Assembly (NCBI RefSeq): GCF_031598375.1
Contig: NZ_CP123872.1
Span: 1 to 64,000 of the forward strand
Source: Temperatibacter marinus
Lineage (GTDB): Bacteria; Pseudomonadota; Alphaproteobacteria; Sphingomonadales; Kordiimonadaceae
Direction: 5' to 3'
Length of the DNA stretch: 64,000 bases
This document shows, one piece after another, positions 1 to 64,000 of this stretch. How positions within the stretch are numbered: position 1 is the first letter of the stretch; the number at the start of each line of letters is the position of its first letter. The position numbers and the translations under genes are program-made. The notes under the pieces are model-generated. The model had not been told where the DNA came from. It did not search any database and was given only the letters and a program-made list of their open reading frames with translations.

Positions 1-687
1 ATGCGTGTCTTACTCATAGAAGATGATCCAACGGTCACCAGATCAATAGAGCTGATGCTGGCATCAGAAGGGTTTAATGTATACAGCACAGACATGGGCG
101 AGGAAGGCCTTGATCTTGGAAAGTTGTATGACTACGATATCATCCTTTTAGATCTTAACCTTCCCGATATGCATGGGTATGATGTTTTGCGCCAGCTTCG
201 GGCATCAAAAATTGAAACCCCTATCTTGATCCTCTCAGGCCTGACTGAAATGGAAAATAAGGTCAAAGGTCTCGGATTTGGGGCCGATGATTATCTCACC
301 AAACCTTTCCACAAAGAGGAACTCGTTGCGAGAATTCAGGCTATTGTTCGGCGCTCTAAAGGGCATGCGCAGTCTATCATCACGACAGGTCAGCTGTCGG
401 TAAATCTGGACCAGAAAACTGTAGAAGTGAATAAGAAACGTGTCCATCTTACTGGGAAAGAGTATGCGATGATCGAGCTCTTTTCTCTTAGAAAAGGTAC
501 GACGTTAACAAAAGAAATGTTTCTCAATCATTTATATGGGGGCATTGACGAACCTGAGTTAAAGATTATTGACGTTTTCATCTGTAAATTGCGAAAGAAA
601 ATTGCAACAGCTGCAGGCGGTGCTAATTATATCGAGACTGTGTGGGGACGAGGATATGTCCTGCGGGAACCTGAGGCTGCAGAATAA
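1..687 (+). CDS. ctrA: Cell-cycle response regulator CtrA
   Basis: OmpR-family DNA-binding response regulator of 228 aa, close to the usual CtrA length. The receiver domain (about 1-118) has the acidic pocket E7-D8-D9, phosphoacceptor D51 in LLDLNLPD and the conserved lysine K101 in LTKPF. A winged-helix output domain (about 125-225) ends in the typical WGRGYVL wing. In Alphaproteobacteria CtrA-P binds TTAA-N7-TTAA boxes and controls cell-cycle, flagellar and envelope genes, and such a box lies in this window at 6765-6779. The ATG is the first base of the window, so promoter and RBS are not visible. An intrinsic terminator follows 54 bp after the stop. Family identity is clear; regulon members are inferred. 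Confidence 0.95.
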
Positions 688-740
688 ATTGTCACCAATA
701 TGGATCCAATATGGATAAAGACAAAGTGTCATTGATGGTA

Positions 741-769
741 AAGGCCTGAGGAATTCAGGCCTTTTTTTT
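741..769 (+). terminator. Intrinsic terminator of ctrA
   Basis: A perfect 9-bp stem (AAGGCCTGA / TCAGGCCTT) with a 5-nt loop is followed by a run of T on the plus strand. It lies 54 bp after the ctrA stop and before the convergent gene at 800-1267, which it may also serve. Confidence 0.85.
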
Positions 770-799
770 GGCTGTAATTTTTTAGAAGCTCAAACCCAG

Positions 800-1267
800 T
801 TACTTCGAAGGGCCGTATTCAGCACAGTCCCCTTTATGGTCTGTATCCATGCCACTGACGATCTTCCAATTTTTCCCTTTAGGTTTTGCTAAAATAAATG
901 TGTTCACACCGCATCCCACCAACTTTCCATTAAAATGAATTGTAAAGGGTGCCCAAACTGTTGCCAGGTTTCCAAATTGTGTGACCTTAAGGTCAAAGAT
1001 TTTTTCATCCGCAGCCCCCTGATCCAATGTCCCGACCCACTCACTCCAACGGGGCAAAGCATCTCCCTTCACTTCGCCTTTTGAGGTGACACGGCGCAGG
1101 CTCGCACCCTCCACCCAATGTGAAAGCAGGGCCTCTTTATCCCCTGCGCGCATTGCATCAAACAAAGCCTCGATGACTTTTTGCGGCGATGTTTCTTGTT
1201 CCTCTACCGCAGAGACTTGAAGTGCTACTATGCATGTGGCTAAAATGAATGCGATTGTGTATTTCAT
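800..1267 (-). CDS. Exported NTF2-like (lumazine-binding/SnoaL-type) protein
   Basis: A 155-aa protein with an N-terminal signal peptide (hydrophobic residues 4-20, likely cleaved after VSA) and one NTF2-like alpha+beta domain. The helix with VIEALFDAMRAGDKEAL and the terminal strands with WKIVSGMD resemble the putative lumazine-binding / SnoaL-like group (PF12893 type). These cone-shaped folds are used both by small enzymes and by ligand-binding proteins, and no catalytic set can be read here, so the role is unknown. Two cysteines (in VGCGVN and GDCAEY) could form a periplasmic disulfide. The gene stands alone, convergent with ctrA and divergent from the gene at 1474. The ATG start follows GGGAGAAAAGTT, a plausible RBS. 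Confidence 0.65.
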   Translation of the reverse strand: MKYTIAFILATCIVALQVSAVEEQETSPQKVIEALFDAMRAGDKEALLSHWVEGASLRRVTSKGEVKGDALPRWSEWVGTLDQGAADEKIFDLKVTQFGNLATVWAPFTIHFNGKLVGCGVNTFILAKPKGKNWKIVSGMDTDHKGDCAEYGPSK

Positions 1268-1473
1268 AACTTTTCTCCCTCAAACCATGAGAGCAAGACA
1301 AGCAAGAAAAGTCTAGTAAGAAATTCGTTTACTAAGCATTGAGGTCTGCAGCTGTGTATCTCTTTATAACAAAAATTTCATAGAGTAACACTTTGAGTAT
1401 CTTATAGAATAATTCCACTCTTTTGCTCATTTTGTTTTTACTAAAAACCGCAGAGCCCTTATAGTTAAAGCTT
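1268..1473. other. Divergent intergenic region
   Basis: A 206-bp AT-rich spacer between the NTF2-like gene (minus) and the phosphodiesterase-like gene (plus). It must hold two divergent promoters, but I cannot assign convincing -35/-10 pairs and see no dyad symmetry worth calling. Confidence 0.4.
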
Positions 1474-2277
1474 ATGAAAAAAAGCATCAAGGCCATCACC
1501 TTCCTCTTTATAACGATTCTAGTCTTAAGCCTAGTGATTGCTATATTATCTATTGATCATGTCATAGATAATAAGGCAACCACTGCACACTTCTTTTATA
1601 ACAACTGCAAAAAGATATGGTCTCATAGGGGATACACCCAAAATACTGATCAAAATTCAATCGAGGCTATGCAAGCAGCGATTGATCTCAGCGCACCTGG
1701 GCTAGAGATCGATGTTTTTTTTGATAAAGATCATAATGAATTTATTGTCTCACATGACTATCCATACAACCTTAAAAATGGAGAGATATTAAAATTAGAA
1801 ACAGTCCTTCAAAAATTCGGAAACTCGATTTATTATTGGTTAGATTTTAAAAACTTAAGTCAAATGTCCAAAACTGAAGCCTTGGAGGCCCTAGAAGGGT
1901 TAACAAAACTTGATAAGGCATACCAGCTGAAGACTAGGACCTTGTTGGAATCTAAAAATACTCGTAATTTGTCTTTCTTTACGCAATCGAACTTCCCTAC
2001 CAGTTACTGGTTTACGCATTCTCCTGATGCAAGCGTCTTTAGATTTTGGATTGATACTTACAAAGCTAAAATTAAATATCTCTATGGTGATTTTTCTGCT
2101 ATTTCTATGGACTATAGACAGTATTCAACGCGGCTTAAAAATGCCCTAGGTGAAATCCCAATTTTACTATGGACAGTCAATGACAGTCCTCTTCTATCAA
2201 CTTATTTAAACGATAGATCAGTAAAAATAATTCTCACTGATGAACAATTTTTTGATATAAATAAATGTAGCCTTTAA
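1474..2277 (+). CDS. Membrane-anchored glycerophosphodiester phosphodiesterase-like protein
   Basis: A 267-aa protein with an N-terminal membrane anchor or uncleaved signal (residues 8-28) and a GDPD-type TIM-barrel domain. Visible family motifs are SHRGY (general acid/base His with Arg), LEIDVFFD (metal-binding Glu and Asp), VSHDYP (second His) and a late LLWTVND strand. GDPDs cleave glycerophosphodiesters to glycerol-3-phosphate and an alcohol. Here the usual ENT after HRG is replaced by QNS, so activity and substrate are uncertain. It is the first of two co-directional genes: the next starts 30 bp downstream and encodes a phosphoethanolamine-transferase-like enzyme, which suggests a shared role in envelope lipid head-group turnover. 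The pair looks more AT-rich than its neighbours, consistent with transfer. Confidence 0.7.
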   Translation: MKKSIKAITFLFITILVLSLVIAILSIDHVIDNKATTAHFFYNNCKKIWSHRGYTQNTDQNSIEAMQAAIDLSAPGLEIDVFFDKDHNEFIVSHDYPYNLKNGEILKLETVLQKFGNSIYYWLDFKNLSQMSKTEALEALEGLTKLDKAYQLKTRTLLESKNTRNLSFFTQSNFPTSYWFTHSPDASVFRFWIDTYKAKIKYLYGDFSAISMDYRQYSTRLKNALGEIPILLWTVNDSPLLSTYLNDRSVKIILTDEQFFDINKCSL

Positions 2278-2307
2278 AGTTAGGCAAGAGATTCAAAGGG
2301 ATGAAGA

Positions 2308-3879
2308 ATGAACTATAAATTACTCATTTTACCCCTCACAATACTGACTTATTGTATTCTAATCAATCTTGCTAAATTTGATGCCTCAATTGTAAAAGGC
2401 CTCATTCACATCGCTTTTCAATCTTGTTTATTGCTAGGCCTATTCACTCTTGTAAAAAGAAAAGGGATTAGACTAACTCTTGCTTTAGTATTGAGTGCGG
2501 AACTGTTTACACAACTCACGTATCAGTCCTCCCTCTCGGTAAGCCTCATCATGAGTCTCTTAAACACATCTCTTGGTGAAGTCATCTCATTCATCAGCTA
2601 CAACAGCCTTCAAATTCTTACGATTGGGCTGTTTCTATTCAGCATCACCGCAGCCCCATCCCAGCAACGTCAATCAATCTCATATCTCTTAACCTTTGTT
2701 GGCATTCTCTATGTTTTTATGCCTCTAGGTATCTCTAGCAACAACCTCTTCTCATCAGACCATTATAAAAGCTATCTAAAGACAGGGATGGCACGAGGGT
2801 TTTCGGAAAGATATACTAAAATTGAATATGCCATCCATGAGGATATTGGGGGTAGACTGCCAGCGATTAAATCAATTCGCGGCATTATGGATAGCCTCGT
2901 CTTATTTTCCCGCCAAGTCAACATCGAAAGCAGCTGGAGCCACGTCACATCCTCTCGCAATGGTAAGGATTTATTGGTCATAGGTATCGGTGAAGCACTT
3001 AGAGCTGATAATTTAGGGATTTATGGGTATTCTAGACAGACAACACCTCTCTTATCGCAACGCATAAATACACTTGATTTATTCAAAAATACATATGCGG
3101 CCGGAACAAATACATGGAGTTCTATTCCTGCAATCTTAACAAAAATGAATCAGACACCCGATCTCTCAAAATCTATTATCAATCTGGCAAAAGATGCCGG
3201 GTATACAACTTACTGGATCTCAAATCATGCCAAGGTAAGCCGCTGGGATTTTTCAGTGTCTGCTCTGGCGGGTCAAGCCGACCATTCTTTCTTTTTTTCC
3301 ACAGATGAAGGCGGGGAAGTCTACGATGAGGCGTTGTTAAAGACGCTAAAGACCATGCTTGTAAAGAGGGACGATAAATCCCTTTTTATCTTACACTTTT
3401 ATGGGTCACATATGTCATTTGAAGATCGCTACCCTAAGAATTTCTCTAAATTCAGAGGCGAAAACTCGTCTTTAGACCGCTATGATAACTCAATTCTATA
3501 TACTGATTATGTTCAGGATAAGATCATAGACTTGGTGGCCGCAGAAAAAGGAAAATATCTATTCTTTGCAGACCACGGACTTACCTCACCAGAGGGTAAA
3601 ATACCTTTGAGGCATGATGTCAGAAAAAGCCCAGATCCGAATTCATTAAAAGTACCGTTTTTTACATTTCCAAAAGAAGAGTTTTTAACAAGCCTTCATG
3701 AAAAAGAGGCTATTTCCCTTTATTATTTTGAATGTATTTTCTCGAGATGGGCGGCTATTACTGCCCCTGACCTACAGGCGAACAAACATTGTGAAACCAA
3801 GAGCGGCGATCAAGATATCCAGTTTCTTGATTCCAACCTGAAACTTCATACGATCTCCTCGCAAAAGAAGTCACACTAG
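2308..3879 (+). CDS. Phosphoethanolamine transferase-like membrane enzyme (EptA/sulfatase fold)
   Basis: A 523-aa inner-membrane protein with about four to five hydrophobic segments in residues 1-145, then a large periplasmic alkaline-phosphatase-fold domain. Family motifs: GIGEALRADNLGIYGYSR (metal-binding Glu), NTWSSIPAIL (region of the nucleophile Thr), HFYGSHMSFEDRYP, and FADHGL (metal-binding Asp-His). EptA/LptA/OpgE relatives move phosphoethanolamine from phosphatidylethanolamine to lipid A, glycans or proteins; which acceptor applies here cannot be told. The ATG follows AAAGGGATGAAGA. The gene shares a transcription unit with the GDPD-like gene 30 bp upstream. Its stop overlaps the stop of the convergent PHA depolymerase within CTAG. 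Confidence 0.75.
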   Translation: MNYKLLILPLTILTYCILINLAKFDASIVKGLIHIAFQSCLLLGLFTLVKRKGIRLTLALVLSAELFTQLTYQSSLSVSLIMSLLNTSLGEVISFISYNSLQILTIGLFLFSITAAPSQQRQSISYLLTFVGILYVFMPLGISSNNLFSSDHYKSYLKTGMARGFSERYTKIEYAIHEDIGGRLPAIKSIRGIMDSLVLFSRQVNIESSWSHVTSSRNGKDLLVIGIGEALRADNLGIYGYSRQTTPLLSQRINTLDLFKNTYAAGTNTWSSIPAILTKMNQTPDLSKSIINLAKDAGYTTYWISNHAKVSRWDFSVSALAGQADHSFFFSTDEGGEVYDEALLKTLKTMLVKRDDKSLFILHFYGSHMSFEDRYPKNFSKFRGENSSLDRYDNSILYTDYVQDKIIDLVAAEKGKYLFFADHGLTSPEGKIPLRHDVRKSPDPNSLKVPFFTFPKEEFLTSLHEKEAISLYYFECIFSRWAAITAPDLQANKHCETKSGDQDIQFLDSNLKLHTISSQKKSH

Positions 3880-5117
3880 GCTGTTTTTTTCTTCACCTTC
3901 TGATCATGTTTTCGAACAAAATCTTTAAAGCGCGGACAAATGTCCTCTCTCCAGCGTCGACCATTAAAGATACCATAGTGTCCGACTTTGGGGGCAAGGT
4001 AATAGTCTTTTAATTCATGCGGCAGTGACGTTGAAATATCCAAAGCAGCCTTCGTCTGTCCCTGACCAGAAATATCATCTAGCTCCCCTTCTATAGCAAG
4101 AATAGCTGTCTCGTTGATTGCTTCTGGTTTAATGGTCCGCCCCTTTGAAACCCACTTTCCATCGGGTAAAAGGTGACGCTGAAATACAATATCAATCGTC
4201 TGCAAATAGAATTCTGCAGTCATGTCCATCACTGCCCGATATTCTTCGTAAAAAGCCCTCGTTTTATTTGCGCTCTCTCCGTCGCCGGTGACCAGTTTCT
4301 CAAACATTTCATTATGCTTATCCACATGATCACCTAGATTCATTGTCATAAAGCCTGCGAGTTGCAGAAATCCAGGGTAAACTTTTCTCATCATTCCAGG
4401 ATTTGGTGCTGGAACCATCGTGATAACGTTATTTTCAAACCAACTATAGGGGCGATCTTGCGCCAACTGATTTACCTCTGTCGGGCTTTTTCTTGTATCG
4501 ATCGGGCCACCCATCAGTGTCATTGAGGCAGGCGTACACGGATGATCTTCTTCACTCATAAGAGCAAGAGCAGCATAAACAGGCACACAAGGCTGACAAA
4601 CGGCTAATATATGTGTGTTCGGTCCTAAATCCTCTAACCAATCAACAATATAATCAACATAATCGTCTAAATCGAAACTGCCCTCCGTCATGGGAATTTT
4701 TCGGGCATCGCGCCAATCTGTGATATAAACATCATGATCTGGCAAAAGAGCTTCAACTGTTCCCCGTAATAAAGTGGCATAATGTCCAGACATGGGAGCG
4801 ACAATCAATACCCGAGGATCACTGCAATGAGTTTTCCTCTTAAAATGTTTAAGTTGCCCAAACGGGCGACGGCTAACAATTTGCTCTTCTACCTCAATGG
4901 TCTGCCCCTCAATAATCGTTGAAGTCAGGCCGAATTTAGGCTTGCCGTATCGTCGCGTTAACTGTTCGAGAATATCAAAGCTTGCAGAGGCAAAACGCCC
5001 TGCCGGTGTATGAGATACAGGATTAGTCGGGTTAGAATAAAACTTCTGTCCCTGTGTTGCCATATAGCGCATTGGCGCAAAAGCCATCTGTTGCATTTCA
5101 TAAAATGTGTATAGCAT
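3876..5117 (-). CDS. phaZ: Intracellular polyhydroxyalkanoate depolymerase
   Basis: A 413-aa alpha/beta-hydrolase of the intracellular PHB depolymerase family (DepA/PhaZ1 type), which hydrolyses stored polyhydroxyalkanoate granules. The N-terminal MLYTFYEMQQMAFAPMR is the hallmark of this family. The cysteine of AVCQPCVP is the catalytic nucleophile (these enzymes use Cys rather than Ser), with ELDDIS and KVGHYGIFNG supplying Asp and His. The frame stays open upstream to 5231, but that extension overlaps the kinase gene and lacks family similarity, so the ATG at 5117 is chosen. It lies 16 bp after the kinase stop, so the two probably share a transcript. It implies that the cell stores PHB. 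Confidence 0.9.
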   Translation of the reverse strand: MLYTFYEMQQMAFAPMRYMATQGQKFYSNPTNPVSHTPAGRFASASFDILEQLTRRYGKPKFGLTSTIIEGQTIEVEEQIVSRRPFGQLKHFKRKTHCSDPRVLIVAPMSGHYATLLRGTVEALLPDHDVYITDWRDARKIPMTEGSFDLDDYVDYIVDWLEDLGPNTHILAVCQPCVPVYAALALMSEEDHPCTPASMTLMGGPIDTRKSPTEVNQLAQDRPYSWFENNVITMVPAPNPGMMRKVYPGFLQLAGFMTMNLGDHVDKHNEMFEKLVTGDGESANKTRAFYEEYRAVMDMTAEFYLQTIDIVFQRHLLPDGKWVSKGRTIKPEAINETAILAIEGELDDISGQGQTKAALDISTSLPHELKDYYLAPKVGHYGIFNGRRWREDICPRFKDFVRKHDQKVKKKTA

Positions 5118-5133
5118 GATAAACTTTCTGATA

Positions 5134-6714
5134 CTAAGAACTTGAGATAGAACGCTCTGCTGGGAAATTAATTGTAATTTTTGTCCCTTCACCCATTTCA
5201 CTGTCCAGTTCAATGGTGCCTTCATGTTCATTCACAAAGGAAGCAACAATCGCAAGGCCCAGTCCTGTTCCTTCGTGGGAACGACTTAAAGCGCCTGAGG
5301 CTCTCATAAAGGGCGTGAAAATGTCTTCATGCTCTTCTGAAGGGATGCCAATACCGGTATCCTCAACATAGACCGAGCACCCACCGTCCTCTCGGATATG
5401 TGCTTCTAAATGGACTTTTCCTGATTCAGGTGTAAATTTTATGGCATTGGAAAGGATATTGATGACGGACTGCTTAATGCGCAGCCGATCCCCATGCAAC
5501 AGAGGGAGGTCGTTAGGGATCTTACTGGTAAGTTTTAAACTCTTAGACGCGGCTTGCCCACTCATCAGAGAAACGCTTTCATTCAGTAAATCTGTAAAGG
5601 CAAAGTCTTCAGGTTCCATCTGCATTTGGCCCGCTTCAATTTTCGCCAAATCCAAGACTTCACCAAGCAACGCTCCTAAATGTTCACTGCTGTCCTTAAT
5701 ATCATTCAAATAAGATTTATAGCGGTCATTTCCAATGGGACCAAACATCTCGTCACTCATAATACTAGAAAAACCAATAATCGCATTCAACGGCGTTCTT
5801 AATTCGTGGGAGACATTAGCAAGGAAAGCTGATTTAGCACGGTTTGCCTTCTCCGCCTCTTCTTTCGTTGCTATCAATTCCATGGTGATTTTACGACCAT
5901 TCTGCACTTCTTTTTCGAGTTCCCAAGTCCTTTTACGAAGGGTATCTTCAGACGAAGCCAGCGCTTTGTTCGTTGCTCGCATATTGTCCAACATTGCTTG
6001 TGACTTATCAAAAGCATTATTCAGAGATTGTGCAAGAATACCGATTTCATCTTCGCGATGATTTTCTGCAATTGGGATTCGGCGCTCACCGGGCTGCTCG
6101 GGGTCAATTAAACTCACCTGTCCAACCATCTGCGAGAGAGGTTTCGTCAGAGACGCATAAAAGACAAAATACAAAAGCCCCACAAGGAGAAAATTGCGGA
6201 TAAACCCTGACAGAAAAATTGTCATCACGCGGGAGAAAAAGGGCTGCATACCGAGGGCTTTATCAACGACCACTTCTAATCGGCCTGGCTTATCAGAGAA
6301 AGTGTTTTCAACTTCAAGGTCACGAGAGAATGTGATCATATCCGTTACAAAAGAGCGGGCTATCCTAAGAGTTGTGCTGTTCTTACTGAGTTCTTGGTCT
6401 GTTGAAACATCTCTATAGGACGCAAGAATTTCATTATTCTCATCAATAATCCGGGCTTCCCGAATGAAAGGATAAATGACAAGCCCTTCTACCATTTCTT
6501 CCGCCAACTCAGGATCAAGAATCATTACAACACGAGAAGAAGATTTAGAGTGCACCAGCATAATCTCTTCTACAGAACGAGAGAGCTCATCCCCTTCTTG
6601 CAAATAATCCCAATAAACCTGGAGGCAGGAAAGCAAAATTCCAACAGAAAAGGCGATGAGAACTGCTGTCCTTGCCATCTTAAAAGATAATCTTTTCTGC
6701 CAATCCGACTTCAA
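5134..6714 (-). CDS. Membrane sensor histidine kinase (HAMP-HisKA-HATPase_c)
   Basis: A 526-aa sensor kinase. A transmembrane helix at about 14-32, a periplasmic domain at 33-165, a second helix at 166-188 and a HAMP-like linker come first, then a coiled coil at about 240-295. The HisKA dimerisation domain has H303 in NVSHELRTPLN, and the ATPase domain has N-box NILSNAIKFTP, DTGIGIP and GTGLGLAI. There is no receiver domain, so its partner regulator is encoded elsewhere. The start is TTG, supported by a strong GGGGAGG RBS 5 nt upstream. A CtrA-type box sits about 50-65 bp upstream of this start, so cell-cycle control is plausible. It resembles the PleC/DivJ-like group in its kinase core, but I cannot assign it to one. 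Confidence 0.88.
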   Translation of the reverse strand: MKSDWQKRLSFKMARTAVLIAFSVGILLSCLQVYWDYLQEGDELSRSVEEIMLVHSKSSSRVVMILDPELAEEMVEGLVIYPFIREARIIDENNEILASYRDVSTDQELSKNSTTLRIARSFVTDMITFSRDLEVENTFSDKPGRLEVVVDKALGMQPFFSRVMTIFLSGFIRNFLLVGLLYFVFYASLTKPLSQMVGQVSLIDPEQPGERRIPIAENHREDEIGILAQSLNNAFDKSQAMLDNMRATNKALASSEDTLRKRTWELEKEVQNGRKITMELIATKEEAEKANRAKSAFLANVSHELRTPLNAIIGFSSIMSDEMFGPIGNDRYKSYLNDIKDSSEHLGALLGEVLDLAKIEAGQMQMEPEDFAFTDLLNESVSLMSGQAASKSLKLTSKIPNDLPLLHGDRLRIKQSVINILSNAIKFTPESGKVHLEAHIREDGGCSVYVEDTGIGIPSEEHEDIFTPFMRASGALSRSHEGTGLGLAIVASFVNEHEGTIELDSEMGEGTKITINFPAERSISSS

Positions 6715-6764
6715 ATAAACCTCCCCAAGCCAACTATTCGAGACAACGTCGTGAATAGTAACAG

Positions 6765-6779
6765 TTAATTCTTTATTAA
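6765..6779 (-). promoter_or_regulatory. Candidate CtrA-binding site (TTAA-N7-TTAA)
   Basis: On the minus strand the sequence reads TTAATAAAGAATTAAC, an exact TTAA-N7-TTAA full site followed by C, as in the Caulobacter CtrA consensus. It lies 51 bp upstream of the histidine kinase start and is the only perfect match I noticed in the intergenic regions. CtrA itself is encoded at the window start. Binding is inferred from the motif only. Confidence 0.55.
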
Positions 6780-6882
6780 GTGTAAACGAAGACTACTGTC
6801 ATTTCCTCTTTCTGACCAGTGAAATATTAGGGAATGATGCTTTTGCGCTGCAAAAAAGACATCCGATATTAACAGTAAACTT

Positions 6883-7302
6883 TTACCACTTTCCAACATT
6901 CCCCATAGATGCCCAAGGTTCTTTGGGAGGCAGCCTTTCCCCTTGCTGTAATAACTCTATGGAAATATTATCAGGGGACCTAACAAATGCCATATGACCA
7001 TCGCGGGGTGGACGGTTAATTGTGACACCCGCATCCATCAGGCGCTGACATGTCTCATAAATATTTTCAACATGATAGGCTAAATGCCCAAAGTTTCGAC
7101 CTTCATCATAGACTTCGGGATCCCAGTTGTATGTAAGTTCAACCTGAGAAGATTCGTCGCCTTCAGCAGCTAAAAATACAAGGGTAAAACGACCGGCCGG
7201 CACCTCTTTACGATTCACCTCTGTGAGGCCGAGTTTTTTACAATAAAAATCTAGAGACTCATCTAAGTCTGAGACACGAACCATTGTGTGTAAATATTTC
7301 AT
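6883..7302 (-). CDS. gloA: Lactoylglutathione lyase (glyoxalase I)
   Basis: A 139-aa glyoxalase I that isomerises the glutathione-methylglyoxal hemithioacetal to S-lactoylglutathione in the cytosol. It has two VOC beta-alpha-beta-beta-beta modules. Metal ligands are H5 in YLHTMVRV, the Glu of QVELTYNW, the His of FGHLAYHV and the Glu of ISIELLQ. The motif [11 protein letters not shown] is typical of GloA. The ATG follows AGGGAATTTT. It is the last gene of a tight minus-strand cluster GNAT-fRMsr-gloA (8 bp after the fRMsr stop), which groups carbonyl and oxidative damage defence. Confidence 0.93.
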
Positions 7303-7310
7303 AAAATTCC

Positions 7311-7802
7311 CTATGTGAAGATTTGCTTCATCAATCGCTCTAAGGCGACCTGATCAACGTTATTAAAGGACCCTAAATCTGTAGAATCCACATCAAATAC
7401 AGCCAATAATTTGCCCTTTTGATCAAGAACAGGCACGACTATTTCAGACTGACTCCGACTATCACACGCAATATGATTTGGATGCGCATGAACGTCATCT
7501 ACAATTTGCGTTTCCTTTTCCTGCGCTGCAAGACCACAAACTCCCCGGCCAAATGCAATTCTAAGACAGCCTAGGGTACCCTGATAGGGGCCGACAATTA
7601 ATTCATCCTCTTTCAGCGGGTCGACAATGTAAAATCCGGTCCAAAAATATGTTTCAGGAAAGGCCTGAGAAAGTAGACAGCTAATAGTGGCCATTTGGGC
7701 TATTCTATTTTCCTCACCGTCAAGAACTGCAAGGATTTGGCCTTCAACCTCAGTGTAAATCTGTTCTTTTCGTGTATCTTCTAATTTCATATTAAGCGTC
7801 AC
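7311..7802 (-). CDS. msrC: Free methionine-(R)-sulfoxide reductase (GAF domain)
   Basis: A 163-aa single-GAF-domain protein of the fRMsr family, which reduces free methionine-R-sulfoxide with thioredoxin as electron source. The three family cysteines are present in [18 protein letters not shown] and [15 protein letters not shown]. The ligand loop WTGFYIV and the closing motif VFDVDS match E. coli YebR. The longest frame begins at a GTG (7802) overlapping the stop of the upstream acetyltransferase gene by 11 nt. An ATG at 7790 would remove four residues and the overlap, and I cannot decide between them. Either way the genes look translationally coupled. Confidence 0.9.
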
Positions 7803-8280
7803 TTATTCTTTTTATAAATTCACTATCACCATCAAAGTGTACTCGACCTGTTTCAAGTTCAGCACCCATTTTCTCGTAGAAAGTAATGGCAATTTCGTTG
7901 AAATCAAGGGCTGACCATTCCATGGCGATACAGTTTTTATGCTGAGCAAATCTAGATATCTCCTGCATGAAGGAAAACCCTGCACCCTTCCCTCTTGCCT
8001 TTTGTTGAATATACACATCTTCGATATAGAGTACAGGCTTCCCTCTGAAACTTGAAAATTTTATCGCAAGCAAGGCGTAGCCTACTATGTGACCATCTCG
8101 TTCAGCAACCAATCCATAACCGATTGGGTGAGGTGAAAAAAGGATACTCTCTAAATCTTGAACCGATGCAACAACAGCATCAGGCCGCCTTTCATGCGTT
8201 GCTAATTCTTTGATAAGAGCTAAAACAATCGTGAGATCTTTCTTTTCAACAGGTCTAAAAAACATGCTTTTTCTTTTCAT
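7792..8280 (-). CDS. GNAT-family N-acetyltransferase (SSAT-like)
   Basis: A 162-aa acetyl-CoA-dependent acetyltransferase with one GNAT domain: strand-helix FRPVEKKDLTIVLALIKELA, the strand LYIEDVYIQ, the acetyl-CoA pyrophosphate loop QKARGKGAGF (Q/R-x-x-G-x-G/A) and the C-terminal AITFYEKMGAE. The pattern ELATHERRPDAV and IEDVYI resembles diamine (spermidine/spermine-type) or thialysine acetyltransferases, but substrate cannot be fixed from sequence. It is the first gene of the unit with fRMsr and gloA. An in-frame ATG five codons later (8265) is an alternative start. Confidence 0.75.
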   Translation of the reverse strand: MKRKSMFFRPVEKKDLTIVLALIKELATHERRPDAVVASVQDLESILFSPHPIGYGLVAERDGHIVGYALLAIKFSSFRGKPVLYIEDVYIQQKARGKGAGFSFMQEISRFAQHKNCIAMEWSALDFNEIAITFYEKMGAELETGRVHFDGDSEFIKRISDA

Positions 8281-8344
8281 TGATTAGGGAATAGCCTATA
8301 TAGCATAGGATCTCTCTATAAAGGGAAAAGAAGAATTTAGCACT

Positions 8345-8917
8345 ATGAAAAAAGTTATCATTGGCATTGGCGGCGCAAGCGGCTCTCTTTACGGCATTCG
8401 TCTTCTAGAAGTCCTTAAACCTATTGAGGAAATAGAAACACATCTGGTTATGTCAAAAACTGGCCGGATGAATATTGGACTAGAAACCGAATATACCGTT
8501 ATAGAGGTAGAAGGCTTAGCAGACTTTGTGCATAAAAACTCAAATGTCGGAGCCTCGATTGCTAGTGGGAGCTTTAAGACAGACTGCATGATTGTCGCAG
8601 CGTGTTCCATGAAAAACCTATCCGGCATTGTTCATAGCTTTGCAGATGATTTACTAACTCGCGCTGCTGATGTAATTCTCAAAGAAAACAGACAGCTCAT
8701 TCTGATGCCTCGTGAAACACCCTTACATGCTGGTCACTGTGAACTGTTACTTAAGGCAACACAAATTGGGGCTCTCGTAGCACCGCCCATGCCTGCTCTT
8801 TATACGAAACCACAAACAATTGATGAGATGATTAACCATACCGTTGGCCGTATCTTAGACTTGGCACATATTGATAGTGGCCTTGTGGATCGGTGGCCTG
8901 GGGCAGAAAACCTTTAG
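8345..8917 (+). CDS. ubiX: Flavin prenyltransferase UbiX
   Basis: A 190-aa flavoprotein that attaches a dimethylallyl group to FMN, making the prenyl-FMN cofactor for UbiD-type decarboxylases of ubiquinone synthesis. The N-terminal GIGGASGSLYGIRLLE is the FMN-binding signature; MKNLSGIVHSFADDLLTRAADVILKE and LMPRETPLHAGH are further family blocks, and PPMPALYTKP closes the active site. Length fits the family (about 190 aa). It is monocistronic here: it diverges from the GNAT gene with a 64-bp spacer and converges on the flavoprotein gene. No ubiD is in the window. Confidence 0.93.
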   Translation: MKKVIIGIGGASGSLYGIRLLEVLKPIEEIETHLVMSKTGRMNIGLETEYTVIEVEGLADFVHKNSNVGASIASGSFKTDCMIVAACSMKNLSGIVHSFADDLLTRAADVILKENRQLILMPRETPLHAGHCELLLKATQIGALVAPPMPALYTKPQTIDEMINHTVGRILDLAHIDSGLVDRWPGAENL

Positions 8918-8945
8918 ATTTACATATTTCCAAAGTCACCTTTTT

Positions 8946-10172
8946 CTATCCGAGTAAATCAGTGGCCACTTCTTTAAAGGGTCTAGGATCTTGTAAAGAG
9001 TCAGCTGTGACTGGCACACGGGCAGCGATCAGCTTTTTCGACTGCATGAATTCCGCCATTGATGAAATACAGTCTGCGGCTATCATCCGCCCCTCTTTCA
9101 GATAAAAGAAAGCAAGCTTGCCTTCCTCTCGGCTTCCACGCTCAATGATTTCATCGTAGCCTTGGTTTAAACCAACCATCTGAAGTTTCAACTCATATTG
9201 ATCAGACCAGAACCAAGGTTGTGCGTTATAAGATACGTCGTGACCACATATATGCTGTATGGCTACTTTTGCTTGATCCACAGCATTTTGAACAGATTCA
9301 AGGCGCATGTGACGATCATAAAAAGGATTATGGTGCCATGTGACATCCCCGACGGCGTATATATCCGAATCTGATGTTTGGCATTGGGCATTGACCACAA
9401 TCCCTGCTTGGTTTGTCTCTAACCCCGCCGCATCAGCGAGTTCGCTATTGGCGATTAATCCAATTCCAATAATAACAAGATCAGCTTCCAAGCGTGCCCC
9501 GTCCTGTGTCACCACTGAACGTATGCAGTCATCCCCTTCAAAAGCAGTCGCAATTTTATTCAATTGAATGTCGACACCCTTTGAAGAATGAACAGCGTGA
9601 TAAAACTCAGAGACAGTGGGCGCAGTAACACGTTTAAGCAATCGATCCTCTGCCTCAAGCAGTGTAACAGACTTCTCTGCGCCGCGCGCAACCGCTGCGA
9701 TCTCAAGACCAATATAGCCGCCGCCGATAATGACGATCTTTTCTGCTTTATCCCATGAAGCATGCATTGCATCAATATCTGCAATCTTTCTAACATAGTG
9801 AAGACCTGTTTTATCGCACCCTGGCACTTCAAGCTGACGCGCATGGCCGCCTGTTGCTAAAATCAAAGAGCCGTAAGGAATGGTTGAGCCATCCGCAAGC
9901 AAGACTGACTTTGCCTCCCTATCAATCTTTTCAGCGCGACAGTTCAATTTGAGATCTACATTCATATCTTCGTAGAGTTTTTGACGATTTATGACGAGAC
10001 GTTCTCGTGTCATCTCCCCTTTCAAGTAGGCTTTCGAAAGGGGTGGTCGTTGATACGGCAGTTCATTCTCATCCGAGATAAGAACGATAGATCCATCAAA
10101 TTTTTGCTGTTTTAAACTCGTCACCAGCTGCGCCGCCGCGTGACCTCCACCAATTATAACGATATCAGCCAT
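8946..10172 (-). CDS. Ferredoxin/rhodocoxin-reductase-type FAD oxidoreductase
   Basis: A 408-aa pyridine nucleotide-disulfide-family flavoprotein resembling putidaredoxin/rhodocoxin reductases, which pass NAD(P)H electrons to a 2Fe-2S ferredoxin. It has an N-terminal FAD Rossmann loop IIGGGHAAAQL, the NPPLSKAYL-like block RPPLSKAYLKGE, a second dinucleotide loop IIGGGYIGLEIAA (NAD-binding) and the FAD motif DIYAVGDVTWH, followed by a C-terminal reductase domain. No redox-active CxxxxC is present, as expected for this subgroup. The start is ATG 10172 behind GGGGATTATT; the frame opens four codons earlier. No ferredoxin or oxygenase gene is adjacent, so the partner is unknown. Confidence 0.85.
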   Translation of the reverse strand: MADIVIIGGGHAAAQLVTSLKQQKFDGSIVLISDENELPYQRPPLSKAYLKGEMTRERLVINRQKLYEDMNVDLKLNCRAEKIDREAKSVLLADGSTIPYGSLILATGGHARQLEVPGCDKTGLHYVRKIADIDAMHASWDKAEKIVIIGGGYIGLEIAAVARGAEKSVTLLEAEDRLLKRVTAPTVSEFYHAVHSSKGVDIQLNKIATAFEGDDCIRSVVTQDGARLEADLVIIGIGLIANSELADAAGLETNQAGIVVNAQCQTSDSDIYAVGDVTWHHNPFYDRHMRLESVQNAVDQAKVAIQHICGHDVSYNAQPWFWSDQYELKLQMVGLNQGYDEIIERGSREEGKLAFFYLKEGRMIAADCISSMAEFMQSKKLIAARVPVTADSLQDPRPFKEVATDLLG

Positions 10173-10253
10173 AATAATCCCCACTTAAATAATTCTACCA
10201 CCGCAATATAGGGCGGACTGTAAAAAAAACACTGACAATTATCAAGATCCATA

Positions 10254-10290
10254 ACAAAAGAAAGGCCCGCCAAATTCATAGCGAGCCTTG
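10254..10290 (-). terminator. Intrinsic terminator after the AbgT gene
   Basis: On the minus strand AAGGCTCGC pairs with GCGGGCCTT (one wobble), followed by TCTTTTG. It lies 24 bp after the transporter stop at 10315. Confidence 0.7.
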
Positions 10291-10314
10291 CCTCTTTAAA
10301 TTTAAACCATGAAC

Positions 10315-11886
10315 CTATTTGCCCGGCAAGACATAACTTGCAGAGGCTCCGGGCCCAAGCGGCAAGTCTAATCCTATCCATGTCATGGTCATGAGAAGGC
10401 CGAGAACCAACATCCAGATAGAATAAGGAATCATCATGGCCGTCAAACTGCCGAGACCAAACTCAGGTTTCCAGCGCTGACAGAAAGCAAGAATTAGAGG
10501 GAAATAAAACATCAATGGTGTGATGATATTTGTAGCACCGTCTCCCATTCTGTAGGCTGCAGTCGCCATTTCAGGGCTTACCCCAAGCAACATAAACATT
10601 GGGACCATCACGGGAGCCAGTATGGCCCATTTAGCACTGGCAGATCCTACAAAGATATTAATCATGGCCGCAATCAGAATCATGAGCCCAATCAACACAG
10701 GCATCGGCAGATCTGTCGATCCCAGAAATTCTGCACCGTTGATCGCTAAAATTATTCCCATATTCGACCAATTGAACATTACAACAAAATGTGCTGCTGT
10801 AAAGACGATGACAAGATAATAGGCCATGTCCTTCATAGAATCTGCCATCATAGTCACAACATCACGGTGATCCTTCACCGTTCCAACAGCCGAGCCATAG
10901 GCCCACCCTGCAAGCAGAAACATGACAAAAAAGCCTGCTACCAACGACTTATAGAAGGGAGAAAGTTGTGCAGTCGCAACTGCAGACTCATCAATCAGAG
11001 GTGTGCCTGGTCCAAGAGTAATATAAACCCAAAAAGCAATGACGGCGAGAACAGCAAGTCCCGCTCTCTTTAGACCCTTTCTCTGCTGTTCAGAAAGTCT
11101 GCCCTGATCTTCTGCACTAATATCAATTGTGCTTTCTTTTGCATTAAATTTACCGAGGCGCGGTTCGACAATTTTATCTGTCACATACCAAATAATCGGT
11201 AGAAAAACAAAAGTCATCGCCATGATGAAATACCAGTTACCTGCAATATTTGCATCCCATGTTGGCACCAATAGCTCAACGGCTGATTCTGTTATTCCAA
11301 ACAGCAGTGCGTCTAGTTGACCTGGCAACAAATTCGCTGAAAAACCACCAGACACCCCTGCAAATGCCGCTGCAATGCCCGCAATTGGATGGCGGCCAGC
11401 TGAGGCGAATAATATGCCGGCAAGAGGAATGAGTACCACATAAGCGGCATCTGCCGCCAAGTTCGCAATCATGGCAACCAAAGCAACCACTGGGGTGAGA
11501 AGCATTTTGGGTGCTGAAGCGACCCCTGCGCGCATTGCACTGGAGAAAAGCCCTGTGCGCTCTGCGACACCTGCTCCCAGCATCACAATCAACACATATC
11601 CCAAAGGATGAAAGTGAGTCATAGTTTTTGGCATATCTACAAAGAGCTTTTCAATATTTTCTGCAGACAACAAACTGCTGACAGCAATCACCGTCGCATT
11701 GCCCGCAGAATCCTTAATCGTAGGATGCAAAGCAGAAACGCCCATCGACGATAATAGGACAGAGGCAATAACGAGAAAGAGAATAAGCCATAAAAAGAGA
11801 AAGACAGGATCAGGTAATCTGTTACCCGTGCGCTCAATCCATCCTAAAATTCCGCTATTCAGTTCTTTTGGTTGATGATCAGACAT
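10315..11886 (-). CDS. AbgT-family transporter
   Basis: A 523-aa inner-membrane protein with roughly 11-13 hydrophobic segments, matching the AbgT family (E. coli AbgT imports p-aminobenzoyl-glutamate; Neisseria MtrF and Alcanivorax YdaH export sulfonamides). Family blocks include the N-terminal WIERTGNRLPDPVFLFLWL, the GVAERTGLFSSAMR loop, and MNIFVGSASAKWAILAPVMVPM with GDGATNIITPL, the two re-entrant hairpin regions. No abgA/abgB hydrolase gene is next to it, so uptake of folate catabolites or export of antimetabolites cannot be told apart. It is monocistronic with its own terminator. Confidence 0.88.
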   Translation of the reverse strand: MSDHQPKELNSGILGWIERTGNRLPDPVFLFLWLILFLVIASVLLSSMGVSALHPTIKDSAGNATVIAVSSLLSAENIEKLFVDMPKTMTHFHPLGYVLIVMLGAGVAERTGLFSSAMRAGVASAPKMLLTPVVALVAMIANLAADAAYVVLIPLAGILFASAGRHPIAGIAAAFAGVSGGFSANLLPGQLDALLFGITESAVELLVPTWDANIAGNWYFIMAMTFVFLPIIWYVTDKIVEPRLGKFNAKESTIDISAEDQGRLSEQQRKGLKRAGLAVLAVIAFWVYITLGPGTPLIDESAVATAQLSPFYKSLVAGFFVMFLLAGWAYGSAVGTVKDHRDVVTMMADSMKDMAYYLVIVFTAAHFVVMFNWSNMGIILAINGAEFLGSTDLPMPVLIGLMILIAAMINIFVGSASAKWAILAPVMVPMFMLLGVSPEMATAAYRMGDGATNIITPLMFYFPLILAFCQRWKPEFGLGSLTAMMIPYSIWMLVLGLLMTMTWIGLDLPLGPGASASYVLPGK

Positions 11887-11995
11887 ATATTCCTCCCTAG
11901 AATAATGGCAGTATAGTATGGCGAAAAATCAAGAATGCAAGGAAGCCTTATAAAAACAAAGCAAAGACCTAAGAATAAAGCAAAAATAGGGAAAA

Positions 11996-12083
11996 TGGTG
12001 CGGCCAAGAAGACTCGAACTTCCACGGGATACAATCCCACAGCGACCTCAACGCTGCGCGTCTACCAATTCCGCCATGGCCGC
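11996..12083 (-). tRNA. tRNA-Leu(GAG)
   Basis: The minus strand folds as a class II tRNA of 88 nt with encoded CCA: 7-bp acceptor GCGGCCA/TGGCCGC, D-arm with GGTAGAC, anticodon stem CAGCG/CGCTG with loop TTGAGGT (anticodon GAG, reading CUC/CUU), a long variable arm and a T-arm GTTCGAGTC. The long variable arm supports Leu. Confidence 0.95.
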
Positions 12084-12100
12084 GAAATGGTGTGCGGCGA

Positions 12101-12129
12101 TAAATAGCGAAAGCCCTTTAAAGACGCAA
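12101..12129 (-). promoter_or_regulatory. Candidate promoter of tRNA-Leu
   Basis: On the minus strand TTGCGT (12124-12129) and TATTTA (12101-12106) are separated by 17 bp, ending 17 bp before the tRNA 5' end. The layout matches the tRNA-Trp promoter in this window. Confidence 0.55.
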
Positions 12130-12149
12130 GCCTTTTTTTGAAATAATAT

Positions 12150-12392
12150 TTAAACTTGTAATTGAGACATCATGCGAGTGATTGAAACCCCAACTCTATC
12201 TCCGACTATCATGATTTCACCGCGCGCAATTAATTCTTCATTCGCATAGATCCAGCACTCATCTTCATGGCGCGCATCTAAGTCAATCACTGCGCCGCGA
12301 CCCATCTTAAGAAGCTGACGGACAGGCATAATTGATTTACCAAGGGTAACGGTAATTTCAACGGTGACTCGATTAACAGCTTGTGTAGCCAT
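12150..12392 (-). CDS. fliN: Short FliN-like (SpoA-domain) protein
   Basis: An 80-aa protein that is essentially one SpoA domain, as in the C-terminus of FliN, which with FliM and FliG forms the flagellar C-ring that switches rotation. Typical blocks are VTVEITVTLGKSIMPVRQLLKMGRGAVIDLD and a C-terminal NEELIARGEIMIVGDRVGVSITRM. The usual 30-60 residue N-terminal extension of FliN is absent, and no start upstream in frame supplies one. It stands alone between lipB (divergent) and tRNA-Leu, away from any other flagellar gene in the window. It could be a genuine minimal FliN, as in several alphaproteobacteria, or a paralogue. Confidence 0.75.
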   Translation of the reverse strand: MATQAVNRVTVEITVTLGKSIMPVRQLLKMGRGAVIDLDARHEDECWIYANEELIARGEIMIVGDRVGVSITRMMSQLQV

Positions 12393-12465
12393 AACATCCT
12401 ACTTCTTAATTTCTTTGGTGACCTTACACTAAGCCATTCAGATAAAAAGGTAAAGAGGGTTTCTA

Positions 12466-12493
12466 TTGACCTAAATTCTAGAACATATATATA
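12466..12493 (+). promoter_or_regulatory. Candidate promoter of lipB
   Basis: TTGACC (12466-12471) and TATATA (12488-12493) are separated by 16 bp and lie about 28 bp upstream of the lipB ATG at 12522. Confidence 0.5.
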
Positions 12494-12521
12494 GCCTGTA
12501 TAGAGGAAAAAGGATCTTGCG

Positions 12522-13262
12522 ATGGCCCTTGAATGGAAAATAAGTGATCAGACTGTTGACTATCCATATGCGATGAACGCGATGGAAGAGCGCGCAGCTG
12601 CAATCTTCACGAACTCCGCAGAGGAGCAAGTTTGGTTGCTTGAACATGAACCGCTCTATACAGCTGGAACCAGCGCTGATCCTTCTGATCTTTTAGACCC
12701 TGATCGTTTCCCAGTTTACGATGCTGGACGTGGCGGTCAATATACATACCACGGGCCCGGTCAACGCGTAGTATACTTCATGCTCAATTTGAATGAGCGC
12801 GGTAAAGATCTTCGAAAGTTTATTTGGAATTTGGAAGAGGTTATTATACAAACCCTTGATGCCTTCCAAGTGAAGGGGGAACGTCGTGATGGGCGTGTGG
12901 GGATCTGGGTAAAGCGTGATAACGGTCGAGAAGATAAAATTGCTGCCATTGGTGTTCGTGTTAGAAAATGGGTAACCTTTCACGGAATCGCTATAAATGT
13001 AGATCCTGATCTCTCACATTTTAATGGTATAGTTCCCTGCGGCATTGAAAGTCACGGCGTTACAAGCTTGCATGATCTTGGGCATATTTTGACCCTTGAA
13101 GATGTCGATGTCATTCTAAAAGAAAAATTTGAAACCATTATGGGGATGAGCCCTAGGCCAATGATGGAAATCCACCAAGCTGTGCCCGCGGATAGTATGT
13201 CCCCGATCGTGCGCAGCGAAAATGATGATATCCTCACAACAAACCCTGTTTTTCAGCTCTAG
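12522..13262 (+). CDS. lipB: Lipoyl(octanoyl) transferase LipB
   Basis: A 246-aa cytosolic enzyme that moves octanoyl from octanoyl-ACP to lipoyl domains of 2-oxoacid dehydrogenases and GcvH, the first step of lipoate assembly. Signatures: [33 protein letters not shown] (substrate-binding block), [22 protein letters not shown] containing the catalytic Lys, and [14 protein letters not shown] with the acyl-thioester Cys. Length is slightly longer than E. coli LipB (213 aa) because of a C-terminal tail of about 30 residues. The gene is monocistronic, and its stop is 1 bp from the stop of the convergent rodA. Confidence 0.95.
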
Positions 13263-13263
13263 G

Positions 13264-14433
13264 TTAGCGTTTAAACCCAAAGAGGCTCGCGCCTTTAGGG
13301 GCGATAGTCATATGTCTATTTGTAGCCACACAGAGAATAAGTCCAACAGCGATCATATACGTTAACATTGCAGAGCCCCCATAAGACACCAAGGGGAGAG
13401 GCACCCCGACAACTGGCATCAATCCCATAACCATTCCGACATTAATTAACGTATATAAGAAAAGTGTGAACCCAAGCCCTGACGCCAGCAAGCGACCATA
13501 ATGGTTTCTACACCCCACTCCTATGAGGACACCATAGCTAAACACAAGCATATAGAGAGCAAGAAGAACGGCTCCTCCAACCAAGCCGAATTCTTCAACT
13601 TGGGCTGTAAAAATAAAATCTGTCCTCATCTCGGGCAAAAACTTGAGATGGCTTTGAGTTCCTTGAAGAAACCCTTTGCCAGACATTCCACCAGAACCAA
13701 TGGCGATTTTAGACTGAATAATTTGGTATCCCGCCCCATAAGGGTCTGATTCAGGATTCATAAATGTGATGACTCGACTTTTCTGATAATCTTTCAGTGC
13801 AGACCATGCAATTGGGGTCGCAACAAGGGCTAAGACAGCCCCTACAATAAAGAGCCAACGCGGTACACCGGCTAAAAAAATCACGACAATACCACCCGCC
13901 AAAATCATTAAACTTGTCCCCAAATCAGGTTGCCGAAGAACAAGCAAGATTGGCAGGGCCACAAGAAAGACTGGAATGATGAGGCTTTTTAATGATTTCA
14001 CTTTATTAAAATCAATGCCGTGGAAATACCGTGCCATTGCCATCACAACAGCAACTTTCATTAACTCCGAAGGCTGAAGGCGCATAAAGCCGAGATCTAA
14101 CCAGCGTTGTCCGCCCATGCCTGTGTGTCCTATAAATTCAACGACAACAAGTAAAATAAGACCAAAGAACCAGGCAGGATAAGACAGAGACATCCATACA
14201 CGGATATCTGTTGTGGCAATGACAATCATTACGGCAAAAGATAGGGCAAACCTTTGAATATGAGCCGCCGCATAGGGTTCATAAGTACCACCAGAGACAG
14301 AATAGAGCATCGCCACACCCACTGAAGCTAACCCACAGACAAGCAAGACGATGAACCAATTCAGGCCGATTAGCCGTTGCCACCACGTCTTGTCATTGTG
14401 TCGCGGAGCAAACATACCGGTTTTACCCATCAA
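13264..14433 (-). CDS. mrdB: Rod-shape peptidoglycan polymerase RodA
   Basis: A 389-aa SEDS-family membrane glycosyltransferase with about 10 transmembrane helices that polymerises lipid II during lateral wall growth, working with PBP2. Motifs: GLASVGVAMLYSVSGG in TM1-2, GHTGMGGQRWLDLGFMRLQPSELMK, LRQPDLGTS, the long loop with SGKGFLQGTQSHLKFLPEMRTDFIF (catalytic-Asp region), and GVPLPLVSYGGSAMLTY. The start overlaps the end of mrdA by 11 nt, so the two products are probably made in fixed ratio. It is the last gene of the mreC-mreD-mrdA-rodA unit. Confidence 0.95.
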   Translation of the reverse strand: MMGKTGMFAPRHNDKTWWQRLIGLNWFIVLLVCGLASVGVAMLYSVSGGTYEPYAAAHIQRFALSFAVMIVIATTDIRVWMSLSYPAWFFGLILLVVVEFIGHTGMGGQRWLDLGFMRLQPSELMKVAVVMAMARYFHGIDFNKVKSLKSLIIPVFLVALPILLVLRQPDLGTSLMILAGGIVVIFLAGVPRWLFIVGAVLALVATPIAWSALKDYQKSRVITFMNPESDPYGAGYQIIQSKIAIGSGGMSGKGFLQGTQSHLKFLPEMRTDFIFTAQVEEFGLVGGAVLLALYMLVFSYGVLIGVGCRNHYGRLLASGLGFTLFLYTLINVGMVMGLMPVVGVPLPLVSYGGSAMLTYMIAVGLILCVATNRHMTIAPKGASLFGFKR

Positions 14434-16291
14434 GTCCCTCCTCTTTTTCTCTTGCCAGTCGCTTCGCCACCTCTTCAGGTGTGAAATTACCTGTCTCAGT
14501 TAATTTATAGAGTATTTCACGGCCGATCGGAGCTGCGACAGAGCCGCCACCGCCTCCATGCTGGACAAGGACAGAAACAATATACTCAGGATTATCAAAA
14601 GGAGCATATCCTACAAAAAGAGCATGGTCCCGAGATTTCCAGGCAAGATCTTCATTCTTCACGACGCCATCTTTTCTCTCTGCCTTCGAGATGGTTCTAA
14701 CTTGAGACGTTCCTGTCTTGCCTGCAATCTTTTGAGTGTCTCTTGGATTCCGGAAGTCATGGGCAGTGCCCCCGCTCTTCATGACATCATGCATTCCGTT
14801 TCGCATTAATTCTAGATGTAAAGGGTTCGCATCAAGGGTCGCTGTACCAGATAAATGATCTGCACCTATAGTATCTTGGATTAACTTTGGAAATATCGCT
14901 TTGCCTGTCGCTAAACGAGCGGTCATAACCGCTAATTCTAAAGGTGTCGCTGTGAAGGCTCCTTGACCAATAGAAGCATTCAGGGTTTCCCCTTGATACC
15001 AATTTACGCCTAATGCCGATTCTTTCCATGCCTTTGTAGGAACCAGACCTTTGGAAACGCCATCAAGCCCAATGTCGTAGGATGTTCCTAGGCCAAACCT
15101 TTCGCACACAACAGCCAGATCATCAATGTCCAATTTTTCTGCAAGTTCATAATAATAAACATCACAACTTTTGGCGATTGACTGAAGTAAATTTACACGC
15201 CCATGACCTTTATCTTCCCAACAGTGATAAGTGCGGTCCCCGTAAGTGTGTTTACCCGTGCATCTGACTGTTGTCTCTTCAGTGATTAAGCCTTTTTCAA
15301 GAGCCGCGAGCGCAACAAGCATTTTTATTGTCGATCCAGGAGGGAATTTTCCAGCGAGAGCTTTATTCAACAAAGGTTTTCTTGGATCTTTTAAAATTGC
15401 ATTCCAGTTTTCCTGGCTAATCCCAGAATTAAAATCATTGGGATCATAAGAGGGCGTCGATGCCATGGAAAGAATTTCGCCTGATTCAGCTTTCATTACC
15501 ACTGCACCTGCAGCTTGTTCGCCCAATTTTTCAGCAACAAACTGTTGAAGTTCCATATCCAAGGTCAATTGAATGGGATGCCCCTCTTCAGCATCCTGGC
15601 GCGGATCTAGTTCGCGGATTTCCCGCCCAACTGCATTGACCTCAACGCGTCGCGCACCTGCCCGACCTCTCAGGCTATCTTCATAACGCCGTTCAATGCC
15701 GTCGCGCCCTAATTTGAAACCTGGCAGTTGATACAAAGGATCTTTCCCAATGTCTTCGGGTCGGGGACTGCCCACATAGCCAACAATATGCGCCGCAAGG
15801 TGACTATAAGGGTAATCTCGTGTCATACCAGAATCTGGAAACACCCCCTCTAGACCTGGAATTTCCACATTAACACGCGCAAAATCATGCCACTCAAGGC
15901 CTTTGGCAATTGTAACGGGAACAAAGTTTCTCTGCCGCTTTATTGTCCGCTCTATACGGGAAATCTGATTTTTCGAGAGTGGAAGAATGCGATTAATTTT
16001 CTGCAACGTCCTTGATACATTTTGAGTTTGTTCTGGCACAAGGTATACACGGAAATCCTGTTTATTAGTTGCTACCTTCTTTCCATAACGATCCAGAATT
16101 TCTCCCCGTTTGGGAGCAATAAGGCGCAAGGAGATCCGATTATTATCAGCTTTAAGCTTATAGCTCTTTCCCTGGATGACAGAAAGATAATAGAGCCGAG
16201 CCCCAAGGCCAGCCATAAATGCACCTTGCAATCCAGCAAGCAAGAAAGCTCGTCTGGAATATTTTTGATATCGCTGCCCTTCTCTTGCCAC
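14423..16291 (-). CDS. mrdA: Penicillin-binding protein 2 (peptidoglycan transpeptidase)
   Basis: A 622-aa class B PBP that cross-links peptidoglycan in the elongasome. An N-terminal cytoplasmic tail and membrane anchor (about 14-35) are followed by the pedestal domain and a transpeptidase domain from about residue 250. Active-site motifs are STIK (nucleophile Ser), SCD in AKSCDVYYY (SxN-type position) and KTGTSQV. The 5' end is 11 bp after mreD; the 3' end overlaps rodA by 11 nt. The motif set is intact, so it should be an active, beta-lactam-sensitive enzyme. Confidence 0.95.
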   Translation of the reverse strand: MAREGQRYQKYSRRAFLLAGLQGAFMAGLGARLYYLSVIQGKSYKLKADNNRISLRLIAPKRGEILDRYGKKVATNKQDFRVYLVPEQTQNVSRTLQKINRILPLSKNQISRIERTIKRQRNFVPVTIAKGLEWHDFARVNVEIPGLEGVFPDSGMTRDYPYSHLAAHIVGYVGSPRPEDIGKDPLYQLPGFKLGRDGIERRYEDSLRGRAGARRVEVNAVGREIRELDPRQDAEEGHPIQLTLDMELQQFVAEKLGEQAAGAVVMKAESGEILSMASTPSYDPNDFNSGISQENWNAILKDPRKPLLNKALAGKFPPGSTIKMLVALAALEKGLITEETTVRCTGKHTYGDRTYHCWEDKGHGRVNLLQSIAKSCDVYYYELAEKLDIDDLAVVCERFGLGTSYDIGLDGVSKGLVPTKAWKESALGVNWYQGETLNASIGQGAFTATPLELAVMTARLATGKAIFPKLIQDTIGADHLSGTATLDANPLHLELMRNGMHDVMKSGGTAHDFRNPRDTQKIAGKTGTSQVRTISKAERKDGVVKNEDLAWKSRDHALFVGYAPFDNPEYIVSVLVQHGGGGGSVAAPIGREILYKLTETGNFTPEEVAKRLAREKEEGLDG

Positions 16292-16302
16292 GCTTCACTC
16301 AC

Positions 16303-16812
16303 CTAAGCCAAAATTGTTCTACGGATACGCCCCAATAGCAAACCAATGATAGCATAGGAAAAAATTGTGAGCAAAAATTGAAAAAGAATGGGTTCAACAG
16401 CTGTCACGCGGCCGGACACAATACTTGTCAACGCCCAGGAAAGGGTGAATAAGCCTGCCGCAAGGACAGCGAAGACTGCCCAATAAATCAAACGGCTTCT
16501 GCCTTTATAATATTTGATCTGATTAATCACAAAAAGGCGGGCCAGCACAAGAATTAGAAGATTCAAGCCCATAGGGACATTCAGCCACAAATCTAACATT
16601 AATCCAATGATAGCGCAGGCACCATAGGGCATCATCAGAGGACGCGTAGAAGTCCAGTAAAATACACACATTAATGCGAAATGAGGCATCATTAAATTTG
16701 ATACTCCCGTCCCAACCGGCAAAAGCATTAAAGCAGATAAGAAAAGCGAAACCATCAAAGGCACATAGCCTTTAGCACCAAAAGAAGAAATATTTAGTTT
16801 GACTTTAGCCAT
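16303..16812 (-). CDS. mreD: Rod shape-determining protein MreD
   Basis: A 169-aa hydrophobic protein with five to six predicted membrane helices, the usual MreD size and topology. MreD links MreC with the membrane part of the elongasome. Sequence conservation in this family is weak; GLMLDLWLNVPMGLNLLILVLARL is the best family-like block, and the position between mreC and mrdA settles the call. Its start overlaps the mreC stop by 8 nt. Confidence 0.88.
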   Translation of the reverse strand: MAKVKLNISSFGAKGYVPLMVSLFLSALMLLPVGTGVSNLMMPHFALMCVFYWTSTRPLMMPYGACAIIGLMLDLWLNVPMGLNLLILVLARLFVINQIKYYKGRSRLIYWAVFAVLAAGLFTLSWALTSIVSGRVTAVEPILFQFLLTIFSYAIIGLLLGRIRRTILA

Positions 16813-17689
16813 CCTCTTCCTCCTGTTTTAGCCCGTCTCCTTGAGGTTCTCCTTGATTCAAAAGAGAAGCGTAATTTAAGACACGGACATGATCAATCTT
16901 ATTAAAAAGACCTGTCGGCTTCATCAATACTGTATTCTCTGAAACTTCAACCACTTGGGCCAGAGGTAAATTAGCAGGAAAAAGTCCCCCATGACCGGAA
17001 GTGACAACAAGATCTCCTACTTTCACCTGAACCCCCTCAGGAAGAAAGGCAAGTCGGAGTAGATCGTTATTCAACCCTTCGGCAATGGCGACAGCACCTG
17101 ACGGAGAGTGAAGAACCGGTATTCGACTATTTATATCTGTGACCAGCAAAACTCGGGCCGTCCATCGACTGGTAGATTGCACCCGTCCAACAACACCGCG
17201 ATCGTCCACAACAGGCTGGTGCATACGCACGCCGTCCACTTGCCCTGCGCCAATAAGGAAGTTCCTTTGAAAAGCGCCGCCCCCAATTCCGATAACGCGC
17301 GCAGTCGCAGCTATGGGCACTTCGCGACCCGGCACTTTTAACATACGGTGGAGCTGCTCATTTTCGCGCATGAATTGTTCAGCTGCCAATCGCCAGCGTC
17401 TTAACTCCACATTCTCGGACTTCAGTCGTTCATTCTCTTGGTAAATGTCAGAAGCCCCTGCTACACGTTCTAATCCATCTTGAAGGGCTCTAACGGGGCG
17501 CTCAAAAAAGACCAGTACTGGGTAGATCAGATCAGTCGCATAACTACGCATAACAGAAGGTAAACGGCTTCCACTTGCGTCAAAAACCATCAGAACAAGG
17601 GCCAGCAAAATATAAAGATAAGCGGTAAATCGATTACGCTTTCCTTTTCTACTTGTTCCGCCTAGTGGATTTGATCCTTGCGCTATCAC
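16805..17689 (-). CDS. mreC: Rod shape-determining protein MreC
   Basis: A 294-aa bitopic protein: cytoplasmic N-terminus, one membrane helix (about 24-42), a coiled coil with YQENERLKSENVELRRW (about 78-112) and a periplasmic double beta-barrel domain (about 120-275) with the family blocks ARVIGIGGGAFQRNFLIGAG, DRGVVGRV and VTSGHGGLFPANLPLAQV. MreC activates PBP2-RodA. An acidic tail (EEEEDG-like) ends the protein. It follows mreB after a 99-bp spacer that contains a terminator, so the mreCD-mrdA-rodA genes receive either read-through or their own promoter. Confidence 0.95.
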   Translation of the reverse strand: MIAQGSNPLGGTSRKGKRNRFTAYLYILLALVLMVFDASGSRLPSVMRSYATDLIYPVLVFFERPVRALQDGLERVAGASDIYQENERLKSENVELRRWRLAAEQFMRENEQLHRMLKVPGREVPIAATARVIGIGGGAFQRNFLIGAGQVDGVRMHQPVVDDRGVVGRVQSTSRWTARVLLVTDINSRIPVLHSPSGAVAIAEGLNNDLLRLAFLPEGVQVKVGDLVVTSGHGGLFPANLPLAQVVEVSENTVLMKPTGLFNKIDHVRVLNYASLLNQGEPQGDGLKQEEEDG

Positions 17690-17749
17690 AGCAAACCAGG
17701 TCCCCTCTTAAATTTCCCTTCGCATCATCCCATAGACTGGGCAGAGCAC

Positions 17750-17781
17750 ATAAAAAAGGCGTCGATTTCCTCGACACCTTC
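17750..17781 (-). terminator. Intrinsic terminator between mreB and mreC
   Basis: On the minus strand AAGGTGTCGA pairs with TCGACGCCTT (10 bp, one wobble, loop GGAAA), followed by six T. It begins 8 bp after the mreB stop and should reduce mreCD-mrdA-rodA expression relative to mreB. Confidence 0.8.
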
Positions 17782-17788
17782 TTTTTTC

Positions 17789-18844
<1,056 letters not shown>

Positions 18845-18886
18845 TTACTGTTTCGCCTACTACAATAGACGAATCCCTTTAGAATT

Positions 18887-18915
18887 CTTATGCGGCTTTT
18901 AAGCGCTGCGTGCAA
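18887..18915 (-). promoter_or_regulatory. Candidate promoter of mreB
   Basis: On the minus strand TTGCAC (18910-18915) and CATAAG (18887-18892) are spaced 17 bp apart, giving a leader of about 55 nt before the mreB ATG. Confidence 0.4.
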
Positions 18916-18961
18916 GTCATCTTACCAATTTTTAGGGCAGAAATATGATTTTTTTGTCCAA

Positions 18962-20953
18962 TTATCCAGCACCATGAGGTGGAGACAGCAATTCTTTCAA
19001 TTCTTTACTCGAAATTGGTTTAGAGAAAAAGTACCCTTGCGCTAATTCACAGCCCAAGGAAGTGAGATAATCACAGATCTCTTTTGTCTCGACCCCTTCC
19101 GCAACAACCGTCAGATCCATGGTCGCAGCAATTTTAATGACAGATTCTACGATGACCTTATTTGCAGCCTTTTCGGTAAGATCCCGCACAAAAGATTGAT
19201 CAATTTTCACCACATCTACCGGCAACATCTGTAGGTAGCTGAGCGAAGAATACCCTGTCCCAAAATCATCAATGTTAATCCGATACCCTTGACGCCTCAG
19301 GGTCTTTAAAATCTCAAAAGAATGTGTTTCGTTCGTCTTGAGCATTGCGCTTTCTGTTAACTCAAATTCAAACCGAGAAGCTGATAGGCCTGAATGCAGA
19401 ATTGGCCGATTAATAGAATCAAGACAGTTCTCTCTTTCCAATTGAAGTGGCGACATATTTATAGCAATCGAAAAAGGCTCATCCTTTTTGAAATTTAGGA
19501 CTTTAAGCATTTCAATGGAATCTAGCAGAACATAGTCACCAATTCTATCGATCAAGCCTGCTTCTTCTGCCAGAGGGATAAATTCTATTGGAGAAATAAA
19601 ACCAAGATCAGGATGCTCCCATCGGATCAAAGCTTCTGCACCACAATATTTTTGCGTGGCAAGATGAACTTTGGGCTGATAAACCACGTAAAGTTCATTT
19701 CTGTCTAATGCCCCCCTTAAGTCACGCTCTAACCTTGCTGCGCGCTCAACTTTCTCTTCAATCGCTTTATCGAAAATGCAAAAGTTATTTTTGCCACTAT
19801 TTTTAACTTCATACATGGCAGCATCAGCGCGCTTCTGAAGTCCATCAAGGCTCTTGCCGTGGTCAGGGTATAGACTGATGCCAATACTTGCGGACATATA
19901 GATCTCATTGCCTGCGATCAAGACACAGTCAGAGATTTTATTTTGAATGAACTTCGCCTTCTCTACGAGCAATGGCTGAGACCCGACGGAGGGCACAATA
20001 ATAATGAATTCATCTCCGCTGACACGGGCGACCACATCAGTGTCTGCTAAGTGCGCCACTAATCGATCCGCAATTTCACACAGCAGTTCATCCCCTAGCT
20101 TGTGCCCTAATGTATCATTAATTTCTTTAAATCGATCGAGATCTATAAAGAAGAAGGCTACTTGTTCTCCTGCTGAGGCCGCCCCTTGTATGATTTCTTC
20201 AGCCACCTTGGTTAATCGGCGTCGGTTGGGCAATCGCGTCAAGTGATCAAGATTGGCATCTATATAAAGCTGTTCCTGAGCCTCTTCAAGTGCTTGTGTC
20301 CTTTCAATCACACGACTTTCTAAGCTGTTATTCAAGTCTGAGAGTTCTTGCTTATTCGCTTCAAGCAATCCAATTGTTTCCTGTAATTGTAACCAATTCA
20401 GAAAATTCTTTCGACGATATCTTTCAGAGGTAATAGCTAGGATCACCGCCATCATCGTGATCAAAATGATTTCAACGAGATAGATTGTTGTCGGCTCTTC
20501 ATATAAGTAAAAAAGCGCTATATTCACCACAATGAGCGGCGCGACCAGTATCGTCAGTACATCCATTTCATTAAACTGCATTTTAATGGACATAAAGATA
20601 CACAGCAATCCATACGCTAGAACACCATTTTCATTTTCAATATCTAAGATAGTCAGCGTAATGATGACATAGTAAATGACAGCGCCAGCGAGCCATGTCA
20701 TCGCTTTAATCGGTATGAATTGTTTCTTTAGATAAATAAGCAAAAACACCTGAAAACCAAGAGCGATATAATAAGCTACATTATAAGCCTCTTGGTTGGG
20801 TTCAAAGGGCATGCCGACATAATCAAATAGAAGGGAAAAAAATGCCAGCATGAAAATTGTAATATGCCCAAAGCATAGAAACTTAAAAGACTCCTTAAGG
20901 GAGGTATCTTTATAGTGTTGGCTATAGCGTTCGGGCAGTGCTTTGAAAATCAT
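18962..20953 (-). CDS. Membrane GGDEF-EAL cyclic-di-GMP protein
   Basis: A 663-aa protein with six or so membrane helices in residues 25-185, a coiled coil (about 190-225), a GGDEF domain (about 230-395) and an EAL domain (about 405-655). The GGDEF signature reads SGDEF in ARVSGDEFIII, a variant found in some active cyclases. The EAL domain has EALIRW, the loop DDFGTGYSSLSYLQ, the Lys of VVKIDQSFV and VAEGVET, so phosphodiesterase activity is likely. The N-terminal helices resemble MHYT/MASE-like sensor modules only in topology. It lies upstream of mreB on the same strand but has its own 138-bp spacer. It could act as cyclase, phosphodiesterase or both. Confidence 0.9.
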   Translation of the reverse strand: MIFKALPERYSQHYKDTSLKESFKFLCFGHITIFMLAFFSLLFDYVGMPFEPNQEAYNVAYYIALGFQVFLLIYLKKQFIPIKAMTWLAGAVIYYVIITLTILDIENENGVLAYGLLCIFMSIKMQFNEMDVLTILVAPLIVVNIALFYLYEEPTTIYLVEIILITMMAVILAITSERYRRKNFLNWLQLQETIGLLEANKQELSDLNNSLESRVIERTQALEEAQEQLYIDANLDHLTRLPNRRRLTKVAEEIIQGAASAGEQVAFFFIDLDRFKEINDTLGHKLGDELLCEIADRLVAHLADTDVVARVSGDEFIIIVPSVGSQPLLVEKAKFIQNKISDCVLIAGNEIYMSASIGISLYPDHGKSLDGLQKRADAAMYEVKNSGKNNFCIFDKAIEEKVERAARLERDLRGALDRNELYVVYQPKVHLATQKYCGAEALIRWEHPDLGFISPIEFIPLAEEAGLIDRIGDYVLLDSIEMLKVLNFKKDEPFSIAINMSPLQLERENCLDSINRPILHSGLSASRFEFELTESAMLKTNETHSFEILKTLRRQGYRINIDDFGTGYSSLSYLQMLPVDVVKIDQSFVRDLTEKAANKVIVESVIKIAATMDLTVVAEGVETKEICDYLTSLGCELAQGYFFSKPISSKELKELLSPPHGAG

Positions 20954-21104
20954 AGAGTGGCTCTAAGTCAATATACCTAAGGATAAATTACTACTCATAA
21001 CTCTAAGTTTTAAAAGGGTATATTGAAACTCACTCCAGTTCAAAGGATTTCACGCGTCAGTCGCAAATCCTTCCCTTTTGCTATTTTATGATTAATTTCA
21101 GACG

Positions 21105-21137
21105 AAAAAAAGCGCCCTCCCCTAGGGGAGAGCGCTT
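21105..21137 (-). terminator. Intrinsic terminator of the ribosomal superoperon (after rplQ)
   Basis: On the minus strand AAGCGCTCTCCCC pairs with GGGGAGGGCGCTT (13 bp, one T-G wobble, TA loop), followed by seven T. It sits 24 bp after the rplQ stop. Confidence 0.9.
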
Positions 21138-21160
21138 CATTCATCAGTATGAAAGAGAGT

Positions 21161-21580
21161 TTACTCTTCACCAGCCTCGACAGCTTCAGCTGTAGGACCG
21201 CTATCCTGACCACGTGCTTCTTCGTTACGATCAACGAGTTCGATAACAGCCATAGGGGCTTTATCGCCAGCACGGAAACCAGCTTTCAATACACGTGTAT
21301 ATCCGCCTGGACGCTCAGCATAACGCGAAGCAAGCTCATCAAACATTTTACCAACTAGCTCTTCGTTTTGAAGGCGTGCAATAGCAAGACGGCGATTTGC
21401 AAGGCCACCCTTCTTTGCAAGTGTAACAAGCTTTTCAACAATAGGGGCAAGGTCTTTAGCTTTCGGCAGAGTTGTGATGATCTGCTCATGCTTAATAAGA
21501 GCTTGCGCCATATTTTGGAACATAGCTTTACGGTGGCTAGAGGTACGATTAAGTTTACGACCTGATTTGCGATGACGCAT
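21161..21580 (-). CDS. rplQ: 50S ribosomal protein L17
   Basis: A 139-aa large-subunit protein located near the exit-tunnel side of 23S rRNA. The N-terminal [17 protein letters not shown] and the block [27 protein letters not shown] are diagnostic. An acidic tail (last 20 residues, AEAVEAGEE) extends past the conserved core, as in other alphaproteobacteria. It is the last gene of the block, 134 bp after rpoA with a hairpin between them, and is followed by a strong terminator. Confidence 0.97.
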
Positions 21581-21673
21581 GGTTTTTACTCCAATTTGCC
21601 TATTGGGCCTTACTGATTACAAGAAGCAGTACCCATAGGTGTCCCCTTCTCTTTTGGGGAGGTTTTTTACAAA

Positions 21674-21706
21674 GCCCTCTGAAACAGATGTCCGTCTTCA
21701 GAGGGC
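21674..21706 (-). terminator. Hairpin between rpoA and rplQ (possible partial terminator)
   Basis: On the minus strand GCCCTCTGAA pairs perfectly with TTCAGAGGGC around a 13-nt loop, starting 8 bp after the rpoA stop. The following sequence TTTGTAAAAAA is a poor U-tract, so it may only attenuate, or protect the rpoA 3' end. Confidence 0.5.
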
Positions 21707-21714
21707 AGGTTTAA

Positions 21715-22731
21715 TTAAAATTCGTTTTCAAGCTTTTTAGCCAGTTCTTCGATATTCTCTGGCGGCCATGCTTGTAGTTCCATACCCAAACGAAGACCCA
21801 TAGAAGCAAGAACTTCTTTAATCTCATTAAGAGATTTACGGCCAAAGTTAGGTGTGCGAAGCATTTCAGCTTCAGTTTTCTGAACCAAATCACCAATGTA
21901 AACGATGTTATCGTTTTTCAGGCAATTTGCAGAACGAACAGAAAGCTCAAGCTCTTCAACTTTACGAAGCAATTGACGATTGATCGCTGGCTCTTCATCT
22001 TCTTCATCAGCCTTCGTATCCTCAGGCTCATCAAAGTTAACAAAAACACCGAGCTGGTCTTGAAGAATACGTGCTGAGAAAGCAAGTGCATCTTCAGGTG
22101 TCACCGTTCCGTCTGTTTCAATAACCATAGAAAGCTTGTCATAATCCATCACGTCACCTTCACGTGTTGCATCAACATTATAGCTTACTTTTGTCACTGG
22201 GCTGTAGAGTGCATCAACAGGAATAAGACCAATTGGTGCATCTTCAGGGCGATTATGCTCCGCAGCAACATAGCCTTTTCCAGATGAAACAGTTAATTCC
22301 ATATTCAATGTTGCACCTTCATCAAGGTGACAAAGAACCATTTCTTTATCAAGAACTTCGACATCAGCAACTTCGCTAATCTGAGAAGCTAATACTTCTC
22401 CTGGACCCGAAGCTGTCAAGTGAAGACGCTTTGATGTTTCAGACATAACACGAACAGGTAATTTCTTAACCTGAAGGACAATGTCAGTCACATCTTCGCG
22501 GACACCTGGAACAGATGAGAATTCATGAAGAACACCTTCAATGTGGATACTTGTGACAGCACCACCTTGTAGAGATGATAGAAGAACACGACGCAGGGCA
22601 TTACCCAAAGTCTGTCCATAACCACGCTCTAGCGGTTCTACAACAATTTTCGCCCTGCGTAATGGATCTGAGCCTGGCTCAATTACAAGGTTGCTTGGTT
22701 TGATAAGTTCTTGCCAGTTTTTCTGGATCAC
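21715..22731 (-). CDS. rpoA: DNA-directed RNA polymerase subunit alpha
   Basis: A 338-aa alpha subunit whose dimer nucleates RNA polymerase assembly. The N-terminal domain (about 1-235) has [23 protein letters not shown] strongly acidic linker ([14 protein letters not shown]) joins it to the C-terminal domain (about 255-320) with [15 protein letters not shown] and [15 protein letters not shown], which contacts UP elements and activators. Length is standard for the class. It is fourth from last in the alpha-type cluster adk-rpsM-rpsK-rpoA-rplQ. Confidence 0.98.
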
Positions 22732-22830
22732 GATTGAACCCCTCGCCTCTTAGGGCCCCGCTCTTTCCTACATTGAATGACGGGGCTGAATTTAACAAAT
22801 ATACGGCTTGGTACTCGTACTACACTATAA

Positions 22831-23220
22831 TTATACGCGGCGCTGCTTTGGTGGGCGGCAACCGTTGTGAGGGATTGAAGTTACATCACGGATCGATGTG
22901 ATTGTAAAACCAATAGCCTGCAATGCACGAAGTGCACTCTCACGTCCAGAGCCTGGACCTTTAACTTCTACATCCAAAGTCTTCATGCCGTGATCCAATG
23001 CTTTCTTACCAGCATCTTCAGCAGCAACCTGCGCAGCATATGGAGTAGATTTACGTGAACCACGGAAACCCATCATGCCTGCAGAAGACCATGAAATTGC
23101 GTTACCCTGTACATCTGTAATGGTAACCATTGTGTTGTTGAATGAAGCATTCACGTGCGCAACACCATTTGTGATGTTTTTGCGTGCGGAGCGTTTTACA
23201 CGTCCTGTATCTTTAGCCAT
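22831..23220 (-). CDS. rpsK: 30S ribosomal protein S11
   Basis: A 129-aa protein of the 30S platform that contacts S18, S21 and the mRNA near the E site. Diagnostic blocks are [17 protein letters not shown]-like [46 protein letters not shown] and the terminal [18 protein letters not shown]. It lies 46 bp after rpsM and 99 bp before rpoA. Confidence 0.98.
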
Positions 23221-23266
23221 CTCTATCAGACCTTTCTAACTTAACTTGAGCCCTAAACAGCGTTAA

Positions 23267-23635
23267 TTATTTCTTCTTACCAGCAATAGCCACGGCCTTA
23301 CCCTTACGTGTACGTGCGTTTGTAGACGTACGCTGACCACGAACAGGGAGCTTGGCGCGGTGACGAAGACCACGGTAAGTTTTTAAATCCATCAAACGTT
23401 TGATGTTCATTGCTACTTCACGACGAAGATCACCTTCAACATTGAAGTTAGCATCAATTTCTTCACGAATTCCGATCACTTCTGCATCAGAAAGTTCGTG
23501 TACGCGACGCTCACGAGGAAATCCTAGTTTCGCGCAAATCTTTTTAGATGATGTCAGTCCAATACCGTGGATATATGTCAAAGCAATTTCCACGCGCTTA
23601 TTGGAAGGAATATTTACACCAGCAATACGTGCCAT
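23267..23635 (-). CDS. rpsM: 30S ribosomal protein S13
   Basis: A 122-aa head protein that bridges to the 50S subunit and contacts the P-site tRNA through its basic tail. The start is placed at the ATG of [14 protein letters not shown]; the frame is open 23 codons further, but that part has no family similarity. Blocks [37 protein letters not shown] and [17 protein letters not shown] are typical. It is separated from adk by 226 bp with a candidate promoter, so it may head a secondary transcript. Confidence 0.97.
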
Positions 23636-23816
23636 TTTTATAGTCCTATCTACTCTTGTGTCTCCATTATCTTCCGTCAAAATCAAGAGATGATTCTCTC
23701 TCATACTGACCAGATCGGAGGCCTCTTTGTTTCATTTAATTCAATGCCTTACCCTATAATACATCTGGGGCACGACAAAAAAGCATAACCGTCACCGGAA
23801 ATGCTAACGTACGGGG

Positions 23817-23843
23817 CATATAGGATAATCCCCCGCGCGTCAA
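23817..23843 (-). promoter_or_regulatory. Candidate promoter for rpsM-rpsK-rpoA-rplQ
   Basis: On the minus strand TTGACG (23838-23843) and TATATG (23817-23822) are separated by 15 bp, shorter than ideal, in the 226-bp adk-rpsM spacer. The GTTGAC/CTATAT pair resembles alphaproteobacterial housekeeping promoters. Confidence 0.4.
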
Positions 23844-23861
23844 CCTTTCAGTGAAAGTTTT

Positions 23862-24509
23862 TTATGCGGATAATACCGCGTCAATTGATGCAGTCACTGA
23901 ATCGATGTCTTCCATCCCATCCACTTTCTGCAAAATTTCTTTTTCAACATAGTAAGGCAACACAGGGGCAGTCTCATCATAGTAAGCATCTAGACGCTTC
24001 GCTACTGTCTCTGCATTGTCATCAGCACGCCGTTTAAATTCTGTTCCATCACAATAATCGCAAACACCTTCAATGCGGGGTTTGAGATTACGATCATGGT
24101 ATCCCTCTCCGCAATTCGCACACGTATAGCGACCAGAGATTCGGTCAACAAGAGCCACATCATCCACTTCAATTTGAATGACATGATCAAGATGCAATCC
24201 TTCCTCACTCAGCATCACATCCAAAGCTTCCGCTTGAGCGATCGTGCGCGGGAAACCATCCAGAATGAAGCCGTTCTTACAGTCTGCCTCTTTTATGCGG
24301 TCTGCGATAATACCAATAACAATATCATCAGATACCAGTTGACCGTTTTCCATACGATCTTTTGCTTGTTGGCCGTAATGAGTCCCATTTGCGACAGCCG
24401 CACGAAGCATATCACCTGTAGAAAGCTGGACTAGGCCACGCTTCTTTTCAATCCGCTGCGCTTGAGTTCCTTTACCTGCACCAGGCGGGCCAAATAAGAT
24501 CAAAATCAT
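23862..24509 (-). CDS. adk: Adenylate kinase with zinc-type LID
   Basis: A 215-aa enzyme catalysing ATP + AMP to 2 ADP in the cytosol. The P-loop GPPGAGKGTQAQ starts at residue 7, the AMP site has GFPRTIAQAEAL and the LID domain DRISGRYTC. The LID carries a C-X2-C-X16-C-X2-C set (CANC ... CDYC), the zinc-binding form common in Gram-positives and some alphaproteobacteria; E. coli Adk lacks it. The start overlaps the secY stop by one base (TAATG), so translation is coupled. Confidence 0.97.
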   Translation of the reverse strand: MILILFGPPGAGKGTQAQRIEKKRGLVQLSTGDMLRAAVANGTHYGQQAKDRMENGQLVSDDIVIGIIADRIKEADCKNGFILDGFPRTIAQAEALDVMLSEEGLHLDHVIQIEVDDVALVDRISGRYTCANCGEGYHDRNLKPRIEGVCDYCDGTEFKRRADDNAETVAKRLDAYYDETAPVLPYYVEKEILQKVDGMEDIDSVTASIDAVLSA

Positions 24510-25855
24510 TAGCGACGCCCTCTCTTGCCTTTAAGCTTAGTCTTTTTAATTAAGCTATCATATTGCTGTGCAAACAAGTGCGATTGAATTTGTGTCACAG
24601 TATCCATAGTAACATTCACCACAATCAAGATACTTGTTCCGCCGAGATAGAAAGTCACAGCGGACTGAGAAATAATGATTTCAGGCACAATACATATCAG
24701 AGAAAGATATGCAGATCCGATGACCGTTAAGCGGGTAAGGACATAATCAAGATATTCAGCTGTCCGAGCACCAGGGCGAATTCCAGGAATAAACCCATTG
24801 TGTTTCTTCAAATTATCCGCAGTTTCTTCAGGGTTAAACTGAATTGCTGTGTAGAAGAAACAGAAGAAAACAATCATCACGACATAGAAAGCAATGTATA
24901 AAGGTTTCCCAGGTCCCATATTGGCAGTAATGAAAGTAATCCACTCAGGTGCGTCCTGACCAGCATAGAAGCCAGCGACAGTCATTGGCATCAATAAAAG
25001 CGAGCTCGCAAAAATTGGAGGAATAACACCCGCAACGTTCAATTTCATTGGCAGGTGAGAGTTATTTTCTTGCATAGCGCCACCGTGGGCTTGCGCACGC
25101 TTGGGATATTGAATGCGAATCTTACGCTGTGCACTTTCGCAGAAAACGACAAACCATATCATAGCAGCAACACCAACTAGGATCGCGAGAAGCACAGGCA
25201 ATGACATAGCATTTGTACGGTTCAATTCAAATGCTTGAGCGAATACGCCAGGAAGTTCTGCAACAATACCAGCAAAAATAATCAGTGAAATACCATTACC
25301 AATACCACGCTGTGTAATTTGCTCGCCTAGCCAAACAAGGAACATGGTTCCACCAACAAGGGTTACAACAGTAGTGAACTCAAAGAACATACCATTTGGA
25401 TATAAAACGACACCCGCTTGGCTTTCTAGTCCCGCAGCAAGAGCGTAGGCTTGGAAAATAGTGAGGATAACAGTACCGTATCGTGTGAATTGATTGATTT
25501 TTTGACGGCCACGCTCGCCTTCCTTCTTCAACTCAGAAAGGCTTGGAACCATAGAAGTCATCAACTGCATTATAATAGACGCAGAAATGTAGGGCATGAT
25601 GTTTAACGCAATGATCGACATGCGTGACAAGCCACCTCCAGAAAAGAGGTTGATCATGTCGATGAAGCCACCCTTCATATTGTCAAACATGCTTGAAAGT
25701 GCCCCCTGGTCGATACCAGGTAGAGGGATATACGTACAGATACGATAAACGATCAATGCACCAAGGGCGAACAAAATCCTTTGTTTAAGTTCGTCCGCCT
25801 TCGAAAAGTTGGACCAGCTAAGGTTTGCAGCCAGTTGTTCTGCAGCAGATGCCAT
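24509..25855 (-). CDS. secY: Protein translocase subunit SecY
   Basis: A 448-aa ten-helix channel protein of the SecYEG translocon. Diagnostic parts are the plug/TM2 region GGGLSRMSIIALNIMPYISASIIMQLM, GNGISLIIFAGIVAELP, the cytoplasmic loops with RIQYPKRAQ and ENNSHLPMKLNVAGVIPPIFASS, and GIRPGARTAEYLDYVLTRLT, which touches SecA and the ribosome. It follows rplO after an unusually long 204-bp spacer that contains a hairpin. secE of the same complex is also in the window at 51883-52083. Confidence 0.98.
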   Translation of the reverse strand: MASAAEQLAANLSWSNFSKADELKQRILFALGALIVYRICTYIPLPGIDQGALSSMFDNMKGGFIDMINLFSGGGLSRMSIIALNIMPYISASIIMQLMTSMVPSLSELKKEGERGRQKINQFTRYGTVILTIFQAYALAAGLESQAGVVLYPNGMFFEFTTVVTLVGGTMFLVWLGEQITQRGIGNGISLIIFAGIVAELPGVFAQAFELNRTNAMSLPVLLAILVGVAAMIWFVVFCESAQRKIRIQYPKRAQAHGGAMQENNSHLPMKLNVAGVIPPIFASSLLLMPMTVAGFYAGQDAPEWITFITANMGPGKPLYIAFYVVMIVFFCFFYTAIQFNPEETADNLKKHNGFIPGIRPGARTAEYLDYVLTRLTVIGSAYLSLICIVPEIIISQSAVTFYLGGTSILIVVNVTMDTVTQIQSHLFAQQYDSLIKKTKLKGKRGRR

Positions 25856-26059
25856 TTTAGTTATTCTCCAGCCCTAAAAGGATATCCTCTTATTGAAGTC
25901 AAGGATGTCCGTATAATAATTCTTATCATTTCAGGTGGCTATTAAGCCCCATAGTTTCAAGTATAAAAGTGATAAACAAATTCACTCTACTTGAAAAGCA
26001 AGAAATTGCCGAAGGACGTACCTGTCCTCCGACAATCAATTTTTTGTGCAATTAGTCGA
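25856..26059 (-). other. Structured rplO-secY spacer
   Basis: This 204-bp gap interrupts a cluster where most spacers are under 50 bp. On the minus strand GTCGGAGGAC pairs with GTCCTTCGGC (10 bp with wobbles) at 26008-26033, just 26 bp after rplO, and is followed by AATTTCTTGC rather than a clean U-run. It may be an RNA processing or attenuation site before secY. No small ORF of note is seen. Confidence 0.4.
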
Positions 26060-26515
26060 TTAAGCGACTGTTACTTTACCGCCAGCTTTTTCAACTGCTT
26101 CAACAGCAGCTTTAGAAGCACCAGTAACTGTAATGTCAACTTTTGCAGTCAATTCACCTTTCGCCAATAGACGAATACCGTCGATGACTTTACCGACAAC
26201 ACCAGCATCAACAAGGATCTCAGAAGTAATAGGCTTCTTCGCATCCACTTTGCCAGCATCAATCGCTTTTTGAAGGCGACCAAGGTTAACAACCTCGAAC
26301 TGTTTTTTATTCAAAGATGTAAAACCACGCTTTGGAAGGCGACGGTAGATAGGCATTTGACCGCCCTCAAAACCATTAATCGCAACACCAGAGCGAGCTT
26401 TTTGACCTTTGTGTCCAGATCCAGCAGTTTTACCTTTGCCAGATCCAATACCACGACCAACGCGCATACGGCCTTTTACAGAACCGTCTTGTGCTTTTAA
26501 TTCGTTCAGTTTCAT
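26060..26515 (-). CDS. rplO: 50S ribosomal protein L15
   Basis: A 151-aa late-assembly large-subunit protein with a long glycine- and basic-rich N-terminal extension ([24 protein letters not shown]) that threads into 23S rRNA and a globular C-terminal half ending in [20 protein letters not shown]. The block [17 protein letters not shown] is diagnostic. It is 18 bp after rpmD. Confidence 0.97.
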
Positions 26516-26533
26516 GTTTTTTCTCCTGAACTA

Positions 26534-26719
26534 CTATTCTTCGATGCGAACCATATGGCGAACTTTATGGATCATACCGCGGATTGCAGGTGTGTCCTCA
26601 AGTTCACGAGTACGGTTCATCTTGTTAAGTCCAAGACCAACAAGCGTTCTACGCTGAGAGTCTTCACGACGGATCGGTGAACCGATCTGTGTCACTTTGA
26701 TTGTTTTAGCTTTAGCCAT
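26534..26719 (-). CDS. rpmD: 50S ribosomal protein L30
   Basis: A 61-aa protein of the compact bacterial L30 type. [29 protein letters not shown] contains the family pattern, and the C-terminus [16 protein letters not shown] completes the fold. It lies 5 bp after rpsE and 18 bp before rplO, the standard spc order. Confidence 0.96.
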
Positions 26720-26724
26720 GGTGA

Positions 26725-27285
26725 TTACTCCTCAACAGCTGAGTCATCGTCGGAACGAACGACAACGTCACCGCGACGTGCAACAATGTCGGCAACTTTC
26801 TTACCACGCATTGCTGCAACAGAGCGTGGAGACTTCTGACGCTTAAGAGCGTCAAATGTTGCACGAACCATGTTGTAAGGGTTAGAGCTACCAATAGATT
26901 TAGCAACAACGTCCTGTACACCAAGTGCTTCAAATACCGCACGTGTTGGACCACCAGCAATGATACCAGTACCCGCAACAGCTGAGCGTACATGTACGCG
27001 ACCAGCGCCGTGACGGCCAGCAATATCATGGTGCATTGTACGACCTTCACGAAGGGGTACACGGATCATGTTCTTCTTGGCAGCTTCAGTAGCTTTCCGG
27101 ATAGCTTCAGGAACTTCCTTTGCTTTACCGTTACCGAAACCTACACGGCCACGCTGATCACCTACTACTACAAGAGCAGCAAAACCAAAGCGACGACCAC
27201 CTTTTACGACCTTGGCCACACGGTTAATGTGAACAAGCTTTTCTGTTAATTCGCTTTCTTCGCGTTTACGTTCTGGGCGAGCCAT
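26725..27285 (-). CDS. rpsE: 30S ribosomal protein S5
   Basis: A 186-aa protein at the mRNA entry and decoding region of the 30S body; mutations in this family cause ribosomal ambiguity or spectinomycin resistance. The S5 N-terminal domain has [35 protein letters not shown] (the KGGRR loop contacts h34) and the C-terminal domain [30 protein letters not shown] charged tail (DDDSAVEE) extends the core. Confidence 0.97.
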
Positions 27286-27312
27286 AATGATGTCCTTTCC
27301 TATAACTTCTAC

Positions 27313-27669
27313 TTAGAACACCAAGCCGCCTGCACGCGCTGCTTCAGCCAATGCTTTGACACGGCCGTGGTATACGAAACCACCGCGATCAAAAACAACT
27401 GATTCAACGCCTGCCGCTTTGGCACGCTCAGCAATTAATTTACCAACATTCGTCGCTGCATCGGCATTAGAGCCTGCAGCAGAACGAAGATCCTTATCCA
27501 GCGTAGAAGCTGCAGCAAGTGTAGTACCCTTAACATCATCGATGATTTGAGCATACATATGCTGGTTGGTACGGTGGATAGAAAGACGAGGACGCCCGTT
27601 AGACACTTTTTTAAGTTGTGTACGGTTACGCTGACGACGTCTTTCAAACATTTTAATAGTATTTGCCAT
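27313..27669 (-). CDS. rplR: 50S ribosomal protein L18
   Basis: A 118-aa 5S-rRNA-binding protein that with L5 and L25 forms the central protuberance. The chosen start is the ATG of [16 protein letters not shown] with an AGGTGG RBS 5 nt upstream; a GTG three codons earlier is less likely. Blocks [20 protein letters not shown] and [22 protein letters not shown] identify it. It is 12 bp after rplF. Confidence 0.96.
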
Positions 27670-27681
27670 GTCTGCCACCTA

Positions 27682-28215
27682 TTACTTCTTCTTACCTTCT
27701 TTTCGGAAGATATATTCACCTTCGTACTTAACACCTTTACCTTTGTAAGGCTCAGGCTTGCGGTATTCACGAATTTTAGCAGCTGTTTCACCAACCTGCT
27801 GTTTATTAATACCAGAAATCAAAACAGTTGTTTGATCTGGCGTCTCAATTTTAATTCCCTCTGGAACTGGAAATTCCACATCGTGAGAGAAACCAAGCTG
27901 CAAGTTCAATGTAGAACCTTTAGCTTGCGCACGATAACCAACACCGTTGATTTCGAGTTTTTTCGAGAAACCGCTAGTAACACCTTCGAAAATGTTAGCA
28001 ACGAGAGTACGCTGCATGCCCCACATAGAGCGAGCACGCTTTGAGTTATTGACAGGTGTAATAGCAATTGAATTATCTTCCTGAGTAACATTTACTTCAG
28101 GAACAAAAGTCATTGCCAATTCACCTTTAGGGCCTTTAGCCGTCAGGTCGGTACCGTTCATAGTCACAGTAACTCCAGACGGGATTGCCACAGGCTTTTT
28201 ACCGATACGAGACAT
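27682..28215 (-). CDS. rplF: 50S ribosomal protein L6
   Basis: A 177-aa two-domain protein near the sarcin-ricin loop, used in elongation-factor binding. The start [17 protein letters not shown] and the second-domain signature [25 protein letters not shown] are diagnostic. Length is normal. It lies 26 bp after rpsH. Confidence 0.97.
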
Positions 28216-28241
28216 TGTATCTTTCCCTTCCTATACTAGAC

Positions 28242-28640
28242 TTAGAATACGGTACAAAGTACTTCACCGCCTACATTGCCGTCACGTGCTTCTGCATCAG
28301 ACAGAACACCTTTAGGTGTAGAAACGATTGAAATACCAAGACCATTGTGTACGCGCGGTAGATCGTTCACAGAAGAGTAAACGCGACGACCAGGCTTAGA
28401 TACACGGTTAATTGTAGAGATAACGCTAGCGCCATCCACATACTTAAGTTGAATTTTCAGCTCAGCTTTGTTGTTCTCAAACTCAGCATAATCATACCCA
28501 AGTATGTAGCCTTCACGCTCAAGCACATCCAGAACACGCTGGCGAGCACGTGAAGAAGGAGTTTTAACTTCCGACTTACCTGCCATAATACCATTGCGGA
28601 TACGGGTTAGCATATCGCCGATTGGATCGGTCATAGACAT
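28242..28640 (-). CDS. rpsH: 30S ribosomal protein S8
   Basis: A 132-aa primary 16S-binding protein of the central domain. In E. coli it is the translational repressor of the spc operon through a site near rplE; no mimic of that site was looked for in detail here. Blocks [31 protein letters not shown]-like [11 protein letters not shown] and [20 protein letters not shown] are diagnostic. A second ATG two codons in is an alternative start. Confidence 0.97.
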
Positions 28641-28654
28641 ATTCTAATCCCTCC

Positions 28655-28960
28655 TTACCAGCTAGATTTCGTAATACCTGGGATCTTGGCAGCAGAGCCA
28701 AGTTCACGCAGAGCAATACGAGACATTTTAAATTTACGGTATACACCGCGCGGACGACCTGTAACTTCACAGCGGTTACGAACACGTGTTGCAGCCCCGT
28801 TACGAGGAAGAGCAGCAAGTTGCATACTCGCCATCCAACGCTCATCTTCAGGAAGCTCGCGGTTCATTACGATCGCTTTTAGCGCAGCACGCTTAGCAGC
28901 ATACTTTTTTGCAAGACGCTTACGACGCTCATTCTTCACGATTGAGGATACTTTAGCCAT
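28655..28960 (-). CDS. rpsN: 30S ribosomal protein S14 (zinc-free type)
   Basis: A 101-aa head protein next to S3 and S10. It is the long C-minus form: the place of the CxxC zinc ribbon is filled by NRCEVTGRPRGVYRKFKMSRIALRE with a single Cys. The N-terminal helix KNERRKRLAKKYAAKRAALKA is very basic. It sits 18 bp after rplE and 14 bp before rpsH. Confidence 0.97.
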   Translation of the reverse strand: MAKVSSIVKNERRKRLAKKYAAKRAALKAIVMNRELPEDERWMASMQLAALPRNGAATRVRNRCEVTGRPRGVYRKFKMSRIALRELGSAAKIPGITKSSW

Positions 28961-28978
28961 TTCTAATCTCCTTCACCG

Positions 28979-29530
28979 TTATTTCTTGAACGGCATGTTA
29001 AAACCGCTAAGAAGCTCGCGCGCTTCATCATCAGTTTTAGCAGTCGTACAAATAATGATATCCATTCCGCGGATCTCATCTACATCATCGTAGTTGATTT
29101 CTGGGAATACGATTTGTTCTTTAATGCCCATAGCGTAGTTACCGCTGCCATCAAATGACTTAGGATTTACACCCTGAAAGTCACGAATACGTGGCATAGC
29201 AATTGTCACTAGACGGTCAAGGAATTCATACATACGCTCACCGCGTAGTGTAACCTTAACACCAATAGGCATACCTTCACGCAGTTTAAAGCCCGCTACA
29301 GACTTACGTGCGCGTGTTACCATAGCTTTTTGACCTGAGATTTTTGTAATCTCTGTCTGAGCTTTAGCAACTTTTTTCTTGTCGTTAACAGCCTCGCCAA
29401 CACCAACATTGATAACAATTTTATCAAGGCCAGGGATCTGCATAGGATTGTTATATCCGAACTTTTCTTGCAAAGAAGCACGGATTGTCTCAGCGTACAT
29501 TGTACGTAGACGTGGTTGTGCATTAGCCAT
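28979..29530 (-). CDS. rplE: 50S ribosomal protein L5
   Basis: A 183-aa 5S-rRNA-binding protein of the central protuberance that touches P-site tRNA. Diagnostic blocks: [49 protein letters not shown], and [23 protein letters not shown]. The start overlaps the end of rplX by 8 nt. Confidence 0.97.
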
Positions 29531-29837
29531 CGATCAGCTCTCCAGATTTCTTCGCAAAGCGTACTTTCTTTCCATCCTCAGAACGGAAACCAACGCGTGT
29601 AGGAGCACCATCCTTAGGATCTTCGATCATAAGGTTAGAAAGCTGAATTGCAGCTTCTTTAGTCTCGATACCACCTGCATTAGTCTGAGACGGACGGTTG
29701 TGTTTCTTAATTAGGTTTACACCTGAAACAACAGCACGTCCTTCCGACGTAATCATTTTTGTGATTTCGCCGCGCTTGCCTTTGTCTTTTCCAGCAATCA
29801 CAACGACTTTGTCACCTGTTTTAAGTTTCGCAGCCAT
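29523..29837 (-). CDS. rplX: 50S ribosomal protein L24
   Basis: A 104-aa assembly-initiator protein of the 50S subunit with an N-terminal KOW motif ([22 protein letters not shown]) and the block [19 protein letters not shown]. Its start overlaps the rplN stop by one base (TAATG), and its 3' end overlaps rplE by 8 nt, so the three are tightly coupled. Confidence 0.97.
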
Positions 29838-30205
29838 TATAATACCTCCGGAGCAAGAGAGATGATTTTCATGTGTTTCTTAGCGCGTAGTTCACGAACT
29901 ACAGGCCCAAAAATACGTGTGCCGATAGGTTCGTGGCTTTTATTCACCAGAACTGCGGCATTGCGATCAAAACGGATTGTTGATCCATCTTGACGGCGTA
30001 CTTCTTTAGCAGTGCGTACGATCACAGCGCGATGCACGTCACCTTTTTTAACACGACCCCGTGGGATCGCCTCTTTCACTGAGACAACAATAATGTCGCC
30101 TACTCCGGCAGTTTTGCGCTTGGAACCGCCAAGCACTTTAATGCACTGCACCCTCTTGGCGCCAGAGTTGTCCGCCACATCGAGGTTGGTTTGCATTTGA
30201 ATCAT
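29837..30205 (-). CDS. rplN: 50S ribosomal protein L14
   Basis: A 122-aa barrel protein at the subunit interface contacting 16S helix 14. [31 protein letters not shown] and the terminal block [25 protein letters not shown] are diagnostic. It follows rpsQ after 45 bp. Confidence 0.98.
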
Positions 30206-30250
30206 AGGTTTTACCCTTTACTAATTAAAGACAAAACAAAGGTAAGGCCC

Positions 30251-30487
30251 TTAGGCCTCACCAGTGATTACTGTCCATGTTTTCAATTTCGAGATAGGAC
30301 GACATTCTTGTATTCTAACAATATCGCCAACCGCTATTTGGTTACTCTCGTCATGAGCGTGGTACTTCTTAGAGCGTTTAATAATTTTGTCAAGAAGAGG
30401 ATGTCTAAAACGACGTTCTACTTTAACAACAATAGTTTTCTCACCCTTGTTTGAAACAACAGTACCCTGCAGGATGCGTTTTGGCAT
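30251..30487 (-). CDS. rpsQ: 30S ribosomal protein S17
   Basis: A 78-aa primary 16S-binding protein of OB fold. [47 protein letters not shown] contains the S17 pattern; [18 protein letters not shown] closes it. It lies 12 bp after rpmC. Confidence 0.97.
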
Positions 30488-30499
30488 GATTATTACTCC

Positions 30500-30691
30500 T
30501 TACGCTTCTGCGTTTTCAGCAAGGATCGTATTGATTCGCGCGATTTCACGACGAATAAAACGAACACGAGCTGTATTTTCAAGTTGACCAGCAGCAGCCT
30601 GGAAACGCAGATTTAACTGCTCTTTTTTCAGACTGACAAGCTCCTCGCGGAGCTCATCTTTGCTTTTGGTACGAAGATCAGCAGCTTTCAT
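30500..30691 (-). CDS. rpmC: 50S ribosomal protein L29
   Basis: A 63-aa two-helix protein at the polypeptide exit, next to L23, where trigger factor and SRP dock. Family blocks are [28 protein letters not shown] and the C-terminal [11 protein letters not shown]-like [14 protein letters not shown]. It lies 12 bp after rplP. Confidence 0.97.
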
Positions 30692-30703
30692 GGCTATCTT
30701 CTC

Positions 30704-31114
30704 CTAGTTCATACGTTGAACGATACGGCACTGAACGGCCAGCTTAGCTGCTGCTCGTTCAAATGCACCACGTGCAACTTCTTCAGAAATGCCGTCAATT
30801 TCGAACATGATGCGGCCAGGTTTAACCTTCGCACACCAATAATCAACAGACCCTTTACCTTTACCCATACGCACTTCAGCAGGCTTGCTGGTTACAGGGG
30901 TATCAGGGAAAATACGGATCCATACTTTACCTTGACGTTTCATGTGACGCGTCATCGCACGGCGAGCCGCCTCGATTTGACGCGCGGTCACGCGGCCTGG
31001 CGTCATCGCCTTAAGACCAAATTGACCAAAGTTCAATGCTGTTCCGCCCTTGGCATTGCCATGGATACGGCCCTTTTGAGCCTTACGGAACTTAGTACGT
31101 TTTGGTTGCAACAT
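30704..31114 (-). CDS. rplP: 50S ribosomal protein L16
   Basis: A 136-aa protein near the A-site tRNA elbow. [25 protein letters not shown] and [36 protein letters not shown] are diagnostic, as is [19 protein letters not shown]. In E. coli an arginine in this region is hydroxylated; the equivalent cannot be tested here. It lies 18 bp after rpsC. Confidence 0.97.
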
Positions 31115-31132
31115 ATCAGTCGCTCCTCAGTC

Positions 31133-31825
31133 TTATCGACGACCAGGGCCACTAGCCTGCGCATCTTTGATGCGACGCTCGTGAGCACTTGGATCGTGTT
31201 CCATGATATCACCTTTGTAGACCCATACTTTGATACCAGTGATACCATAAGCAGTAAGGGCTTCAGAGGTGCCGTAATCGATGTCCGAACGCAGTGTGTG
31301 CAGAGGCACACGACCTTCGCGGTACCATTCTGTACGAGCGATATCAGCACCACCCAAACGACCAGAACAGTTAATACGAATGCCACCAACACCGAGACGC
31401 ATTGCAGAACCAACAGCACGCTTCATTGCGCGGCGGAAAGCCACACGACGCTCTAGCTGTTGTGCAATTCCGTCAGCGATCAATTTCGCATCAATCTCAG
31501 GCTTGCGAACCTCAACAATGTTTAGGCTCACTTCAGCTTCTGTCATTTTTGCTACCTTGGCACGGTACTTCTCAATGTCAGCACCTTTCTTACCAATGAT
31601 AACGCCAGGACGTGCTGTAAAGATTGTTACACGACATTTTTTCGCAGGACGTTCGATAACAACGCGAGATACACCAGCTTGCGGAAGTTCTTTGAAAATC
31701 ATTTCACGGATTTTCATGTCTTCATGCAACATGCTGCCATATTCTTCGCCTTCAGCGTACCAACGAGACTCCCAGGTGCGGTTAACACCTAGACGGAGAC
31801 CTACTGGACTTACTTTCTGACCCAT
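31133..31825 (-). CDS. rpsC: 30S ribosomal protein S3
   Basis: A 230-aa head protein with a KH-type 2 domain ([21 protein letters not shown] carries the GxxG loop) and a C-terminal domain with [38 protein letters not shown], at the mRNA entry with helicase function. Its start is 1 bp before the rplV stop. Length is normal. Confidence 0.98.
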
Positions 31826-31826
31826 C

Positions 31827-32204
31827 TTAGTTCTCCTCTACTTCGCGTACAACAATACGCAGACGGCTAAATGGCTTCAGGATTTTACCTGTACGACCAC
31901 GAGCACGCGCACGGAAACGCTTCATTGTAAGAGCCTTACCAACACTAGCTTCCGCTACGATGAGGCTATCTACATCAAGGTTATGATTGTTCTCAGCATT
32001 TGCAATTGCACTTTCGAGAACTTTCTTTACATCGATTGCCGCTTTTTTGTGGCTGAATGTTAAAGCAGCAAGAGCCTTTTCAACTTTCATTCCACGAATC
32101 TGCTGAGCAACCAGGTTCAATTTTTGTGGTGAACCGCGAAGCATGGTTGCGGTTGCCAGCGCTTCGTTGTCGGCTACGCGACGAGCATTAGCTTGCTTAC
32201 CCAT
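31827..32204 (-). CDS. rplV: 50S ribosomal protein L22
   Basis: A 125-aa protein whose beta-hairpin lines the exit tunnel and can affect macrolide sensitivity. The start is set at the ATG of [15 protein letters not shown]; a TTG 14 codons upstream lies inside rpsS and is unlikely. Blocks [27 protein letters not shown] and [25 protein letters not shown] are diagnostic. It lies 2 bp after rpsS. Confidence 0.97.
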
Positions 32205-32206
32205 GT

Positions 32207-32476
32207 TTATTTCCTCTTCGCTTTCTTGTCCGCAGCGTGACCCCAATAGGTACGCGTTGGAGCAAATTCACCAAGCTTATGGCCAACCATATCGTCAGTT
32301 ACGTAAACTGGGATAAATTTTTGACCGTTATAAACGTTAAATGTGATGCCTACAAAGTTCGGCAAAATTGTCGAACGACGAGACCAAGTTTTAATCACAT
32401 CACCGCCTTGAGCTGATTCCACCTTCTTCATGAGGTGCAAGTCAACAAAAGGACCTTTCCATACAGAACGAGCCAT
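32207..32476 (-). CDS. rpsS: 30S ribosomal protein S19
   Basis: An 89-aa head protein that forms a complex with S13 near the A-site t[47 protein letters not shown] and [17 protein letters not shown] are all diagnostic. It lies 12 bp after rplB. Confidence 0.98.
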
Positions 32477-32488
32477 CTAAGTGCCCTC

Positions 32489-33325
32489 CTATCGCTTCTT
32501 GCGTTCATGACGAGAACGCAGAATATACTGATCTGTGCTCTTGTTTGAACGTGTGCGTTTACCTTTTGTCGGTTTACCCCAAGGAGTAACCGGATCACGA
32601 CCACCAGAGGTACGACCCTCACCACCACCATGTGGGTGATCAACCGGGTTCATCGCCACACCACGAACTGATGGACGACGACCTTTCCAGCGATTGCGGC
32701 CCGCTTTGGACAGCTTCTGGTTTTGGTTGTCAGGGTTGGATACTGCACCTACAGTTGCCATGCACTCACCGCGAACAATACGCATTTCGCCAGAAGAAAG
32801 GCGAACCTGCGCGTAGCCACGATCACGACCTACAAGCTGTACGTATGCACCCGCAGAACGTGCGATCTGTCCACCTTTACCGGCTTTCATCTCAACGTTA
32901 TGTACGATTGTACCGACAGGCATGTTTGCCAAAGGCATTGCATTACCAGGTTTGATATCGACTTTCTCACCAGCGACAACTTTGTCACCCACAGCAAGAC
33001 GCTGAGGCGCAAGGATGTATGCCAGTTCGCCATCTTCATATTTGATGAGAGCGATGAAAGCTGTACGGTTAGGATCATATTCAATGCGCTCAACGGTTGC
33101 CGAAACATCCCATTTAGTACGTTTGAAATCGATCATACGGTATGCACGCTTGGCACCACCACCACGACGACGCGAAGTGATACGACCAGTGTTATTGCGG
33201 CCACCAGATTTTGTGAGACCTTCGGTCAGCTTCTTTACTGGCTTACCCTTATAGAGCTCTGAACGATCAATAAGAACAAGACCACGCTGGCCTGGAGTCA
33301 TCGGTTTATATTGTTTAAGTGCCAT
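32489..33325 (-). CDS. rplB: 50S ribosomal protein L2
   Basis: A 278-aa protein essential for subunit joining and peptidyl-transferase centre integrity. [22 protein letters not shown], the OB and SH3-like core with [17 protein letters not shown], and [27 protein letters not shown] with the invariant His near the catalytic centre are present. It lies 4 bp after rplW. Confidence 0.98.
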
Positions 33326-33329
33326 TGTC

Positions 33330-33626
33330 TTAAACTCCCGATGTCACGTCAATGCTGCTACCTTCAGCAAGTTTAACCATCGCTTTTTTATATTCAGCGC
33401 GCTGACCACGGATCCCGCGGAAGCGTTTGATTTTACCTTGCTGACGCACAGTATTAACTGACTTAACTGTTACATCAAAGATGCTCTCAACAGCAGCCTT
33501 AATTTCAGGCTTAGTTGCATCGATCGCTACTTTAAATGTATATGTGTTATTTTCCTGTCCCAATGTTGCTTTTTCAGTAATCACTGGGGCTTTGATGATG
33601 TCATAGTGCTTTGCTACGTTGCTCAT
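33330..33626 (-). CDS. rplW: 50S ribosomal protein L23
   Basis: A 98-aa exit-tunnel protein, docking site for trigger factor and [18 protein letters not shown] and [36 protein letters not shown] are diagnostic. Its start overlaps the rplD stop by 4 nt (ATGA). Confidence 0.97.
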
Positions 33627-34243
33627 GACAGACGCTCCTCAAGCTTCTCGACGGCAGCTTTTGTCAAAACAAGAACTTCACGACGAAGAATGTCGTAGAC
33701 GTTCGCGCCTTGGCTCGGCAACACATCGATCAATGGAATGTTAGAGGCAGCCTGCAGGAAGTTAGCGTTAACGTCTGCACCATCAATGATGAGAGCAGAT
33801 GTAACACCTAGCTTAGAAAGCTTTTCCTTAAGTGCTTTTGTTTTACCTTCAGCCAGCTCAGCATTATCAACAATGATAAGCTTTTCTTCAGCTACTTTAG
33901 AAGAAAGAGCAGACTTAAGACCCATTGTACGGATCTTTTTAGGTAGATCGTGGCCATGATCGCGCGGGATCGGGCCAAAAGCACGACCACCACCAACAAA
34001 GATGTTAGAGCGACGAGAACCATGACGGGCTCCACCACCACCTTTTTGGTTGCCAAATTTCTTACCTGTACGAGCAATATCACTGCGGAATTTCACAGCG
34101 TGTGTACCCGCACGGCGTTTAGCCAACTGCCAGTTTACAACGCGGTGCAGAATGTCTGCACGCACATCAACACCAAATACGGCATCATTCAATTCGATGT
34201 CACCGCTTTTCTTGGCATCCAAGGTCAGTACCTGTTGTTTCAT
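33623..34243 (-). CDS. rplD: 50S ribosomal protein L4
   Basis: A 206-aa tunnel-constriction protein. In E. coli it represses the S10 operon by acting on a leader upstream of rpsJ. The start is the ATG of [14 protein letters not shown], 4 bp after rplC; an upstream extension of 11 codons is discounted. The basic loop [35 protein letters not shown] lines the tunnel. The gap upstream of rpsJ is only 63 bp, so an E. coli-like S10 leader is not obvious here. Confidence 0.97.
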
Positions 34244-34247
34244 GACC

Positions 34248-34991
34248 TTATTCCTCACTTGCTTCAGCAGTTTCAACTGCAGCTTCTTCAGCTGGAGCTT
34301 CCGCTACTGGTGCTTCTTTTACACGAACAGCTGCAGGGAAAGGAAGACCTTCTGGTGCTGCTTTCTTAACAGCATCATTAAGGAGCAACCAAGAGCCTTT
34401 AGCGCCTGGTACGCCGCCTTTAACAAGGATCAAACCTTCTTCTGCGCGTGCTTCGACTACGACTAAGTTCTGAACAGTAACGCGCTCATCACCATAATGA
34501 CCAGCCATCTTCTTGCCTTTAAATACACGACCTGGGTCTTGACACTGACCTGTAGAACCGTGTGAACGGTGTGAAATAGATACACCGTGTGAAGCACGAA
34601 GACCACCAAAGTTGTGACGCTTCATCGCACCAGCAAAACCTTTACCTTTTGAAGTGCCCACTACGTCAACGTGTTGGCCAGCGACAAAATGATCTGCTGT
34701 GATTTCTGCGCCCACTTCAACGAGGGCATCGCTTGGTACGCGGAATTCGCATACCTTACGCTTAGGAGCTACTTCAGCTTTAGCAAAGTGGCCGCGAGCA
34801 GCTTTAGAAGTGTTCTTAACTTTCGCAGAACCGGCACCCAACTGAACAGCTGTGTAACCATCTTTTTCTTCTGTACGCTGTGCAACAACTTCAACTGAGT
34901 CCAACTGAAGAACTGTTACTGGAACGTGCTGACCCTGGTCGTTAAAGACGCGAGTCATGCCTACTTTTTTTACAATAAGACCTGTACGCAT
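34248..34991 (-). CDS. rplC: 50S ribosomal protein L3
   Basis: A 247-aa early-assembly protein reaching the peptidyl-transferase centre. The start is the ATG of [16 protein letters not shown], 10 bp after rpsJ. Blocks [55 protein letters not shown] and the C-terminal acidic extension ([18 protein letters not shown]) are visible; the extension is typical of alphaproteobacteria. Confidence 0.97.
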
Positions 34992-35001
34992 TGTTCTGCT
35001 C

Positions 35002-35313
35002 CTACTGCAACTTGATCTCAACATCAACGCCAGCTGACAAGTCAAGCTTCATCAAAGCATCGACAGTCTGTGGTGTTGGATCAACGATGTCCAATAGACG
35101 CTTGTGCGTACGCATTTCGAACTGCTCACGAGATTTTTTGTTTACGTGTGGACCACGTAGAACTGTGAACTTTTCGATCTTGGTCGGCATTGGGATCGGC
35201 CCGCGTACCTGTGCTCCGGTACGCTTGGCTGTTGAAGCGATCTCATTTGTGGCCTGGTCCAGGACACGGTGGTCGAACGCTTTCAACCGAATACGAATAT
35301 TTTGTGTTGTCAT
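35002..35313 (-). CDS. rpsJ: 30S ribosomal protein S10
   Basis: A 103-aa head protein that also acts as NusE, partner of NusB in antitermination and of NusG in transcription-translation coupling. [21 protein letters not shown] and [41 protein letters not shown] are diagnostic. It is preceded by tufA and a hairpin at 35336-35358. Confidence 0.98.
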
Positions 35314-35335
35314 TTTATTTCAACTTTCAAAAGAG

Positions 35336-35358
35336 GTGCCCCAGACCATCCGGGGCAC
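35336..35358 (-). terminator. Weak terminator or attenuator hairpin between tufA and rpsJ
   Basis: On the minus strand GTGCCCC pairs with GGGGCAC around a 9-nt loop, 19 bp after the tufA stop, then CTCTTTTG. The U-run is short, so partial read-through into rpsJ is expected. Confidence 0.5.
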
Positions 35359-35375
35359 TTAATGACGAGTAACGA

Positions 35376-36585
35376 ATTACTCGAGAATTTCAGCTACAAC
35401 GCCAGCACCTACAGTACGACCACCCTCACGGATAGCGAAACGTAGACCTTCGTCCATAGCAATCGGTGCAATCAGGGTAACTTTGAAAGATACGTTATCC
35501 CCTGGCATTACCATTTCTGTACCTTCTGGCAACTCAACACTACCTGTTACGTCAGTTGTACGGAAGTAGAACTGTGGACGGTAGTTTGCAAAGAATGGTG
35601 TGTGACGACCACCCTCTTCTTTTGTCAGAACGTATGTTTCTGCTTTAAATGTTGTATGCGGCTGGATTGAACCAACGTGTGCTAGAACCTGACCACGCTC
35701 AACGTCGTCACGGGCAACACCACGAAGAAGCGCACCAATGTTATCGCCTGCTTCACCTTGATCAAGCAACTTACGGAACATCTCAACACCTGTAACCGTT
35801 GTTTTTGTTGTATCTTTGATACCAACGATTTCAATCTCTTCACCAACTTTAACGATACCGCGCTCAACACGACCTGTACATACTGTACCACGACCTGAAA
35901 TCGAGAACACATCCTCAACAGGCATCAAGAAAGCACCATCAACAGCACGCTCTGGCTGTGGAATATACTCATCAACAGCTGCCATCAGCTCAAGAATCTT
36001 ATCGTTACCAATTGCAGCATCACGGCCCTCAAGAGCAGCAAGCGCTGAACCAGCAATAATCGGAATATCATCACCAGGGAACTCATACTCTGAAAGAAGC
36101 TCACGAACTTCCATCTCAACAAGTTCTAGAAGCTCTTCGTCATCAACCTGATCAACTTTGTTCAAGAAAACAACAAGCGCTGGAACACCAACCTGACGCG
36201 CTAGCAAAATGTGCTCACGTGTTTGTGGCATTGGGCCGTCCGCTGCGTTTACAACAAGAATACCACCATCCATCTGAGCAGCACCCGTGATCATGTTCTT
36301 CACATAATCTGCGTGACCTGGACAGTCAACGTGCGCATAGTGGCGGTTCTCTGTCTCATACTCAACGTGGGCTGTAGAAATCGTAATCCCACGCTCACGC
36401 TCTTCTGGAGCTTTATCAATATTTGCAAAATCAACTGCATCAGACATCCCAGCATCAGCCAATACTTTGGTGATCGCAGCTGTAAGCGTTGTCTTACCAT
36501 GGTCAACGTGACCAATTGTACCAACGTTACAGTGCGGCTTGGTACGTTCAAACTTTTCCTTAGACATTGTCTAAATCCTTTTCAA
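35376..36585 (-). repeat. tuf repeat, copy A (1210 bp)
   Basis: This segment and 52447-53656 show no difference that I could find on reading them side by side. Identity covers the whole tuf gene, 1 bp past its stop and 18 bp upstream of its ATG including the RBS (AAAAGGATTTAGACA), and ends abruptly on both sides. Gene conversion between the copies is the usual explanation. Confidence 0.9.
35377..36567 (-). CDS. tufA: Elongation factor Tu (copy A)
   Basis: A 396-aa GTPase that brings aminoacyl-tRNA to the ribosome. G motifs: [10 protein letters not shown] (P-loop), the switch I block [35 protein letters not shown] and SALAALEG; domains 2 and 3 follow from about residue 205. It lies in the str position, 68 bp after fusA (with a CCCCTC/GAGGGG hairpin in the spacer) and before rpsJ. 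The protein equals that of copy B at 52448-53638. Confidence 0.98.
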
Positions 36586-36635
36586 TCTCGGCCCCTCTTT
36601 GCGAGGGGTCCATAACTTGGTTTGTTGTTTATTAA

Positions 36636-38717
36636 TTAACCAGCCAACTTGGTCTTAATTTCTTCAGCCACGTTGTTTGGTACTTCTGCATAATGATCAA
36701 ATTGCATAGAGAACTGAGCACGACCCTGTGTGAATGAACGAAGATCATTCACATAACCGAACATGTTATCTAGCGGAACCATTGCATTTACGACAGTAGC
36801 CGGACCACGAGTTTCAGAACCCTGGATCTGACCACGACGCTTATTCACGTCACCAATTACATCGCCCATATACTCATCAGGAGTAACAACTTCGACTTTC
36901 ATAATTGGCTCTAGAATTTTAATACCTGCCTCTTTCGCAGCCTGACGAGCAGCACCACGACCAGCAAGTTCAAATGCCATCACAGACGAATCGACGTCGT
37001 GATAAGCACCATCCACAAGACGCACAGTAAAGTCGACGATCGGGAAACCAATCAACGCACCAGATACTGCGATATCTTTAATTCCTGTTTCAACACCAGG
37101 AATATATTCTTTAGGGATGTTACCACCCTTAATCTCATCGATAAACTCGAAGCCAGAACCCGGCTCAGCAGGAGAAACAACCATTTTCACGCGACCAAAC
37201 TGACCAGAACCACCAGACTGTTTCTTGTGGGTGTAGTCAATTTCAACTTCACGCGCAAAACGCTCACGGTAAGCAACTTCAGGCGCCCCTACGTTACACT
37301 CAACTTTGAATTCACGCTTCATACGGTCAACCAAGATATCAAGGTGTAGCTCACCCATACCTGAAATAACCGTCTGACCTGATTCTTCATCAGAACGCAC
37401 ACGGAAAGATGGATCCTCAGCAGCCAAACGGCCAAGAGCAATACCCATTTTTTCCTGATCAGCTTTTGTCTTAGGCTCTACCGCAACAGAAATAACCGGA
37501 TCCGGGAATTCCATACGCTCAAGGATAACCTGAGCCTTAAGATCACAAAGTGTATCCCCTGTTGTTGTTTGCTTCAGACCCGCAAGAGCAATAATATCAC
37601 CCGCACGCGCTTCTTTAAGATCTTCACGGTTGTTCGAGTGCATTTCTAGCATACGACCAACTTTTTCTTTACGTGTCTTAACAGAGTTCGCAACCTGCAT
37701 CCCTGTTGTTAGAACACCAGAATAGATACGACAGAATGTTAAAGTACCAACAAATGGGTCGTTCATAATCTTAAAGGCAAGAGCCGAGAAAGGCTCGTCA
37801 TCAGAAGATGGACGTGTCATTTCAATCTCATGGTTATCAGGATCAACACCGTTAATCGCTGCAACGTCAAGAGGTGACGGCATGAAATCAACCACAGCAT
37901 CAAGAAGAGGCTGAACACCTTTGTTTTTGAATGCTGTACCGTTCAATACAGGAACGAAAAGAGATTCTTGCGTCCCTTTACGGATCGCAGACTTCAACTC
38001 TTCTTCGCTAATTTCTTCACCCTCGAGGTATTTCTCCATAAGCGCGTCATCAGCCTCAAGTGCAGTCTCAACCATCTCTTCACGAGCTGCAGTCGCTTCA
38101 TCAAGAAGGTCTGCACGAATGTCGTGATACTCATAGGACGCACCAAGATCTTCACCAACCCAAAGAACTTCTTTGAATTTGATCAGATCAATTAGGCCTT
38201 CATAAGCAGATTCTGCACCAATAGGAAGCTGAACCACACAAGGTGTAGAACCAAGACGTTCGCGGATCATATCCACACAACGACCAAAGTTAGCACCCAT
38301 ACGGTCCATCTTGTTGACAAAACACATACGCGGAACGTCGTATTTATCAGCCTGGCGCCATACTGTTTCTGACTGAGGCTCAACGCCAGCAACAGAGTCA
38401 AATACAGCTACCGCACCATCAAGAACACGCAAAGAACGCTCAACTTCAATTGTGAAGTCAACGTGACCAGGTGTATCAATGATGTTAATGCGGTGATCAT
38501 TCCAGAAACAAGTTGTCGCAGCAGAGGTAATTGTAATACCACGCTCCTGCTCTTGCTCCATCCAATCCATAGTGGCGCCACCATCGTGAACTTCACCAAT
38601 TTTGTGCGAACGACCTGTATAGTACAGAATTCGTTCTGTTGTAGTAGTTTTACCAGCATCAATGTGTGCCATGATACCAATGTTACGATAGCGCTCAAGC
38701 GGCGTTCTACGTGCCAT
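36636..38717 (-). CDS. fusA: Elongation factor G
   Basis: A 693-aa translocase GTPase, also used in ribosome recycling. Motifs: [15 protein letters not shown], the switch block [50 protein letters not shown] and the domain IV loop [17 protein letters not shown]. Domain order G, II, III, IV, V is complete. It follows rpsG after 15 bp; tufA follows. Confidence 0.98.
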
Positions 38718-38732
38718 GTTACTAATTCCTTA

Positions 38733-39206
<474 letters not shown>

Positions 39207-39221
39207 TCAAATCCTCTTCTA

Positions 39222-39593
39222 TTACTTAGGACGTTTTGTACCGTATTTAGAACGGCTCTTACGACGATCTGCAACGCCCTGTGTATCCAGAACACCACGC
39301 AGAATATGATAACGAACACCAGGCAAATCTTTCACTCGACCACCACGGATAAGCACAACAGAGTGCTCCTGGAGGTTGTGACCTTCACCTGGAATGTATG
39401 ATGTCACCTCAAATCCATTTGAGAGGCGAACACGAGCAACTTTACGCAGCGCCGAGTTAGGCTTTTTAGGTGTAGTTGTGTACACACGTGTACATACACC
39501 GCGTTTCTGCGGACACGCTTCAAGCGCAGGTACGATATTACGTACTGGCTTGTCTTTTCTTGGCTTACGAACCAATTGGTTAATGGTAGGCAT
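39222..39593 (-). CDS. rpsL: 30S ribosomal protein S12
   Basis: A 123-aa decoding-centre protein. [15 protein letters not shown], the [16 protein letters not shown] block with K43-type lysine (KKPNS) and the [13 protein letters not shown] block with the second streptomycin-linked lysine are present, both wild-type for streptomycin sensitivity as known in E. coli. [11 protein letters not shown] appears as [19 protein letters not shown]. It heads the str genes behind a leader of about 200 nt. Confidence 0.98.
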
Positions 39594-39960
39594 TTATATT
39601 CCTTTGCCGTTTTTCTCTTTCACCATTGCTACAAAAGGCTGCCTTCTTTTCTGCTGATAAGGCGTTTTAACAGCAAAAAAACCTATACTGCGACTCGATT
39701 AGAGACCAGTAAGGCAGCCCGATTACTAAATTTTCCGTCCTAAAAGCCCGAATTCCAAGCGTTTCGCTGGTATAGCGACCACCATTGGCGGACCTTTTGG
39801 GATGCGGCTATCTACTATGAAACGCCCAAGAGGTCAAGGGCAAAAGAAAGTGCGTAATTTTATTGCGTATCCTGTCGCAAAACTGAGCAATTAAAACAAA
39901 AAAAGAGCGTTTTGACTTTTTAGGCTCAGAAACAAAAAGAATCATTCTTTTGATGAGTAT
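39594..39960 (-). other. rpsL leader and promoter region
   Basis: This is most of the 431-bp gap between rpoC and rpsL. It holds a candidate promoter (39809-39837) and about 200 nt of leader. Within the leader, on the minus strand, GGCTGCCTT (39711-39719) can pair with AAGGCAGCC (39637-39645), which is followed by TTTTG, with a smaller stem TGCTG/CAGCA nested between. The distal hairpin looks like a weak terminator, so a leader-based control of the str genes is possible. No ORF is convincing. Confidence 0.45.
39809..39837 (-). promoter_or_regulatory. Candidate promoter of rpsL-rpsG-fusA-tufA
   Basis: On the minus strand TTGACC (39832-39837) and TAGATA (39809-39814) are 17 bp apart, about 215 bp upstream of the rpsL ATG. 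Confidence 0.5.
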
Positions 39961-39963
39961 TAA

Positions 39964-39993
39964 AACAAAAAGGCCCGACAAAAGTCAGGCCTT
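39964..39993 (-). terminator. Intrinsic terminator after rpoC
   Basis: On the minus strand AAGGCCTGAC pairs with GTCGGGCCTT (10 bp, one wobble, UUUU loop), followed by TTTTG. It lies 31 bp after the rpoC stop. Confidence 0.85.
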
Positions 39994-40024
39994 TTCACAT
40001 GATTAATTTATAAGGTCCATCGGC

Positions 40025-43000
40025 TTATGCTTCTGAACTTGCCTCAGAATCACCGCCGGAAAAAGCAGCTTCTGCTTCCGCAACATGGTCTGCAACAACT
40101 TCTTCCGTTTCCATCGCCTCTAACGCTTCTTTATCACGCTTAGCGGCTTCCACACGAAGACGGTTCATCACAGACCCCGTTCCTGCAGGGATCAGACGAC
40201 CAACAATCACATTCTCTTTCAGACCGATCAGCTTATCGCGTTTACCAGCAACAGCTGCTTCTGTTAGAACACGTGTTGTTTCCTGGAATGAGGCGGCAGA
40301 AATAAAGCTTCGCGTTTGCAAGCTTGCTTTCGTAATACCAAGTAGAATTGGCTCACCCTTAGCAGGAAGACGTCCTTGCTCTGCAAGTTTCTCATTGATT
40401 TCACGGAACTCTTCACGGTCAACCTGTTCCCCAGGAAGCAATGTAGATTCACCAGATGCGTTCACTTCAATTTTCTGAAGCATCTGACGAACAATCACTT
40501 CAATATGCTTATCGTTAATCTTCACACCTTGAAGACGGTAAACATCTTGAACTTCCTGAACAAGGTAATTAGCAAGAGCCTCAACACCGAGAACACCAAG
40601 AATGTCATGGGGTGCAGGATTTCCATCGATCAGATACTCACCTTTTTGGATGAAATCACCTTCAGCAATAGTAATGTGCTTCCCTTTTGGTACAAGATAT
40701 TCTACAGGCTCCGCATCCTCTTCGCGCGGGCGAATAGTAATACGACGTTTGTTTTTATAATCTCGACCAAATTCAACATATCCGTCGATTTCAGCGATAA
40801 CAGCACAATCCTTCGGACGACGTGCCTCAAACAACTCAGCCACACGTGGAAGACCACCTGTAATATCTTTTGTTTTTGCACTCTCGCGAGGAATACGAGC
40901 AATCACATCACCCGCTGCTACCTGAGCACCATCTTCGACAGAAAGAATCGCATCAACAGAAAGGAAATAGCGCGCTTCAGAACCATTGGCTAACTGAACA
41001 ACTTCATCATTTTCATTCCGTAAAGTAATACGAGGACGAAGATCAGACCCTTTTGGTGCCATACGCCAGTCAGAGACGACGCGAGACGCAATCCCTGTAC
41101 CTTCGTCGACAACTTCCTGAATAGAGACGCCTTCTACAAGATCAACAAGGCGTGCAATACCATTCTGCTCCGAGATGATTGGCATTGTATACGCGTCCCA
41201 CTCGGCAAGCTTTTCACCGTTAACGACACTATCGCCTTCATCTTTCATCAAGTGTGACCCATAAGGCAGACGGTGACGAGCACGTTCGCGCCCTTCGTCG
41301 TCTTTAACCACAACTTCAAGGTTACGTGACATCACAACCTTGCGGCCTCTTGAGTCAGTCACGACATTTCTGTTTTCAATGGTAATGGCACCATCTGCAG
41401 ATGATTCAATTGTTGATTCAGCATTTACAGTCGCTGCACCCCCGATGTGGAATGTACGCATTGTCAACTGTGTACCCGGCTCACCAATCGATTGAGCTGC
41501 AATAACACCAACGGCTTCACCGTGGTTAACTGGTGTACCGCGAGCAAGATCACGACCATAACAAGTCGCACAGACTCCACCGCGGCTTTCACAAGTGAGG
41601 ACAGAACGAACTTTCACTTCCGAGTGACCCGCTGTTTCAATCGCGTCTGATTCAACTTCACCAAGAAGCGTTGCTGCTTCAAACAAAATCTCACCAGAAA
41701 CTGGATCTTTCACATCTTCAGCGAGACTTCGGCCAAGGATTCTCTCAGAAAGTGGTACAAGGACGTCACCGCTCTCTGAAACTTCGCGTGCCATAATACC
41801 GCCTTCAGTTCCGCAATCTTCCTCAACGATTACACAATCCTGAGAAACATCAACCAAACGACGTGTCAAATAACCAGAGTTCGCTGTTTTCAACGCCGTA
41901 TCAGCAAGACCTTTACGGGCACCGTGAGAGGAGTTGAAATATTCGATCACGGATAGACCTTCTTTAAAGTTTGAGATAATTGGAGTTTCAATAATCTCAC
42001 CAGAAGGTTTCGCCATGAGGCCACGCATACCAGCCAGCTGCTTCATCTGTGCCGCACTACCACGAGCGCCAGAGTTCGCCATCATGAATACTGAGTTGAT
42101 GTCATTTTCACGGCCCGTTTCGTCGACCGTTACTTTTTCCATTTCTGCCATCATGGCATCAGCCACCTTATCTGTACACTGAGCCCAAGCATCAACAACT
42201 TTGTTGTACTTTTCACCCTGTGTAATCAGACCGTCCTGATATTGCTCTTCATATTCTTTAACGAGAGACCTTGTTTCTTCAACAAGATTTATTTTCGCTT
42301 CTGGAATAATCATGTCATCTTTACCGAAGGAAATACCCGCATGACACGCACGCTTAAAGCCTTCAGACATGATAGCATCAGCAAAGAGAACAGAGGCCTT
42401 CTGACCGCAGTGGCGATAAACAACGTCAATGACTTCAGAAATTTCTTTCTTGCCAAGGCGACGGTTCACAAGTGAGAAAGGCACTTTAGCATGCTTAGGC
42501 ATGTGAGACGCTAAGATCAAACGACCTGGAGTAGTTTCAACACGCTCAAATACAGTTTCACCTGCAGCATTCACGCTTTCGAAATTCGCCACGATGTTAG
42601 AGTGAAGTGTTACCACTTTCTCGTCTAAGGCATATTGAATCTCATCAGCACTTGCGAAAGCTTTTCCTTCACCAAGATCACCTTTACGCGCCATTGTCAT
42701 ATAGTAGATACCCAAAACCATATCCTGTGAAGGCACGATAATCGGCTTACCATTGGCTGGCGACAGAATGTTGTTTGTAGACATCATCAAGACACGAGCT
42801 TCTAGCTGTGCTTCGATAGACAATGGGACGTGAACGGCCATCTGGTCACCATCAAAGTCAGCGTTAAAGGCAGAACAAACAAGAGGGTGAAGATTAATCG
42901 CTTTACCTTCAATAAGTTTCGGCTCAAACGCCTGAATACCAAGACGGTGAAGTGTTGGCGCACGGTTCAAGAGAACTGGGTGCTCACGGATCACTTGCTC

Positions 43001-44242
43001 AAGGACATCCCAAACTTCGCGACGTTGCTTTTCAACAAGTTTCTTCGCAGCCTTAATCGTTGTCGCTATACCAAGCTTATCAAGGCGTGAGTATATGAAA
43101 GGCTTAAATAGCTCGAGCGCCATTTTCTTTGGCAGCCCACACTCATGTAGCTTCAATTCAGGGCCTGTCACAATTACAGAACGACCTGAGTAATCAACAC
43201 GCTTACCGAGAAGGTTTTGACGGAAACGACCCTGTTTCCCTTTCAACATATCTGAAAGAGATTTTAGAGGACGTTTATTCGCACCCGTAATAGTACGACC
43301 ACGGCGACCGTTATCAAAGAGAGCATCCACAGATTCCTGAAGCATTCTCTTCTCGTTACGAATGATGATATCTGGTGCTCTTAGTTCGATCAGGCGCTTC
43401 AGACGATTGTTACGGTTGATCACACGACGGTAAAGGTCGTTCAAATCAGATGTCGCAAAACGACCACCATCCAGAGGCACAAGAGGACGCAGTTCTGGCG
43501 GAATAACCGGCACAACTGTTAAAATCATCCATTCAGGACGGTTGCCAGACTCAAGGAAAGCCTCAACAACTTTCAAGCGTTTGATAATTTTTTTCGGCTT
43601 AAGTTCAGATTTAGTCTCTGCAAGCTCTTTCAGCAAATCTTCCCGCTCTGATTCAAGATCAATACTCTCAAGAAGTTTGCGAATTGCTTCAGCACCAATA
43701 CCAGCCTGGAAAGAATCTTCACCATACTCATCTTGTGCACGGTAGTAATCTTCTTCACTGAGAAGCTGGAACTGCTTAAGCGTTGTCAAGCCTGGCTCAA
43801 TGACCACATAATATTCAAAGTATAAAACACGCTCAAGATCTTTGAGGGTCATATCGAGAAGCAAACCAATCCGGCTAGGGAGAGATTTAAGGAACCAAAT
43901 GTGTGCAACAGGTGCTGCAAGCTCAATATGGCCCATACGCTCACGACGTACTTTTGATTGTGTAACTTCAACACCACATTTTTCACAAATGATGCCGCGG
44001 TATTTCATCCGCTTATATTTTCCGCAAAGACATTCATAATCTTTGACTGGACCAAAAATACGCGCACAGAATAAACCATCTTTTTCTGGTTTAAATGTAC
44101 GATAATTGATGGTCTCAGGTTTCTTGATCTCACCAAACGACCAAGAGCGAATACGCTCTGGTGATGCAATCGAGATCTTAATCTGATCAAATGAATCCGA
44201 TTTCTGGTTCGGATTGAAATATTTCATAACTTCCTGGTTCAT
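40025..44242 (-). CDS. rpoC: DNA-directed RNA polymerase subunit beta'
   Basis: A 1405-aa catalytic subunit. Near the N-terminus is the zinc-binding set [36 protein letters not shown] holds the three Mg-binding aspartates, [20 protein letters not shown] belongs to the clamp/rudder region, and the trigger loop GAATVNAE region plus the second zinc set [16 protein letters not shown] follow. Length is normal for alphaproteobacteria. It starts 93 bp after rpoB and ends in a terminator. An ATG five codons in is a possible alternative start. Confidence 0.98.
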
Positions 44243-44335
44243 TTTCGGCGTCTTTCTAATTAAAGCCTAAACCATGCCTGCCACCCACACTGTGGATGGG
44301 CGGGGCAGATCTCAGATCCGCCCCTGGCGCCCTTC

Positions 44336-47300
44336 TTATTCTTCGCTATTCAAAAGCTCGACATCGAGACCAAGTGAACGGATTTCTTTCACAAGTACGT
44401 TGAAAGATTCCGGAATACCTGCTTCGAATGTATCATCACCTTTGACAATCGCTTCATACACTTTGGTACGACCTTGAACATCATCTGATTTGACGGTCAA
44501 CATCTCTTGAAGTGTATAGGCAGCACCATAAGCTTGAAGTGCCCATACCTCCATCTCACCAAAGCGCTGTCCACCAAACTGCGCCTTACCACCCAGCGGC
44601 TGCTGTGTAACAAGAGAGTATGGTCCGATAGAACGCGCGTGGATCTTATCATCCACAAGGTGATGCAATTTCAGCATATAAATGTAACCAACTGTCACTT
44701 TTCGGTCGAACTTTTCACCAGTACGGCCATCGTAAAGATAGACCTGCCCGGATTTATCCAACCCAGCCATTTCTAGCAGGTCACAAATATCGGCCTCAAC
44801 AGCCCCGTCAAATACCGGCGTCCCCATTGGAACACCATTTGTCAGGTTGCCAGCAAGTTCGAGCATCTCAGCTTCATCAAGATCAGATACATCTGACTGA
44901 TATTGATCTTCGCCGTAAACGGCCTTGAACTTGTCATGGAACGCATCGATTGCCATACCTTCATGCTTATAAGCGTCAAGCATCTGGTCGATCTGACGGC
45001 CAAGACCACGTGAAGCCCACCCAAGGTGCGTTTCAAGAATCTGACCAACGTTCATCCGCGATGGTACACCCAGAGGGTTCAAACACACATCAACTGGCGT
45101 TCCATCCTCAAGGTAAGGCATGTCTTCTTGTGGTAGAATGCGAGAAATCACACCCTTGTTACCATGACGACCCGCCATTTTATCACCTGGCTGAAGTTTA
45201 CGCTTAACAGCAACGAAGACTTTAACCATCTTCAGAACGCCTGGAAGCAATTCATCACCGCGTTGAAGTTTTTCAATCTTTTCATCAAAACGCTTCTGAA
45301 GACTTTCACGACTTTCGTCGAACTGACCCTTCATCGCTTCGATATCATTCATTGCAACTTCATCATCAACGGCAATATCCCACCACTGAATGTTTGGCAT
45401 TGCGTCAAGAGCTTCCTCTGTAACCACTGATCCTTTTTTCAGATCGCGATTTCCAGATGTTACTTCACGACCAACCAAGAGAGGTTTAAGACGGCCATAG
45501 ATGTTACGCTCAAGAATAGCGCGCTCATCTTCACGGTCTTTTGTCAGGCGTTCAATTTCTTCTCGCTCAATTGTCATTGCGCGCTCATCTTTATCCACAC
45601 CATGGCGGTTAAACACGCGAACCTCAACAACTGTACCGGCTACTCCAGGAGGCAAACGCATTGATGTATCACGAACATCAGACGCTTTTTCACCAAAGAT
45701 TGCACGAAGAAGCTTTTCTTCAGGAGTCATTGGGCTTTCGCCTTTTGGAGTAATCTTACCTACCAAAATATCTCCAGGATGAACTTCCGCACCGATATAA
45801 ACGATACCTGCTTCATCTAGACTTCTAAGACCTTCTTCACCCACGTTAGGAATATCACGAGTGATTTCCTCTGGGCCAAGCTTCGTATCACGAGCCATAA
45901 CTTCAAATTCTTCAATATGAATTGAAGTGAAGACATCTTCCTTAACGATACGCTCTGAAATCAGGATTGAATCCTCGTAGTTGTAACCATTCCATGGCAT
46001 GAAGGCCACTAGAGCGTTACGACCCAAAGCCAATTCACCCATATCTGTTGACGGACCATCACAGATGATGTCGCCAGCGTCAATCTTGTCACCCACTTTT
46101 ACAAGAGGCTTCTGATTGATACAGGTATTTTGATTTGATCTCTGGAATTTACGAAGTGTATAAATATCGACACCAGATTTAGAAGCATCCGTCTCTTCTG
46201 TCGCACGAATAACAATACGTGTTGCATCAACTTGCTCAACGACACCAGGGCGTTTCGCAGCGATTGCAGCACCACTATCTCGAGCAACAACAGCTTCCAT
46301 TCCTGTCCCAACAAAGGGTGCTTCAGCGCGCACAAGTGGCACGGCCTGACGCTGCATATTCGAGCCCATCAAGGCACGGTTAGCATCATCATTTTCCAAG
46401 AAAGGAATCATTGATGCCGCAACAGATACGAGCTGCTTTGGAGACACATCCATCAGATCAATGTCGTCAGGACGTTTCATAACAAATTCGCCCGCTTCAC
46501 GACATGATACAAGATCATTCTCAAATGAATCGTCAGCTGTAAGAGGTGCATTCGCCTGCGCAACAGAATATTTACTTTCTTCCATTGCGGACAAGTAAAC
46601 AACATCCCCAGTGACTTTACCCTTAACAACCTTGCGGAATGGACTTTCAATAAATCCATATTTATTGACCTGTGCATAGGTCGCAAGAGAGTTGATCAGG
46701 CCAATATTCGGCCCCTCTGGCGTTTCAATCGGACAAATCCGGCCGTAATGGGTCGGATGCACATCACGCACCTCAAAACCAGCCCGTTCGCGCGTTAGAC
46801 CACCAGGGCCAAGCGCTGATAGACGACGCTTATGCGTAATCTCTGAGAGTGGGTTCGTTTGATCCATAAACTGAGACAGCTGAGAAGAACCAAAGAATTC
46901 ACGAACACTTGCAACAACAGGCTTCGCGTTAATCAGGTCATGCGGCATGACAGTATCAATGTCTACAGAAGACATACGCTCACGAATTGCACGCTCCATA
47001 CGTAGCAAGCCGATGCGGTACTGATTTTCCATCAATTCACCAACAGAGCGCACCCGACGGTTACCCAAATGGTCAATATCATCAATTTCACCGCGACCGT
47101 CTTTTAGATCCACAAGTGTCTTAAGCGTGCGCAGAATATCTTCACGGCGAAGAACACCGATATCATCATCACACTCAACGTTAAGACGCATGTTCATCTT
47201 CACACGACCAACCGCAGAAAGATCATAGCGCTCTTCATCGAAGAACAAGCTATAGAATAACGCATCAGCCGTTTCTTTTGTTGGCGGCTCACCTGGACGC

Positions 47301-48433
47301 ATCACTTTATAAATCTCTGCCAAAGCACCGTCTTCAGTCTCAACCTTATCAGCTGCGAGTGTGTTACGGATATAAGGACCGACATTAACATTATCAATAT
47401 CAAGAACATTGATCTCATCAATACCTACAGATTTAAGTTTCTCGAGAATTTCCTCGCCAAGCTCTTGCCCGGCCTCAACGTGAATACGACCCGTCTTTTC
47501 ATCGATCATATCTTCAGCAGCATATTTGCCAAATACATGCTCTTCAGGAACAAGGATGGCTTCAACGCCGTCTTTTTCAAGCTTCTTAGCAAGGCGCGGT
47601 GTAATTTTCTTACCCGCAGGGGCAACAACTTCGCCACTATCCGCATTCACAAGATCGAACAAAGGCTTTTGACCGCGCCAAGAAGTCGCGTCAAAGGCAA
47701 CGCGCCATCCATCAGCCGTTAAGCGATAGTTCAATGAATTATAGAAATAGTTGAGAATGTCCTCTGAAGACAAGCCAAGAGCATAGAGCAATGAGGTCGC
47801 AGGCAATTTGCGGCGACGGTCAATGCGTACGTTCAAAATGTCTTTTGGATCGAATTCAAAATCCAACCAAGAGCCACGGTAAGGAATGACACGTGCAGCA
47901 AATAAATATTTACCAGACGCGTGCGTTTTACCACGGTCATGATCGAAAAAGACACCAGGTGATCGGTGCATCTGAGACACGATAACTCGCTCAGTACCGT
48001 TAACAACGAATGTACCATTATCCGTCATCATCGGCAGGTCGCCCATGTAGACATCCTGTTCTTTAATATCAAGAACAGATTTCGCCTCTGTGTCTGGATC
48101 AATTTCAAAAACAATCAACCGAAGTGTGACACGAAGAGGAGCAGCATAGGTAATATCCCGCTGCATACATTCTTCAACATCATATTTCGGTGCCTCGATC
48201 TCATAACGAACATATTCCAGAGACGCCGTCCCTGCAAAGTCGTTGATCGGGAATACAGATTTTAATACTTTTTCCAGATCAGAATTTTTACGTTCCTCTT
48301 CTGTTGCACCAGGCTTGAAAAAGTTATCATAAGAGTGACGCTGTACCTCAATTAGATTAGGCATCTGTGTCACTGCGGAAATGCGACCGAAGTCCTTCCG
48401 CACGCGTTTACGACCAGTAAAAGTAGCGGTCAT
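44336..48433 (-). CDS. rpoB: DNA-directed RNA polymerase subunit beta
   Basis: A 1365-aa catalytic subunit. The rifampicin-pocket block [31 protein letters not shown] is wild type. Other motifs: [46 protein letters not shown] and the C-terminal [24 protein letters not shown]. It follows rplL after 307 bp that contains an attenuator-like hairpin. The long upstream spacer suggests separate tuning of polymerase and stalk-protein levels. Confidence 0.98.
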
Positions 48434-48687
48434 TTATCGCCCTCACGCTGCTTACTGTCATCCCCAGGTCTGCCAATCAGATCCCAGCCGACAAATTTAG
48501 AGCATATTAAGCCTGCCATCACTGTCCCCGTTTTCAAGCGGATACACTGGCAAGCTAAATATACTCTATGCGGAAATTAGGCCATGCCCTCTTTCCTTAT
48601 GTGTTAAGTGTGTGTGACTTAACGCACTTTTATGCTTCTGTAAACAAGGAAACTCGAATCTCTAAAATTAATCCTGTTATCAGAAGC
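48434..48687 (-). other. rplL-rpoB spacer (leader of rpoBC)
   Basis: Most of a 307-bp gap. After the hairpin at 48688-48720, the minus strand carries a dyad GTTAAGT-N7-ACTTAAC at 48603-48623 and then a leader to the rpoB ATG. I see no clear promoter or ORF; the dyad may be an RNA-processing site, like the RNase III site in the E. coli rplL-rpoB spacer. Confidence 0.4.
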
Positions 48688-48720
48688 CAAAAGGCCGAGC
48701 GCAACTAAGCCCTCGACCTC
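48688..48720 (-). terminator. Attenuator-type terminator after rplL
   Basis: On the minus strand AGGTCGAGGGC pairs with GCGCTCGGCCT (one G-G mismatch, one wobble), followed by TTTTGG, 21 bp after the rplL stop. By analogy with E. coli it would terminate a fraction of transcripts before rpoBC. Confidence 0.65.
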
Positions 48721-48740
48721 TCAGTAAGATGTAACAAGAA

Positions 48741-49115
48741 TTACTTAAGCTCAACTTTAGCGCCAGCTTCTTCAAGTTTCTTCTTGATTTCTTCAGCTTC
48801 GTCTTTAGAAGCAGCTTCTTTAACAGTTTTAGGCGCGCCTTCAACCAATTCTTTAGCTTCTTTAAGACCAAGACCTGTGATCGCACGTACTTCTTTAATT
48901 ACGTTGATCTTCTTAGCACCAGCTTCAGCAAGGACAACGTCAAATTCGTCCTTCTCAGCAGCAGCTTCTTCACCACCACCAGCAGCAACAGCAGCAACTG
49001 CAACAGGTGCAGCAGCAGAAACGCCCCACTTGTCTTCTAGTAGCTTTGATAGTTCAGCAGCTTCCATTACTGTAAGTGCAGATAGTTCTTCAACCAATTT
49101 ATCTAGATCAGCCAT
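48741..49115 (-). CDS. rplL: 50S ribosomal protein L7/L12
   Basis: A 124-aa stalk protein present in several copies per ribosome that recruits translational GTPases. The N-terminal dimerisation domain ([28 protein letters not shown]), an alanine/glycine-rich hinge ([20 protein letters not shown]) and the factor-binding C-terminal domain with [28 protein letters not shown] are all seen. It follows rplJ after 113 bp. Confidence 0.98.
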
Positions 49116-49228
49116 TGATCGTACTCCAATTTATAAGCCTGTATGTTTATTTCATAGACAGGGCATTTATCAGTTTCACATTTAATTTGCTCAAGCGGCC
49201 AAAGCCACAGGAGATATTTTATAGCTTA

Positions 49229-49744
49229 TTAAGCTGCGTCTTTTTCGCCATAAGCGCTGAATACACGTGCCAACTGACCAGCTGGAGCTGCAGTAACTGC
49301 CGCCACTTTTTGTGCTGGTGCAGAAAGAACACCGATAAGCTTGCCGCGAAGCTCGTCCAGAGAAGGCATTGTTGCAAGAGCTTGTACGCCCGCAACATCC
49401 AACACTGTAGAACCCATACCACCGCCGATGATGCGAAGTTTTTCATTATTCTTCGCAAATTCAGCAATAGCTTTCGCAGGAGCTACAACATCGTCAGCAT
49501 AGCCAACAGCTGTAGGGCCTGTGAAAAGGTCAGCAAGACCTTCATATTCAGTATCTTTAAGCGCAAGACGAGTCAGCCTGTTTTTGGTTACCTTCAGAGT
49601 AGCACCAACTTCACGCATTTGAGCGCGTAGAGCAGTGATCTCTGCTACGGTAAGACCGTCGTAGTGAACGACAACAACTGATTCAGCATTTGCAAAAACT
49701 TCGTTTAGCTCGCCGATCAACTCTTGTTTTTCGTTTCTTTCCAC
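49229..49744 (-). CDS. rplJ: 50S ribosomal protein L10
   Basis: A 171-aa stalk base protein that binds L7/L12 dimers through its C-terminal helix and 23S rRNA through its N-terminal domain (ALRAQMREVGATLKVTKNRLTRLAL). The start is set at GTG 49744 (V/M-ERNEKQELIGELNEVF) with GGAG 7 nt upstream; a frame-open ATG ten codons earlier gives a non-homologous MSDYPYWRRD. In many bacteria L10 represses its own mRNA through the leader described at 49745-50076. Confidence 0.95.
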   Translation of the reverse strand: MERNEKQELIGELNEVFANAESVVVVHYDGLTVAEITALRAQMREVGATLKVTKNRLTRLALKDTEYEGLADLFTGPTAVGYADDVVAPAKAIAEFAKNNEKLRIIGGGMGSTVLDVAGVQALATMPSLDELRGKLIGVLSAPAQKVAAVTAAPAGQLARVFSAYGEKDAA

Positions 49745-50076
49745 GTCTCGTCTCCAATAAGGATAATCAGACAAATGTCTTCAAATCCGATTGAGTTCAA
49801 TGCTTGCCACAATTAGCAAACACATTCTCTGTCCTTGAATTTCGGGAATACATTCGTTCAAAGGATTGGGAACCCAATCTAGTGAAACCGCTACCCCGTC
49901 TCATACTGGCACCAGCAAGATTGCGACGTCTTGCTTTAACATTAAGCCCTGATGGTCACTTACTAGAAACCCACATCACAGCACCAATAATCTTGGACAG
50001 TACTGACCAAACAAAACATCCGTTTGATCAAGTTGCCTCGCTAGTACCAGACCAGCGAAGCAAAATCAATACACTA
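49745..50076 (-). other. rplJ-rplL leader region
   Basis: A 332-bp gap between rplA and rplJ on the minus strand. The position is that of the L10-leader autoregulatory RNA in E. coli and Bacillus. The segment with GGTGCTGTGATG and the later TGGTGCCAGTATGAG can be folded into arms, but I cannot confirm the conserved kink-turn. A weak promoter-like pair TTGATT-N17-TACTAG lies near the rplA end. The plus-strand frame across it is judged non-coding. Confidence 0.4.
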
Positions 50077-50772
50077 TTACGCTTCTAGTGTTGAAACGTC
50101 AATTTTAAGGCCTGGCCCCATTGTAGAAGAAAGAGCAACACGCTTAACGTATGTACCTTTCGCTCCAGATGGCTTAGCTTTAATTACTGCGTTTACAAAA
50201 GTTTTTACGTTCTCAGCAATAGCAGCTTCTTCAAAGCTTACTTTACCAACACCGCCGTGGATGATACCTGCTTTTTCAACACGATACTCAACCTGACCCG
50301 CTTTAGCAGCTTCAACAGCAGCTTTAACGTCCATTGTCACTGTACCAAGTTTTGGGTTAGGCATCAGGCCTTTTGGTCCAAGGACTTTACCTAGGCGACC
50401 AACAACAGCCATCATATCCGGTGTAGCAATCACACGCTCGAACGGCATGTCACCACCCTGAATACGTTCCATTAGGTCTTCAGCACCGACAACATCAGCA
50501 CCAGCAGCTGTTGCTTCTTCAGCCTTAGGGCCGCGAGCAAACACTGCAACGCGAAGTGTTTTACCAGTACCATGAGGTAGGCTAACAACACCGCGAACCA
50601 TCTGGTCAGCGTGACGTGGGTCAACACCCAAGTTCATAGAAACTTCTACAGTCTCATCAAATTTTACAGCAGAACGAGCTTTCAACTCTTTAACAGCTTC
50701 GTCAATTGTGAAAAGCTGATCCTGAGAAATGCCGTCGTTCATTTTTTGAATGCGCTTAGCGATTTTTGCCAT
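50077..50772 (-). CDS. rplA: 50S ribosomal protein L1
   Basis: A 231-aa protein of the L1 stalk that helps release E-site tRNA. Blocks [48 protein letters not shown] and [19 protein letters not shown] are diagnostic. In E. coli it represses rplKA by binding a leader hairpin near rplK. It starts 4 bp after rplK. Confidence 0.98.
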
Positions 50773-50776
50773 GATA

Positions 50777-51205
50777 CTAGTCCTTCACTTCAATGCCCAT
50801 AGAGCGAGCAGAACCTTCGATAATCAGCATAGCTGCTTCGATGTCATTCGCACTAAGGTCAACCATTTTAGCTTCTGCAATTTCGCGAACTTGATCACGT
50901 GATACAGAACCCGCTACCTCACGTCCAGGATGATTAGACGCAGACTTAAGGCCAGCTGCTTTCTTAATGAAATAGCTTGCTGGTGGTGTTTTTGTTTCAA
51001 AAGTGAAAGAGCGATCAGCATAGACAGTAATGATGGTTGGAATTGGCATTCCAGGTTCCATCTTCTGTGTCTTTGCGTTAAACGCCTTACAGAATTCCAT
51101 AATATTAATACCGCGCTGACCCAGTGCCGGACCGATTGGTGGCGATGGGTTGGCCTGTCCAGCAGGCACCTGCAGCTTTAGAAAACCGTCGATTTTCTTA
51201 GCCAT
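50777..51205 (-). CDS. rplK: 50S ribosomal protein L11
   Basis: A 142-aa GTPase-centre protein. [35 protein letters not shown] is the thiostrepton-linked N-terminal domain; the C-terminal domain binds 23S rRNA with [15 protein letters not shown]-terminal methylation targets (Lys) are conserved. It follows nusG after 130 bp. Confidence 0.98.
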
Positions 51206-51335
51206 TTGACTATCCTTTCAATGTTATAGAAACAAACCCATAAGCTTGCTTCTTTATAAAAGTGCGTGGTGCGGTCTGAATGGCAGACCTCCCACACTAC
51301 TCACACGCTGCATGCAGCGCGTAAATTCCAATAGA
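51206..51335 (-). other. nusG-rplK spacer with two hairpin-forming palindromes
   Basis: On the minus strand GGTCTG pairs with CAGACC (51273-51289, extendable by GTGG/CCAC), and a perfect 14-bp palindrome CGCTGCATGCAGCG lies at 51306-51319. The second hairpin is 16 bp after the nusG stop but lacks a U-run. Either may be an L1-type translational operator or a processing site. Confidence 0.35.
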
Positions 51336-51872
51336 CTACGTGACTTTCTCCACCTGAACATAATCCAACTCAACTGGGGTCGCACGACCAAAGATTGAGA
51401 CAGAAACTTTCAAGCGAGCCTTGTCTTCGTCAACTTCTTCAATAGATCCGTTAAAGCTTGTAAACGGACCATCAACAACCTTCACTTCTTCACCAACTTC
51501 AAAGGTAATATTTGGACGTGGACGATCCACCCCTTCTTCGACTTGATTCAGAATGCGCGCCGCTTCAGCATTGCTGATCGGCTGCGGGCGGTTTTGGTTT
51601 CCAAGGAATCCTGTTACTTTGGACTGATCTTTAACAAGGTGATAGGTATCATCTGTCATGATCATTTTGATCAATACGTAGCCAGGGAAGAATTTCTTTT
51701 CAGACGCAACCTTTTTACCTTTGCGCACCTCAAAAACTTCTTCAGTTGGGACAATCACGTCATCAACAAGAGAATCCAGCTCTTTGCGAACTGCTTCAGC
51801 CTTAATTGCTTCCGCTACTTTCTTCTCATAGCCAGAGTAAGCATGAATGATATACCACCGTGCATTAGCCAC
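51336..51872 (-). CDS. nusG: Transcription termination/antitermination protein NusG
   Basis: A 178-aa factor: NGN domain (ARWYIIHAYSGYEKKVAEAI ... FFPGYVLIKM, binds the RNA polymerase clamp) and C-terminal KOW domain (FEVGEEVKVVDGPFTSFNGSIEEVDEDKARLKV, binds Rho or S10). The start is GTG 51872 with AGGGGATTTATT upstream; the open frame further upstream encodes a non-homologous hydrophobic stretch. It is 10 bp after secE. Confidence 0.96.
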   Translation of the reverse strand: MANARWYIIHAYSGYEKKVAEAIKAEAVRKELDSLVDDVIVPTEEVFEVRKGKKVASEKKFFPGYVLIKMIMTDDTYHLVKDQSKVTGFLGNQNRPQPISNAEAARILNQVEEGVDRPRPNITFEVGEEVKVVDGPFTSFNGSIEEVDEDKARLKVSVSIFGRATPVELDYVQVEKVT

Positions 51873-51882
51873 AATAAATCCC

Positions 51883-52083
51883 CTAGAACCCAAGCAGAGC
51901 AGATACTGCACTACCGAGAATTGTATCAATAAGTACAAAGAAACTAGCCATAATAACCACCATGATGAATACCATCACAGAGCTTGTGTTTGTTTGCTTA
52001 GCAGATGGCCAAGCAACCTTAGAGCCTTCTTGACGGACCTGACGCACGAATTCGCCGGGTGATGTCTTTTTGCCTTCAGCCAT
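51883..52083 (-). CDS. secE: Preprotein translocase subunit SecE
   Basis: A 66-aa single-span protein of SecYEG. The start is the ATG of MAEGKKTSPGEFVRQVRQEG; upstream frame-open codons run into the tRNA-Trp gene. The amphipathic block EGSKVAWPSAKQT precedes one membrane helix (about 33-55). Short, one-helix form as in most bacteria. It lies between tRNA-Trp and nusG. Confidence 0.95.
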   Translation of the reverse strand: MAEGKKTSPGEFVRQVRQEGSKVAWPSAKQTNTSSVMVFIMVVIMASFFVLIDTILGSAVSALLGF

Positions 52084-52131
52084 ATCTTTGTCCTTAACCA
52101 AACTGATTTTCATCAGCATTTTATCATTTAT

Positions 52132-52207
52132 TGGCAGGGGCGGAGGGACTCGAACCCACGACACCCGGTTTTGGAGACCGGTGCTCTACCAACTGAGCTA
52201 CACCCCT
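52132..52207 (-). tRNA. tRNA-Trp(CCA)
   Basis: The minus strand gives a 76-nt tRNA with encoded CCA: acceptor AGGGGTG/CGCCCCT, D-arm GCTCAGTTGGTAGAGC, anticodon stem CCGGT/ACCGG with loop CTCCAAA (anticodon CCA), T-loop GTTCGAGTC. It lies between tufB and secE, a common conserved position. Confidence 0.96.
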
Positions 52208-52251
52208 ATATAAATAGGTGACGATTACAAATGTGCAACCGTCAGACGCGC

Positions 52252-52280
52252 GGTATAGGGAACTGAAGCGTTTCATGCAA
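52252..52280 (-). promoter_or_regulatory. Promoter of tRNA-Trp-secE-nusG
   Basis: On the minus strand TTGCAT (52275-52280) and TATACC (52252-52257) are separated by exactly 17 bp, 45 bp before the tRNA 5' end and downstream of the tufB terminator. Confidence 0.6.
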
Positions 52281-52400
52281 GTCTTTTCTGCATATCCTGT
52301 TAATAAAAAACGACAATCCCTCCGGACAGCTATCTTTCCCTTAACATCACATCAGTCTCACCGCTTTTCTGCGCAACAATCTTTCTTCTAGACTTTACGC

Positions 52401-52432
52401 AAAAAAAAGAGGCGAGCTTAAAAGCTCGCCTC
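52401..52432 (-). terminator. Intrinsic terminator of tufB
   Basis: On the minus strand GAGGCGAGCT pairs perfectly with AGCTCGCCTC, followed by eight T, 15 bp after the tufB stop. It separates the tRNA-tuf unit from tRNA-Trp-secE-nusG. Confidence 0.92.
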
Positions 52433-52446
52433 ATTCTTTAGATTCG

Positions 52447-53656
52447 ATTACTCGAGAATTTCAGCTACAACGCCAGCACCTACAGTACGACCACCCTCAC
52501 GGATAGCGAAACGTAGACCTTCGTCCATAGCAATCGGTGCAATCAGGGTAACTTTGAAAGATACGTTATCCCCTGGCATTACCATTTCTGTACCTTCTGG
52601 CAACTCAACACTACCTGTTACGTCAGTTGTACGGAAGTAGAACTGTGGACGGTAGTTTGCAAAGAATGGTGTGTGACGACCACCCTCTTCTTTTGTCAGA
52701 ACGTATGTTTCTGCTTTAAATGTTGTATGCGGCTGGATTGAACCAACGTGTGCTAGAACCTGACCACGCTCAACGTCGTCACGGGCAACACCACGAAGAA
52801 GCGCACCAATGTTATCGCCTGCTTCACCTTGATCAAGCAACTTACGGAACATCTCAACACCTGTAACCGTTGTTTTTGTTGTATCTTTGATACCAACGAT
52901 TTCAATCTCTTCACCAACTTTAACGATACCGCGCTCAACACGACCTGTACATACTGTACCACGACCTGAAATCGAGAACACATCCTCAACAGGCATCAAG
53001 AAAGCACCATCAACAGCACGCTCTGGCTGTGGAATATACTCATCAACAGCTGCCATCAGCTCAAGAATCTTATCGTTACCAATTGCAGCATCACGGCCCT
53101 CAAGAGCAGCAAGCGCTGAACCAGCAATAATCGGAATATCATCACCAGGGAACTCATACTCTGAAAGAAGCTCACGAACTTCCATCTCAACAAGTTCTAG
53201 AAGCTCTTCGTCATCAACCTGATCAACTTTGTTCAAGAAAACAACAAGCGCTGGAACACCAACCTGACGCGCTAGCAAAATGTGCTCACGTGTTTGTGGC
53301 ATTGGGCCGTCCGCTGCGTTTACAACAAGAATACCACCATCCATCTGAGCAGCACCCGTGATCATGTTCTTCACATAATCTGCGTGACCTGGACAGTCAA
53401 CGTGCGCATAGTGGCGGTTCTCTGTCTCATACTCAACGTGGGCTGTAGAAATCGTAATCCCACGCTCACGCTCTTCTGGAGCTTTATCAATATTTGCAAA
53501 ATCAACTGCATCAGACATCCCAGCATCAGCCAATACTTTGGTGATCGCAGCTGTAAGCGTTGTCTTACCATGGTCAACGTGACCAATTGTACCAACGTTA
53601 CAGTGCGGCTTGGTACGTTCAAACTTTTCCTTAGACATTGTCTAAATCCTTTTCAA
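52447..53656 (-). repeat. tuf repeat, copy B (1210 bp)
   Basis: Second copy of the segment at 35376-36585, same orientation, with abrupt loss of identity at both ends. Confidence 0.9.
52448..53638 (-). CDS. tufB: Elongation factor Tu (copy B)
   Basis: A 396-aa GTPase with the same sequence as copy A, including [18 protein letters not shown] and NKVD. Its context differs: it follows tRNA-Tyr and tRNA-Gly, as in the E. coli thrU-tyrU-glyT-thrT-tufB operon, and ends in its own strong terminator. Two copies in one 64-kb window let the cell raise EF-Tu dose and keep them homogenised; being in direct orientation 17 kb apart they could also recombine to delete the genes between, which would be lethal. 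Confidence 0.98.
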
Positions 53657-53741
53657 ACTTCACACAGTCCCTGCGCCTAGCATGGGCAGTGTCTTGTTAG
53701 CTCTTGATCACCAGCCAACATAGCTGTTGATCAGTTAAATC

Positions 53742-53815
53742 TGGAGCGGGTGAAGGGAATCGAACCCTCGTCGTAAGATTGGAAATCTTCTGCTCTACCA
53801 TTGAGCTACACCCGC
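53742..53815 (-). tRNA. tRNA-Gly(UCC)
   Basis: The minus strand gives a 74-nt tRNA with encoded CCA: acceptor GCGGGTG/CACCCGC, D-arm GCTCAATGGTAGAGC, anticodon loop TTTCCAA (anticodon TCC), T-arm GAGGGTTCGATTCCC. It lies 85 bp upstream of tufB's repeat edge and is presumably cotranscribed with it. Confidence 0.95.
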
Positions 53816-53921
53816 ATTATACTCAGTACATTGCCACTAAAACGCCGTAAACGTAGGAGCAACAACAAACCCTTCCAGTGGTAAGCCTCATTTAATAATG
53901 AGCCAAGAGGAAGGAAAATAG

Positions 53922-54006
53922 TGGTGGAGGGGACTGGATTCGAACCAGTGTACTCTAAGAGGCCGGATTTACAGTCCGGTGCATTTAACCGCTCTGCCAC
54001 CCCTCC
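53922..54006 (-). tRNA. tRNA-Tyr(GUA)
   Basis: The minus strand gives an 85-nt class II tRNA with encoded CCA: acceptor GGAGGGG/CCCCTCC, anticodon stem CCGGACTGTAAATCCGG (anticodon GTA), variable arm, T-loop GTTCGAATCC. First gene of the tRNA-tufB unit. Confidence 0.96.
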
Positions 54007-54069
54007 ACTATTTTCTGGCAGTTGAAAAGCTTTCAAACTGCCCACACTTTTCAGTGCGACGGTGAGCGC

Positions 54070-54097
54070 AATATGCGTATTATTTTGCCCGTGTCAA
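54070..54097 (-). promoter_or_regulatory. Candidate promoter of tRNA-Tyr-tRNA-Gly-tufB
   Basis: On the minus strand a perfect TTGACA (54092-54097) is followed after 16 bp by CATATT (54070-54075), 64 bp before the tRNA-Tyr 5' end. Confidence 0.55.
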
Positions 54098-54227
54098 TAC
54101 GAAGTTGAAAGAAATGCGCATTTTTTTTACCCCGCCTTCTTCACATTGAGAATGACGAATGGGTTTTTCCCCGCTATAAGCATCTCAAATTGGCTTAATT
54201 TCTAGCCTTCTTAAAGGGTTTAATTCT

Positions 54228-55112
54228 ATGGCACGCAAACCATCACGCACTGAAAAGAAATTACTGAAACAGGGTAAAAAACCGTCAAAACCACCTAAAG
54301 CATCAAGCAAAAGCACGGCATCAAAGAATCAACCTCAACAAGGACGGCCTCAAAAACCGAAAACTGTATCTGCCAAGCTTCCCCATCTAAAAAAAGGAAG
54401 CTATTTCATCTTTGGTAGAAACGCTATTGAAGCTGCACTTAAGAATGAGGACAGAGATTGCTTGCGATTGATCGGTATTGAGAAGGCCTTAGTAAAGGCC
54501 GAACACCTGATGGCCATTCGTCCAGGATTGCGTGTTGACGGCGTCAAGAGCACAGACCTTTTTAAGGAACATGTCCCTGCTGATAGCCCACATCAAGGTA
54601 TCCTTCTAGAGGTCTTACCCCTTCGAGAAAAGTCAATTGAAGATTTTAACGAAGCGGGCGATCGCCAGCTTATGCTTATCCTAGATCAAGTCACAGATCC
54701 CCAAAACGTCGGAGCGTGCTTGCGTGCAGGTGCGGCCCTCGGCGCTCATGCCCTCATCACACCTGATAGAAATTGCCCTCTGGAGAATGGCACCATTGCG
54801 CGCACCTCAGCTGGTGGCCTTGAAAGCCTCCCGTGGTTAAGAATTGGTAATTTAGCGGCAACTCTCGACGATTTAAAAGATAAGGGCTTTTGGGTTGTGG
54901 GATTAGACGGGGACACGGACACATCTTTAAGAGAGATAGATTCGAACGGAAAAATCGCTCTAGTGATGGGTAATGAAGGGCGTGGCATGCGAGACCTGAC
55001 ACGCAAACAGTGTGATATCATTGCAAAAATTCCTATGACGGGCCGCGTTGAAAGCTTAAATGTTGCTACAGCAGCCGCCATTGCACTGTATGAATTAGGA
55101 CAGACCTCATGA
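54228..55112 (+). CDS. rlmB: 23S rRNA (guanosine-2'-O)-methyltransferase RlmB
   Basis: A 294-aa SPOUT (TrmH-type) methyltransferase, the family that methylates G2251 of 23S rRNA in E. coli. Residues 1-58 are a Lys/Pro/Ser-rich basic extension; then a substrate-binding domain with YFIFGRNAIEAALKN and a knotted SAM domain with LILDQVTDPQNVGACLRAGAALGAHALI, IALVMGNEGRGMRDLTRKQCD and IPMTGRVESLNVATAAAIALYE. All three TrmH motifs are intact. It overlaps the next gene by 4 nt (ATGA). Confidence 0.93.
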   Translation: MARKPSRTEKKLLKQGKKPSKPPKASSKSTASKNQPQQGRPQKPKTVSAKLPHLKKGSYFIFGRNAIEAALKNEDRDCLRLIGIEKALVKAEHLMAIRPGLRVDGVKSTDLFKEHVPADSPHQGILLEVLPLREKSIEDFNEAGDRQLMLILDQVTDPQNVGACLRAGAALGAHALITPDRNCPLENGTIARTSAGGLESLPWLRIGNLAATLDDLKDKGFWVVGLDGDTDTSLREIDSNGKIALVMGNEGRGMRDLTRKQCDIIAKIPMTGRVESLNVATAAAIALYELGQTS

Positions 55113-55555
55113 TAGGAATTGAAGAGATCGCACGGAAATTACAGATGGAACCGCACCCTGAAGGGGGGTTTTACAAGCGAACCTACTGCAGTGATGTGAA
55201 ACTTGAAGGGGGCAAGCGTGGCACTGCTAGTGCAATCTACTTCATCCTTCCTTCAGGCCTTCAAAGCCGTTGGCATACAACTGATGGTGACGAACTTTGG
55301 TTCTGGCATGCAGGCAGCCCCCTCGACCTTCTGGTCGCTAACGCCGAAGGAAAAGCTTCTAAAACCATTAAACTTGGCAACGACTTCATGGGGAATGAGG
55401 TTCTACAATTTACTGTTCCGGCTCGGCACTGGCAAGCTGCTCGTTGTGCTGGGCAAAATGCCAATGATTGGACATTGGTCAGTTGTGTTGTAAGCCCCGA
55501 GTTTCAATTTGAAGGGTTTGTCATGGCAGAAGAAGGCTGGACACCTTCACTATAA
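55109..55555 (+). CDS. DUF985 cupin-family protein
   Basis: A 148-aa single-cupin protein of the DUF985 group. The typical opening is KLQMEPHPEGGFYKRTY, followed by TASAIYFILPSGLQSRWHTTDGDELWFWHAGSPLDL (cupin motif 1 with His and Glu) and VPARHWQAARCAG, WTLVSCVVSPEFQFEGF. Its biochemical role is not established; sugar- or metal-binding is guessed from the fold. It is translationally coupled to rlmB by a 4-nt overlap. Confidence 0.85.
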   Translation: MIGIEEIARKLQMEPHPEGGFYKRTYCSDVKLEGGKRGTASAIYFILPSGLQSRWHTTDGDELWFWHAGSPLDLLVANAEGKASKTIKLGNDFMGNEVLQFTVPARHWQAARCAGQNANDWTLVSCVVSPEFQFEGFVMAEEGWTPSL

Positions 55556-55659
55556 TTTAGCCACCCTCATACCCTAAAATACGATCTATAATTGCTTTAA
55601 ACAATTATTAAGTGACTTTCTTCTATTCTGCTTCCTTTCAGTATTGTGTAAAGGAAGAC

Positions 55660-56874
55660 ATGATGAAGCAGGTTTTATTTATATCGAAGACAATAAGTCA
55701 GTCGGTCTCATGGGCTGCCACCGCGACAATCGCTCTGATTTCCATATTGGCGAGCCTCAGTTACCCAAGTCACGCTGAAGGGGCTGGCACGACAGATAAG
55801 ACGGATGCTATTTTATTCCTCTCTGCTCATAAACAGTCCTATTTCATCCTTCCCTCTTTGAACATATCCCTTCTGAGCGAGAATTCTGCAAGTGGGAGAG
55901 TCCTTCAAGAGGCTGCTAGAGAATATATGTCCCTTAAAAAATATAACTGGCCAGTTGAGAGTTATAGAGGGAAAGCACGAATTTTGAGGCAGAGTTTCAA
56001 CAGATTCCAAAAAAACCTGACTAAGCAGAGATCACCTCTGCACTACTTAGACTATCCTATGGAATATACCTCCCTTTTCACTTTTCAAAAAAGCCAATAT
56101 GCATCTTCTCGTTCAGAATACATCCAAAAACTAGGTCAAGTATTGACCAACCTTGAAATGGGCCCCCATAGCCCCTCAAGCGTATCTGGGTTTTCATCTT
56201 TTATTCATAGCCAAATCGCTTTATTTAAAGGGAATTATGAAGAATCTTATCGTATGATCGAGGATGCTGTGAGTGAAGCTCCTCACCTTTTACACTCAGG
56301 AGATATCTACCTTCAAAGGATATCCTTAGCTTTACTCACTCAAAATTTACTAAAGGCAGAAGCTTTAGCAAATGCTCTTCCAGCAAATACCATCTTGCCA
56401 TTCTATATTAATTATATGTTTGGAGAAGCTTATTACATTTATGAGAATATTGATCAGAGTCTAGCTTGGATAAAAAAAGGTCGAGATGCTTATTCAGCAG
56501 AAGGATGCAGGATTGAGCCGCGTTTCACCTATTTCCTTCAAACATCAGGGCAATCGAATTTATTGTTAGGTCATGACAGCCCCTTAGTAAATCCTTTTGC
56601 TTCCTTCAAAGATTCTCTTGCCTTTCACCGAATTCCTCGCATGCCTTCTGAGCATGTCTCCCTTTTTAAAAAAGGCATGGCGGTCGCCGCCATAACATTT
56701 GATGACAGCGGCACTGCAGCCTGTGTTCAGTCGGCTTTTGACCCTTCAGTATCTCATTTAAGTCAGTATATAAATTTTGCCGCAAAAAGATCTCTTCTGG
56801 CCACTGAACGCGCTTTATCCCCTCAGCCATGGACCTATGGGTTTACACTTCGGTATGAATTGAGACCTCGATGA
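55660..56874 (+). CDS. Exported protein of unknown function (helical-repeat-like)
   Basis: A 404-aa protein I do not recognise. The ATG at 55660 (or 55663) follows AAGGAAGAC; a GTG 16 codons upstream lacks an RBS. A long signal peptide (about 20-45, ending near SHAEGA) exports it. The mature part is mostly predicted helix with repeating aromatic/Leu spacing (for example GNYEESYRMIEDAVSEAP, LKAEALANALPANTI, IDQSLAWIKKGRDAYSA), reminiscent of TPR/SEL1-like solenoids. The last 60 residues contain one cysteine pair candidate. No catalytic motif is visible. It stands alone and ends in the palindromic terminator at 56881-56900. Confidence 0.6.
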   Translation: MMKQVLFISKTISQSVSWAATATIALISILASLSYPSHAEGAGTTDKTDAILFLSAHKQSYFILPSLNISLLSENSASGRVLQEAAREYMSLKKYNWPVESYRGKARILRQSFNRFQKNLTKQRSPLHYLDYPMEYTSLFTFQKSQYASSRSEYIQKLGQVLTNLEMGPHSPSSVSGFSSFIHSQIALFKGNYEESYRMIEDAVSEAPHLLHSGDIYLQRISLALLTQNLLKAEALANALPANTILPFYINYMFGEAYYIYENIDQSLAWIKKGRDAYSAEGCRIEPRFTYFLQTSGQSNLLLGHDSPLVNPFASFKDSLAFHRIPRMPSEHVSLFKKGMAVAAITFDDSGTAACVQSAFDPSVSHLSQYINFAAKRSLLATERALSPQPWTYGFTLRYELRPR

Positions 56875-56906
56875 AAAAAAACCACCGGCAAGCCGGTGGT
56901 TTTTAT
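56874..56906. terminator. Palindromic terminator, copy 1
   Basis: Perfect 9-bp dyad ACCACCGGC/GCCGGTGGT with an AA loop, flanked by A-run and T-run, so it can work in both directions for the convergent genes at 55660 and 56926. The same sequence recurs at 59807-59841. Confidence 0.9.
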
Positions 56907-56925
56907 TTTTGGCACAATCTGCAGG

Positions 56926-58401
56926 CTAATTGTTGCTTTGTTTAGTTTTTTCAACAATCATCCCTAGTAATTTATTCAACACAACATCCTCTTGAGTTTG
57001 AACGATTGGAGATGTAATCGTCCAGTCAGGTTTAACACCGTCATTTTTTAGCTCACCTGATGGTCTGACAATATGTGCTTTCGGGAAGCCAACAGAAATT
57101 TTTGTTTCTGGAAGGGTAAAGGTTTCCATAGCCCCATATGTAGTAGCCATATCAGATGTCTTTTCCCCAACTATTATACCAAACTTATAATCTTGAACTA
57201 TTGATGCAAACGTGACGGCATTCGAAAATGAGTGTCTATTGACTAAAACATATACTTCACCCTTGTATAAGTCCCCCTCTCTGGGTTTCACGTTCGAAAA
57301 ATCTAGGTTAAAAAAATCTCCATAGGGCGTTTTATTATAATGCTTAGCGTATCGATAGGAGATGCTATTTTTATCAACAGGTCTACCATCAAGTCTCTTT
57401 TGATTTGCTATGTCGGCTTCATGACTTGATTTAACTTTAAACGAGGAGTTGAACTTGAAAGACCTATCTGCAAACCAAGCAATAATCGGATCGCTAAAAG
57501 AAACATCCCCACCAGGGTTTAAGCGTAAATCTATGATAAGTTTTTTAGCCTTTTTCGTGAAAGTATTTTCAAACGCTTTATCTAAAAACTCTATGAAGTA
57601 TTTAGAATTCCAAAGTTGAGATGGGTTTTCTGCATTATAAAACGGTCCAGGTCGAAAATATCCAACGCTATCAGTCAGCATCTTCACGACACGGTCTGTC
57701 GGGCTTAAAGTGAAAAAGCTACGATTCTCTGGGGTATCTAATTTTGCTAAGCTTTTTATAGAGGCTTTATAAATGTGGCCTGTTTGTGATTTTAGTATTA
57801 AATCAAAGCTATTAATTTCACCGTATTCCAACCAAAGATATTTAGGAAAAGAGAATTCCAAAATAGAGTCGGCAATATATTGAGTATCCGCAGAAATGTG
57901 TTTTGATAACTTTGCTAAATAAGATGATATAGCTTTGCTGTTTACGGATAGAATTTCGTCACCAATTTTTATATATTTGTTTTCTGAATAATTTTCAGAA
58001 ACATAAGTTTTACCTTCTATTATTCGGGGAAATATAGGAAATATTTTGCCTCCTGCTTGACGATATTCTTGATATTCCACTTCTGGAAAATCAATTCTCG
58101 CATGAGCAACTTTCCCAAAAGCTACAAATTTCTGAAACAACACCTTAGCCTCAAGCCTACTCATGGGCTTATTTAAATCAGACTTAATACTGCTAAAAAA
58201 ATTGTCATATGCGGTTTTATTTGTGTGAGCATATAAATCGATATGGGCGTTTTTAAGCCTTTGATACAATGCATCAAAATCAGATTGTAACTGTGTAACT
58301 GTTAACATCTGATGAGAAGGATTCTCATCAGCATGAGTATGTTTTGTTGTAATTATAAATAGTATTATTAAGCATAGACATGTATTTTTTATAAATTGCA
58401 T
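56926..58401 (-). CDS. Secreted S41-family (C-terminal-processing-like) peptidase
   Basis: A 491-aa protein with a cleavable signal peptide (about 1-24, ending near THA), an N-terminal helical region and a tail-specific-protease domain from about residue 265. The strand KAKKLIIDLRLNPGGDVSFSD is the S41 core; the nucleophile-type Ser is in VNRHSFSNAVTFAS, and the conserved GEKTSD loop and SGELKNDGVKPDWTI end follow. A PDZ-like stretch (KIGDEILSVNSKAI) precedes it. A Lys general base cannot be assigned with certainty. It is divergent from the ToxR-type regulator with a 146-bp spacer. Confidence 0.82.
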   Translation of the reverse strand: MQFIKNTCLCLIILFIITTKHTHADENPSHQMLTVTQLQSDFDALYQRLKNAHIDLYAHTNKTAYDNFFSSIKSDLNKPMSRLEAKVLFQKFVAFGKVAHARIDFPEVEYQEYRQAGGKIFPIFPRIIEGKTYVSENYSENKYIKIGDEILSVNSKAISSYLAKLSKHISADTQYIADSILEFSFPKYLWLEYGEINSFDLILKSQTGHIYKASIKSLAKLDTPENRSFFTLSPTDRVVKMLTDSVGYFRPGPFYNAENPSQLWNSKYFIEFLDKAFENTFTKKAKKLIIDLRLNPGGDVSFSDPIIAWFADRSFKFNSSFKVKSSHEADIANQKRLDGRPVDKNSISYRYAKHYNKTPYGDFFNLDFSNVKPREGDLYKGEVYVLVNRHSFSNAVTFASIVQDYKFGIIVGEKTSDMATTYGAMETFTLPETKISVGFPKAHIVRPSGELKNDGVKPDWTITSPIVQTQEDVVLNKLLGMIVEKTKQSNN

Positions 58402-58547
58402 TTTGTTGTTCCTTCGCTGTATTTTAAGGCTATCCTTTAAACAATTTTATATTTTACAACCATGTTCTTAACTTCCTATATTCCTGACAAAATCCTGACA
58501 GGAATAAAGGCTTGTTATTGAATACCTTTTTTAGGTACCTTGTTTCT
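58402..58547. promoter_or_regulatory. Divergent regulatory region of peptidase and ToxR-type regulator
   Basis: A 146-bp AT-rich region between two divergent starts. The regulator encoded at 58548 is the natural candidate to bind here. A CCTGACA repeat pair (ATTCCTGACAAAATCCTGACA, at about 58480-58500) stands out as a possible tandem operator. Confidence 0.4.
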
Positions 58548-59780
58548 ATGTCGGATAGTAAAACAGATATTTTTTATAATCATCATTCATTCGTACTGGG
58601 AAAATGGACCATTTTTCCAACCACAGGCCATATGCAATCACCAGAGAGCTCAGTAACTGTTGAACCCAAAGTTATGGGACTGTTACTGCTGTTAATTGAA
58701 TCAGAAGGAGCTGTATTGTCGCGCACAGAAATAGAGCAAACTTTATGGCCTGATGTCATTGTAAATGAAGATACTGTAGCAAGAACAGTATCTCGTTTGC
58801 GCCGTGCCCTTGATGATGATGCTAAAAACCCTATCTATATCGAAACGTTGCCCAAAAGGGGTTATAGGATAATATCTTCTGTAGAGATACCAGTATCAGC
58901 TAAAAGTCCTTGGCTGAATAATTCTCTGAAACTGGCTATCGTAAGTTTCAGCATCGTCTTGGTTATCTCCATGATTTATATTTCAGGCGGCTCTGGTGAA
59001 GCCCCACTTGAAGACAAGACAGCGATACAAAGAATGGCTTTGAGGGCAGATGATTTGTATATGCGATTTACCCAGCAAGAGAATGAAGCAGCTATTGCTC
59101 TTTATGAAAAAATATTAGCGATGGATAGTGAACATATAATGGCCCGTGCAGGGCTTGCTAATGCTTTGGTTCAACGTGTCATAAGGTGGCCAAATGGTCT
59201 AAAAGGCGCCAACAGTGTTCAAGAATCCCTCGATCGTAATTTCTATCAAACTTCTGAGGCTATTGTCACTTTGAAACGAGCAGAAGCTCTAGCAAAGAGG
59301 GCTGTGCGCCTTGACCCCAATAATGCTGATGCCCTAAAATCACTAGGACTTACTTATTCAACAATGAATCGATTGGTAGAAGCTAAAAATATGTATGCTC
59401 GTGCAATAAAAATTGATGATAAAGCTTGGGAAGCAATGATAAACCTGAGCGAAATTCATGACATACAAGGTAATAATACTGCAAGCCTAGAGATGTTAGA
59501 GCGAGCATTTAAAACAATGGATGATGTGTATGATATCGAACCGCAACGAGTTGGGCCTTGGCAAGCTGCATTAGGAATTTTAATTGGTCATAAAAAAGAA
59601 AAGACTGGTGCTGTTCATGAAGCTGAGATTTGGTATCGACGTACGCTCCAAATTTCGCCCTTTGAACCAGAAGCGACAAAACGCCTAGCAGCTATTCTGA
59701 GAAATTCTGGGGATCGTGAGCAGGCTAATCAATTATGTACTGTTTTGAAGCAAAAAATTACAGGCATTACTGAGTGTTAG
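58548..59780 (+). CDS. ToxR/CadC-type membrane regulator with periplasmic TPR domain
   Basis: A 410-aa one-component regulator: N-terminal OmpR-type winged helix (about 15-100, with VLSRTEIEQTLWPDVIVNEDTVARTVSRLRRALDDD and PKRGYRI), one membrane helix (about 117-137) and a C-terminal TPR domain (helical pairs at ENEAAIALYEKILAMD, AEALAKRAVRLDPNNADALKSLG, EAWYRRTLQISPFEPEATKR-like repeats). It binds DNA while anchored in the inner membrane and senses the periplasm. The ATG is chosen over a TTG 12 codons upstream. The divergent peptidase gene is its likely target; the TPR may bind peptides or the peptidase. Confidence 0.8.
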   Translation: MSDSKTDIFYNHHSFVLGKWTIFPTTGHMQSPESSVTVEPKVMGLLLLLIESEGAVLSRTEIEQTLWPDVIVNEDTVARTVSRLRRALDDDAKNPIYIETLPKRGYRIISSVEIPVSAKSPWLNNSLKLAIVSFSIVLVISMIYISGGSGEAPLEDKTAIQRMALRADDLYMRFTQQENEAAIALYEKILAMDSEHIMARAGLANALVQRVIRWPNGLKGANSVQESLDRNFYQTSEAIVTLKRAEALAKRAVRLDPNNADALKSLGLTYSTMNRLVEAKNMYARAIKIDDKAWEAMINLSEIHDIQGNNTASLEMLERAFKTMDDVYDIEPQRVGPWQAALGILIGHKKEKTGAVHEAEIWYRRTLQISPFEPEATKRLAAILRNSGDREQANQLCTVLKQKITGITEC

Positions 59781-59806
59781 ATATTAATAAAATCCCAATG
59801 TTGATA

Positions 59807-59841
59807 GAAAAAAACCACCGGCAAGCCGGTGGTTTTTTTTT
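59807..59841. terminator. Palindromic terminator, copy 2
   Basis: Same ACCACCGGC-AA-GCCGGTGGT dyad as copy 1, at 59814-59833, with A-run before and T-run after. It serves the regulator gene and perhaps the convergent permease gene. Confidence 0.9.
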
Positions 59842-59892
59842 GGTCCCATCATATTAGTCAGGGAGGAAAGACAGGACCGTCGTTATGGCTCT

Positions 59893-60867
59893 TTAAGCCG
59901 CGCGCTTTCTGAACTCAATTGCGCCGTAGATGAACCCGCCGGAGATCAAAAGACCGACCCAGAATTTCACCTGAGAGAAAGCATAAGCATACATATTTGA
60001 TACTTTGAAGCTATCGATCGAGGCAAGCATTGCAGCTGCACTTTCTTCGTTATCAATATCCAAGTGGATGCTTCCATTTTCAGCATGCATAATCTGTGCT
60101 GTATACTCGACCCCTTCAGCAAACCCTACGGCGACATGCTGAGCGAAAGCTTCGATAAACTGTGTGCTTTCAAACATTGTCGCTTCAAGAATAGCAAGGA
60201 CAACGATAGGCACGACTGCATACATGAAAGGCATCCGGTTGGAAAAAGATGATACAAAGATCAACCATCCAAAAATCGGCGCTGTCCACAAGAATACCAA
60301 CAGTAGACTTGGGATTACCACAAACCAACTCTCAATGATCTGTCCCACAGGCCAGAATACTGAGATAGGAGCCCCTTGAATTCCAAAGAAGATTGTTAAA
60401 ACAATTGCGGTAAACAACTGCAAGACAATTGCAGCGGCGAAAAAGATACCCATAGCCATCAACGTAGAGGTAAAGAACTTGACCAAAACTTCTGTGGCGT
60501 CTGAGACAGGCATCGACTTCCAGAATAAGATAGACTTATCACGACGATCTTCATACAGAGTCCCAAGAAGAGAGAAGAACATCACAAATGGAAGAGCAAT
60601 CCAAAGGGCTGCAGAGGAAATAAGGAACATGAAAGAAAGGATATATCCTATTGCTTCCTTGCCATTCTCTCCAAGATTGTCCCACTTTTCACTGGCTTCA
60701 CCCATGGTGAACTCATCAAATCTAATAGGTTCGTTCCCTAAAATAAGGGAGATAAGCGATGTGCCTGCAATGATGGCTATAATCACAAGAGGCGTATATA
60801 AATAGCCCCCTTTACCATCTAGGAATTCGCGCTTAATAAGGGCTGATATTTTTTGTGTTGTTGTCAT
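59893..60867 (-). CDS. ABC-2-type transporter permease
   Basis: A 324-aa membrane protein with about six helices, encoded directly after an ATPase. LIKREFLDGKGGYLYTPLVIIAIIAGTS starts the first span; the cytoplasmic loop RRDKSILFWKSMPVSD is typical of ABC-2/YtrC-like permeases. ATG 60867 lies 4 bp after the ATPase stop, fixing the start (a frame-open extension of 20 codons overlaps the ATPase gene). Substrate is unknown; the gntR-ATPase-permease arrangement is like the envelope-stress Ytr systems of Firmicutes. Confidence 0.8.
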   Translation of the reverse strand: MTTTQKISALIKREFLDGKGGYLYTPLVIIAIIAGTSLISLILGNEPIRFDEFTMGEASEKWDNLGENGKEAIGYILSFMFLISSAALWIALPFVMFFSLLGTLYEDRRDKSILFWKSMPVSDATEVLVKFFTSTLMAMGIFFAAAIVLQLFTAIVLTIFFGIQGAPISVFWPVGQIIESWFVVIPSLLLVFLWTAPIFGWLIFVSSFSNRMPFMYAVVPIVVLAILEATMFESTQFIEAFAQHVAVGFAEGVEYTAQIMHAENGSIHLDIDNEESAAAMLASIDSFKVSNMYAYAFSQVKFWVGLLISGGFIYGAIEFRKRAA

Positions 60868-60871
60868 TACC

Positions 60872-61744
60872 CTACTCCTTTCCAACTGTTTGACTGTCGC
60901 CAACTGTCGCGACAAAGATATCTGCAAGTCCCAGGCGGCGTGTTTCGCCTAATGCGTTGAGAGCTTCACGGTCTGCCCCTTTGTATATAAAGGTTTTCTT
61001 TCCGAATGTGGCACCGCGACTCACGGGCTTCATACTCTCAGCATCCGCTTCCTTGCCTTTATCAACCATCAACTCAATATAGCTACTAGAGAGTGTATCC
61101 ATCTCTTCATTCAAAACGATTTGACCGTCTCTGATGAAAATTACATCTGAGAGAATATGCTCAATCTCTTCCACATTATGTGTTGTGATTAAAATTGTTC
61201 TTTCCTCGTCAAAATATTCTTCCAGAAGGTCACTATAAAAATTCTTTCTGAAGATGATATCAAGGCCAAGTGTGGGTTCATCTAAAACCAAGACTTTTGC
61301 ATCAATGCTCATGACAACAGCCAAATGCACCTGGACAGTCATCCCTTTAGACAAAGCCTTTATCTTGCGGTCCATTGGCACTGTTGTGCGTTTCAGATAG
61401 TCTTCAGCTTTGGAGCGATCGAATTTAGGATGTACGCCTTCAACATATTCTAAGACTTCGCTCACTTTCATCCATTTCGGGAGTGTGGCAACGTCCGCTA
61501 TGAAGCAAACATCCTGCATTAAGGCATCTCTATCTTTCTTTGGATCTAGGCCAAGAACTGACAATTCACCTTCACAAGCAGAGAGGCCCAAAATTGCATT
61601 CAGCAACGTTGTCTTACCAGCGCCATTAGCACCGATAACGCCGACAATGCGGCCCTCAGGCACATCAAAGCTTACCCCTTTTAAGGCATGGAAAGAACCA
61701 AAGCTTTTTGACAAATTTCTAGCTGTAATTACTGGTTGTGTCAT
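60872..61744 (-). CDS. ABC transporter ATP-binding protein
   Basis: A 290-aa nucleotide-binding domain. Walker A GANGAGKTTLLNAI, signature region ALSKGMTVQVHLAVVMSIDAKVLVLDEPTLGLD (signature LSKGM, Walker B VLVLDEP) and H-loop ILITTHNVEEIEHI are intact. A C-terminal extension (about 215-290) is of unknown function. Its start overlaps the gntR stop by 1 nt. Confidence 0.9.
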   Translation of the reverse strand: MTQPVITARNLSKSFGSFHALKGVSFDVPEGRIVGVIGANGAGKTTLLNAILGLSACEGELSVLGLDPKKDRDALMQDVCFIADVATLPKWMKVSEVLEYVEGVHPKFDRSKAEDYLKRTTVPMDRKIKALSKGMTVQVHLAVVMSIDAKVLVLDEPTLGLDIIFRKNFYSDLLEEYFDEERTILITTHNVEEIEHILSDVIFIRDGQIVLNEEMDTLSSSYIELMVDKGKEADAESMKPVSRGATFGKKTFIYKGADREALNALGETRRLGLADIFVATVGDSQTVGKE

Positions 61745-62112
61745 TAGTGCCCCCTCTTCGCATTTGCACCATCAAGAAGAACTTTCACATCAAGGCCTAG
61801 ACGTGAAATTGTCTCTACGATGCGCGGCCACTCTTCTTTAATAAATTTTTCTTGTTCGTTGACCAATAGTTTTTCACGAGCACCATCGACAACATACATG
61901 CCGAGACCGCGTTTCTTTTCAATAAGACCTTCCATAACCAACTCCTGATAAGCTTTCGATGCTGTAATTGGGTTAATCTGCATTTCTACTGCAATATTTC
62001 TAACTGAGGGTAGGTTTTCACCTTCACCGATAGCGCCTTCCACGATAGCAGCCGCGACTTTATCGCGGAGCTGTCGGTAGATGGGCTGATCATCTGTCCA
62101 TTCCGGCTTCAT
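61744..62112 (-). CDS. GntR-family regulator (YtrA subfamily)
   Basis: A 122-aa short GntR protein: winged helix QPIYRQLRDKVAAAIVEGAIGEGENLPSVRNIAVEMQINPITASKAYQEL, KRGLGMYVVDGA, and a short C-terminal helical dimerisation part with no ligand-binding domain, the YtrA layout. It is first in the operon with the ABC genes. The ATG follows AAGGGAG. A related-looking operator dyad lies 520 bp upstream at 62635-62656. Confidence 0.85.
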   Translation of the reverse strand: MKPEWTDDQPIYRQLRDKVAAAIVEGAIGEGENLPSVRNIAVEMQINPITASKAYQELVMEGLIEKKRGLGMYVVDGAREKLLVNEQEKFIKEEWPRIVETISRLGLDVKVLLDGANAKRGH

Positions 62113-62128
62113 GTGTTTCTCCCTTAGG

Positions 62129-62251
62129 TTATGATACTGTTACTAGGAAAGCAGACTGGTTCGCAGAAGAGCGCACTGCAGGGGTTCTTTCTGCTGCACG
62201 ACGAGAGCGCCTAATCTCGCGGCGGATATGTCTGTATTTATTTCTGTACAT
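62129..62251 (-). CDS. Candidate 40-aa arginine-rich small protein
   Basis: A short ORF on the minus strand starting MYRNKYRHIRREIRRSRRAA, with ten arginines in 40 residues. The ATG has GAGGAC 8 nt upstream, an acceptable RBS, and the stop is 16 bp before the gntR ATG, so it would be the first cistron of the operon. A -10-like TATAAG lies at 62280-62285. Similarity to any known family is not recognised. It could be a real small protein, a leader peptide sensing translation, or chance. Confidence 0.4.
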   Translation of the reverse strand: MYRNKYRHIRREIRRSRRAAERTPAVRSSANQSAFLVTVS

Positions 62252-62279
62252 TGTAGTGTCCTCGCTTATTTGGTTGTGG

Positions 62280-62330
62280 CTTATATCATTATTGTTTTGC
62301 CACTTTGTTATTATTGGGATCTGCCACTTT
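62280..62330 (-). promoter_or_regulatory. Candidate promoter and direct repeats upstream of the gntR operon
   Basis: On the minus strand TATAAG (62280-62285) is a near-consensus -10 but no -35 matches. Instead two copies of AAAGTGGCA lie at 62298-62306 and 62322-62330, 24 bp apart, the nearer one at the -35 position. This pattern suits a regulator-dependent promoter. Confidence 0.4.
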
Positions 62331-62349
62331 AGTGATCTTTTGATCCAGT

Positions 62350-62405
62350 TAAAAGAGGGAGCCAGATTTGCTTCTGTCGTACAAGCCTTGTGGCTCCCCT
62401 TTTTT
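62350..62405. terminator. Bidirectional terminator-like hairpin
   Basis: GGGAGCCA (62357-62364) pairs with TGGCTCCC (62391-62398) around a 26-nt loop. On the minus strand it is followed by TCTTTT and starts 5 nt after the stop of the interrupted ORF; on the plus strand it is followed by CCTTTTTT. It isolates the gntR operon from the upstream minus-strand unit. Confidence 0.6.
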
Positions 62406-62575
62406 AGTTCACATTCAGAAGAGATTTGATTTCTTCCTCATGCAGTCCGACCCTTTTGGGTTCTTTATATTGGGCGGTGTGGTTTTCCACTATCTCGCCA
62501 GTTTCGTCCTCGCTGTCGTCACTCGGGCCTTATGACCTCTCTTGTAACTTGGGGCTTCTTCACCCTCTTATTCAT
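62404..62575 (-). pseudogene. Interrupted small ORF, or +1-frameshift gene
   Basis: On the minus strand an ATG at 62575 opens 18 codons ending in GAG then UGA-C (stop at 62519-62521). Skipping one base at the stop gives a continuous frame of 38 further codons rich in Glu/Asp and Lys to a TAA at 62404, directly before a terminator hairpin, and behind a promoter with an exact TTGACA. The structure is that of one 56-aa gene broken by one base. It may be a recent pseudogene, a sequencing error, or programmed frameshifting (UGA-C is the shift context in prfB, and AGG lies two codons before). Confidence 0.45.
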
Positions 62576-62634
62576 TGCCGCGTCGGTTTTTCTGAGAACC
62601 TGATTTATATCTGTTTTAGTGCTCTACCGCGTCG

Positions 62635-62673
62635 GTGTATTAGTTATGTAGTACACTACTTCGATAATGTCAA
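62635..62673 (-). promoter_or_regulatory. Promoter with overlapping GTGTA-N12-TACAC dyad
   Basis: On the minus strand TTGACA (62668-62673) and TACATA (62645-62650) are 17 bp apart. The dyad GTGTA-N12-TACAC spans 62635-62656 across the -10. From memory the Bacillus YtrA operator is AGTGTA-N13-TACACT, so the nearby GntR protein is the likely binder. Such a site would repress the small unit at 62404-62575. Confidence 0.55.
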
Positions 62674-62675
62674 CG

Positions 62676-62921
62676 CTCCTTTTAGAAAAAAATGCACTCC
62701 TGCGATCATAAAAACTATTAACTTTATGTTTTTATTGTATTATTTAAATTATATTGATTTAGTATTTTTATATAACAGGTGTCCTATTAGTGTATTACTG
62801 CGACTAATAAGGTGTATTACCTCGTCAATATCATGTCTATTTGTGCCGTGATTCGGCCCTAGCAATAGAAGAAAGACACAATACAGCCACCTTATCAGCT
62901 ATTCAACTTGCAAGCCGCAAC
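62676..62921. other. AT-rich non-coding stretch
   Basis: Strongly AT-rich (for example 62700-62780) with no convincing ORF. It holds a direct repeat GTGTATTAC at 62790-62798 and 62812-62820, with an inverted TATTAGT/ACTAATA pair between, sharing the GTGTA element with the dyad at 62635-62656. It may hold more sites of the same regulator. Confidence 0.4.
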
Positions 62922-62954
62922 AGAAAAGAGGACTGACACTGACTGTCAATCCTC
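62922..62954 (-). terminator. Intrinsic terminator of the M28 peptidase gene
   Basis: On the minus strand GAGGATTGAC pairs with GTCAGTCCTC (10 bp, one wobble), followed by TTTTCTG, 36 bp after the stop at 62991. Confidence 0.75.
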
Positions 62955-62990
62955 CATTGGTATTCAATACACACTTTTACCTAATCTAGA

Positions 62991-64000
62991 TTATTGTCTC
63001 GCCTTAGGCATTGGCTTTCGAGGCATCCTCTCATCCCGCATGGCGGCATTATAAATAAAGGCTGCCATAATTACAGAGGCCTGCTTCAGATCTGCTTCCT
63101 CAACATGATCAATCACATCAATCTGCGTATGATGAAGACGTGAACCGTAATCCAAAGGATCTTGAATGAACTGATAGCCCGGTAACCCTATCATTTGAAA
63201 AGACAGATGATCAGTCCCTGAGGTTCTATTTAATGTCACTGTCTTCGCGTCCAAATCTTTAAATGGCGCTAACCATTGTTTAAAGATCGCCGCCGCAGCG
63301 CTGTTATGTTCCGCATAAATGCCGCGAATTTTACCCGATCCATTATCAAGATTATAATAGACGGAAAATTTCTCATGAGCCTTTTTCACGCTTGGAGCTG
63401 CCTTAAAGTCACGCTGGAAAGTCGGTGCCATTCTTTTACGGCTTTCCACATCAGCTTTAGGGAAATCAGCATAGTGTTTAAAGACATGCTCTAGCGACCC
63501 ATAGAGGCCTTGCTCTTCTCCACTCCATAAACCTACTCTGATGGTCCGCTTTGGTTTGATATTCAAGGCTTTCAGAATACGGATGGCCTCCATCACAACT
63601 GCAACACCCGCGCCGTTATCTACGGCACCGTCTCCCATAAACCAACTATCTAAATGTGCACCAGCCATAACGATTTCAGATTTCTTTCGACCAGACCCTG
63701 GAATTTCTGCAATGGTGTTATATCCATTCGGGTCTGCATCGTAGAAGGTCGCCCCTACATTCATCTTAATCTTTACCGGTTCTCCGTTTTCAAGGCGGCG
63801 TAGAATTCGATTATAGCTTTCTGCGGACAACATCACTTGTGGGATTTCTGGGGTAAAGCCTTTCCTAAGATTATAAGCCGTTGCATTAATAAGAGCAGCA
63901 TCTCGCCAACTGCCGTTCACAGAGGCCAAAGCCCCCTCCTTCTTAAGAAAAGCATCAATCTTTCCAGCCTTATTGATCATGCTTGCAAACATATCAATGG
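62991..64000 (-). CDS. M28-family metallopeptidase (N-terminus outside window)
   Basis: At least 336 residues of an M28 (aminopeptidase/carboxypeptidase Q-like) zinc peptidase, open to the window edge on the minus strand, so the 5' end and probable signal peptide are missing; the internal Met at 63992 is not taken as the start. A PA-like segment (about the first 95 visible residues) precedes the catalytic core: AGAHLDSW (His-x-Asp), GAVDNGAGVAVVMEA (bridging Asp), WSGEEQGLYGS (catalytic Glu-Glu), YNLDNGSG (Asp) and RLHHTQIDV (last His). All zinc ligands are present, so it should be active, likely in the periplasm. Confidence 0.88.
   Translation of the reverse strand, partial: IDMFASMINKAGKIDAFLKKEGALASVNGSWRDAALINATAYNLRKGFTPEIPQVMLSAESYNRILRRLENGEPVKIKMNVGATFYDADPNGYNTIAEIPGSGRKKSEIVMAGAHLDSWFMGDGAVDNGAGVAVVMEAIRILKALNIKPKRTIRVGLWSGEEQGLYGSLEHVFKHYADFPKADVESRKRMAPTFQRDFKAAPSVKKAHEKFSVYYNLDNGSGKIRGIYAEHNSAAAAIFKQWLAPFKDLDAKTVTLNRTSGTDHLSFQMIGLPGYQFIQDPLDYGSRLHHTQIDVIDHVEEADLKQASVIMAAFIYNAAMRDERMPRKPMPKARQ

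Follow-up and report, generated by a model that had tools for sequence, protein, structure and literature searches.

A conserved candidate CtrA box upstream of an orphan histidine kinase gene and its possible read-through into phaZ in Temperatibacter marinus

Results

Features of the kinase locus

We analysed the first 64,000 nucleotides of the Temperatibacter marinus contig NZ_CP123872.1, hereafter the window, within a family sample of 29 genomes in which the window genome is G000. The features used below are listed with their positions in the window; minus is the strand of the kinase gene.

1..687, plus: ctrA, the presumed regulator (NCBIfam CtrA equivalog NF045991, 423.6 bits, cut-off 350)
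3876..5117, minus: phaZ, intracellular PHA/PHB depolymerase, 413 aa (TIGR01849, 590.2 bits, cut-off 300.75; PF06850)
5118..5133, minus: gap of 16 bp from the kinase stop to the phaZ ATG (at 5117), with no terminator-like site inside
5134..6714, minus: orphan membrane histidine kinase (HK), 526 aa, TTG start (HisKA and HATPase_c over cut-offs)
6720..6726, minus: Shine-Dalgarno sequence GGGGAGG of the HK gene, read directly, 5 bases before the start
6760..6761, minus: TT at +18/+19 from the box start (T at +18 in 20/21 and at +19 in 18/21 aligned promoters, this genome included)
6764..6779, minus (HK strand): putative CtrA full-site box TTAA-N7-TTAAC (TTAATAAAGAATTAAC), read directly, its position kept in relatives
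6843..6853, either strand: PhaR-type palindrome TTGCGCTGCAA (plus) or TTGCAGCGCAA (HK strand), 139 bp before the HK start
6883..7302, minus: gloA-like glyoxalase gene, upstream of HK

Besides its two kinase domains, HK gave sub-threshold matches to HAMP and, in its periplasmic part, to CHASE8. Next to it in the window, we recognised no gene for a response regulator. HK very probably starts with the TTG at 6714, which an earlier sequence-only reading had also taken as the start, noting a strong ribosome-binding site: GGGGAGG stands at 6726-6720, and TTG or GTG was found at the matching position in 23 of the 25 family relatives, the exceptions being G004 and G006, whose HK start codons are uncertain. 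The neighbourhood upstream is also stable. gloA precedes HK in every family HK locus that reaches far enough upstream except that of G004, where gloA was not found, and the order gaf-gloA-HK is kept in the family loci reaching that far.

The HK alignment (A1) covers 18 of the 25 family relatives. A scan of genome contigs with HK gave seven loci, namely four Marinobacter kinases with 31-33% identity and three matches to the kinase core only. The full-length homologues in two Marinobacter loci, L079 and L081, have 650 and 663 aa; the end of the L079 kinase overlaps with a receiver-like reading frame.

Like the PdhS, DivJ and PleC kinases, which act upstream of CtrA according to the cited passages of PMC7003649, HK is a HisKA-HATPase_c membrane kinase, but its match to PdhS and DivJ is confined to the kinase core. 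HK scored 203.2 bits with the PdhS model NF041593 (cut-off 2000) and 185.3 bits with the DivJ model NF050805 (cut-off 1000), cut-offs that were set for whole proteins with other sensor parts. These scores fall into the range of those with the TorS, BarA and PnpS models (235, 212 and 208 bits, respectively) and lie far below each equivalog cut-off; hence, membership of HK in the PdhS/DivJ family is unsupported. A structure prediction of HK from five sequences (mean pLDDT 60.6, pTM 0.33) was too weak for use.

The box and its counts in the window and the genome

Exact TTAA-N7-TTAAC occurs once in the 64 kb window, as TTAATAAAGAATTAAC at 6779-6764 on the minus strand, which bears out the earlier description of an exact TTAA-N7-TTAA followed by C. 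The distance to the TTG had been given as 51 bp, which is the difference between 6765 and 6714; the gap between the box end (C at 6764) and the start at 6714 is actually 49 bp. The pattern had also been called the CtrA full-site consensus. This agrees with the cited passages on other organisms, from which the consensus is taken: full sites of Caulobacter are TTAA-N7-TTAA(C), and in promoters under activation their 5' base lies near -35 (PMC4287350), and the CtrA ChIP-seq consensus of Hyphomonas is TTAA-N7-TTAAC (PMC7200025).

Counts of the pattern were at chance in the window, where TTAA-N7-TTAA was found 3 times against 1.98 expected and 3 was reached by 33 of 100 shuffles. With coding DNA included, TTAA-N7-TTAAC was not enriched in the genome either (27 exact sites vs 81 for the reversed control pattern; 260 for spacings 4-10 together). 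The count alone therefore proves nothing. Because coding DNA dominates them, such counts are uninformative for the whole window or genome; they were dropped as a significance test and replaced by spacing counts in noncoding DNA and by conservation. The further two TTAA-N7-TTAA matches in the window lie at 55597-55611, directly before an ORF call, and at 58173-58187, a match that is absent from the noncoding places.

Conservation of the box at the kinase promoter

The sequence-only reading had proposed conservation of the box in orthologous promoters as a check. The outcome favours that reading. We examined 26 HK promoters of the family sample; in G007 and G026, no HK orthologue passed the threshold, and the HK of G024 is split over two contigs. 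On the sense strand between -90 and -50, exact TTAA-N7-TTWA was found in 15/26 promoters from 4/8 genera, compared with a mean of 0.25 and a maximum of 3 in 300 shuffled sets. When one mismatch was allowed, the box was found in 21/26 promoters from 5/8 genera (shuffles: mean 2.58, maximum 7); the shuffles leave the relatedness among the genomes in place. Other spacings were observed in 0-5 genomes, and the box was more conserved than most flanking bases in a profile of 21 of the 26 HK promoters. In both halves of the box, TTAA was observed only in G000 and in G005, which belongs to another genus; the second half-site is TTTA in most other family HK promoters.

No match between -90 and -50 was found in the remaining five of the 26 promoters (G001, G004, G006, G020, and G028), although G004 has exact TTAA-N7-TTTA at -129 as measured from its uncertain start. 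Three of these five belong to genomes with phaZ.

That the box is a functionless chance match in AT-rich intergenic DNA is what the counts at chance level in the window and the lack of enrichment in the genome with coding DNA included would fit. The position kept in 15/26 genomes against at most 3 in shuffles largely contradicts this, and we consider a chance match very improbable. The box exceeds chance by its conservation at the HK promoter and, more weakly, by its spacing in noncoding DNA, as described below.

When the promoters were aligned on the box (21 promoters), the relatives showed GCT.AAT at +25..+31 from the box start, a sequence that we take to resemble the alphaproteobacterial -10 element. 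A -10-like element 25 bp after the box start would place the box with its 5' end at about -38, comparable to promoters activated by CtrA. In the HK promoter of this genome, the box and the TT are kept, and the -10-like element was not recognisable.

Spacing in noncoding DNA and the genes behind the box

DNA was assigned to coding or noncoding by a simple longest-ORF rule. The first G000 sample consisted of the window and 38 stretches (824 kb, of which 63 kb noncoding), and spacings from 2 to 14 were counted. In its noncoding DNA, TTAA-Nk-TTAAC was found 8 times at k=7 and 0-4 times at the twelve other spacings, and TTAA-N7-TTAA at 16 places compared with 2-10 for other spacings. This sample was not fully blind, as it held the window and two stretches, L198 and L201, that had been shifted onto the fliL and dksA (flagellar-region) sites. 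We repeated the count without these three in 36 fixed-grid stretches of G000. TTAA-N7-TTAA was again the most frequent spacing in noncoding DNA (12 places vs 1-8), and the TTAAC form was found 5 times vs 0-4, an excess smaller than the 8 vs 0-4 of the first sample. Furthermore, 13 of the 27 genome-wide N7 TTAAC rows were noncoding, compared with 16 of 96 rows with other spacings in the fixed-grid stretches (Fisher P 0.0015).

In the relative G014, 800 kb in stretches unevenly spread over five contigs gave 7 noncoding places of TTAA-N7-TTAA vs 0-4 for other spacings. Neither the TTAAC form (2 vs 0-2 at other spacings) nor TTAA-N7-TTTA (5 vs 2-9) was enriched in the noncoding DNA of that sample. 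The N7 spacing is thus moderately favoured in noncoding DNA, and the TTTA variant is not.

The 13 intergenic rows of TTAA-N7-TTAAC in G000 correspond to 12 places, one of which was counted on both strands. Apart from HK, the genes that these boxes face include those for two methyl-accepting chemotaxis proteins (one identified by Pfam, the other from its sequence), two PAS_5 proteins (of which the second scored 21.4 bits against a cut-off of 22), a GGDEF protein and two DUF2336 proteins, as well as dksA and genes for a sulfotransferase and a family-28 glycosyltransferase, among others. The TTAA form of the box was also found with a flagellin-like gene (named from its sequence). This gene set looks like a CtrA regulon.

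Two of these genes were considered as a second conserved target and rejected. For DUF2336, the box was found in 5/25 promoters (relatives and own) at differing distances; the set comprised 25 of 27 rows, two G023 fragments being left out, and L221 came from a shortened locus whose upstream region may be misplaced. One of the two noncoding TTAA-N7-TTAAC rows in the G014 sample lies between a divergent DUF2336 pair, by eye the same pair. The GGDEF protein had no match in the other 28 genomes. Before dksA, two TTAA-N7-TTAA boxes stand about 80 bp apart at G000:C1:2287953-2288050 (L201), downstream of a fliX-like gene named from its sequence.

CtrA as the presumed regulator

The window begins with ctrA, as had been noticed before: positions 1-687 on the plus strand gave the CtrA equivalog score listed above. 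The contig start is exactly the ctrA ATG, probably as a result of rotation of a circular assembly, and a good ribosome-binding site for ctrA was found across the contig junction (contig end of G000, L058). A ctrA match was found in 29/29 family genomes. Among the 17 genomes with sciP, ctrA and HK on one contig, the three genes lie within about 65 kb in 16; in G008, HK is far off.

The ctrA and sciP promoters were tried as a source of the motif. Those of ctrA gave TTAA-N6-TTAA, not N7, in 27/29 genomes, with GTTAACCTTCGTTAAC-type repeats (upstream regions L115-L142) that are lacking in the window genome and G006. Those of sciP gave both, namely N7 in 5/28 and N6 in 7/28, and the window genome's own sciP promoter had an N6 match and no N7 match. 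The cited passages vary on this point. N6 is presumed functional in two Rhodobacter sphaeroides promoters (PMC6180460), and the Caulobacter ctrA P2 is N6 according to PMC6180460 and N7 according to PMC4287350. As a control with a CtrA target, the upstream regions of fliL gave N7 in 0/28, perhaps because fliL lies inside an operon.

Direct repeats of eleven bases are typical of OmpR-family regulators in general. It could be supposed that the conserved element is bound by another response regulator of this family, or is an AT-rich -35 region, and that its likeness to a CtrA site in this genome arose by chance. The TTAA-N7-TTTA form of most relatives is not an enriched class in G014, and N6 is at least as frequent as N7 in the family ctrA and sciP promoters, both of which would suit such a regulator. 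On the other hand, the site in T. marinus matches the CtrA consensus exactly, down to the final C, the box class keeps CtrA-type company, and G005, of another genus, has exact TTAA-N7-TTAA at HK too. We regard this explanation as unlikely, and control of HK by CtrA as likely.

Across many alphaproteobacteria, motility is under CtrA control to a greater extent than the cell cycle is. The sequence-only reading had proposed cell-cycle control of the kinase. CtrA control is supported by the box conserved at a fixed distance and by the genes behind the motif, whereas the term cell-cycle was carried over from the Caulobacter type of CtrA.

phaZ behind the kinase gene

The 16-bp gap reported earlier between HK and phaZ was confirmed at 5118-5133. 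In the family, phaZ (PF06850) was found in 7/29 genomes, near HK in six and about 76 kb away in G020; in G006, part of it lies on the HK contig and part on a second one. Only this genome among the seven has phaZ directly behind HK (16 bp). The two are separated in G003, G005, and G010 by a gene of opposite orientation that resembles a short-chain dehydrogenase. Many genomes that lack phaZ have the box, and three of the seven phaZ genomes lack it; hence, the box serves the kinase and not polymer degradation.

Within the HK gene, we observed one terminator-like match (6200-6179), below the shuffle expectation, and one promoter-like match on the HK strand (6011-5983). The promoter-like matches in the region numbered 5, compared with 6.5 in shuffles.

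PhaR-type sites before HK and phaZ

The palindrome at 6843-6853 matches the YGCRNYGCR core, and its own core is TTGCGCTGCA, as in the Sinorhizobium meliloti phaZ site of the PhaR regulon that was tested by EMSA (consensus and site from the cited passages of PMC12542648). A phaR gene is present in T. marinus (TIGR01848 over cut-off, G000:C1:1690706-1691032). We scanned the 400 bp upstream of phaZ in the relatives with a looser pattern, whose background was 57 in 824 kb. The stricter core TTGC[AG][CG]TGCA (TTGCRSTGCA), with a background of 10 both in 824 kb and in 800 kb, was found there in 5/5 relatives with an HK-linked phaZ, as six sites. G020, whose phaZ is unlinked, had none in the corresponding stretch. 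In T. marinus, no PhaR-type site was found in the 400 bp before phaZ, a stretch that is almost all HK coding DNA. Within 200 bp before HK, TTGCNNNGCA or TGCNNNGCAA was found in 0/27 other HK promoters (25 of the family and 2 more distant).

The phasin gene of this genome is preceded by three PhaR-type palindromes in a stretch of about 70 bp (G000:C1:2412571-2412638, L334). The strict site precedes 5/12 phasin matches, and a loose form, TGCNNNGCA, for which no background was counted, precedes 11/12. The strict site was found in 1/16 phaR promoters (16 of 18 rows, two fragments being left out), and no PhaR-type site was found next to phaR in this genome.

The PhaR-controlled phaZ and phasin promoters of S. 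meliloti in the cited passages of PMC12542648 thus share the core TTGCGCTGCA and the YGCRNYGCR palindrome with T. marinus, in which this type of site also stands before the phasin gene. Unlike those promoters, the site here precedes a gene for a histidine kinase, some 100 bp upstream of the presumed start and with the CtrA box between, and by eye the AT arms found in the S. meliloti consensus are matched only in part. We infer that 6843-6853 is a putative PhaR operator of the HK-phaZ unit.

Transcription of phaZ with HK is plausible because the 16-bp gap holds no terminator-like site and a PhaR-like site of the phaZ type stands before HK. Alternatively, CtrA would control HK while phaZ has its own promoter in the 3' end of HK, with no link between CtrA and the polymer. 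The relatives G003, G005, and G010, in which phaZ has its own upstream region with a PhaR-type site behind the oppositely oriented dehydrogenase-like gene, could be read in this way, as could the promoter-like match at 6011-5983. The PhaR-type site of T. marinus, however, stands before HK and not in the almost wholly coding 400 bp before phaZ, and promoter-like matches are no more frequent than in shuffles. We consider a separate phaZ promoter rather unlikely; HK and phaZ probably form one transcription unit in this genome. As an arrangement specific to this lineage, read-through of CtrA control into phaZ is plausible.

Discussion

Like the Caulobacter crescentus full-site promoters described in the cited passages of PMC4287350, the HK promoter has TTAA-N7-TTAA(C) before a signal-transduction gene. 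The box would cover the -35 region, its 5' base being at about -38, which would be a further likeness. The HK promoter differs from them in that the second half-site is TTTA in most relatives and that no -10 element was recognised in this genome. We propose that the box is the binding site of CtrA over the -35 region of the HK promoter; CtrA as the protein that binds the box, and as an activator, is inferred. Phosphorylated CtrA would then activate transcription of the orphan sensor kinase. In this genome only, phaZ follows HK after 16 bp and is probably on the HK transcript. With a PhaR palindrome of the phaZ type before HK, the HK-phaZ unit would answer to CtrA and PhaR together, that is, to the state of development or motility and to the state of the polymer. 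We put the probability of this reading as a whole, in which the CtrA box activates HK, phaZ is co-transcribed in T. marinus and CtrA and PhaR act jointly, at roughly 0.6.

If this is true, it would provide a direct transcriptional link from the CtrA programme to PHB mobilisation, through a single promoter region that bears both a CtrA box and a site of the PhaR type. This would be a modest addition and not a new mechanism; the kind of promoter is known, and the pairing is unusual. Among the literature matches listed, judged by titles, abstract openings and passages, no link between CtrA and PHB mobilisation was found. The link to polymer degradation is plausible and limited to this lineage; in the family as a whole, the conserved orphan kinase would be an addition to the likely CtrA regulon.

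A more far-reaching sequence of events can be imagined, although we hold it to be distinctly unlikely. In this scenario, phaZ would have come to lie behind an older CtrA-controlled kinase, and with a PhaR operator before the kinase the two would have become one operon. The kinase might report the state of storage or of the envelope to the CtrA pathway, and this feedback would couple polymer mobilisation with the development of motility.

The PhaR-type palindrome is also found elsewhere in the genome. TTGCRNYGCAA occurs at 25 places, of which 15, three more and the phasin one were listed. Among the places listed, the other copies lie before TonB-receptor-like genes or in coding DNA, and TTGCGCTGCAA palindromes were observed near the starts of TonB-receptor-like genes, named from their sequences, at G000:C1:620675, 745629, and 745876 (L295, L297, and L298, respectively).
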